This document shows, in pieces, positions 1 through 36,627 of a stretch of DNA of 36,627 nt. Positions within the stretch are counted from its first letter, which is position 1, and every line of letters starts with the position of its first letter. The translations under genes were made by a program, and so were the position numbers. The notes below the pieces were generated by a model that worked only from the letters and a program-made list of their open reading frames with translations, had not been told where the DNA came from and did no database searches. Source of the DNA: Nitrospirales bacterium (lineage in GTDB: Bacteria; Nitrospirota; Nitrospiria; Nitrospirales; UBA8639); contig JAAXIB010000050.1 in the NCBI GenBank assembly GCA_012270585.1, forward strand, positions 1-36,627, given 5' to 3'.

Positions 1-109
1 AACGAATCTTGTCAACGAATTACTGAACACATACAGGGATGACAGAAAGGAGCCCCCGGCCTCGGAGAGAGAGCAGAATTCAAACTGAGACACTACTCGC
101 ATAAGACAT

Positions 110-131
110 ATCCCGGGCAGTGACCCGGGAT
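110..131. repeat. Short inverted repeat, 8-bp arms
   Basis: Perfect arms ATCCCGGG (110-117) and CCCGGGAT (124-131) enclose a six-base loop. There is no T-run on either side, so a classical terminator is not supported. It could be a degenerate member of an intergenic repeat family. Confidence 0.5.
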
Positions 132-209
132 GCCGCAGCTACACATACGGAGAGGCCGCATAAGTCCTGCACGCGATAAATCGATCATGAAATGACGAAT
201 CGCAAAAAG

Positions 210-243
210 TTTACAAAATGTGCGACTTTGTACAATTTGTAAA
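210..243. promoter_or_regulatory. A/T-rich palindrome, possible operator/promoter upstream of mod
   Basis: Arms TTTACAAAATGT (210-221) and ACAATTTGTAAA (232-243) are inverted copies with one mismatch, around a ten-base spacer. The size and symmetry resemble a binding site for a dimeric regulator. The site also contains TTTACA (210-215) and TACAAT (231-236), which look like -35 and -10 elements but with a short 15-base spacer. It lies about 320 bases before the mod start. A link to mod expression is inference; no regulator gene is adjacent. Confidence 0.4.
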
Positions 244-305
244 AACTGCAAACAGATGGACCAAACATCACGAAAAGCACGTTCGATACTTGTAGCCGCC
301 CGTAG

Positions 306-331
306 GTCAGGTTAGCGCAGCGTAACCTGAC
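306..331. repeat. Dispersed palindromic repeat, copy 1
   Basis: GTCAGGTTA (306-314) pairs with TAACCTGAC (323-331) around the core GCGCAGCG. The same architecture, an arm like GTCGGGTTA, a GCTRCGC-like core and the inverse arm, recurs at 361-386, 10450-10473, 15645-15670 and 15899-15924. It therefore belongs to a REP-like family of this genome. Confidence 0.75.
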
Positions 332-360
332 AGCTTTGCCGTTCGACGAGCACAGAGCGT

Positions 361-386
361 GTCTGATTACGCTAAGCTAATCCGAC
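361..386. repeat. Dispersed palindromic repeat, copy 2
   Basis: GTCTGATTA (361-369) pairs, with one mismatch, with TAATCCGAC (378-386). It is a variant of the same REP-like family as 306-331, followed by the typical tail CCTGC. Confidence 0.65.
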
Positions 387-400
387 CTGCTCGCTCTGTC

Positions 401-421
401 ATCCCCGATTTGATCGGGGAT
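401..421. repeat. Intergenic hairpin with 9-bp perfect arms
   Basis: ATCCCCGAT (401-409) and ATCGGGGAT (413-421) enclose a three-base loop and are followed by CCAGCGTCTTT. This hairpin plus tail is a familiar intergenic repeat type in many environmental bacterial genomes. It is not a terminator, because no T-run follows. Confidence 0.65.
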
Positions 422-562
422 CCAGCGTCTTTGTAGTTGGTCTTTGTAGCCGCGCCAGTTTGACTTTGATTTTGACGGGCAGAACGGTAATATATGCCAG
501 CAAACCGCCCGGTGGTGGTAACGGTCATTCCCTCTTCAGTGTTGTGAATTTGTGAGACTGCC

Positions 563-2255
563 ATGCCGACCCTTGATTTCAAAGGCAAACAACTCGTTTA
601 CGCTCACCACCTGACCGTTCCGTCACGGACACTGGAGCCGGACTCTCAAAAAAGCCTACCTCAGCAGAAGCGGGGGGGGGGCAGCCCGATCGAAAGGGCA
701 ACAACCATCCCTGAACGACAATCTGATTATTCACGGCGACAACCTGCACGCGCTCAAGGCACTGATGCCCCGCTACGCAGGCAAGATCAAGTGCATCTAC
801 ATCGACCCGCCCTACAACACCGGCAACGAAGGCTGGATCTACAACGACAATGTGAACAGCCCCATGATGCAGGAGTGGTTGCAAGACAAAAGCCCCGTGG
901 ACGACGAAGACCTGGAACGCCACGACAAATGGCTGTGTATGATGTGGCCTCGGCTGCACCTGTTGCAAGAACTGCTGGCAGAGGACGGGGCCATCTTTAT
1001 TTCCATCGACGACAACGAACAACACCGCCTACGAATGATGATGGATGAAATTTTCGGAGAAGAGAATTTTATTGCCAATATCGTGTGGCAAAAGAAATAC
1101 GCTCCCGCCAACGATGCAAAATATTTCTCCGACAACCATGACTTTGTTATCTGTTATGCCAAGAACAAATCAAAGAATGGCAACAACGGCGAAGAAACGG
1201 GCTTCTGGCAACGCAACCTCCTCCCACGAAGTGAAAAACAAGACAGGTCCTATAAATATGATGACAAAGATGGGAAAGGACTTTGGCGTACGGATAACTT
1301 GACGGGCAAATCCTACTCACCCGAATACAATTACCCAATCGTCAATCCTAATACCGGAAAGGAGTACTATCCTTCTCAAGGAACATGTTGGCGAACAAAC
1401 AAAGAACAAATGCAGGTATGGCTGAAGGAAAACCGTGTTTTCTTCGGGCGCGACGGTAAAGGTGCGCCACAACTAAAAAGATACCTGCTGGAGGTCCAAC
1501 GGGGAATCGTTCCTTTGACCATCTGGCCTTATGATGAGGTGGGACACACAGATGGTGCCCGCAAAACCCTCAAGGAAATCTTCAGTGAGCAACAGTTGCC
1601 CTTTGACAACCCCAAGGCCGTGGGCTTGTTACAGCGGATCTTCACCATCGCCACGGATAAGGACGCCATCATCCTCGACTCCTTCGCTGGCTCCGGCACA
1701 ACGGCACACGCGGTCCTGGCGCTGAACAAGGCAGACGGCGGCACCCGTCAATTCATCCTGGTGGAATGTGAAGACTATGCCGACACAATCACCGCCGAGC
1801 GCGTTCGCCGTGCCATCAAGGGCGTGCCGCAGGCCAAAGACGAAAACCTGAAAAACGGGCTGGGCGGCAGTTTCACCTATTGTACGCTGGGCGATGAAAT
1901 CAGCCCTGAAAAAATGCTCACCGGCGAGAGCCTGCCGGACTACGAAACCCTGGCCCGTCACCTCGTGTACACCGCAACCGGCCAGGCACCGGACAGGATT
2001 CGTCAGGCAACCGACAAAAACGGTTTCTTCTACGAAACGAGCGACAAGCTGTTTTATCTGATATACGAACCGAACCTCGCTTTCCTGCGTAGCGCCGATT
2101 CCGCCCTGAACAGCGACCGCGCGGACCGCATCGCCAAGCAGGCAAAGAAAAAGCAGAAAACCGCTATCGTCTTCGCCACACACAAATTTATTGGACAGCA
2201 GGAATTGACCCAGATGGGGATCACGTTCTGCGGATTGCCGTATGTAAATTTCTGA
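563..2255 (+). CDS. Type III restriction-modification DNA adenine methyltransferase (Mod), frameshifted at a poly-G tract
   Basis: The product would methylate adenine in the recognition site of a type III restriction-modification system and form the recognition part of the Mod/Res complex. ATG 563 opens with a typical Mod N-terminus (MPTLDFKGKQLVYAHH), but this frame runs out at 1048. The catalytic part lies in another frame (ATG 765 to TGA 2255, 496 residues), and that frame is open upstream to at least 663, encoding NLIIHGDNLHALKAL just before 765. The two frames meet at ten G (672-681); nine would join them into 563 residues. Visible motifs are IDPPYNTG at about residue 80 of the joined protein and DSFAGSGTT about 290 residues later, the order of beta-class N6-adenine methyltransferases. 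The res gene lies downstream at 7089. The break could be phase variation, a fixed mutation or a sequencing error in the homopolymer. Confidence 0.88.
672..681 (+). repeat. Homopolymeric G(10) tract inside mod
   Basis: Ten consecutive G lie 109 bases into the mod reading frame. As read, the tract switches translation from ATG 563 out of the methyltransferase frame. Loss of one G (or gain of two) would restore it. Such tracts are the known switching element of phase-variable type III mod genes in several pathogens. Whether this one varies cannot be seen from one sequence. Confidence 0.7.
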
Positions 2256-2308
2256 GGCGACCTGCTCCCTTTTGACCATCAGAGTCTGAACGGGAAACAA
2301 TAGAGGTT

Positions 2309-3445
2309 ATGTACGATATTAAAAAATATAATGAAGTAATAGAGGCGTCTTCCCCATCTCCATTGCGCTGGGCTGACTCTTACACGCACCAGGAGTGCTC
2401 ATTGCATCAACTATCCCCATACATAGGGAAACTAAAGAGCGTGATCGCAAAAGACCTTGTCCTCAAGTATAGTCAGCCAGGCCAGTTAGTGGCAGATATG
2501 TTTTGCGGAAGCGGTACCGTGCCACTTGAAGCCGTCCGTCTTGGCCGACGTGTCTTTGCCTCTGATATGAGTCAATACGCCGTGACATTGACTAAAGGCA
2601 AGCTGTACGCACCAACCCGAATCGAACCCGCACTTGCAGACCTTGACCGCCTTCTCAAGCGCGTCGAATCGCTGCCTCTGCCTGACCTCCGAAGTGTCCC
2701 ACGATGGGTTCGAGCTTTCTTTCACCCTCGCACATTGAAAGAAATCCTCCGTCTCAGTCAATTTCTTAGAAACGAACGGCACTATTTCTTGCTGGCATCC
2801 TTGCTCGGCATCCTGCATCATCAGAGGCCTGGGTTTCTGTCCTTTCCAAGCAGTCACCTCGTTCCTTATCTTCGATCAAACAAGTTTCCCAAAGCCGTTT
2901 ACCCCGACCTTTACGAATATCGTCCAGTTGCCTCACGCTTGAAAGCAAAAGTAGAACGCGCCCTGAAACGTCCGCCGAGAAACTCATTTCTTGAATTAGT
3001 CAATGGCATTCGCAAATCCTCTGTGGAATCCGTTAATCTCCCCGATGCCATTGATTGTGTCATCACAAGTCCACCCTACATGAACGCACTCGATTATGGG
3101 CGAGACAACCGTCTACGGCTCTGGTTTGTAGGTCAACCGCACATGGAATCTCTGGATCGTGCTCTCAGTGGTCTCAGCGGCTTCACGAATGCGATAGACG
3201 CACTTGCTAAACAATTACAGCAAAAAATGCGCCGGGGTGGGTATTGTGTCTTTGTTATTGGCGAGCAGTTGGTTCGAAAGAGAGACCGATTTCCTTCTGA
3301 AGAACTGATGCGAATTTTCTCAACATGCGCCCCAACATTTCACCTCTGTCAGGTTATGAGCGACGTCATTCCCGATGTCCGCCGCTCACGCAGACGGCTT
3401 GCCGGAGTCAAACGAGAGCACATTCTTGTATTCAGAAAGCACTGA
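2309..3445 (+). CDS. Second DNA methyltransferase (TSPPY type)
   Basis: This 378-residue protein is a probable S-adenosylmethionine-dependent DNA amino-methyltransferase. Motif I (ADMFCGSGT) is at residues 62-70 and the catalytic motif TSPPY at 253-257, with a long middle region that could be the target-recognition segment. The order I then IV differs from the upstream Mod protein, so this is not a duplicate of it. SPPY favours N4-cytosine or N6-adenine chemistry. ATG 2309 is preceded by AGAGG at short spacing. The stop codon is two bases before the start of the kinase-like gene, which suggests co-transcription. A role in marking self DNA for the downstream ATPase module is inference. An RNA guanine-N2 methyltransferase related to Trm11 is a less likely alternative. 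Confidence 0.8.
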   Translation: MYDIKKYNEVIEASSPSPLRWADSYTHQECSLHQLSPYIGKLKSVIAKDLVLKYSQPGQLVADMFCGSGTVPLEAVRLGRRVFASDMSQYAVTLTKGKLYAPTRIEPALADLDRLLKRVESLPLPDLRSVPRWVRAFFHPRTLKEILRLSQFLRNERHYFLLASLLGILHHQRPGFLSFPSSHLVPYLRSNKFPKAVYPDLYEYRPVASRLKAKVERALKRPPRNSFLELVNGIRKSSVESVNLPDAIDCVITSPPYMNALDYGRDNRLRLWFVGQPHMESLDRALSGLSGFTNAIDALAKQLQQKMRRGGYCVFVIGEQLVRKRDRFPSEELMRIFSTCAPTFHLCQVMSDVIPDVRRSRRRLAGVKREHILVFRKH

Positions 3446-3447
3446 AT

Positions 3448-4116
3448 ATGCGCAAGTACCTACCCGAAAAAGAATTATTTCTTGGAAAAACGATAGAGAA
3501 CCATGTGATTCAAGAATATGTTGGTTCAGGAAATAACGGTCTTGTGTTTCGGGCATTTAACGAATCGACAAATAGTACTCACGCTTTCAAAATCGTTCCC
3601 AAAGATAACCTCGCTGGCCAATATTTGGAGGAGGCAAGGAAAGCTAATGTTTTAGAAAACTCATCTGTTGTGAGATGTCATGGTGTCGTCGAATATTCAG
3701 ACTCCAACGTAGATTGTGTCGTTTTCATATATGACTATGTGAAAGGTGAAAGTCTCAAAGATTATATAAAGCACGACCAATCCAATATCGACCTGCATTT
3801 CATTGAAAGCTTTTTGGAAACGATGCTCGGGTTATTACACGAACTCAAGGAACGAAGATATCAACATGGGGATCTGCACGCCGGCAATGTACTCGTTGCA
3901 AAATCCGAATTCGATATTCGTGAGCGAACGACTTTCCGAGTCACAGATTTTGGCGTTCGAGAATTGACCGGAGCAACTGCCCACGCAAGTGACTATCTGC
4001 ATATCGCGGACACACTCAGGCAATTGCTAGAACGCGTGGAATATCGCGATTGCGAGGGCGAGGCTCGGTATATCTACACGATTTCAGCACGATTTTGTGG
4101 GACGGCATTTAACTGA
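3448..4116 (+). CDS. Small protein-kinase-like protein, probably the N-terminal part of a kinase-ATPase fusion
   Basis: The 222-residue product has the core of a eukaryotic-like kinase fold: a glycine loop GSGNNG (26-31), the ATP-binding Lys48 in HAFK, a catalytic loop HGDLHAGN (140-147) and a metal-binding DFG (167-169). HGDLHAGN resembles ABC1- or aminoglycoside-kinase-like loops more than the classical HRD form. Only about 50 residues follow DFG, so most of the usual C-lobe is missing. ATG 3448 is chosen because the methyltransferase stop is two bases before it. In the ATPase frame, codons just before GTG 4097 read HDFV and continue into GRHLTETDP. Removing one base near 4087 joins the kinase to the ATPase as one protein of about 821 residues. 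Two overlapping genes remain possible. The substrate is unknown. Confidence 0.75.
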   Translation: MRKYLPEKELFLGKTIENHVIQEYVGSGNNGLVFRAFNESTNSTHAFKIVPKDNLAGQYLEEARKANVLENSSVVRCHGVVEYSDSNVDCVVFIYDYVKGESLKDYIKHDQSNIDLHFIESFLETMLGLLHELKERRYQHGDLHAGNVLVAKSEFDIRERTTFRVTDFGVRELTGATAHASDYLHIADTLRQLLERVEYRDCEGEARYIYTISARFCGTAFN

Positions 4117-5914
4117 AACTGACCCCAGCGCAGATTCATTGGCCTGTAATCCTCGGGCACTGATGGAGAAACTGGATTCTTTACACAATCAGTATGCAGC
4201 TAAAAAGGAGAATACTGGCTCTACGCTCGAAACACCTTTTGACTATCCTAATTGTGAACAAATCGGAGACTCCCATCTCCTACTCAAAAATCTTTACTCA
4301 GATCGTCTGCTTGGGTTGTCAGAAATTCAGGCTCGGTCAAACGTTATACTGACCGGACCTCGAGGATGTGGGAAGACTACCGTTTTCCGTGCATTGAGCC
4401 TCGAATACTTGACTGCAAATCAAGAAGATACCCCTAATGACCTGAAGTATATTGGTATTTATTATAGATGTGACGATCTTTACTTCTCTTTTCCAAGATA
4501 TAAGACTCCTGAACGCCCTGAAGCACTTGACATTCCCTTGCATTTCCTGACGGTCACGTTGCTGGCAACTGCTTTGGAGCAGATAGGAGTATGGGCAAAA
4601 AGGCATTTCTCAGATGAGTTCGAAAACAAAGAAGAAGCCCTTGTCGCAGGACTTTGGGATTTATTTGAGTGGTCACCTCCAGACAGCCCAACGACTAATC
4701 AATTGGCCACCCTGGTTGCGAGGTTAAAAGGTAAGGAGAGAAAGCGCGCAGCAGAAAAACAACGATTCATTCACGTGGAGAACGAACCTATCCAAAACTA
4801 TTTTAGTCCTGATGTGATACTTAAAGCTTGTCGTTTTATTCGGAACAAATTTTCTTTCCTCCACGACCGTCCCTTCTATTTCTTTATCGATGATTATTCA
4901 CTTCCAAAAATTACCGAAGACTTGCAGGCAAATCTTAATCGATTACTCATGTATCGTAGCCCGGATATTTTTTTCAAAATCTCGACAGAAAGTCCTGTCT
5001 CTTTTGCTCGTAAGGACATCGACAACAAACATTTCGTCGAAACTCGTGAATACGATTTATTGAATCTTGGATTACGGTATATCACGGAAGACTCAAATCA
5101 AACGCTCGAATTTCTTGAGGACTTATTCAAGCGTCGCTTCCAAAAGGTTGCTGGATATCCAGTCCAGACTCTCGAAGAGCTTCTCGGGTCAATGCCACGT
5201 AATGAGAACGCCACGGCTCGGGCTTTTCGGGAAAATTTTCATGAAGAGAGTGATCGAGAAAACTATGCGGGAAGAGAGACTGTTGCCGCCATGTGTAGCG
5301 GTGATATCCATTATATCATTCGTCTTGTTTCCCGTATGGTGGAAGATTATGGAGGCAGAGACGCCCTGACAAGGTCTAGAGCAGAACCCCTCATACCGCG
5401 AAAAGAACAACACAAGTCGGTTCGTGCCGCTGCAGGTGCTTTTATGGAATCAGTGCGCACGCTGCCTCGTTGGGGATCACGACTAAGTGAGGTCGTGACA
5501 GCATTCGGCAACGTGGCACACTCTTATCTCCTATACGAGACTTCAACCAATGAAGAACGTAAACCTCCTCACCAAGCGTCAAGGATCGAGCCCTATGAAC
5601 CGCTACATATAACTAACGAAGCACAAGAGATCCTTGACGAATTGCTGCGTTATTCAATACTCCTCGAAGATCCCCGTGGAATGAGCCGACGTGGAAAAGT
5701 CGTGCCAAGATTCTACCTTCGACGTTATTTGATCCCTCATTTCCATCTGACGTTCAGTCGCCGAGATTCTCTTCAATTGGAAAATCACGCGATTGAAACC
5801 CTTTTGTGTGAACCGCAGAAATTTGAGAGCACGATGAAATTAAATTCGGAAGATCATGCTGCACGACGACATCGGCGTGATCCAAATCAAGAGGACCTTT
5901 TTCCTGATGAATAG
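4097..5914 (+). CDS. ORC/AAA-like P-loop ATPase of the defence island
   Basis: This 605-residue ATPase has a Walker A motif GPRGCGKTT (87-95) and a Walker B FYFFIDDY (260-267). The long charged insert between them and the helical, winged-helix-like C-terminal third recall ORC/CDC6- or STAND-type ATPases in defence loci. No nuclease motif and no membrane segment is visible. GTG 4097 is the first start in frame and overlaps the kinase-like gene by 20 bases; without it the protein would be fused to the kinase through a one-base frame change. The stop overlaps the next gene by eight bases. The likely role is an ATP-driven sensor or signal relay; that is inference. Confidence 0.75.
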   Translation: MGRHLTETDPSADSLACNPRALMEKLDSLHNQYAAKKENTGSTLETPFDYPNCEQIGDSHLLLKNLYSDRLLGLSEIQARSNVILTGPRGCGKTTVFRALSLEYLTANQEDTPNDLKYIGIYYRCDDLYFSFPRYKTPERPEALDIPLHFLTVTLLATALEQIGVWAKRHFSDEFENKEEALVAGLWDLFEWSPPDSPTTNQLATLVARLKGKERKRAAEKQRFIHVENEPIQNYFSPDVILKACRFIRNKFSFLHDRPFYFFIDDYSLPKITEDLQANLNRLLMYRSPDIFFKISTESPVSFARKDIDNKHFVETREYDLLNLGLRYITEDSNQTLEFLEDLFKRRFQKVAGYPVQTLEELLGSMPRNENATARAFRENFHEESDRENYAGRETVAAMCSGDIHYIIRLVSRMVEDYGGRDALTRSRAEPLIPRKEQHKSVRAAAGAFMESVRTLPRWGSRLSEVVTAFGNVAHSYLLYETSTNEERKPPHQASRIEPYEPLHITNEAQEILDELLRYSILLEDPRGMSRRGKVVPRFYLRRYLIPHFHLTFSRRDSLQLENHAIETLLCEPQKFESTMKLNSEDHAARRHRRDPNQEDLFPDE

Positions 5915-6968
5915 CCACATTTCTAACACCCCCTTGCTAAGACCAGATGAGAAATTGCGCAAGGTAGTCTGGCCAAGCCTCCAAGAGATCGAATTGCCTT
6001 CTGTAGGGATTGATGACTGTTTGTTGGTATGTGCCGGATTTGAAGATCGTGCTATCGAAACACTCCGCCGAACTTGTGAGGCGGGAAGAACCAGTTTCTC
6101 GCTTGGCATCGTGAGTTATCGTCCAGACTATCAAGAAAATAGAATCAGAGAACTGCGGACAATTAGCGAAAAAGCTGCTCTCCAGATAACGGATTTTGTC
6201 TATGATCGAACAAACCCAGCAGGCATGGGAGAAGAACTCCAACACTTTACAAGGCAATTTGATCGTGTTTTTATTGATATTTCCGGCATGTCGCGTCTTC
6301 TCATCGTGCAAACATTGGTGGCGTTAATCAGCGAACAGAGCCAGCCAATAACAATAATCTATGGCGCGGCAGAAGAATATCCGCCATCCAAAGATCAATT
6401 TGAACAGGATAATAATGATAGTAATGCCAAGCCAGCACCAAGCTACCTGTCATCTGGAATTTTTGAAATAGCAGCAACCCCCGAACTGAGTTCCGTATCC
6501 ATGTTGGGGGAGGCGATCAGACTGATCTCGTTTCCATCATTTGCTCATGAACAGCTCACGAATTTGATTCAAGAACTGCAACCTACTTACGCAGAATTTA
6601 TTCATGGCGTACCACCAGCTCAAGAGAACACATGGCGAACGGAGGCAATCCGCGCTCTCAATCGTCTAACACTGAATGAACTTCGATGGAAAAATGAGCA
6701 TAAGACGTCCACGCTTGACTACAGAGAAACGTTACATAAATTGCTTCAGATCTATGCAGAACGCAACATGTTCGATCGCCTCGTGGTTGCTCCTACCGGC
6801 AGCAAGATGCAGGCTGTCGCCGTAGGGTTATTCCGTGCAGTGCTTCATGACGTACAAATCGTTTACCCGACGCCACAGACTTTCACAGAACCCGGCAGAT
6901 ATACTTTAGGGTTTCGGCAACTGTACAAGGTTGATCTCCCAACCAAGGCAATAAAGGCCTGTGCCTGA
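5907..6968 (+). CDS. Unknown protein with two Rossmann-like halves, possible ligand sensor
   Basis: I do not recognise a named family for this 353-residue protein. The N-terminal half has a strand-loop motif VCAGFEDRAIETLRR (41-55), then DRVFIDISGMSR (119-130) ahead of a helix and a strand ITIIYGA. The C-terminal half repeats the logic with RLVVAPTGSKMQAVAVG (291-307) followed by a strand DVQIVYPTP. A Thr/Ser-Gly-x-(K/R)-containing loop between a strand and a helix is also seen in CARF-type nucleotide sensors, so a ligand-binding role is conceivable but unproven. No catalytic nuclease motif is seen. ATG 5907 is preferred over ATG 5856 because GAGGAC lies about ten bases upstream; it overlaps the ATPase stop by eight bases, indicating translational coupling. 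Confidence 0.65.
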   Translation: MNSHISNTPLLRPDEKLRKVVWPSLQEIELPSVGIDDCLLVCAGFEDRAIETLRRTCEAGRTSFSLGIVSYRPDYQENRIRELRTISEKAALQITDFVYDRTNPAGMGEELQHFTRQFDRVFIDISGMSRLLIVQTLVALISEQSQPITIIYGAAEEYPPSKDQFEQDNNDSNAKPAPSYLSSGIFEIAATPELSSVSMLGEAIRLISFPSFAHEQLTNLIQELQPTYAEFIHGVPPAQENTWRTEAIRALNRLTLNELRWKNEHKTSTLDYRETLHKLLQIYAERNMFDRLVVAPTGSKMQAVAVGLFRAVLHDVQIVYPTPQTFTEPGRYTLGFRQLYKVDLPTKAIKACA

Positions 6969-7088
6969 TAAGCGCTGATTAGGCGTAACATGCTGTCGCG
7001 TTTCATGAACGTTTGCCACAGGCAGTTTTCCGTTCTAGCGCAGAACCAGAACGCCTCAATGATTTTCTTACGAAGCAAATAGGTTGAC

Positions 7089-9620
7089 GTGCAACTCAAA
7101 ACCTACCAGCAAAACGCCCTTGAGCAGTTGGACCGCTGGCTTGCTGCGCTAAAAGAGGCACTTAAAGACGCGGCGGACGGTGAAGAGTTTTACGCGAAAA
7201 AGAAAAAACCTATTCCAGAAGAATTGAAAAATTATCCTCGGGCAGCATGGCAGAGTCTTAAAGATACAAACGTTCTTCCCGGTATTCCAAACAACGGGAA
7301 CCTTGCAATCCCTGACTACATCTCCCGAACCGGAACGTCCGGTGAGCCTATTCCGCATGTCTGTCTGAAGGTGCCGACCGGCGGCGGCAAGACCCTTTTG
7401 GGCGTTGCCGCGCTTGAGCGTATCAAGCAGGACACGGGCTTCGTGCTGTGGATCGTGCCGACCAAAGCAATCTACGAGCAGACGCTCAAGGCCTTCAGAA
7501 CCCGCGAGCATCCCTACAGGCAGATGCTTGAGAAGATTTCCGGCGGCAAGGTCAAACTGTTGCAGAAGGACGACCGTTTCACCAAACAGGACGTCGAAAG
7601 CCGACTCTGTATCATGATGCTGATGCTACCATCCGCCAACAGGCAAAAAGGAAGGGATTTTCTTAAGATATTCCGGGACAGCGGTAGCTACACCTCGTTT
7701 TTTCCCGAACAGGACGATTCAAGCGCCAACCACACACTTTCAGAACGGCACCCCGACATGGAGAAAAACAACACCGGCGGCGGGGTGAAACACAGCCTAA
7801 TCAACGTACTGAAGCTGATTCGCCCCACCGTCATTCTGGATGAGGCGCACAAGGCGTATGGGTCGAATGACAGAAGCAACATCGAGTTTGTCAAGTCCGT
7901 CAATCGACTCAATCCCCGCTTTGTGCTCGAACTGTCAGCCACGCCCAAAATCGGTATCAGCAACATCCTGGTCAACATCTCGGGAACCGAGCTTCAGGCC
8001 GAGGAGATGATCAAACTGCCGATAGAGATTCACAGCTTCGGCAACTCGGACTGGAAACACACACTTGCCGAAACCCAGCGGAAAATACAGGAACTGGAAA
8101 CCGAAGCGCAGAGACTTCAAGCACGGGAAAACCGCTATATCCGTCCCATTGCCCTGGTCAGGGTACAGCGAACGGGTGGAGAACAACGGGGTAGAAGGAC
8201 CATCCATTCAGAGGACGTGCGAGAGTACCTTGTACAACATCTTGCCGTTCCGCAAAGCCGAATCAGAGTGCAATCATCGGAACAGAAGGAACTCGCGGGC
8301 GAGGACCTGCTTAGCGAAACAAGTCCCGTTCGCTGGATTATCACCAAAGATGCCCTCAAGGAGGGTTGGGATTGCTCGTTCGCTTACATACTGGCTTTAT
8401 TGGATAACACCACGGCGACCACGGCCATGACCCAGATGACCGGTCGGATCATGCGACAGCCGCACACGCGCAGAATTGAGCAAAGCGACGCCCTGAACCA
8501 GTGCTATATTTATTGTTACAACACGGACGTGGGAAAAGCCGTCGAAAGGGTGAAGGCCGGGCTGGAAAACGAGGGGCTGACTGGACTTGGCGATGCCGTC
8601 AGAGGCGATGGTGAAGGTGACGCGCCGCAATCACAAATCATCAAGCGACGCCCAAGGTATAAAAGACTTCAAATCTTTCTTCCGCAGGTTCTGCACAAAG
8701 AAGGTTATAGGTGGCGTCCGATTGATTACGACCGCGACATACTGGGAGTGATCGATTGGGGCGGAATCGACGTGGGAGAGGCGGTGAATCTGGACGAGAA
8801 TGACACGATTCGGGAGATTATCGCTATGGTTGACGTTCAAGGTGAGAGCCATGTCTCCGATGAGGCCTTTGAGATCGGCGAAGGCTTGCATCTTGATTTT
8901 TTCGTCAGGCGACTGACGGACGTAGTGCCCAATCCATGGCAGGCTGCGCGCATGGCAGCGAATTTTCTCAAAAAACACACAGGATGCAATGATTCAAAAT
9001 TGCTGAATAACCGGATTTATCTCTCAGGGGTTTTGCGTCAGAGGATCAAGACAGAGATGGACAAGAAGGCCGAGTCGATTTTCCGCAGCAAGATCCAAAA
9101 CGATGCGATCAGGTTTCATCTCGAAACCGACGAGAAATTGGATTATGAACTGAACAAGTCGCTTGAGGTTTTTGTGTCCGGCAAGGAAAGATCGCTTCAG
9201 GGCAAACACGCCCAGCCGATACAGCAAAGTCTTTTCGAGCCCGTGTATGAAAGCAATTTCAATGGACTCGAAAAGGATTTCGCGCTGTATCTGGACAAGA
9301 GCAAGGCCATATATTGGTGGCACAAGATCGCCGCGAGGCAACAGTACTACCTCCAAGGATGGAGACGTCAGCGGGTCTATCCCGATTTCGTCGCCTGCAG
9401 ACGGGATGATCGAACACTTCTGATCCTGGAAACAAAAGGCGTTCACCTGAAGGGGAATGAGAATACGGACTACAAGAGGAAACTGCTTGAGACCCTCGAA
9501 AAGGCGTACAACAAGGCCTTTGACAGAGGGGAAATGAGAGTCTGTGAGCCACCTGCTATTTTCAGGATGATGTTTGAAGATCGCTGGGAAGAACAGGTCG
9601 GCGAACTTGTTGCGGAATAG
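7089..9620 (+). CDS. Type III restriction enzyme, Res subunit (helicase-nuclease)
   Basis: This 843-residue protein is the ATP-dependent translocase and nuclease of a type III restriction system, which cuts DNA when bound to Mod at unmethylated sites. Visible motifs are Walker A PTGGGKT (near 96-102), DEAH (251-254), SATP shortly after, the arginine-finger region MTGRIMRQP, and a C-terminal PD-(D/E)xK nuclease with Asp766 in YPDFVA and ExK at 781-783 (LILETKG). All key residues are present, so it appears intact. The start is GTG 7089, after a weak AGG. A 120-base gap separates it from the previous gene, and it probably needs the mod product at 563-2255 for recognition. If mod is out of frame, this enzyme should be silent. 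Confidence 0.92.
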   Translation: MQLKTYQQNALEQLDRWLAALKEALKDAADGEEFYAKKKKPIPEELKNYPRAAWQSLKDTNVLPGIPNNGNLAIPDYISRTGTSGEPIPHVCLKVPTGGGKTLLGVAALERIKQDTGFVLWIVPTKAIYEQTLKAFRTREHPYRQMLEKISGGKVKLLQKDDRFTKQDVESRLCIMMLMLPSANRQKGRDFLKIFRDSGSYTSFFPEQDDSSANHTLSERHPDMEKNNTGGGVKHSLINVLKLIRPTVILDEAHKAYGSNDRSNIEFVKSVNRLNPRFVLELSATPKIGISNILVNISGTELQAEEMIKLPIEIHSFGNSDWKHTLAETQRKIQELETEAQRLQARENRYIRPIALVRVQRTGGEQRGRRTIHSEDVREYLVQHLAVPQSRIRVQSSEQKELAGEDLLSETSPVRWIITKDALKEGWDCSFAYILALLDNTTATTAMTQMTGRIMRQPHTRRIEQSDALNQCYIYCYNTDVGKAVERVKAGLENEGLTGLGDAVRGDGEGDAPQSQIIKRRPRYKRLQIFLPQVLHKEGYRWRPIDYDRDILGVIDWGGIDVGEAVNLDENDTIREIIAMVDVQGESHVSDEAFEIGEGLHLDFFVRRLTDVVPNPWQAARMAANFLKKHTGCNDSKLLNNRIYLSGVLRQRIKTEMDKKAESIFRSKIQNDAIRFHLETDEKLDYELNKSLEVFVSGKERSLQGKHAQPIQQSLFEPVYESNFNGLEKDFALYLDKSKAIYWWHKIAARQQYYLQGWRRQRVYPDFVACRRDDRTLLILETKGVHLKGNENTDYKRKLLETLEKAYNKAFDRGEMRVCEPPAIFRMMFEDRWEEQVGELVAE

Positions 9621-9630
9621 CGCAAATCAC

Positions 9631-10419
9631 GTGGAGCATCAAGGAGGAGTCTCGATCATAAAACTCACGAGGCACGGATGGTATTCTTTTGCCGGTCGTA
9701 TCGGAATAGGCTTGTGTCTTGTCTTGCTTGCCGGAACCATCCAGGCGGAATCGCCGTCTACTGTTCACGTAGGGACTTTCTCTCGCGCAACGGAGGGAGG
9801 ACCCTATCCTGATTCCTGGAAGCCCCTCACGTTCCATAAGATCGACGAGCATACCGAGTACTCGTTGGTGGAAGACGACGGGATCGTGGTTCTCAAAGCC
9901 GTGAGCCGCGGTTCTTCCTCGGGGTTGACCCGAGAGGTGACCATCGACCCCAAGCTCTATCCCATTGTCGAATGGCGCTGGAAGATCGAGAACGTGTTGC
10001 AAAAGGGCGACGTCACCACCAAGGAAGGAGACGACTACCCTGCCCGGTTGTATATCACTTTCGCCTATGACGAGAGCAAAATCGACTTTTTGGACCAAGC
10101 CCGATATGAACTGGCCCGGCTTCTCCACGGGCAGTACCCCCCGACCGGAGCCATCAATTACATCTGGGAGAGTCGAAGCCCGATCGGGACCTTGGTCCCC
10201 AATCCGTACACGGATCGCGTGAAAATGATCGTCCTTGAAAGCGGCGAGGCAAAAGCCGGACAGTGGGTTGTCGAGTCGCGGAACCTGCACGAGGATTATC
10301 AAAAAGCGTTCGGGGACGACCCGCCCATGATCTCCGGGGTGGCCGTGATGACGGATACCGACAATACTCAAGAATCCGCCGTGGCCTATTACGGCGACAT
10401 CGTGTTTAGGAAAGAGTAG
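9631..10419 (+). CDS. Exported DUF3047 protein
   Basis: The 262-residue product carries a Sec signal peptide (hydrophobic stretch IGIGLCLVLLAGT, cleavage after QA) and a DUF3047 body, seen in the VEWRWKI strand, the YPARLYITFAY segment and the terminal VAYYGDIVF motif. It should be periplasmic; its role is unknown. The start is uncertain. GTG 9631 is in frame but has no clear ribosome site. A strong AAGGAGG (9641-9647) is followed eight bases later by ATC and ATA codons, which would be unusual starts. The gene begins ten bases after res, so the island may have been inserted just upstream and altered its native start region. Confidence 0.82.
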   Translation: MEHQGGVSIIKLTRHGWYSFAGRIGIGLCLVLLAGTIQAESPSTVHVGTFSRATEGGPYPDSWKPLTFHKIDEHTEYSLVEDDGIVVLKAVSRGSSSGLTREVTIDPKLYPIVEWRWKIENVLQKGDVTTKEGDDYPARLYITFAYDESKIDFLDQARYELARLLHGQYPPTGAINYIWESRSPIGTLVPNPYTDRVKMIVLESGEAKAGQWVVESRNLHEDYQKAFGDDPPMISGVAVMTDTDNTQESAVAYYGDIVFRKE

Positions 10420-10443
10420 GGAACAACGGTCGTTGTTCCCTAC
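10416..10443. terminator. Strong 12-bp inverted repeat after the DUF3047 gene
   Basis: GTAGGGAACAAC (10416-10427) and GTTGTTCCCTAC (10432-10443) form a perfect 12-bp stem with a four-base loop, overlapping the DUF3047 stop codon. The T-run after it is poor (TTGG), so it may act as a weak bidirectional terminator or an mRNA-stabilising hairpin. Confidence 0.5.
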
Positions 10444-10449
10444 TTGGTG

Positions 10450-10473
10450 TCGGGTTACGCTACGCTAACCCGA
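10450..10473. repeat. Dispersed palindromic repeat, copy 3
   Basis: TCGGGTTA (10450-10457) and TAACCCGA (10466-10473) flank CGCTACGC. It is the same family as 306-331 and 15645-15670. Copies 1-2 and this copy lie on either side of the restriction island. Confidence 0.75.
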
Positions 10474-10542
10474 GCTACGGGATGGGGGGCCGATGCCGTA
10501 CGGATAGAAGGCGAATCCGGATCACATGCCGGCAAACGGACT

Positions 10543-11757
10543 CTACCGTTTTCTATCTTTGCGCCGGCGAATATATTCGTCCAGCAACGGAACTGCCAAG
10601 ATATATTTACCGTGCCGGTTTTTGAAGACCATGCCTTTGGCGAACAACGCAGCCAGCATCTGATTGACATGGCTACTGCTAAAAGCGTGCTTGGTAGATT
10701 TTGACTGCTCGACAATTTCCTGTACGGTGAATTCCCCGCCGCTGTTTTCCAAACAGGCAATGATGTCAAGCAAGTCCCGCTGTCGGTCTGTTAGCTGTGC
10801 CCAGCGGCCTTCAAAAAAATCCATATCCAGCTTTCGGGAAATGCGCTCGACAAGATCCATGTCTTGCTCTTCCACAATCTGCGTGACGCCGACACGATAA
10901 TCGTATAACTCCCTACACCAGAATTGAATAAAATACGGATAGCCGCCAGTGAGACTGTAAATTTCGCTACTGTTCATGTTAAAAAAATCTTGTATCTCAT
11001 CAGGTTCGTTATCCAGCGGTTTCATGATTGCTTGATGGGAATCATCAGAGTTGAGATTGTCCAGAGCGACGACCCGGAACATACGCTCGGCATAGGTCCG
11101 AGACTCCACCAGTTTTGGAAACAACGTTGGTAGCCCGGTCAAAACCAGCATAAACGGTGCACCTTGACTTTGCAGGGAACTGAAGACATCCAGCAACACA
11201 CCCAGAGGATATTCATTGTCCTTGCTTCGGTCCGCCAGATTTTGCGCCTCGTCCCAAGCGAATATGATCCCTCTTTTGTCTGGCATGTTTTTCCGCATCA
11301 ATTCCCAAGCGAGAAGCAAAATCCGTTTGATTTTATCCGAAGTCAAACCAGGCTCATATTCAAACAATGTCTTCATGGTCTGGTAATCAAAGCGGCTTAC
11401 TTGGCGCTCTGGCGAGGCGGTAAACCCTGGGGGAATCCGTTCATTAGAGGCATACTCCCAGGCACCGGAAAAGGTGTTCAAATCCGTCAGCAACCGGCGT
11501 GCAAGGTGGCTTTCACTGACGGAGACCGCTTCGGAAATATCGCTACCCGCCCAAAGCCAGCCGTTTTCAACGGCGTCTTTGCGAAGCGCTTCTTTCATCA
11601 GAACGGTTTTGCCGATGCCCCGGATACCGGTCAGAACCATATTTTCCAAGACTGGATTTTGTTTCAAAAGGCGAGAGAATTCGCTTCGCTCCTTATTGCG
11701 CCCGGCGAAATAAGGTGGAACATGAGCTGCACCCGGTCTGTATGGATTGTCTTTCAT
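10543..11757 (-). CDS. Orphan AAA ATPase with C-terminal winged helix
   Basis: This 404-residue ATP-binding protein has Walker A GIRGIGKT (44-51), Walker B GIIFAWDE (163-170), an arginine-containing segment around YAERMFR, and a C-terminal winged-helix-like region (from about TDRQRDLLDII) that would bind DNA or a partner. It resembles archaeal-type or STAND-like ATPases whose cellular job is usually unknown. It stands alone between two unrelated genes, on the strand opposite the island. Its promoter lies in an extremely A/T-rich gap (see 11809-11836). No Shine-Dalgarno sequence is visible before ATG 11757. Composition and isolation suggest acquired DNA; a defence role is possible but not shown. 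Confidence 0.8.
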   Translation of the reverse strand: MKDNPYRPGAAHVPPYFAGRNKERSEFSRLLKQNPVLENMVLTGIRGIGKTVLMKEALRKDAVENGWLWAGSDISEAVSVSESHLARRLLTDLNTFSGAWEYASNERIPPGFTASPERQVSRFDYQTMKTLFEYEPGLTSDKIKRILLLAWELMRKNMPDKRGIIFAWDEAQNLADRSKDNEYPLGVLLDVFSSLQSQGAPFMLVLTGLPTLFPKLVESRTYAERMFRVVALDNLNSDDSHQAIMKPLDNEPDEIQDFFNMNSSEIYSLTGGYPYFIQFWCRELYDYRVGVTQIVEEQDMDLVERISRKLDMDFFEGRWAQLTDRQRDLLDIIACLENSGGEFTVQEIVEQSKSTKHAFSSSHVNQMLAALFAKGMVFKNRHGKYILAVPLLDEYIRRRKDRKR

Positions 11758-11808
11758 TGATAAATTAATTTAAAATTATATTAACTACTAAATTTATAGT
11801 GTTATATA

Positions 11809-11836
11809 ATTATACATAATTTCTGATTTATGGCAA
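11809..11836 (-). promoter_or_regulatory. Sigma-70-type promoter of the orphan ATPase
   Basis: On the minus strand TTGCCA (11836-11831) is followed after 16 bases by a perfect TATAAT (11814-11809). Transcription would start near 11802, leaving about 45 untranslated bases before ATG 11757. The surrounding stretch 11758-11820 is almost entirely A and T. Confidence 0.65.
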
Positions 11837-11927
11837 GGATTTGGAGAATCTTCTCAAAAAAAATATGAAATATGATTTGGAGGCTGTTCGCAACCTGTCA
11901 AGCGCCATGCCTTTCGCACCAACCTCC

Positions 11928-14900
11928 TTACAGCAGATTCGGGGAGAGCCATCGCTCCACGGTGGCCACATCCATCTGCTTGCGCGCGGCGTAGTCCTTC
12001 ACCTGATCGTGGTCGATCTTCCCCACGGCGAAGTATTTGGCTTGAGAATGGGCAAAGTACAGGCCGCTGACCGACGCGGCCGGAGCCATGGCATACGTTT
12101 CCGTCAGGTGAATGCCGGCATGCCGTTCGGCCTCCAGCAGGTCGAACAGGATCCGTTTTTCGGTGTGGTCCGGGCACGCGGGATAGCCCGGAGCCGGACG
12201 GATTCCACGATAGCGCTCCCGGATCAGATCCTCAGCCGACAGGTGTTCTTCTTTGCCGTACCCCCATGCCATGCGGACTTCACGGTGCAGCCATTCAGCA
12301 AACGCTTCAACCAGCCTGTCGGCCAGGGCTTTTGCCATGATGGCGTTGTAATCGTCATGGTCTTTTTCAAATCGCCCGCACAAGGCCTCGACCCCGTTCC
12401 CCGCGGTCACGGCAAACCCGCCCAGGTAATCCGGAAGCCCCGTTGACTTGGGCGCGATGAAATCCGCCAGGGCATAATTGGCATCGCCTTCCGGTTTTTC
12501 GAGTTGTTGGCGAAGGGTATGGAACGTCGCCAGGACCTCCGAGCGCGATTCATCCGTATAGACTTCAATATCGTCGTCCACGCTGTTGGCCGGGAAAAAC
12601 CCATATACCGCCTTGGCCGTGAGTAACCGGTTGTCGAGAATCTCCTTGAGTAATCCCTGGGCGTCATCAAACAGCTCTTGGGCCTTGCTCCCGACAACCG
12701 GATCATCGAAGATCTTGGGGTATCTCCCCTTCAACTCCCACGTATGGAAAAAGGGCGACCAGTCGATCACCGGGACCAGGTCGTTTAACGGCTGATCGTC
12801 GATCACCCGCGTTCCCAGGAAACCCGGCGTCGCTCGCTCCGACGTTTGCCAATCTATCGAAGTCCGCCGCCTCCTTGCCTCTTCCAACGGCAGCAACTTC
12901 TTCAGGGTTTTCTTGCCTTCATAGGCTTCGCGTGACTGCCGTTGTTGTTGCCGAACCTTTTCCACGAACCCGGGTTTTTCTTCTTTGCTCAACAGTTGCC
13001 GGACGACGTTCACGGCCAACGATGCATCCGACACGTGCACGACCGGCTCGGGGTAGCCCGGTGCGATTTTGACGGCCGTGTGGGCTTTGCTCGTCGTGGC
13101 GCCGCCGATAAGGAGTGGCACGTCAAAGCCCTGGCGGGCCATTTCTTGCGCGTTGTACGCCATCTCTTCCAACGACGGGGTAATCAAGCCGCTCAAGCCG
13201 ATCATATCGACCCGCTCCTCTTTGGCTTTTGTCAGAATCTTTTCGCAGGGTACCATCACCCCGAGATCGATCACGTCGTAGTTGTTGCACCCCAACACTA
13301 CGCCGACGATGTTTTTGCCGATGTCGTGGACGTCGCCTTTGACCGTGGCCAGCAGCACCTTGCCCTGGACCGTACTGCCCGACGCTTCCTTTTCCTGATC
13401 CATGAACGGCAGCAAATACGCCACGGCTTTTTTCATGACCCGTGCGCTTTTGACGACTTGCGGCAAAAACATTTTTCCGGCACCGAAGAGTTCTCCCACG
13501 ACGTTCATGCCGTCCATCAACGGACCTTCGATGATCTTGAGCGGCTTGTCATATTTCTGCCGGGCCTCTTCCACGTCTTCGTCGATATAGTCCACGATCC
13601 CTTTGACCAACGCATGCGAGAGCCGCGCTTCGACCGGGCCTTCCCGCCAGGCATCGGCTTTGACAGCCGCCTTGCCCTGCTGTTGCACGGTTTCGGCGAA
13701 GTCGACCAACCGCTCGGTCGCGTCGGGCCTTCGATTCAGCAGGACGTCCTCAACCAATTCCAGCAGGTCCTTGGGGATCTCCTCGTAGACTCCCAACTGC
13801 CCGGCGTTGACAATGGCCATGTCCAGCCCGGCTTTGATCGCGTGATACAGAAACGCCGAGTGCATGGCCTCACGCACGACATTGTTCCCGCGGAACGAGA
13901 AGGAAATGTTACTGACGCCGCCGCTGGTTTTACAGTGCGGTAACGTGGCTTTGATCCGCCGAACGGACTCGATGAAATTGACCGCATAGTCGTTGTGCTC
14001 TTCAATGCCCGTGGCGACCGTCAGGATATTCGGATCGAAAATAATGTTCTGCGGCGGAAACGCGATTTCTTCCGTCAGGATCTTATAGGCCCTGGTGCAA
14101 ATCCCGACCTTCCGGTCGATGGTATCGGCCTGCCCCACTTCATCAAACGCCATCACCACCACGGCCGCGCCGTACCGCCTGATCAGTCGGGCCTGTTCCT
14201 TGAATTTCTCCGCGCCTTCCTTGAGGCTGATGGAATTGACGACGCCCTTGCCCTGCACGCATTGGAGCCCGGCCTCGAGCACCGACCACTTCGAGCTGTC
14301 GATCATGATCGGAACACGGCAAATATCGGGTTCCGAGGCAATGAGGTTCAGAAACTGCACCATGGCGTTCTCGGAATCCAGCATGGCTTCGTCCATGTTG
14401 ACGTCAATGAGTTGCGCGCCGCCCTCCACCTGCTGCCGGGCCACGGCCAGGGCTTCCTCGAACTGACCCTCGCGAATCAACCGGGAAAATTTCGGTGAGC
14501 CCGTGACGTTGGTCCGCTCTCCGATGTTCACGAAATTCAGCTCGGGCCGGATCGTCAAGGGTTCCAACCCACTCAGCCGCGTGGCATGATCGGGTTCGAC
14601 CACCGTATGGGGGGGCAGATCGCGCACGGCTTCGGCAATCACCGCAATATGCTCCGGGGTGCTTCCGCAGCATCCGCCCACGATGTTCAACCACCCGTTT
14701 CCGGCAAACTCCCGTAAATCCTCCGCCATCCGCTCCGGTGTTTCGTCAAACCCACCGAAGGCGTTCGGCAGCCCCGCATTCGGATGGCAACTGATGTAGA
14801 CCGGGGCACGTTTCGACAGTTCCTCGATATAGGGACGCATTTGCTTGGCCCCCAAGGCGCAGTTGATACCGACGCTGAAGGGATCCGTATCGGCAATGGA

Positions 14901-15605
14901 GTGCCAAAAGGCTTCGATCGTCTGCCCGGAGAGCGTTCGCCCGCTTTGATCGGTAATGGTCACGGAAACCATGACCGGAATCGATACCCTCTGATCCCGG
15001 CGATACTGATCAATGGCAAAAAAGGCGGCCTTCGCATTGAGCGTGTCGAAGATCGTTTCCACGAGCAGCAGATCGCTTCCGCCATCCACCAGGCCCCGCA
15101 CCTGTTCCTCGTACGCTTTCCGCAATTGTTCAAACGTCACCGCGCGAAAAGCCGGGTTATTCACGTCCGGCGACATGGATGCCGTCCGATTGGTGGGCCC
15201 CATCACCCCGGCCACGAATCTCGGCCACGAGGGATCCTTGTTCATAGCCGCATCCGCCGCCTTCCGAGCTACCGTGGCCCCGGCCACGTTCAACTCGTAC
15301 GCCAAATGCTCCATTTGATAGTCGGCCATTGAGATCGCATTGGAGTTGAACGTATTCGTTTCGATAATGTCCGCCCCGGCTTCCAGATATTCCCGATGGA
15401 TCGAGCCGATGAGTTCCGCTTGGGTCAGCACCAACAGGTCGTTATTGCCTTTCACGTCACAGGGATGCGCGGCAAACTGCGTCCCCCGAAAATCCGCCTC
15501 CGACAGATTCCGTTTCTGGATCATCGTGCCCATGGCACCATCCAGCACGACGATGCGCCGGTCAAGCCGGTCTTTCAATTCTTCGATTCGGGTTGTCGGA
15601 TTCAT
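11928..15605 (-). CDS. metH: Cobalamin-dependent methionine synthase
   Basis: MetH transfers the methyl group of 5-methyltetrahydrofolate to homocysteine through methylcobalamin, making methionine in the cytosol. The 1225-residue length is that of full-length MetH. Domains in order are a homocysteine domain with zinc ligands Cys249 (GINCALG) and Cys312/Cys313 (GGCCGS); a pterin domain starting near FVNIGERTN; the cobalamin cap and binding domain with DVHDIGK, where His760 is the lower cobalt ligand; and a C-terminal AdoMet reactivation domain. All key residues are present. ATG 15605 is followed by the usual start region with DGAMGTMIQ at about 22-30. No cobalamin riboswitch was recognised in the upstream gap, which instead contains a palindromic repeat. 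Confidence 0.97.
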
Positions 15606-15644
15606 TGCGTGAATCTCATTCTCAGGCTTTCCGGACAGATTATC

Positions 15645-15670
15645 GTCGGGTTACGCTACACTAACCCGAC
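15645..15670. repeat. Dispersed palindromic repeat, copy 4
   Basis: Perfect arms GTCGGGTTA (15645-15653) and TAACCCGAC (15662-15670), followed by CTGCGCTACGA. It is the best-preserved copy of the family in this window and lies in the metH leader on the opposite strand. Confidence 0.8.
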
Positions 15671-15821
15671 CTGCGCTACGACTTCTCTAAAGGCTTCCGA
15701 AGCGGCAATTGCGATATTCCGGAAAAGGAGTGACTATACTGATCCCGTCTCTCCCGGTCAAAATCTGCAATGGCACATGAGGTGGTCCCTATAAATGCCT
15801 CTACCTCCCCTCCCCTCACCT

Positions 15822-15836
15822 CTCCTTACAAAGGAG
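15822..15836. repeat. Pyrimidine-rich intergenic hairpin, copy 1
   Basis: CTCCTT and AAGGAG enclose ACA, preceded by CCCCTCACCT. A longer relative is at 19467-19487. The CCCCTCACC flank is shared with 28612 and, on the other strand, with 18960-18972. Confidence 0.55.
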
Positions 15837-15898
15837 GGGAACGGGTGGCATGAAGCATATCCCGAGCCATGACCTGGCAGGCGGCTCCTGCAAATACT

Positions 15899-15924
15899 GT
15901 CTGGTTACGCTGCGCTAACCCGAC
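15899..15924. repeat. Dispersed palindromic repeat, copy 5
   Basis: TGGTTACGCTGCGCTAACC matches the other copies with slightly degenerate arms, followed by CGACCTGCGC. It lies only 230 bases from copy 4. Confidence 0.65.
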
Positions 15925-15967
15925 CTGCGCCCCCACTTGCTTGACTCAACTTCAGTCCGGGGTTAGG

Positions 15968-16780
15968 ATGAAATTTATTGAGTCTGATCGAGTCATGCAA
16001 CGCCTTTGTTTCCAGCAAATCCCCCTGTTTTTGCTCGTGACCGTCGGCCTGACGGTCGCGCTTCCGGCGACCTCCCTTCAGGCCAAACCCTTTTTTGAGG
16101 ACGGGTTGCTCGGGCTCACGCAACAGGAAGTCCATACCAAGCTTGGCACGCCTCACGCCATCCGTTCGAGAAAATCCGCCCTTCGCGTGTTCAGTTATTA
16201 TTCACCCAAGGACTGGAAAAAATATTTCAGCAAGCTCGTGTCTCCGCAAAACGGCGAAGACGTGTACACCTACTCGCGCGACGGTGTTCAGGTCCGCTAT
16301 TCGTTCGTCTATAAGCCGGATTTCCGCGAGGCCGGGGATTTTCCCACGTTGCACGTCAAACGGGTTGAAGTCGAATTCACGCCCAGTATCCCCTTGAAGG
16401 CCGTTCCTGCGTTAGTCCGCGAATTCAACCCTTCGGTCGGCCCGAAGGACCCGGCGTTTCGATCGAATCTGTGGGTCCTCTTGTTCAAGGGACCTCCATC
16501 CAAGGAGGCGGAACTCGTGGTAGAGGAGTGGGATAAGGAGGACGGGAATTGGTCGCTGGCGTATCAATTATTTTCCGTGAACGGTCTTCCGGACTACTTG
16601 ACCGTCGATTCCTCCATCGATCGGTTGGAATTTACCGTTCAAAGCTTGGCGCGGATTCATCAAATCGGCCGGCATACCCATGAACCCATGGTGAACCCCT
16701 ACTCCCAGGAATTTGCCCAACGCCCCCCTGAACCGCCCAAACCCAAGAAAACCATTCCGGTTCCGGTCTACGCCGAATAG
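15968..16780 (+). CDS. Exported protein of unknown function with BamE/SmpA-like motif
   Basis: I do not recognise a named family for this 270-residue protein. It has a signal peptide (hydrophobic 18-36, likely cleavage after LQA at residue 39), then a segment GLTQQEVHTKLGTPHAI (49-65). This resembles the G-(M/L)-T-x-x-x-V-x-x-x-x-G-x-P signature of the SmpA/BamE fold. The C-terminus is proline- and lysine-rich (PPEPPKPKKT). It is probably periplasmic. ATG 15968 follows GGGTTAGG; ATG 15995 is an alternative that would still leave the hydrophobic core. It is convergent with the next gene, with a gap of 17 bases. Confidence 0.75.
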   Translation: MKFIESDRVMQRLCFQQIPLFLLVTVGLTVALPATSLQAKPFFEDGLLGLTQQEVHTKLGTPHAIRSRKSALRVFSYYSPKDWKKYFSKLVSPQNGEDVYTYSRDGVQVRYSFVYKPDFREAGDFPTLHVKRVEVEFTPSIPLKAVPALVREFNPSVGPKDPAFRSNLWVLLFKGPPSKEAELVVEEWDKEDGNWSLAYQLFSVNGLPDYLTVDSSIDRLEFTVQSLARIHQIGRHTHEPMVNPYSQEFAQRPPEPPKPKKTIPVPVYAE

Positions 16781-16797
16781 CCGGTCCCACGTCTCCC

Positions 16798-17160
16798 TCA
16801 GGCTCCTTCGTCAAATCGAAGATCGTGCGCGTCCGCTAACAGCATGTAGGCTTCACCCCACTGGTTGGGACTTTCCAGGCTCCAGGCCTCCCGGATTCCC
16901 TCCTGTTTCAAGCGCACCCCCCACACTCCTCCAAACACCACGTACGCCGCCCCGCGTCCGGATTCTTCAACGGGCTGCACCATGGCTTGGCATTCCGGGC
17001 GGTCTTCATTATCGGTCCACCCCACGACGTCACACCATTCACCTCGCGAAGAACGTTCGTAACTCTTGACCTGTCGAAGGCGCTGCGCCGGACCTAATTC
17101 CTTGAACCGGAGAAAGACGGACGCCTCACAGTTGGGGTTTTCTTCCACCTCGATAAACAT
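16798..17160 (-). CDS. Hypothetical 120-residue protein
   Basis: No family is recognised. The protein is acidic, cytoplasmic-looking and without a signal peptide. It begins MFIEVEENPNCEASVFLRF and contains a Gly/Val/Trp-rich strand (YVVFGGVWGV) and aromatic residues typical of a small beta-rich domain. ATG 17160 has a good ribosome site, GAGGGA, about seven bases upstream on the minus strand, which supports a real gene. Confidence 0.65.
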   Translation of the reverse strand: MFIEVEENPNCEASVFLRFKELGPAQRLRQVKSYERSSRGEWCDVVGWTDNEDRPECQAMVQPVEESGRGAAYVVFGGVWGVRLKQEGIREAWSLESPNQWGEAYMLLADAHDLRFDEGA

Positions 17161-17216
17161 CGTCGTCCCTCTATTGACGGCTTTCGTTCACGGTTGCTAG
17201 ACTGAAGACACGGCCC

Positions 17217-17627
17217 ATGCAACCATCGCCCCCCACTTCGGTTGTCCCGGATGCTCCTCACGATTCGTCTCCGCAGGACGACGACTCACAAGGCCAATCG
17301 CTTCCCTTCCCGTGCCGGCGCCCCGTCCGGATGACCCTCTCTATCATACTGGGTGCCTTTGTCCTCTTCATGCTTGCCTGGGGATTTCTGCCCGGACTCC
17401 TGGACCCGACTTTTGAACGCCACATCCAGGACAAGGACGTTATCGTGGGCATGACGCGGGAGCAAGCCATTCAAGCTTGGGGATCACCATACCAAATGAA
17501 CGTCACCTATACCGACCGTGGCATTCGACGGGAAGAATGGGTCTATGAAGACTGGATTGACGCGGGATCCGTCAAGCACCGCTATCTGTATTTTGAAGAA
17601 GGCGTTCTGGTGGGAGGTTGGAAATAA
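17217..17627 (+). CDS. Membrane-anchored BamE/SmpA-like small protein
   Basis: The 136-residue protein has a proline- and serine-rich cytoplasmic N-terminus, one membrane segment (about 39-62) and a short extracytoplasmic domain with GMTREQAIQAWGSPYQ, a SmpA/BamE-like signature. This is followed by a strand pattern ending YLYFEEGVLVGGW. Proteins with this fold often sit near the outer-membrane assembly machinery, but this one is anchored by a helix rather than a lipid. The exact role is unknown. It shares the motif with the exported protein at 15968-16780. Confidence 0.72.
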   Translation: MQPSPPTSVVPDAPHDSSPQDDDSQGQSLPFPCRRPVRMTLSIILGAFVLFMLAWGFLPGLLDPTFERHIQDKDVIVGMTREQAIQAWGSPYQMNVTYTDRGIRREEWVYEDWIDAGSVKHRYLYFEEGVLVGGWK

Positions 17628-17653
17628 CCCCCGCCTTGCTTTCCCTTGATACC

Positions 17654-17944
17654 CTAAGGGGTTTCCGTAATCTGAACCCGCCGCTCCCGCTCATCCCCCC
17701 CACTGACCACAAGTACCCGCTTCCACTCACGAATCTGATAGATAGCCCAAGCGTTTGGCTGTCCTTGAAAAAACGCTTGCGAATCTTCTCCCTTGGCGCT
17801 CAGATAGGTCGGCTCCGTAAACCCTTCATCTAGGACATAATCCATCAGGTTTTCGGTTGTCACCCCTTTCCCACGTAAGGCAACGTGCGACAAAAAGGTC
17901 AGGATTTCGTCCGGATCCGCCAGCGAGACTGGATCAAAAGCCAT
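17654..17944 (-). CDS. Hypothetical 96-residue protein
   Basis: No family is recognised. It is a small soluble protein starting MAFDPVSLADPDEILTFL, ending with a basic/acidic strand (RVLVVSGGDERERRVQI). A GAGGG ribosome site precedes ATG 17944 on the minus strand. It is convergent with the membrane protein gene at 17217-17627. No signal peptide or membrane segment is present. Confidence 0.6.
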   Translation of the reverse strand: MAFDPVSLADPDEILTFLSHVALRGKGVTTENLMDYVLDEGFTEPTYLSAKGEDSQAFFQGQPNAWAIYQIREWKRVLVVSGGDERERRVQITETP

Positions 17945-18104
17945 GTTGTTTTTCCCTCAGTTATGGTATGGTGTCGGAAACGGCATTGTAGGGTGACAAA
18001 AACGAGAAATGCAAACAGGAGCGTCACACGCTTCTTCACTCGTGTGCCGATAACGTTCAAACTACACCTCCATTCCATCAGAGATCAATCCTCTATCCCG
18101 CTCC

Positions 18105-18854
18105 ATGATGTGGAAGCTTTCGGCTGAACAATTCCGCGACCGAATTTTCGACATTCTTGGCCGTAAGCAGCATTGGTCGACAGCCCACTTCAACGGAAGC
18201 GCCGTCACCAAAGCGCAACTGAACGTTCATTTCCGTCAGGAATACGCGGTCTATCTCCGAGATTTTGCCGTCCTCCTTGCGAGGATCTTCGGGAAAAATC
18301 CCCCGTGGCAAATTCGCCGTCACTTGGCCGCGACGATTTATGAAGAAGAAACCGGTGGGCTTTCGTTGGGCAAACCACACCAGGAACTTTTCCTTCAAAT
18401 GATGATGGGCCTGGGGTACAAGCGGGCTGAATTTCGGGACGTCGAGTTACTCTCAAGAAGTTATGCGTATCGGGAGTGGCTTGATGAAATCTGCGATCGG
18501 GAAGACTGGATCGTGGGCGCGGCGGTCCTCACCATATTTGTGGAAGGCTCCGTCCACGACCGGGAAGAGGTCATGAATCAGAAAAAACCAAAACCCAAAG
18601 TGGACGTTGAAGATATCGTGAGAAAACATCCTCTCGTGGTCTACCACGGGCTCTCTCCGGAACATTTGGACCTCGTGCGAGCAAGAGAGATGATCGAACC
18701 CTGCAACCGATCCGTTGTCTATGACCTTATCGTCAAAGAAGCCGCCGAATCCAACACCAAAGCCTTAATCCTGGAAAAATTGGAAACCGGGTTGAACGTC
18801 TGGCTCCAATACCGCGACGGCATTGCCCGCTCCTGCGGACTCAGGCAGCCGTAA
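18105..18854 (+). CDS. Iron-containing redox enzyme of the heme-oxygenase-like (TenA/PqqC/CADD) fold
   Basis: This 249-residue helical protein resembles the diiron heme-oxygenase-like oxidase superfamily that includes TenA, PqqC and CADD. Candidate metal ligands are Glu80-82 in YEEETGG, His92 in GKPHQELF, Glu147 in FVEGS, and His181/His187/Asp189 in YHGLSPEHLD. CADD-type members make p-aminobenzoate for folate from their own tyrosine; I see no tyrosine near residue 27, the position reported for CADD, so that reaction should not be assumed. No folate gene is adjacent. ATG 18105 is followed immediately by ATG 18108, and no good ribosome site is visible before either. Confidence 0.72.
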   Translation: MMWKLSAEQFRDRIFDILGRKQHWSTAHFNGSAVTKAQLNVHFRQEYAVYLRDFAVLLARIFGKNPPWQIRRHLAATIYEEETGGLSLGKPHQELFLQMMMGLGYKRAEFRDVELLSRSYAYREWLDEICDREDWIVGAAVLTIFVEGSVHDREEVMNQKKPKPKVDVEDIVRKHPLVVYHGLSPEHLDLVRAREMIEPCNRSVVYDLIVKEAAESNTKALILEKLETGLNVWLQYRDGIARSCGLRQP

Positions 18855-18934
18855 CGCCTTGATACGAAAATAGACCGAATCTGTCATTGGCATGAAAATA
18901 GCCAACGACACCCGAATCGGTCATTCCCGATTCC

Positions 18935-18958
18935 CCCTCTCCCCATCGTGGGAGAGGG
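18935..18958. repeat. Inverted repeat of a C/G-rich intergenic family
   Basis: CCCTCTCCC (18935-18943) and GGGAGAGGG (18950-18958) enclose a six-base loop, followed by CTGGGGTGAGGGGG. The reverse complement of the flank matches CCCCCTCACC at 28612-28621. This is a widespread type of intergenic repeat. Confidence 0.7.
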
Positions 18959-19042
18959 CTGGGGTGAGGGGGAAAAAGCCAGAAGACTCTGGATCCTCGA
19001 TTAAAAATGTCGAGGATGACAGAAAGAGACAAGATATGTGTG

Positions 19043-19402
19043 TCACCGCACGAGGAGAAAATGCAGAGCGGCATCTCCGAGAATCGCCGCCCACGCCGTG
19101 ACGTTTAACGCAACAAGAAACCGCTGCTGTTTTCCCCAACCTCGAGCGATTGCCCACACGATCAGGATTTGGGTCAAAATCGAAAAAGGCCGGTGCACGT
19201 GCGCCGACATTCCGCCACCTTCACTGGCAATCGCCGTGACGGCCGCCAATCCATAACAGGTGAGGGCTCCCGCTTGAATCCCGATCGTGGTCCGATCCAT
19301 TCTCCAACGAACGACCACCACCAAGGCCGTTGTCAAACACACGACCACCACTAACAAGAGCAAGGGGAACAGGGGCCATAACGTTTTTGCACTCAGTTCC
19401 AC
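19043..19402 (-). CDS. Small integral membrane protein
   Basis: No family is recognised for this 119-residue protein. Three to four hydrophobic helices are visible: about 8-32 (LWPLFPLLLLVVVVCL), around 41-60, around 72-88 (ILTQILIVWAIA) and near 95-115. The start is GTG 19402, which has a good AAGGAGAAAAC leader. It ends near a repeat-rich gap and is divergent from the lipoprotein gene. No catalytic residues are apparent. Confidence 0.65.
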   Translation of the reverse strand: MELSAKTLWPLFPLLLLVVVVCLTTALVVVVRWRMDRTTIGIQAGALTCYGLAAVTAIASEGGGMSAHVHRPFSILTQILIVWAIARGWGKQQRFLVALNVTAWAAILGDAALHFLLVR

Positions 19403-19466
19403 GTTTTCTCCTTCAACCGGGAGCGTTGGATTATGTTGCGCTCACCAGACCTACGGAGATCCTATT

Positions 19467-19487
19467 CCCCTCCTTTGTAAGGAGGGG
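19467..19487. repeat. Pyrimidine-rich intergenic hairpin, copy 2
   Basis: Perfect arms CCCCTCCTT (19467-19475) and AAGGAGGGG (19479-19487) enclose TGT. It is a longer relative of 15822-15836. A degenerate piece of the REP-like palindrome (TTATGTTGCGCTCACCAGAC) precedes it at 19433-19452. Confidence 0.65.
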
Positions 19488-19586
19488 GAGGGATCTCGCG
19501 ATAACCCGTTCCGCACTCCCAAAATGGGCCATACAGGGGCGTTCCAACCTTCTCGAATTTTTGATATGGTAGGAATCCTGACTGCC

Positions 19587-20423
19587 ATGAATACCTTTCC
19601 ACGAATTTTGCCAATTGCTTTTCTGGGGATGTTGTTCCTCAGTGGATGTGTAGGAACCCCTCAAATCGAGACCTCCATTTATGAGGGCACTGAAGGCTCC
19701 GTCGTGCTGAGAACCGTCTCGGACGCCTCGTACCGCCCCTCCCATCCGGCCGACGTCCCGGTCGAAACCTTTAAAAAAGTCTTAACCGGCCTCCACTATC
19801 GACGGTCACCAGGCAGGTGGCTTCAACGACTTTTGGACAGCGGAGCAACATCGTCCTCCCTGCTTTCCCCCGCTCAAGTCGCGTTTTGGGCACCTCACCT
19901 ACGGCAAGCCTTTCTGCAAGTGACGGCTGAAGAACGGGTCTTCATGCGTCTCCCCTTACAGTCAACATCGGAGTTTCAAAACCTGACCGGTATGATGTCC
20001 TTCGAGCAGAACGACCTGCATATGGCCCTTACTTTATCCGGTCTATCGGGCCGGGGCCCTCAATCCAAAACCAAACCTAAGTCTCCCAACGCCATGGGCG
20101 TCACAAAGCCCACCATGACGTTTCTGCCCAAGAGCGCCGTCAAAACGTCCTGGGATCAGGGAAAGGGCACGAACCTCACCATTGATATGGCCTTGCTCAC
20201 CACGCTTGAGAGACCGGGTTCAAAGGATGGCAAACCCTCGTCTTTCGACGCCACCCCACGCCACGTTGCACCGCCAGTCATTCCTTTAGATCGTCCCGTT
20301 CCTCGATTGAAATCCTCTCCCCCATCAGACTCTCTCCTGGAAGAAATTCGGTCCTTGCGGCGTGAATTGTCCAGGCAGCAACAAGAAATAGAACGCTTGA
20401 AGAAGCGACAGGAATCTCCTTAA
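19587..20423 (+). CDS. Lipoprotein with C-terminal coiled coil
   Basis: The 278-residue product has a lipoprotein signal: a hydrophobic stretch after MNTFPR and the lipobox LSGC, with Cys21 as the lipidation site. The body has no recognised domain. The C-terminus (from about LLEEIRSLRREL) is a charged heptad-like coiled coil ending in KKRQESP, and the central part is Pro/Lys/Ser-rich, as in periplasm-spanning linkers. ATG 19587 has AGGAA about 11 bases upstream; ATG 19566 is an alternative that adds seven residues. The stop codon overlaps the convergent exonuclease gene by four bases. Its role is unknown. Confidence 0.75.
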   Translation: MNTFPRILPIAFLGMLFLSGCVGTPQIETSIYEGTEGSVVLRTVSDASYRPSHPADVPVETFKKVLTGLHYRRSPGRWLQRLLDSGATSSSLLSPAQVAFWAPHLRQAFLQVTAEERVFMRLPLQSTSEFQNLTGMMSFEQNDLHMALTLSGLSGRGPQSKTKPKSPNAMGVTKPTMTFLPKSAVKTSWDQGKGTNLTIDMALLTTLERPGSKDGKPSSFDATPRHVAPPVIPLDRPVPRLKSSPPSDSLLEEIRSLRRELSRQQQEIERLKKRQESP

Positions 20424-21136
20424 TTCACCTCGATCAGTTCAGGATTCTTGAGGATCACGTCACTGCCGAGCGGGGCACGAAACGTCATCCGTTGGTAACA
20501 GGCATAGGTGACATACGTGTCGCGCAGACAATATTCGGCTATCTCCCGTTTTTGTCCTTGGGCCCACCTTTCAGCCACTTGCTTGCCGCTTCCGGATTTG
20601 GTTTCGACCTGCAACACACGGGCCAATACGTCCAATTTGACCCATCCCCGCGTATCCCAGTTGCTCCACACGGCCATCACGTCATAGACCGGGTCCGTCC
20701 GAAATCTGGCCAAACTGATCTCCATCGACGGTTTGACGCGGTGAATGATCGAACGCTTTTTGAGAAAGGGTAGATCAAAGCCCAATCCATTATACGTAAT
20801 GAACAGGGAGGGCCGCAGTTTCCCCAGGCGAGCCCAGAACCGGCGAAGGAGTTCCTGCTCATGCGTGCCATACCAACCCACCGCACCGTGGTACTGCATG
20901 GCATCGGAGAATACCAGGAGTCCAATGCATACGATCCGGCTGAATGTTCCGTCAAACGCCGACTGCTCATATTTTTCATCCTCTTTCTTCCTTTGCTCCC
21001 GAACCTCGTCCTGAGTGAATAAATCACCCTCGTCACCCCCTTCGCAGGATTCAAGGGCAACCGAATCGATCCCAACCAAACGCGCCCATTCTTCCCTGGG
21101 CGCTTGAATGGTTTCAATGTCAAGCACGACCTTCAT
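20420..21136 (-). CDS. 3'-5' exonuclease of the PolB-exonuclease type
   Basis: This 238-residue protein matches stand-alone exonucleases related to the proofreading domain of family B DNA polymerases. The ExoI motif is LDIET (Asp6, Glu8), ExoII is TYNGLGFDLPFL with Asp121, and ExoIII is YCLRDT with Asp206. These acidic residues would hold two metal ions for hydrolysis of single-stranded DNA 3' ends. ATG 21136 is preferred over TTG 21145 because DIE lies close to the N-terminus in this family. It is third in a minus-strand group after mutY and the nudix gene, fitting a role in DNA repair. Confidence 0.85.
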   Translation of the reverse strand: MKVVLDIETIQAPREEWARLVGIDSVALESCEGGDEGDLFTQDEVREQRKKEDEKYEQSAFDGTFSRIVCIGLLVFSDAMQYHGAVGWYGTHEQELLRRFWARLGKLRPSLFITYNGLGFDLPFLKKRSIIHRVKPSMEISLARFRTDPVYDVMAVWSNWDTRGWVKLDVLARVLQVETKSGSGKQVAERWAQGQKREIAEYCLRDTYVTYACYQRMTFRAPLGSDVILKNPELIEVN

Positions 21137-21164
21137 GGACTGCAAACCGGATGCTATGCCTCCC

Positions 21165-21587
21165 TCACGCGTCCCGGCTCCCGGCCAGTTTCATCAGGTG
21201 AGCCACGACCGGCCCATCGGCGGGCGGGAATGCATACTCGGCCAACTCCTCGGGCTTCACCCATCGGAAGTCCACACAACCCAATGGTTGCGGGTCTCCC
21301 TGGGAAAGGGAACACGTGAAAAAGTGCAATTCCACGCTCTTGTCGGGATAGTCATAGTGCGTAATCGTCAACGGTCTCGGCGCCGTTATTTCAATGCCCA
21401 CTTCTTCGAACACCTCACGGCGGGCACATGCTTCGAACGTTTCATCCGCTTCGCGCTTCCCTCCGGGAAACTCCCAATAGCCTGCCAAATGAACGCCGAC
21501 TTCCCGGCACGTGATCAAATACCGTCCCCGGTATTCAATCACGGCAGCCGCGACTTGGAGAACCTTCTTCTCCGTCATATCCGACAA
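21165..21587 (-). CDS. NUDIX hydrolase (MutT-like)
   Basis: The 140-residue protein contains a complete Nudix box from Gly43 to Ile65 (GKREADETF followed by REVFEEVGI), preceded by WEFPGG, the pattern of MutT-like 8-oxo-dGTP diphosphatases. It hydrolyses a nucleoside diphosphate linked to another group; oxidised dGTP is the likeliest substrate given its neighbour. It starts two bases after the mutY stop, so the two are translationally linked. The pair would clean the nucleotide pool and repair A:8-oxoG pairs. Other Nudix substrates cannot be excluded from sequence alone. Confidence 0.88.
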   Translation of the reverse strand: MSDMTEKKVLQVAAAVIEYRGRYLITCREVGVHLAGYWEFPGGKREADETFEACARREVFEEVGIEITAPRPLTITHYDYPDKSVELHFFTCSLSQGDPQPLGCVDFRWVKPEELAEYAFPPADGPVVAHLMKLAGSRDA

Positions 21588-21589
21588 AA

Positions 21590-22300
21590 CTATTTCGTCT
21601 CCACGGGATACGCCTTACAAAATTCTCGCATCGGGCAATACAGGCAGTAAGGATTGCGCGCGGTACACAACACCGCACCGAAATCCATAACGGCTTGGTT
21701 AAAGTCATATCCCCTGCCTTTGGGGATCAGGGCTTCCGACAAGACCCAGAGTTTCGATTTTTGCGTTTTCGGAGCACCCTTTCCCATAAAGACTCGATGG
21801 AGCACCCGCATCACGTTCGTATCGAGAATCGGGGCATCTTCACGGAAGGCAAAGGCCCGAACCGCCCCGGCGGTGTACCGGCCAATCCCTTTCATCGCCT
21901 GCAATTGTTCGGCCTCTCGCGGAATCTTTCCCCCGTAGTGGGCCACGGCTTCACACGCAATGCTATGGAGACGGTAAGGACGAACGTTATATCCAAGCGG
22001 GTACCATGTCTCGCGGACGTCGTCCGGTTGGGCCGCGGCCAAATCCTTGAGCGTGGGATACTTTTCCAGGAACTCGTGATACTTGGGAATAACCCGATCG
22101 ACCTGTGTTTGCTGAAGCATCACTTCCGAGACAAGAATTCTGTACGGGTCCACGGTACGCCGCCAGGGCAGATCGCGTCCATATTCGTCGTACCATTTCA
22201 GCAACCGAATTTGGAAACGGCGTTTTGTGCCCCGATCAAGCTTGGTTGGGGAAGACGGAATCGATTTGGATTTCTTAGAAGTCTTGGCTGGACGCGTCAT
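21590..22300 (-). CDS. mutY: A/G-specific adenine glycosylase (MutY), short form
   Basis: MutY removes adenine mispaired with 8-oxoguanine. The 236-residue product has the HhH-GPD core: Glu59 in SEVMLQQTQ, the helix-hairpin-helix MKGIGRYTAGA, catalytic Asp160 in DTNVMRVL, and four iron-sulfur cysteines (212, 219, 222, 228; C-x6-C-x2-C-x5-C). It ends right after the cluster, so the C-terminal MutT-like domain of typical MutY (about 350 residues) is missing. That form also fits related mismatch glycosylases such as the thermophile MIG type. ATG 22300 is preferred; GTG 22360 would add an unlikely 20-residue tail. The following gene encodes a separate Nudix protein. Confidence 0.88.
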   Translation of the reverse strand: MTRPAKTSKKSKSIPSSPTKLDRGTKRRFQIRLLKWYDEYGRDLPWRRTVDPYRILVSEVMLQQTQVDRVIPKYHEFLEKYPTLKDLAAAQPDDVRETWYPLGYNVRPYRLHSIACEAVAHYGGKIPREAEQLQAMKGIGRYTAGAVRAFAFREDAPILDTNVMRVLHRVFMGKGAPKTQKSKLWVLSEALIPKGRGYDFNQAVMDFGAVLCTARNPYCLYCPMREFCKAYPVETK

Positions 22301-22410
22301 GGGCTGTACCGGATTGTAGGTAGGGAAGCAGGCCCAATGCAAGCGGGAATGTCGTGGCACGTCCCCAGACCTCCGGGGCTCTTATTTTCCTCCTTTCACA
22401 ACGCCTCGTC

Positions 22411-23169
22411 TTACTCGATGAGAAGACTCAAACACGTGGGGCCCGCCTCGGCCTTTGAAAACTCGCCCAGTTCAACGCATGTGGTGACATACCCTCGCGC
22501 CTCGATCAGATCGCGCGTCAATGGAGAAGACGCTTGAATCAGCGCCCCCCCGGGCAAACGCAAAACGTTCGCTCCAAACGGCTCCTCGGGCGGAACGTGT
22601 AACAACCGGAACGACCCCAAGGCATCCGAATCAAGCCAGGCAGGATTCACCAACAACGTCTCATCATCGAGGGACGTGCACGCCGTCTTCAGATGGAGGC
22701 ATGCCTTCACCTCGATGGGCCTCACTCCGTATCCCAAAGATTCCACTATCGCCCTGAGGGCATCCACACCCGCACGATTCGTTCTTGTCGATACTCCGAC
22801 GTACAACCTTTTTCCCATGAGCAATACGTCTCCGCCTTCAATCGTTGCAGGCGGCGATATCTTCACGAGGCGACGATGCCGGGCAAGAATGTCAACCAGC
22901 AACGCGGGTTCGCCTTGCCGCGACGGCGTCCCCATCGACGTCACTACCGCCAGTTCATCCAGGATAATGGCGTTATCCTCGATAAAGACACTATCGGGAA
23001 ACGCTTCTTCAGGTGCAAGGACTTCAACCGACACACCCATTTGCCGCAGGGTCCGGCAATACGCTTCATGTTGCCGGCGCGCCAGATGAAGGTCGATCCT
23101 TTCTCGCGGAACGTACTCGACTTCACAATTTACAAGTGAAAACGCAGGCTGGCGGGTGAGGGCAATCAT
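22411..23169 (-). CDS. Dimethylarginine dimethylaminohydrolase-like amidinohydrolase
   Basis: The 252-residue protein has the pentein fold motifs of DDAH and arginine-deiminase-like enzymes: FIEDNAI (62-68), EGGDV (111-115), His159 in LHLKTACT and the nucleophile Cys246 in GPTCLSLL. DDAH converts dimethylarginine to citrulline and dimethylamine. Bacterial members also act on other guanidino compounds, so the substrate is not certain. The length matches the family (about 250). ATG 23169 is the first start. It is transcribed away from the HAD gene and separated from mutY by 110 bases. Confidence 0.88.
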   Translation of the reverse strand: MIALTRQPAFSLVNCEVEYVPRERIDLHLARRQHEAYCRTLRQMGVSVEVLAPEEAFPDSVFIEDNAIILDELAVVTSMGTPSRQGEPALLVDILARHRRLVKISPPATIEGGDVLLMGKRLYVGVSTRTNRAGVDALRAIVESLGYGVRPIEVKACLHLKTACTSLDDETLLVNPAWLDSDALGSFRLLHVPPEEPFGANVLRLPGGALIQASSPLTRDLIEARGYVTTCVELGEFSKAEAGPTCLSLLIE

Positions 23170-23333
23170 CGCCTCTCCCCGTTCACGGGATATCGAGGCC
23201 GCTCATCTTTACACCGTATTAATACTCGTTTCATGCCAACGTAATAATCCGGATCTACGATTAGAATAAGAACCTTAGGTATTTGTTGCAGAAAATTTTT
23301 CCGATTGTTTCCGGAAGAGGCGTCACGATTGCC

Positions 23334-24812
23334 ATGATGGTCAAAGAAAAAAATTGGATGAAAAAACTCTCCTTGCATTACGAAAAAACAAGGAGTCTCC
23401 ATCCTGCCGATCAACTAATGGTCATCTTCGATATCGACGGGACTATTTTGGATATGCGGTACATGATTGTGTACGTTCTCAAGTCTTTCGACCGTCGGCA
23501 TTCCACCGGGTTTTTCAACACGTTGACGGTTTCGGACGTCAAGGTGCACGAAAACCTGATAGACTCATTAGTCGGGACCTTCGTTCCTTCCCAAAAGCAG
23601 AGGGAAGAAGTGATCAACTGGTACGTCACCTATCGCTGGTCCTCCGATTCCATCCTGGAATCGCACCGTCCCTTTGAAGGCGTGATGGAGGTTATCCGGT
23701 GGTTCCAGATGCAACCGAATACCTCGGTGGGCCTCAATACCGGACGACCCGAACACCTGCGAGCCGATACCCTTCGTTCCCTGAACGCGTTAGGCAAGGA
23801 ATACAAGGTCACTTTTTCGAATGATCTGCTTTACATGAACCCTCATGGCTGGGAAAAGCACGTCAGTGTTTCCAAGGCGGAAGGGATCCGGGATTTTCAA
23901 CGAAAAGGGTATAGGATATTCGGATACATCGATAACGAGCCGGAAAATCTTCTGGTCGTCTCTGAACAGGATCTCCATCAAGAAATTCTCCTGCTCCATG
24001 CCAATACCATCTTTGAGTCCAAGCGTAAACAGTTGCCCTCCCATTCGGTGAGAGGCAAAAAATATGATCTCACGGAGCTGATTCCTGAACGTACCCTGCC
24101 CCGACACGTCCAGTTTGTCTGGCATGGGGTGAACGACAAGGCGAACTTACGGCAATTCGCCACGTCCAACGTCCAATGGGCTGAACTCGACGTGCGTCTT
24201 GATCCGATGAGAGAGCACGTCATCCTCCGCCATGATTCCTTTACCGAAACGCCTGCAGTTGAAGGTGAGGAGTTCATGCTTTTGGACGATGCCTTGGACA
24301 CACTTCAGCAACTGGGCAAATCCATCAAACTCGATCTCAAAGAAAACGTCGTCCTCCTGGAAAAGGTACTCGTCCTGCTGAGCCTTCACAAGGTTGAGAG
24401 TAGGGACCTATGGTTCAATGGAAACGTGGACGTGCTGCAAAAAGAAGGGTTTGCTGAATTGTTTGCGGTTTATCCCGAGGCCATCATCCAATGCCCCATA
24501 GACTTTCTCGCCCCCATGATCATCAGGCTTCCTGAAAAGACCCGGGAGACCCTCGAGCTGTTTTGCGAATGGGGCATCAACCGCTTCTCGCTGGGCTGGA
24601 AAACGCCGGGCATGGTCGGCCTGTTGAATCAGCTCGATCAATGGGATTTCGACATGAATATTTACAACGTGCCTGACCTGGAATCATTCTTAAGAGCCGT
24701 GCTTCTCCAACCCACATCCATCACGTCCGACTTCAATTTTCCGAAATGGCACTATTTCGGCCGAGGATCGGGAGAGAACCGGAAGCATTACGAGTATTTG
24801 ATGCGCTCCTGA
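23334..24812 (+). CDS. Two-domain protein: HAD hydrolase fused to a glycerophosphodiester phosphodiesterase-like domain
   Basis: The 492-residue protein starts with a HAD phosphatase domain (about 30-230), with the nucleophile motif DIDGT at 33-37, LNTGRPE at 134-140 and IDNEPEN near 199-205. From about 258 it has a PLC-like barrel resembling GDPD or Menorin/FAM151 proteins: WHGVND (263-268), AELDVR (283-288), LRHDS (298-302) and KLDLKEN. No signal peptide is seen. One function may be to release and dephosphorylate a phosphodiester. ATG 23334 follows GGAAGAGG at about 13 bases. The downstream minus-strand genes encode a methyltransferase and inositol phosphate synthase, so a link to inositol metabolism is possible but unproven. 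Confidence 0.78.
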   Translation: MMVKEKNWMKKLSLHYEKTRSLHPADQLMVIFDIDGTILDMRYMIVYVLKSFDRRHSTGFFNTLTVSDVKVHENLIDSLVGTFVPSQKQREEVINWYVTYRWSSDSILESHRPFEGVMEVIRWFQMQPNTSVGLNTGRPEHLRADTLRSLNALGKEYKVTFSNDLLYMNPHGWEKHVSVSKAEGIRDFQRKGYRIFGYIDNEPENLLVVSEQDLHQEILLLHANTIFESKRKQLPSHSVRGKKYDLTELIPERTLPRHVQFVWHGVNDKANLRQFATSNVQWAELDVRLDPMREHVILRHDSFTETPAVEGEEFMLLDDALDTLQQLGKSIKLDLKENVVLLEKVLVLLSLHKVESRDLWFNGNVDVLQKEGFAELFAVYPEAIIQCPIDFLAPMIIRLPEKTRETLELFCEWGINRFSLGWKTPGMVGLLNQLDQWDFDMNIYNVPDLESFLRAVLLQPTSITSDFNFPKWHYFGRGSGENRKHYEYLMRS

Positions 24813-24838
24813 TTCATTCACGGCCCTTTACCTGAAGA

Positions 24839-25615
24839 TCAGTTCCCTCTCTCCAGCACCAACAACGTATTTTCATCAACCCATTCAACGGTCTCGTTGG
24901 ATTCACGTTTGAGACTCGCTTGAAAGATTTCCAAGGCGTCCTTCAATTCTTCGTCGGCATAAAGAGAAAAGGTGGAGTAATGCTTCGCCTGAACTCTTTC
25001 CACCAATTGTGCCACGGTGGCCTTTCGTCGATAGTGAAACGGTTTGACCCGTTCCAGCCGTACACCCCCAACGGCCCGTATCCCTGCTTCAAATTCATCC
25101 AGTTCATAGAGGCGGGTTTCTTTTTCCGTGAAGGATGGAAAATATTGTCCCCAGACGTTTCTCGCGTTTTGGCTTCTCAATCGGGTGTAGATGAAAATTT
25201 TTCCGTCCGGTTTACTCACCCTGAGGGCATTTTCCAAAAACCGGACCAGATCAAAATGATGAACGGCATTAAAGGTCAGCACACAATCCATCGACAGGTC
25301 GTCGAGGGGAATCTCATTGCCGTTCGCCCTGAGGGTCTCGAATTGTGAAACGTGATGATGCGTGAGGTAATCGGAGACTTGTTGCAACATCGACTCATTC
25401 AGGTCGATACACGTCAAATGCAGGTTCTTAACGTATTGGAAGAGCAACAAGTCATAGCGTCCGGCGCCACATCCCACGTCCGCGGCCCGGACGTGGGAGA
25501 ACCCCCTCAAGCGTTCACTGATGAAAAGGATGGGCTCCGTATCGGTTTGTCGAATTTGTCTGTACGAAGAAGCGACATGCGAAAAATGGTCGTACATCGT
25601 GGGATTGCCGTCCAT
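24839..25615 (-). CDS. Class I SAM-dependent methyltransferase
   Basis: This 258-residue protein has a Rossmann methyltransferase fold: AADVGCGAGRYD (about 44-55) as motif I, a following acidic turn CIDLNESML, and VLTFNAVHHFD as the substrate-side strand. The substrate cannot be told from sequence. A good AAGGGTGA ribosome site lies upstream of ATG 25615. It is 87 bases downstream of the inositol phosphate synthase and probably shares its transcript. Membrane-lipid or small-molecule methylation are both conceivable. Confidence 0.85.
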   Translation of the reverse strand: MDGNPTMYDHFSHVASSYRQIRQTDTEPILFISERLRGFSHVRAADVGCGAGRYDLLLFQYVKNLHLTCIDLNESMLQQVSDYLTHHHVSQFETLRANGNEIPLDDLSMDCVLTFNAVHHFDLVRFLENALRVSKPDGKIFIYTRLRSQNARNVWGQYFPSFTEKETRLYELDEFEAGIRAVGGVRLERVKPFHYRRKATVAQLVERVQAKHYSTFSLYADEELKDALEIFQASLKRESNETVEWVDENTLLVLERGN

Positions 25616-25702
25616 GATTCACCCTTTAGTTGCGGCTTCCCGCACATGAACGGAATCCGTTTCTCATCCTCCACGAAGTGGGCAATCAGTTCCTCAAACC
25701 AT

Positions 25703-26806
25703 TCAGCACGCCCGCCCTCCGTCAATAAATTCTCTGGTCATGTGATAGGCTTCACTATCGCTGAACTGCTCCGGCGGGTGTTTGCAAAAATAGGCGGAAG
25801 GCGCGGTTAACACGCCCCCTTGCCCGCGTTCGAGTGCAAGCTTGGCACACCGAATGGAATCAATGGCCACGCCCGCGGAATTGGGAGAATCCTCCACGGA
25901 CAGCCGCAACTCCAGGTTCATCGGAACGTCGCCGAACAATTTTCCTTCCATGCGGAGGAAACAGACCTTGTTATCCTTTTGCCACGCGACGTAATCGCTC
26001 GGACCGATATGAATATTTTCATGGTCTATCCGCCTGGCCGCAACGGATTGCACGGCTTCCGTTTTTGATTCCTTTTTCGAGACCAACCGGCTGTGATTGA
26101 GCATGTTCAGGAAGTCCGTATTCCCTCCCGTATTCAACTGATAGGTTCTTTCCAGTTTGACCCCTCGCTTTTTGAAGAGGTCCGTCAGCATACGGTGTGT
26201 AATGGTAGCCCCAAACTGGGCCTTGATGTCGTCGCCGATGAGGGGAAGATTTTTCTCCTCGAACCGCTTCGCCCACAGCGAATCGCTGGCAATAAACACC
26301 GGGATATTGTTGATAAAGGCCACGCCGGCCTGCAAGGCACATTCGGCATAAAACCGCGTGGCCTTTTCCGAGCCGACCGGCAGATAGTTCAGGAGCACCT
26401 CGGCGCCGGACTCTTTTAACGTCCTGACAACGTCGTCTTTTGTCGGTTCGGGTTCCTTCCCGACGACAAACGTGTACTGATCGGGGTACTCACTCATATG
26501 GTGGGAAAACCCATCCAGGATGTTCCCCATTCTGACCCGTACGGCCGTTTCCGGCACATCGGCATAAAAGACCGTTGTGCAATTGGGTTCGGCGAAGATG
26601 GCTTTATTCACGTCCGTCCCGACCTTGCGTTTGTCGATATCATAGGCAGCCACGATCTCAATGTCCGACGGCCGATACCCGCCTATTTCCCAATGCATCA
26701 AACCAATGGCATCATCGGGCTTTTTAGCGCCGTAGTAGTAGATCCCTTGAATGAGGGAACTGGCACAATTGCCCACACCGACAATGGCAACTTTGATTGT
26801 GCTCAT
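25703..26806 (-). CDS. ino1: Inositol-1-phosphate synthase
   Basis: The enzyme converts glucose 6-phosphate to 1D-myo-inositol 3-phosphate, using NAD in a redox-neutral cyclisation. The 367-residue length is that of the actinobacterial/archaeal type, shorter than the eukaryotic one. NAD-binding GVGNCASSLIQG is at 10-21; the conserved NYLPVGSEKATRFYAE and QLNTGGNTDF segments and the NHSRLVSKKESKTEAV region carry the catalytic lysines of the family. A weak GGAG precedes ATG 26806. Inositol phosphate in bacteria feeds phosphatidylinositol, di-inositol phosphate or mycothiol-like products. No matching downstream gene is in the window, apart from the nearby HAD/GDPD protein. Confidence 0.93.
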   Translation of the reverse strand: MSTIKVAIVGVGNCASSLIQGIYYYGAKKPDDAIGLMHWEIGGYRPSDIEIVAAYDIDKRKVGTDVNKAIFAEPNCTTVFYADVPETAVRVRMGNILDGFSHHMSEYPDQYTFVVGKEPEPTKDDVVRTLKESGAEVLLNYLPVGSEKATRFYAECALQAGVAFINNIPVFIASDSLWAKRFEEKNLPLIGDDIKAQFGATITHRMLTDLFKKRGVKLERTYQLNTGGNTDFLNMLNHSRLVSKKESKTEAVQSVAARRIDHENIHIGPSDYVAWQKDNKVCFLRMEGKLFGDVPMNLELRLSVEDSPNSAGVAIDSIRCAKLALERGQGGVLTAPSAYFCKHPPEQFSDSEAYHMTREFIDGGRAC

Positions 26807-27166
26807 AGAAAAATTTTTACTCCATCAGGATTTGCGCAATGACCATTCATACGTCCCTCTCGCAGTCTAACCGTTAAACTCCACGACGCTGACCTGTGAG
26901 AGAAGCTGGCAGTTCCGGGGTGTATCGGGAAATGCACCCAGCTTGCCAGGATCGTTCTCGCAGGGCCAGGCGGATTGACGGTCAATGTGGGGGAGCGAGA
27001 CGTATATATCGCTTTTCGGGAAGAGGTGTCAATACTTTCATGGGGACGGACGGCAGACCGTCGGCAGCGGCAAGCGACGGGCATTGTTGTGTTTGATGCC
27101 CACATTATTGCAGTCTGATCGGTGTATCGACTTGTTGCTTGCGTGAAGATCAGGGGGTGAACCGTT
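26807..27166. other. Divergent intergenic region, no gene recognised
   Basis: This gap separates ino1 (minus) from the sugar-binding protein gene (plus). It is not clearly coding: a minus-strand frame through 26803-27105 overlaps the ino1 start and has a poor composition. Two weak hairpins are visible (around 26918-26940, GGGTGTAT/ATGCACCC with one wobble; and 27078-27102, GGGCAT/ATGCCC). It presumably holds promoters for both operons, but no convincing -35/-10 pair was found. Confidence 0.45.
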
Positions 27167-28579
27167 TTGAAACCATTCGCGTTGTCCCGATTCGACCTCT
27201 CTAGATGCTACGTGAACGGCTTTCACGTCTCCTTCTGCATTACGGCGAGTTCACCGCTTCGTCGCCCCTCGCCATGGGCAGCCGGGCTTTTCGCCGCGGC
27301 GTTCCTGTACAACGTCCCCCTCACGCACGGCCAGGAATTGCCTGCCGATCATCACGGTTCACCGCCAGTCACCCTTCATTTCGTCACGTGGAAGGCGGAT
27401 CATCCGCGAGCCTGGGACGAGGCTATTCAGCGATTTGAGCAAGCCCACCCCCACGTCCGCGTCAAACGGGAAATTGCGCCGCATTCCTCAACGGCCTATC
27501 ACGACTTACTGACGCAGAAGTTGAAAAACCGCGACGTTTCGCTCGACCTGTTCCTTATGGACGTGATCTGGCCGGCGGAGTTTGCCGCCGCGGGATGGGC
27601 CCTCCCGCTTGATGCGTATTTTCCCCGGAACGAACGCGAGAAGTTTTTGCCGGCCACGATCGCCTCGGGGATGTATCGGCACCAGATCTACGGAGTGCCT
27701 TCCCGCATCGACAGCGGCATGCTGTATTACCGCAAGGACCTTTTGGAGAAATATGGATTATCACCACCCTCGACGTGGAATGAACTGGTGCGTCAGGCGG
27801 AGACGATTCTGGAAGGCGAACGAATCGCACAGCCACTCCTCAGAGGCTACAGCGGCCAGTTCAAGCAGTATGAAGGGCTGGTGTGCGACATGCTGGAGTT
27901 CGTGGGCAGTCACAACGGCTCTTTTCTGACGGCAGACGGCAGGCGCTCGAATTTGACGGCGCCCGAATCCTTGCTCGCGGTGCGATTCGTCCGGGAGCAG
28001 ATCATTCAACGACTTGCAACCCCGGCTGCGCTGACCTATCAGGAGTCCGAATCCCTCGCCGTGTTCATCCAGGGAAAAGCGGTGTTTCATCGCAATTGGC
28101 CATATGCGTGGGGCTTGGCGAATGATCCCCGGCATTCGAAGATCGTGGGGAATGTCGGCGTGACCACTCTTCCACGTTTTTCCGAAGGCAAGAGCACGTC
28201 CGCCTTGGGTGGATGGCTCTACGGCATCAACGCCTATTCGCAACATCCCGACGCGGCGTGGGCCTTCATCGAATTCATGGCAAGTCCTGCATTGCAGAAA
28301 TATTTTGCGATCCATGCGTCATTGGCTCCTTCGCGTCTTGCGCTGTACGCCGACCCGGAGGTACTCCACGCCAACCCCCAATACAAAGAGCTGTTTCCGG
28401 TTTTTCAAACCGCCCAACCGCGTCCCCGTACTCCCGTGTATCCGATTGTTTCGCATATTCTCCAGCGGTATTTCAGTCGGGTATTGGCTTTTCCCGAGAC
28501 GGATATTATAGAAGAAGCCCGAGAAGCCGATCGGAAAATCAATCAGTTTTTGTCCTTGATAGAAGATGCAAAAAAATGA
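27167..28579 (+). CDS. ABC transporter sugar-binding protein
   Basis: This 470-residue extracytoplasmic binding protein belongs to the MalE-like family 1. A long N-terminal signal peptide (hydrophobic region around 38-52, cleavage near HGQE) precedes the body, with the typical VTLHFVTWKADHPRAWDEAI start, a IYGVPSRIDSGMLYYRKDLL segment and a WLYGINAYSQHPDAAWAFI segment. It captures an oligosaccharide or disaccharide such as trehalose or maltose in the periplasm; the exact ligand is not evident. TTG 27167 is chosen because AGGGGG lies about nine bases upstream. It opens the operon with two permeases and an ATPase. Confidence 0.88.
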   Translation: MKPFALSRFDLSRCYVNGFHVSFCITASSPLRRPSPWAAGLFAAAFLYNVPLTHGQELPADHHGSPPVTLHFVTWKADHPRAWDEAIQRFEQAHPHVRVKREIAPHSSTAYHDLLTQKLKNRDVSLDLFLMDVIWPAEFAAAGWALPLDAYFPRNEREKFLPATIASGMYRHQIYGVPSRIDSGMLYYRKDLLEKYGLSPPSTWNELVRQAETILEGERIAQPLLRGYSGQFKQYEGLVCDMLEFVGSHNGSFLTADGRRSNLTAPESLLAVRFVREQIIQRLATPAALTYQESESLAVFIQGKAVFHRNWPYAWGLANDPRHSKIVGNVGVTTLPRFSEGKSTSALGGWLYGINAYSQHPDAAWAFIEFMASPALQKYFAIHASLAPSRLALYADPEVLHANPQYKELFPVFQTAQPRPRTPVYPIVSHILQRYFSRVLAFPETDIIEEAREADRKINQFLSLIEDAKK

Positions 28580-28611
28580 TCCTTCCATCGGATTCCACCT
28601 ATTGAGGCCGA

Positions 28612-28645
28612 CCCCCTCACCTCTGTCCTCTCCCCTTTCCAGGGG
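28612..28645. repeat. Remnant of the CCCCTCACC intergenic repeat family
   Basis: CCCCCTCACC followed by CCTCTCCC matches the reverse complement of 18941-18972. A small hairpin CCCCT/AGGGG (28632-28636 / 28641-28645) closes it. It lies in the 99-base gap between the binding protein and the first permease gene. Confidence 0.45.
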
Positions 28646-28678
28646 GCGAGCAGAGTGTGAACAAAACGTGTTTTCCTT

Positions 28679-29566
28679 ATGACGCAATCGACCCAAAATC
28701 GCACCACCGGCCGGTTGATGGTCGTTCCGGCGCTGATGGTCGTTGCCGTTTTTTCGCTCTATCCGGCAATGGATTCGTTTTTGCTGAGCCTTTACTCGAA
28801 ATTCCCAGGCCCGGAACGGTCCTTTGTCGGACTCGGCAATTACCTGGAACTGTTCCACGACCCCGTCGCCCATCAAGCGTTCGTGGTCACGCTGGGCTTC
28901 GTCCTGCTCTCGACCACTCTGGAACTGCTCCTGGGCACGGGCATTGCGCTGGTCATTCACGAACGCTTCAAAGGGCGAGGATGGGTCCGGGCGGCCGTAC
29001 TGATTCCATGGGCGATTCCCACGGTGGTGGCTTCCCAGATGTGGCGGTTTCTGTTGAACGATCAATACGGCGCCGTCAACGCGATCCTCTTCGGTGATCA
29101 GGTGGACGCCTATGTCCCCTGGCTGGCCGATCCGTGGATGGCCTTCGGCGCAATCGTCCTGGCCGACGTCTGGAAAACGTCGTCGTTTGCCGGCCTCCTT
29201 ATTTTGGCGGGGCTGCAAGTCATTCCCGATGAGACCTACGATGCCGCGCGTATCGATGGAGCGACGGCATGGCAGCGGTTTTGGCATATCACGCTTCCCC
29301 TGCTGAAACCCGCGCTCCTGACTGCTCTGCTGTTTCGAACCATCGATGCGTTTCGGGTCTTCGACCTCGTCTTTGTCATGACGCAAGGCGGCCCCGGTGA
29401 CGCCACGCAAGTGCTTCAATTCTACGGCTATAAAACCCTCTTCACCGAGGGACGCGTGGGCTATGGGACCACGATCTCGGTCACGGTCTTTGTCGCAATA
29501 GCGATTCTCTCCCTGTTCTACGTCCGTACCGTCGGAACCAAACTCATGCAACGGGAGCCGGCATGA
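28679..29566 (+). CDS. Sugar ABC transporter permease (MalF type)
   Basis: The 295-residue inner-membrane protein has about six membrane helices, starting with LMVVPALMVVAVFSLYP (14-30). The cytoplasmic EAA-type loop is DAARIDGATAWQRFWHITL (residues about 187-205), which docks on the ATPase. It forms the translocation pore with the next permease. The stop overlaps the next start as ATGA, so the two are translationally coupled. It belongs to the CUT1 class of carbohydrate importers. Confidence 0.93.
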   Translation: MTQSTQNRTTGRLMVVPALMVVAVFSLYPAMDSFLLSLYSKFPGPERSFVGLGNYLELFHDPVAHQAFVVTLGFVLLSTTLELLLGTGIALVIHERFKGRGWVRAAVLIPWAIPTVVASQMWRFLLNDQYGAVNAILFGDQVDAYVPWLADPWMAFGAIVLADVWKTSSFAGLLILAGLQVIPDETYDAARIDGATAWQRFWHITLPLLKPALLTALLFRTIDAFRVFDLVFVMTQGGPGDATQVLQFYGYKTLFTEGRVGYGTTISVTVFVAIAILSLFYVRTVGTKLMQREPA

Positions 29567-30378
29567 GGAACCGTCCGGTGTTGCTTGGTGGGATTCTCCT
29601 GGCCGTGCTGGGCAGCCTGTGTCCTTTTCTTTGGTTTGTCCTGACCTCGTTCAAATCACAAATCCAAGTCGAGGCGATTCCCCCGACCTGGTGGCCTGAC
29701 GGCAGCCTCGCCTTTTATACCTCGGCGCTGATCGAACAACGACTGTTCCACTATATCCGGAACAGCGTGATCGTGGCCGGGGCCACCACCGTCGTCGCGC
29801 TGGCCGTCGCGACACCGGCCGCCTATGCCCTGGCGCGGCTGCGGCCGCCGGGAAAAGCGTGGATCCTGGTTGGGCTGCTCTGTGTGGCCATGTTCCCACC
29901 CATCGTCATTGCGGGACCGGTCTGGCAAATCCTGGAACGCCTCGGGGGGCTGAATACCCATTGGGGGCTGGTCCTCCCTTACGTCTCACTGACCCTTCCT
30001 CTTGCAATCTGGATCCTGACTGCGTTTTTTCAAGAACTGCCTTTCGAGTTGGAAGAAGCCGCGCAGGTCGACGGTTGTACGACATGGCAAGCGTTGTACA
30101 GAGTCGTGATCCCGCTTGCGGCTCCCGGGCTGTTTACCACGGCCATCCTCACGTTTATCTATGCGTGGAACGAATTTTTCTTTGCCCTGCTGATTCTCAC
30201 CGACCCCGAGCGTCAAACCCTGCCGGTGGGCATTGCCCTGTTTCAGGGAGAATTCATCATGCCGTGGGGAGAAATAGCGGCCGCCTCCGTGATCGCCACG
30301 TTGCCGTTAATCGTCATCGTCCTCCTGTTTCAACGCGGGATCATCAGCGGCCTGTCGGCCGGTGCGGTAAAGGGTTAA
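29563..30378 (+). CDS. Sugar ABC transporter permease (MalG type)
   Basis: This 271-residue partner permease starts with a membrane helix (LLGGILLAVLGSLCPFLW) and has six predicted helices in total. Its EAA loop, EEAAQVDGCTTWQALYRVVI, is near residue 165. ATG 29563 overlaps the previous gene by four bases. Together with 28679-29566 it completes a CUT1-type channel. Confidence 0.93.
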   Translation: MRNRPVLLGGILLAVLGSLCPFLWFVLTSFKSQIQVEAIPPTWWPDGSLAFYTSALIEQRLFHYIRNSVIVAGATTVVALAVATPAAYALARLRPPGKAWILVGLLCVAMFPPIVIAGPVWQILERLGGLNTHWGLVLPYVSLTLPLAIWILTAFFQELPFELEEAAQVDGCTTWQALYRVVIPLAAPGLFTTAILTFIYAWNEFFFALLILTDPERQTLPVGIALFQGEFIMPWGEIAAASVIATLPLIVIVLLFQRGIISGLSAGAVKG

Positions 30379-30381
30379 GGT

Positions 30382-31470
30382 ATGGCTGGATTGGCGCTGC
30401 GACACATCGAGAAAACCTTCGGCCGGACCCGGGTCCTGCATGACGTTTCACTTGAAGCCGGTGATGGTGAATTCGTCGTGTTGTTGGGTCCATCGGGGTG
30501 CGGAAAATCCACGTTGCTTCGCATTATCGCCGGGCTCGAACCTCAAACCCGTGGCTCGGTGAACATCGGAGGACTGTGCGTAGATACCCTGTCCCCTTCG
30601 AACCGTGACATCGCCATGGTCTTTCAACACTACGCCCTTTACCCGCATATGACGGTCAGAGAAAACCTGGCCTTCGGGTTGAAAATGCGCGGGGAGCCCA
30701 AACCCGTCATTGAAGAACGTATCGCTGAAACCGCCGCGTTATTGGAGATTCACGACCTGCTTGGCCGGAAGCCCAAGGAACTCTCGGGCGGTCAACAGCA
30801 ACGCGTTGCCATGGGTCGAGCCATCGTTCGGAAGCCCAAATTGTTTCTCTTTGACGAACCCCTTTCGAATTTGGACGCCCGCCTTCGGGCTTCCATGCGG
30901 GTGGAATTGAAGAAATTGCACCGGCGCTTGGGCACCACCATGATCTACGTGACGCATGATCAAGCCGAAGCCATGACGCTGGGGCACACCATTGCGGTCA
31001 TGAATCACGGCAGGATTCAGCAGATCGGCCGGCCCGATGAGATTTATCATGAACCCGTCAATCCCTTTGTCGCCTGGTTCATCGGCAATCCTCCGATGAA
31101 CTTGTTCGAGGGCTCCTATCGCCTCCATCAACAGGACCTTGAATTGTGCGCGGGAGATTTGACGCTCAGGGTGCCGTTTCAGGCTCACGACCTAGCAGGC
31201 GCAGACTCCGGGACCGCAACCTTGGGGGTCCGGCCTGAAGACGTGACCTTCGAGCCTCCGGGGTCGAGACACGTTGCAGTCTCCGGAACCATCGACCTGA
31301 TTGAACACCTCGGCGGTGATGCCGTGGTGTATCTCATCGTCAAGGGACAGCCGCTGGTGGCACGACCCTCTCCCGTCCTTCGGGAACACGCGGGAGATTC
31401 CGTCACGGCGTACATGAAAAAAATTCACCTGTTCATCAACGAGAATCGGATTCCGGTGCCGTCGTCATGA
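30382..31470 (+). CDS. Sugar ABC transporter ATP-binding protein (MalK/UgpC type)
   Basis: The 362-residue ATPase energises sugar import. Walker A GPSGCGKST is at 36-44, the Q-loop in VFQHYALYPHM, the signature LSGGQQQR near 134-141, Walker B LFLFDEP just after, and the switch histidine in VTHDQAEAM. The C-terminal third (from about 240) is the regulatory OB-type domain of the MalK/UgpC class, with LGVRPEDVTF. It starts three bases after the second permease and overlaps the next gene as ATGA. All catalytic residues are present. Confidence 0.95.
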   Translation: MAGLALRHIEKTFGRTRVLHDVSLEAGDGEFVVLLGPSGCGKSTLLRIIAGLEPQTRGSVNIGGLCVDTLSPSNRDIAMVFQHYALYPHMTVRENLAFGLKMRGEPKPVIEERIAETAALLEIHDLLGRKPKELSGGQQQRVAMGRAIVRKPKLFLFDEPLSNLDARLRASMRVELKKLHRRLGTTMIYVTHDQAEAMTLGHTIAVMNHGRIQQIGRPDEIYHEPVNPFVAWFIGNPPMNLFEGSYRLHQQDLELCAGDLTLRVPFQAHDLAGADSGTATLGVRPEDVTFEPPGSRHVAVSGTIDLIEHLGGDAVVYLIVKGQPLVARPSPVLREHAGDSVTAYMKKIHLFINENRIPVPSS

Positions 31471-32219
31471 ATCGCCGAACGTTTCTTTTCCCGGCCGCGT
31501 CTTGCGTTCTGCCTTCGATTATCTTTTCACTTTTGCTCTCCATCGATTGTATCGCCGGCACCGGCCCGCCATCGGGCATTCAACCGTTGGAACGCCTCCC
31601 TCACACTCGCGGCCTTTTCACCGACGAATCCATTCGCACCCTGCTCACACCCGCGGACCAGGAGCTGTTTCTCAACGAATTGGAAAAGCAGCCGCCGGAC
31701 TGGGATCAATTGCATGACCTGCCCGGCGAAGAACTCGGAACCAGGCTCTTTGACTTCAACCGGCAGCGGGATGCAGCACGGGAGGGGCATCAACTCCTGA
31801 GACAGCGAGTGGCGTTTTGGTGGTCCGGCGTCCTGGGCGAATACCATGAATCCCATCGAGGATTCACCGTGGGCATGGGCCCCGAGTTCACTCAAACGAC
31901 CTGGGGCCTTGTCCGATTCAAACCCCTGAGACTGCCTCATGAAATGGTGGCCGTGCCTTCAGCGGCCGGACTTCAGACGATCCAGGATCGCAGAGCAAAG
32001 GGAGAACCGGTGGACATCGGCATCCTCTTCACCGGCATATTGAATCCCTGGGAATCCATCATCTACGCCTTTTCTCATGACGGCGTGGAACAGGGGCTGA
32101 TTATGCCCGTCGTGCAGATTGACGGGGTACGGTACTTCATTCATCCCCTTTCAGATTCGCGCGACGACAACGGGGACGACGGTTCTTTCGGAACTACGGC
32201 TTCGAAGACCGAGGAATAA
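31467..32219 (+). CDS. Exported protein of unknown function coupled to the sugar importer
   Basis: No family is recognised for this 250-residue protein. A signal peptide with hydrophobic core (LFPAASCVLPSIIFSLLLSI) ends near CIAG. The mature part contains RQRVAFWWSGVLGEYHES, GFTVGMGPEF and IGILFTGILNPWESIIYAF, suggesting a mixed alpha/beta domain in the periplasm. The ATGA overlap with the ABC ATPase gene implies coupled translation and thus a role in the same uptake process. The 3' end overlaps the convergent oxidoreductase gene by 79 bases. Confidence 0.72.
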   Translation: MNRRTFLFPAASCVLPSIIFSLLLSIDCIAGTGPPSGIQPLERLPHTRGLFTDESIRTLLTPADQELFLNELEKQPPDWDQLHDLPGEELGTRLFDFNRQRDAAREGHQLLRQRVAFWWSGVLGEYHESHRGFTVGMGPEFTQTTWGLVRFKPLRLPHEMVAVPSAAGLQTIQDRRAKGEPVDIGILFTGILNPWESIIYAFSHDGVEQGLIMPVVQIDGVRYFIHPLSDSRDDNGDDGSFGTTASKTEE

Positions 32220-33040
32220 TCGGCGTCTTGCAGGCCCTGCCCGACGGTCTCTTCCAGGATCCCGCAGATGCCGGCGAGGACCGGGGTGGCCAGGTTCGCG
32301 TCCCGCGCCGCGTTCAGACATAACTCGACGTCCTTTAACAGATGCCTGGTCGAGAAGTTGGGGCGGGCGTAGTCACGGGTCAATAAACGCGGCAATTTTT
32401 TCTCGAACATGGGCACCATCAAGGCGCTTCGTCTCAGGACGTTCATGAACGTCTCGACTTCGACGCCCGATCGCTGCACCAAGCCCAGGCTTAAGGAAAA
32501 AGCCGTGATATGGGTCGCAATGAGTTGATTCAAGGCCAGCTTCAAGGCGGCCGCCTGCCCAATCGGCCCCACGAGCAAGGGTTCTTCGCAAAAACATTTC
32601 AACACCTCGTGCCATCGTTCCACGTGTTCGACTTTCCCGCCGACCATGACGAGGAGGCGGCCGGCTTTCGCTTCGGCAAGGCTTCCGAGGACCGGCGACT
32701 CGAAATAGTCTCCGATACCCGTTCGAATTTCCTGGCCGAGTGCGATACTTTCAGCCGGAGCAATCGTCCCCATCTGAATAATCGTCCGATCTTGAACGTT
32801 GGGTCTCCCGGTAGCGAACAAGGCTTCCTGTATGGCCGGCGCATCGGCCAATGTGAGGATGGTACACTTCGAAGCCTCGATCGCCTCCGCGGCAGACCGT
32901 GCCCTGAGAGCACCTCGTTGTTGAAGGGCCGTACATTTTTCTTCCGTTCGGTTATACACCACGACGTCATGGCCGAGAGTCATCAGCCGCTCAGCCATGG
33001 CTGTTCCCATTAAGCCCGTACCTATCAATGAAACTTGCAT
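32141..33040 (-). CDS. NAD(P)-dependent oxidoreductase of the 3-hydroxyisobutyrate dehydrogenase family
   Basis: The 299-residue enzyme has an N-terminal Rossmann motif GTGLMG (7-12) after MQVSLI and an all-helical C-terminal domain. The catalytic lysine lies in GPIGQAAALKLALNQL, where the usual asparagine-rich pattern is partly changed. The substrate segment FESPVLGSLAEAKAG replaces the common DAPVSGG. Substrates in this family are beta-hydroxy acids such as 3-hydroxyisobutyrate, glyoxylate or succinic semialdehyde. ATG 33040 has a clear AGGGAG ribosome site, favouring it over ATG 33097. The 3' end runs 79 bases into the convergent gene at 31467-32219. Confidence 0.88.
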   Translation of the reverse strand: MQVSLIGTGLMGTAMAERLMTLGHDVVVYNRTEEKCTALQQRGALRARSAAEAIEASKCTILTLADAPAIQEALFATGRPNVQDRTIIQMGTIAPAESIALGQEIRTGIGDYFESPVLGSLAEAKAGRLLVMVGGKVEHVERWHEVLKCFCEEPLLVGPIGQAAALKLALNQLIATHITAFSLSLGLVQRSGVEVETFMNVLRRSALMVPMFEKKLPRLLTRDYARPNFSTRHLLKDVELCLNAARDANLATPVLAGICGILEETVGQGLQDADYSSVFEAVVPKEPSSPLSSRESERG

Positions 33041-33136
33041 CGCTCCCTCTCGCCCAAGAATAAGTGTGTTGAAGCGATAGATGTATCGCAAGGCCATGAG
33101 AAAATCAAACGACGGTCATGACTACGTCACTGCCGG

Positions 33137-33165
33137 TTGACCCTGGCTTTTCAAGTCGGTATCTT
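33137..33165 (+). promoter_or_regulatory. Possible sigma-70 promoter
   Basis: TTGACC (33137-33142) and TATCTT (33160-33165) are separated by 17 bases. This would start transcription near 33172, about 60 bases before the hypothetical gene at 33233. Confidence 0.45.
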
Positions 33166-33232
33166 CGTTCCTTGTATCGGGACGGGAGAGGGCCTCCGGC
33201 CAAGGTGAAACCACACCCAACATCGGACAACC

Positions 33233-33661
33233 ATGGATATTACAATCGGTTCAAATCAACTTCGTAATACGAACGGAATTTTTGTGGCGCAGGACCAAGA
33301 CCTGCTCAAAGTGGAACAAAAGGCTGAAGACGGAAGCATCCTCCTGAGCATGGACCTCTATAATCCTGCCGGATCGCAGGTTGCCAAGCTGGAACGCAAC
33401 GAATGGACGTCCAATGACCAAGGCCGCTTCGAGCTCCGGGCCGATCACGAATCGGTGACGGTGATTGATAACACGCTGAAAGGCGTGGTGTTTTTCGTCA
33501 AAAAAAATGGGGAGCACGGCATCCAAGTCCCACAAGCCAAATTTTACTTGCCGGGCGGGACGGTGTCCGAGGTGACGGCCGAACATTGGCACGTCGGGAA
33601 CAAGATGGAACTGAAAGACGTGGACGTCGATCTGCAAGGCGGTGCGATTGAGATCCAATAA
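33233..33661 (+). CDS. Hypothetical beta-rich 142-residue protein
   Basis: No family is recognised. The sequence is rich in short alternating strands (IFVAQDQDLLKVEQ, ILLSMDLYNPAG, VVFFVKKNGEHGIQVPQ) with no signal peptide or membrane segment, so it is probably a cytoplasmic beta domain. It begins MDITIGSNQL and ends DLQGGAIEIQ. No strong Shine-Dalgarno is visible; a possible promoter is at 33137-33165. Function unknown. Confidence 0.68.
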   Translation: MDITIGSNQLRNTNGIFVAQDQDLLKVEQKAEDGSILLSMDLYNPAGSQVAKLERNEWTSNDQGRFELRADHESVTVIDNTLKGVVFFVKKNGEHGIQVPQAKFYLPGGTVSEVTAEHWHVGNKMELKDVDVDLQGGAIEIQ

Positions 33662-33763
33662 GTTCTCTCAGGCCGTCTCGACGTTGTCGTGATGAATCAC
33701 GGGCCGACGGCCCTTCCCTTCTTTCAACCCGTTGCCACCGCTTCTCTCCGTGGGACAAGCTGA

Positions 33764-34156
33764 TTGGGAGTGTCGACGCTTTTCTATCACCGGCTGGCTG
33801 ATCTCCTCGTCCTTCTCCATTTCACCTTCGTTCTTTTTGTCCTGTTCGGAGGACTCCTGATTCTGAAATGGCGGTGGGTGATGTGGCTCCACCTTCCCGC
33901 GGCGGTTTGGGGAGCCTTGATTGAATTCACCGGCTGGATCTGCCCGCTCACGCCTTTGGAGCATTGGCTCCGGGAAACGGGAGGAGGACGGGGCTATCAA
34001 TCCGGTTTCATTGAGCATTACGTCCTGCCTCTTCTTTATCCGGCAGGGTTAACCGGACAGAACCAAGTCGTCCTCGGTCTTCTTGTGCTTCTCCTGAACT
34101 GCGGCGTTTACCTGCTGGCATTTCGCCAACGGCATCAATCCATGCAACGTCCATAA
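33764..34156 (+). CDS. DUF2784 membrane protein
   Basis: The 130-residue protein matches the DUF2784 family of small integral membrane proteins. It has the LLVLLHFTFVLFVLFGG helix (about 13-29), the conserved ICPLTPLEHWLR motif after the second helix, GFIEHYVLPLLYP and a final helix (VLGLLVLLLNCGVYLL). The function is unknown. The start is TTG 33764 or, two codons later, GTG 33770; neither has a strong ribosome site. Confidence 0.85.
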   Translation: MGVSTLFYHRLADLLVLLHFTFVLFVLFGGLLILKWRWVMWLHLPAAVWGALIEFTGWICPLTPLEHWLRETGGGRGYQSGFIEHYVLPLLYPAGLTGQNQVVLGLLVLLLNCGVYLLAFRQRHQSMQRP

Positions 34157-34201
34157 CACCCATTCCTTCACAGAATCGCTTCCGTTATGCCTGCGACTCT
34201 C

Positions 34202-34230
34202 TTGACCCCCTCTTTTGGCAACAGTATAGT
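34202..34230 (+). promoter_or_regulatory. Sigma-70-type promoter of the DsrE-like gene
   Basis: TTGACC (34202-34207) and TATAGT (34225-34230) are spaced by 17 bases. A transcript would start near 34237, and a CAGGA ribosome site lies about ten bases before ATG 34263. Confidence 0.6.
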
Positions 34231-34262
34231 CGGGCTCTTACTTTTTTCAGGACATTGTTCCC

Positions 34263-34589
34263 ATGAACGATCTGGCAGGCAAAAAGTTGGGATTGCTTCT
34301 GTCGAACCCGCCTTCCCATCCCAATGCGGACGTGGTCGCCGAGTTGAGCCGTGAGGCACTGCGTTCTCACGTGAACGTGTACTTGTATCTCATCGATGAG
34401 GGCGTGAAAAACCTGGAAAACTCGGCGATCCTCAGTCTGGCGTCGGAAGGCGTCAAATTGAACGTCTGTGCGTACGGATGCCAGCAGCACAAGGTGTCCA
34501 CGGAAGGATACGGTCAGGAAGTGACGTTCTGCGGATTAGTGGTCCTCTCCCAAATCATTACGGGCTGCGATCGCTTCATCAGCCTGTAA
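34263..34589 (+). CDS. DsrE/DsrF-like family protein
   Basis: This 108-residue protein has the DsrE fold pattern: an N-terminal strand KLGLLLSNPP (8-17), a helix with LSREALRSHVNVYLYLIDEG, and a Cys-containing segment VCAYGCQQH (68-76; Cys69, Cys73). Cys90 follows in VTFCGLVVL. DsrE-like proteins handle sulfur by carrying persulfides on cysteine or act as subunits of larger complexes. Here no sulfur-oxidation or tRNA-thiolation genes are adjacent, so the role is open. It has its own promoter. Confidence 0.82.
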   Translation: MNDLAGKKLGLLLSNPPSHPNADVVAELSREALRSHVNVYLYLIDEGVKNLENSAILSLASEGVKLNVCAYGCQQHKVSTEGYGQEVTFCGLVVLSQIITGCDRFISL

Positions 34590-34655
34590 CGGGCTGCCCG
34601 GTTTCTGTTCTCGCCCTTTTCTCATGATTCTTGACGAATCTCTGCGGAACGGCTG

Positions 34656-36359
34656 TTAATCACAGAATGAGCGTCGTCGGCCGTACAGGAAGGTGATATT
34701 GATCCGTCGGGATTCATATTCGTCCCGAAACACACAGGTGTCTGATTCATGAAAGAGATCGGAATTAAAGACCAAGGCCCGGTTTTCCCGATAGGGGACC
34801 TTCACGGGCGACGCGCCGCTTTGTTTCAGGAACTCCCGAATCTTCGGCTGAAACACCGTCGAGTTGTACACCTTGAAATCCCACTCCCGTGGAGCCTCCT
34901 TATCCCAAACAATCAAGCCCCCACTCGCAGGATCGAGATTCGCGTCATCGGGAGTTATCCAAAAATTCACGTTGACGGCTGCCGCATCGGCGTGAATTTT
35001 CAAGGGACGACGGGCACTATCCTGCTTAAACGCCCAGGCTTGGAGCAACCGATGTTGTTGAAAGATCCCCGGGAAGGCGGTGCGTAATTCTTCGGCCACT
35101 TGCAACAATAACGGTGAGGAAAACCCTTCACCCAGAAATGCCCCGATGTATCCGTCTTCATAATCTTTTTTCCATATCGTGGATTCCCAGCAAAATTGCC
35201 GCAGAGCCTGGAGGGCCTCGGGTCGTAACAACGCATCGATATAAATGATTTCAGGGCGACTCGTGTTATAGCGTCGCTCAATGTCTTCCACGTCCAATTC
35301 CGGATTCAACGCTCCCTGGGGCAACGCAGGATTGTCGGCATAATGCAGGATTCTATTCACTGACGGAGCAAGGGCCTGAGCCTCTTCCCGACTGAGGTGG
35401 ATTCGCTGGTTCGCCTCCCCTGATCGTAATACCTTCTGTCGTAACGCGGTAAGGGTTGCCGGATATCGGGAATCGGGCTGCCTCAACAATCCGCGTTCGA
35501 CCAAATATCGAATTTGCTCTGCGTCATGTTTAATCCGGGAAGCATAGAGCGTATCAACCTGCACGGGCTTTCCGTGGTCTTGCGTCAAATGGGCCGACGT
35601 GCGGAGTTCGTGCAGGGCTCCCTCTATATCCTGTTTCCACAACAGGGCCAATCCCAGATGATGATGGGCTTTCGCGTAATGGGGTTTGATGGATGCGGCG
35701 TGCTGAAACCGAGCAATCGCCTCGTCGAGACGTTCGCATTCAAAAAGGATCGCGCCGAGATTACAGTGAGCCTCGGCATTGTCAGGATTGAGAGCAATGG
35801 CCCGTTGATACGCGTCCCTTGCCTCGTCTCTCTTGCCCTGTTCCTTCAGGACCACGCCCAGATTGTTGTACCCTTCCGGATGACCGGGTTTAATCGTCAA
35901 GACCCGCTTATAGGTGGCGCAGGCCTCGTCCAGTTCTCCTTTTTCCCGCAAGACGTTGCCCAGATTTCCCAACGCCTCGACATAATCGCCCTTGAGCGAG
36001 AGAGCCTGCCGGTAGGAACGTTCAGCCTCGTGTAATTGATTGAGCTTTTGATGGACGAGCCCCCGGTTGTAAAAATAGAGCGCCTTTGTCGCATCGCGTT
36101 GAATGGCCTTCGTGATGCAGTCAAGTGCCCGATCATACCGGGCTTGCTGGTACGCAACCAACCCGAGCAAATGGAGGGCGTCGGCATGGGTCGGATCCTG
36201 CGTGAGGATTTGTTGATAACAGGTTTCGGCCTGGGACAATCTCCCGCCCCGATGGTGGTCGACCGCCTCCTCAAACAATTGTTTGGCAACCACCGTGCTT
36301 GACGACGTTGGAGACTTGGTCATCAACTTGGCTTGCCGTCTTCGTTCGGTCCTGTTCAT
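34656..36359 (-). CDS. TPR protein with C-terminal 2-oxoglutarate/Fe(II) oxygenase domain
   Basis: The 567-residue protein begins with a run of about seven tetratricopeptide repeats (28-260), which bind a partner protein or peptide. From about 365 follows an iron/2-oxoglutarate hydroxylase-like domain with HAD (His456, Asp458) and His537 in DLFHESDTC as iron ligands, and Arg551/552 in RRINITFLYG for 2-oxoglutarate. The likely reaction is hydroxylation of a protein, peptide or sugar-linked substrate; this is inference. The combination resembles bacterial TPR-hydroxylase proteins near glycosylation genes. ATG 36359 is the first start. It is transcribed in the same direction as rpoD, after the rpoD terminator. 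Confidence 0.85.
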   Translation of the reverse strand: MNRTERRRQAKLMTKSPTSSSTVVAKQLFEEAVDHHRGGRLSQAETCYQQILTQDPTHADALHLLGLVAYQQARYDRALDCITKAIQRDATKALYFYNRGLVHQKLNQLHEAERSYRQALSLKGDYVEALGNLGNVLREKGELDEACATYKRVLTIKPGHPEGYNNLGVVLKEQGKRDEARDAYQRAIALNPDNAEAHCNLGAILFECERLDEAIARFQHAASIKPHYAKAHHHLGLALLWKQDIEGALHELRTSAHLTQDHGKPVQVDTLYASRIKHDAEQIRYLVERGLLRQPDSRYPATLTALRQKVLRSGEANQRIHLSREEAQALAPSVNRILHYADNPALPQGALNPELDVEDIERRYNTSRPEIIYIDALLRPEALQALRQFCWESTIWKKDYEDGYIGAFLGEGFSSPLLLQVAEELRTAFPGIFQQHRLLQAWAFKQDSARRPLKIHADAAAVNVNFWITPDDANLDPASGGLIVWDKEAPREWDFKVYNSTVFQPKIREFLKQSGASPVKVPYRENRALVFNSDLFHESDTCVFRDEYESRRINITFLYGRRRSFCD

Positions 36360-36508
36360 GCGGCTGCACCATCCATGTTTTCGAGATGTTTCACTTTCAT
36401 GAACCTCAAAAGAGTACCCCTGCCCTCGTCAAAAAGTAAAGTTCTCGGGAGACCACCAAGGCCCACGATTCTGCATCGCCTCACGAGCCTGATGTCGTTC
36501 GACTTCAT

Positions 36509-36544
36509 AAAAAAAGGGTCCTGCACGTTCGTGCAGGACCCTTT
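36509..36544 (-). terminator. Rho-independent terminator of rpoD
   Basis: On the minus strand a 14-bp stem with a four-base loop (36513-36526 pairing with 36531-36544) is followed by seven T (36515-36509). It lies 17 bases past the rpoD stop codon and is the strongest terminator in the window. Confidence 0.9.
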
Positions 36545-36560
36545 GAGCCGGTTTCAAATA

Positions 36561-36627
36561 TTAAAATCCTTCGGCAAAACTGCGCAGTTTTTTACTCCGG
36601 GTCGGGTGGCGGAGTTTGCGCAAGGCC
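36561..36627 (-). CDS. rpoD: RNA polymerase primary sigma factor, C-terminal fragment (cut by the window edge)
   Basis: The last 21 codons read ALRKLRHPTRSKKLRSF followed by AEGF and stop. This is the classical end of region 4.2 of the primary sigma factor RpoD (typically EALRKLRHPSRSKRLRSF), which recognises the -35 element TTGACA. The rest lies beyond the right edge. The sigma-70-like promoters seen in the window (11809-11836, 34202-34230) fit this factor. Confidence 0.93.
   Translation of the reverse strand, partial: ALRKLRHPTRSKKLRSFAEGF

Follow-up and report, generated by a model that had tools for sequence, protein, structure and literature searches.

The mod-res locus and its cargo

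The question raised by this locus is what the genes lying between mod and res are, and whether they belong to the restriction-modification (RM) system that encloses them. All coordinates below are positions within the 36,627-nt window (i.e., the whole stretch of DNA that was analysed), and all window genes mentioned lie on its plus strand. The host locus was assigned to type III RM by PADLOC profile matches (MTase_III, 7e-165, for Mod; REase_III, 6e-218, for Res), and both of its genes are present, i.e., the modification gene mod (563–2255) and the restriction gene res (7089–9620). The initial annotation took mod as one gene frame, but a G10 tract in the variable N-terminal linker (672–681) puts its two parts (ORFs 563–1048 and 765–2255) out of frame. 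This tract, a possible phase-variable or decay site, was missing from all eight other orthologues compared, and the mod orthologue of a second locus (L002) is a single ORF of 544 aa.

The region from the mod stop to the res start (2256–7088) is without homology in relatives lacking it. Since homology to these genus mates stops at 2244 and resumes at 7088–7090, the insert could be placed exactly between mod and res. Its ORFs and their spacings (a gap of 2 bases, followed by overlaps of 20 and 8 bases) were as first annotated, and profile matches supported the original assignments of a type III Mod/Res pair, a second methyltransferase, a kinase domain, an ORC-like ATPase and a two-halved Rossmann protein. 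The first gene (2309–3445) encodes an N4/N6 DNA methyltransferase, with motif I located before an m4C-like TSPPY motif and with a highly conserved central region. It is followed by a Ser/Thr kinase domain (3448–4116; Pkinase, 8.6e-16) with the AFKIV lysine, HGDLHAGN and DFG, and by an ORC-CDC6-like AAA ATPase part (4097–5914; Pfam PF24389, 2.6e-51) with a GPRGCGKTT P-loop containing an internal Arg and a FIDDY Walker B motif. The kinase catalytic residues and the P-loop residues of the ATPase are conserved. The last gene (5907–6968) encodes a CARF6-clade sensor protein.

The insert had been proposed to form a composite with the type III system. However, mod-res pairs without the insert are common in the genus, and the proposal was therefore rejected. 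Genus mates carry mod-res without the module and other hosts carry the module without mod or res, which makes it cargo whose site varies and no part of the type III restriction system.

Distribution of the module

Nine loci (the window, L002, L003, L005, L019, L020, L021, L022 and L024) carry the complete unit of methyltransferase, kinase/ORC ATPase and CARF protein with its gene order preserved, and the expectation that its genes co-occur elsewhere, with and without mod/res, thus held. These loci belong to two Nitrospira genomes (the window and L002, the latter from Nitrospira SB0677, in both of which the module sits between mod and res), an Hma operon of the Gammaproteobacteria (L003), a Bradyrhizobium plasmid, two IMG/VR contigs and three other Nitrospirota genomes, and therefore span at least two bacterial phyla in addition to one plasmid and the two IMG/VR contigs. 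In L003 the module lies between HmaA and HmaB, in a host locus carrying HmaA, HmaB and HmaC (1.5e-180, 4.6e-108 and 7.8e-100, respectively). The copies of L021 and L022 stand by themselves, with housekeeping genes around them, and one copy on a viral contig is flanked by phage tail genes. The adjoining of three families in constant order is more than chance. The module is also rare, being present in 5 of 296 Nitrospirota and 1 of 398 Pseudomonadota genomes sampled, and all six of these genomes carry both the full-length methyltransferase and the CARF protein. The cassette can thus be met by itself in chromosomes, on a plasmid and in phage contigs, as well as within another kind of defence system, and it probably represents an anti-virus module that is complete in itself and as yet without a name.

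Kinase and ATPase share a single gene in most relatives

In seven of the eight relatives (L002, L003, L019, L020, L021, L022 and L024), kinase and ATPase are encoded by one gene of 810–909 aa. The module is therefore a three-gene unit that is split into four in the window, so that the earlier view of the insert as one unit stands, with a broken fusion gene in place of two of its four genes. Kinase and ATPase are thus not two ancestral genes. Relative to L002 and L003, the fusion gene of the window was broken by a net 2-base deletion (between 4076 and 4100, near 4081) in the stretch linking both domains, which also accounts for the 20-base overlap of their frames. The break precedes the last predicted kinase helices, for which an AF2 model of the fusion was used; this model was of low confidence (pLDDT 58.7, pTM 0.35) and served only to place the helices of the kinase C-lobe. 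Programmed frameshifting was weighed but set aside: the break in the Bradyrhizobium copy lies only a few codons from that in the window, but the two would need opposite shifts, and the other copies are fused.

Frames are broken both in mod and in the fusion gene, and the copy in the window is therefore probably switched off or impaired. Whether both are pseudogenes, and the window locus a decaying relic, is a separate matter; we consider this a serious possibility that falls short of an even chance, and one compatible with the function proposed below. The deletion in the fusion gene and the G10 tract in mod point to decay. Against this, dN/dS is low in all module genes (0.09–0.19), and after the frame break it is as low as elsewhere (0.18 for the ATPase, 0.19 for the CARF gene). 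Moreover, the split of the Bradyrhizobium copy at nearly the same place suggests that separate chains may be tolerated, G10 tracts are typical substrates of phase variation, and an assembly error might also underlie the breaks.

A CARF protein in a module without a cyclase gene

The protein encoded at 5907–6968 was initially described as two Rossmann-like halves. This description was upheld, and on the basis of its motifs, profiles and predicted fold the protein is now identified as a CARF-fold sensor. PADLOC CARF6 profiles match it down to 2e-17. The motifs DISxM[ST][RK] and GSK[ML]Q (DISGMSR and APTGSKMQ in the window) are invariant, and the former agrees with the published CARF signature following strand 4 (i.e., [DN]X[ST]XXX[RK]; PMC4012209). 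It is located at D124-I-S-G-M-S-R130, of which the D and S are invariant and the final position is R or K in nine homologues. Nothing significant emerged when the CARF profile was searched against PDB sequences, and Foldseek on its own was equivocal. VIA-align comparison of an AF2 model (pLDDT 64.7, with a good N half), however, yielded CARF proteins for all of the best 17 structural matches, Card1 aligning with a Z of 12.9 and 3.0 Å over 129 residues. The closest folds were those of Card1, Csa3 and Cam1, which bind cA4/cA6.

CARF proteins are mainly known as receivers of CRISPR-made cyclic oligoadenylates. No cyclase gene, of type III CRISPR, CBASS or otherwise, was found among the module genes of the nine loci, so that any signal for the CARF protein would have to be made elsewhere. 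In the seven host genomes, Cas10 palm exceeded the cut-off in only two (G593 and G008) and SMODS in three (with two SMODS CD-NTase matches in G000), and two (G061 and G565) had neither over the curated cut-off. The hosts are thus without a consistent cyclase. The module could still be a cross-talk accessory, in which the cyclic oligonucleotides read by the CARF protein come from an independent type III CRISPR or CBASS system of the host cell, for which the kinase module acts as a downstream second-line effector. The kinship to cA4/cA6-binding CARF proteins and the matches in G000, G593 and G008 fit this idea, but it is rendered rather unlikely by G061 and G565, by the lack of cas or CD-NTase genes next to the module among annotated neighbours, and by phage- and plasmid-borne copies with no cyclase beside them.

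Relation to named systems

No system name for the whole set was found in NCBIfam or PADLOC, in line with the composition not having been recognised initially. Part of it, however, was already covered: a single-chain kinase-AAA-CARF relative without a methyltransferase has been known as a "small family" since Makarova et al. 2014 (PMC4012209), and is present in PADLOC as PDLC01925 (CARF6--CARF_STK_AAA). Each of the three window proteins gives a match to PDLC01925 (2.5e-11, 2.7e-17 and 1.6e-12, PADLOC), and the family has the same order of kinase, AAA ATPase with an Arg in the P-loop, and CARF. In this family, however, the domains share a single polypeptide that has a Zn ribbon at its N-terminus, whereas the module has separate genes (with a separate CARF gene in all nine loci), a methyltransferase and no Zn ribbon (there is no Cys pair at the N-terminus of the window kinase). 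The one triple-fusion relative examined (L068) adjoins a NaeI RM system, with no methyltransferase of the module family beside it. In the literature covered, which stops short of Makarova 2020 (NAR, CARF classification), the operon that includes the methyltransferase was not found under any system name; since that paper is the likeliest place of an earlier mention, the novelty of the methyltransferase association is not proven.

The module shares a DNA methyltransferase, a protein kinase and an ORC/Cdc6-type ATPase with Pgl/BREX type 2, in which this combination is a demonstrated defence (PMC4365076). It differs in having no proteins of PglW/PglX size and a CARF protein instead of PglZ, which was not found among the mod-to-res proteins of the window. 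The suspected likeness to known kinase/methyltransferase defences was also seen in profiles touching MADS and PD-T4-6. For MADS, there is domain similarity of the kinase (mad6, 5.4e-19), methyltransferase (mad2, 1.4e-6) and ATPase (mad8, 1.3e-4), but the kinase reaches only 38.3 bits vs. the curated NCBIfam MAD6 cut-off of 460, no other mad genes were seen, and a CARF protein is present. PD-T4-6 and Stk2-type defences also have a single Ser/Thr kinase domain with a similar profile (5e-14), whereas the module kinase is linked to an ATPase and lies in one operon with methyltransferase and CARF genes.

Proposed function

Taken as a whole, we moderately favour a mobile module that was inserted as cargo in a type III RM locus and acts as a methylation-gated, CARF-controlled kinase defence akin to Pgl and MADS. 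The methyltransferase would mark resident DNA at a fixed target, and the ORC-like ATPase may assemble on DNA or survey it. An infection signal (a cyclic or cyclic-ended nucleotide) bound by the CARF protein, and/or an encounter with unmarked DNA, would then switch on the ATPase-linked kinase, which would phosphorylate a host or phage target and arrest the infection. Such a system would amount to a compact counterpart of Pgl/BREX type 2 and MADS that is triggered through CARF in place of PglZ. Several points count against this reading. The module lacks a nuclease and any other killing domain of the canonical kinds, so that the kinase must be its effector or transducer. The central region of the methyltransferase is unusually conserved for a self-marking enzyme, which may therefore act on a fixed target or serve chiefly as something other than a self mark. 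The hosts are also inconsistent in their cyclases, and the window copy has its frame breaks.

Alternatively, mobile elements might carry the module as a toxin-antitoxin-like cassette for addiction or for the exclusion of competitors, with a toxic kinase restrained by methyltransferase and CARF protein, and kept for its own spread and not for host defence. Its presence on a plasmid and IMG/VR contigs would suit such a role, as would the toxicity of the Pgl methyltransferase without its partner PglZ (PMC4365076), but its rarity in the sampled genomes and its location within RM and Hma loci make this improbable. Similarly improbable is a regulatory add-on, in which phosphorylation by the kinase/CARF pair would control how active the RM or Hma enzymes of the host are or how strongly they are expressed, as the sites between mod and res or HmaA and HmaB, and the NaeI neighbour of L068, are outweighed by the standalone copies in L021 and L022, the copy between tail genes, and the common occurrence of module-free RM pairs in the genus.

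Within the preferred defence reading, a cyclase-free, conserved and mobile CARF-kinase-ATPase-methyltransferase unit poses two testable questions, i.e., which ligand CARF6 binds outside CRISPR, and whether a kinase cascade set off through CARF, and made safe by DNA methylation, operates in bacteria.

Other partners of the methyltransferase family

Related methyltransferases of the same family also come first in three-gene sets in which other partners replace kinase-ATPase and CARF, namely ParA and SIR2 (L031–L033 and L083) or GmrSD_N and HEPN (L034). The methyltransferase-ParA-SIR2 cluster yielded no match in E. coli genomes, and neither the CARF protein nor the L034 methyltransferase had a match in a phage collection. 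We tentatively suggest, with somewhat more doubt than for the defence role itself, that the module is an unnamed, horizontally moving defence in which control of a kinase-ORC ATPase falls to a CARF protein that has no cyclase of its own, while an exchangeable methyltransferase, common to SIR2- and HEPN-containing clusters, is the self/non-self gate, and that it docks into type III RM and Hma loci as a second line. If one methyltransferase family indeed pairs with three partner sets (kinase/CARF, ParA/SIR2 and GmrSD_N/HEPN), this would suggest that methylation-gated defences are generally built on a plug-in principle.

Finally, the low dN/dS of all module genes and the genomic setting were both counted towards the defence reading. 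As to the latter, copies lie inside an Hma operon, inside RM loci, on a plasmid and between phage tail genes, and the methyltransferase has kin accompanied by SIR2 and HEPN genes.

The module as cargo of the mod-res junction

The window, which is contig C33 in its entirety (genome of 2.5 Mb in 89 contigs), carries, between the type III restriction-modification (RM) genes mod and res, a methyltransferase gene (2309-3445; Pfam N6_N4_Mtase, 1.1e-10), a kinase ORF (3448-4116; Pkinase, 8.6e-16), an ATPase ORF (4097-5914; ORC-CDC6-like, 2.6e-51) and a gene (5907-6968) whose product matches PADLOC CARF6 profiles (best 2e-17). The catalytic residues of kinase and ATPase are conserved, and one PADLOC profile, PDLC01925 ('CARF6--CARF_STK_AAA'), matches the kinase, ATPase and CARF protein, each separately.

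The window genome and Nitrospira sp. SB0677_bin_15 belong to one genus. Genus mates with the same mod and res have either little in between (loci L069 and L070) or a TPR-DUF2971-like gene (L071, L072, L073 and L075), with an additional HEPN-like gene in L071. Window homology to these six loci ends near 2244 and resumes at 7088-7090; the module is cargo of the mod-res locus. Short copies of the res start, covering its first ~25-66 bases, occur within mod-res intervals; in SB0677 (L002) one such copy is followed by a mod-end-like stretch. It is as if recombination at the junction had added cargo repeatedly, the duplicate res starts, and in L002 the mod-end-like stretch as well, looking like remnants of previous insertions. 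In this genus, cargo of several kinds (TPR-DUF2971, HEPN-like genes and the CARF module) gathers at the mod-res junction, a hotspot.

Identity of the CARF protein

An AlphaFold2 (AF2) model built on five sequences (pLDDT 64.7, pTM 0.70) was good over most of residues 8-155 and poor at 156-270. Foldseek by itself was equivocal, with methyltransferases among the matches. When the model was compared with the best PDB chains from Foldseek using VIA-align, the top 17 rows were all CARF proteins, led by Card1 (6wxw, Z 12.9) and including Cdn1, Csa3, Cam1, Csm6, Can2, Can1 and ring nucleases, while the first unrelated row had Z 8.5. The motifs DISxM[ST][RK] and GSK[ML]Q are both kept in 9/9 aligned homologues, and the former is the published CARF signature [DN]X[ST]XXX[RK] (PMC4012209).

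Frame breaks in mod and in the kinase-ATPase gene

The initial annotation gave mod as one gene (563-2255) and the kinase and ATPase as separate genes, neither of which held. The former consists of two ORFs (563-1048 and 765-2255) separated by a G10 run (672-681) that throws the reading frame off; the run is absent from all eight orthologues compared and may reflect a phase-variable type III RM system, decay or an assembly error. Kinase and ATPase form a single gene in L002 (810 aa), L003, L019, L020, L021, L022 and L024, L002 and L003 being the close relatives. DNA alignment places a net loss of 2 bases near 4081 in the window, and kinase C-lobe helices extend beyond the break in a low-confidence structure model. 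The Bradyrhizobium gene (L005, 12270-14965) is also frame-broken, a few codons from the window's break and with a shift of opposite sense, after which homology runs on in the second frame. That the same linker was broken twice, independently, may reflect either tolerance of two separate chains or repeated inactivation. Since dN/dS between window and L002 stays low (methyltransferase 0.09, kinase 0.19, ATPase 0.18, CARF 0.19), any decay of the window module would be recent.

Distribution and transfer

The complete module, in unchanged order, also occurs within mod/res in Nitrospira (L002), inside an Hma system of a gammaproteobacterium, with HmaA and HmaB on either side (L003), on Bradyrhizobium quebecense plasmid NZ_CP088025 (L005), in other Nitrospirota families (L020, L021, L022) and on two IMG/VR contigs, where L019 has it flanked by minor tail protein and tape measure protein genes (the second being L024). 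In a Gemmatimonadota locus (L004), the CARF gene lies at the end of the contig. The module is rare among the sampled genomes (5/296 Nitrospirota, 1/398 Pseudomonadota), and full-length methyltransferase matches fall in exactly the module-bearing ones. Since the window CARF protein resembles its counterparts in MAGs of Gammaproteobacteria (70% identity) and Gemmatimonadota (63%) more than those in Nitrospirota beyond its own genus (25-42%), horizontal transfer is indicated.

Two distant loci have a thyX thymidylate synthase gene immediately 3' of CARF (L005, 16145-17068; L020, 8703-9704).

Relation to known systems and proposed mechanism

A Zn ribbon-kinase-AAA-CARF single chain was described in 2014 (PMC4012209), and PDLC01925 corresponds to this protein. 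A Loktanella plasmid protein matches the profile over its full length (1752 bits) and has no methyltransferase of the module's kind alongside. No name for the methyltransferase-bearing operon, its type III RM/Hma docking or its phage carriage was found in the libraries searched, which did not include Makarova 2020, the most relevant review. Separately, a kinase-ORC ATPase fusion with Zn-ribbon-like Cys pairs at its N-terminus lies at a viral contig end (L026, 9842-12412), with no methyltransferase upstream.

Pgl is a demonstrated defence of DNA methyltransferase, kinase and ATPase, whose kinase is thought to pass on the infection signal (PMC4365076). By analogy with Pgl we infer every functional step of the module: the methyltransferase would mark self DNA, the ORC-like ATPase would engage DNA, and the kinase would act once the CARF protein is ligand-loaded. 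Of possible ligand makers, Cas10 palm exceeded its cut-off in 2/7 host genomes and SMODS in 3/7; G061 and G565 had neither above cut-off.

An exchangeable methyltransferase

The closest PDB matches of the methyltransferase include N4-cytosine methyltransferases, and the order of its motifs, together with TSPPY, suggests that it is of the m4C type. In trees, the L019 methyltransferase groups with L020 (97/95), but its ATPase and CARF protein group with L021/L005/L024. Given this conflict, the methyltransferase was apparently exchanged on at least one occasion, with ATPase and CARF travelling as a pair, a reading held with moderate confidence as branches are long. Relatives of the methyltransferase precede GmrSD_N (DUF262) and HEPN-like genes on an IMG/VR contig (L034, 9935-12827), and ParA-like ATPase and SIR2 genes on three viral contigs (37-38% identity to the window enzyme; L031, 9920-12977; L032, 9920-12979; L033, 9926-12977) and on Salmonella plasmid CP148763 (L083, 3986-7045). 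The latter three-gene cluster looks like an unnamed SIR2 defence.
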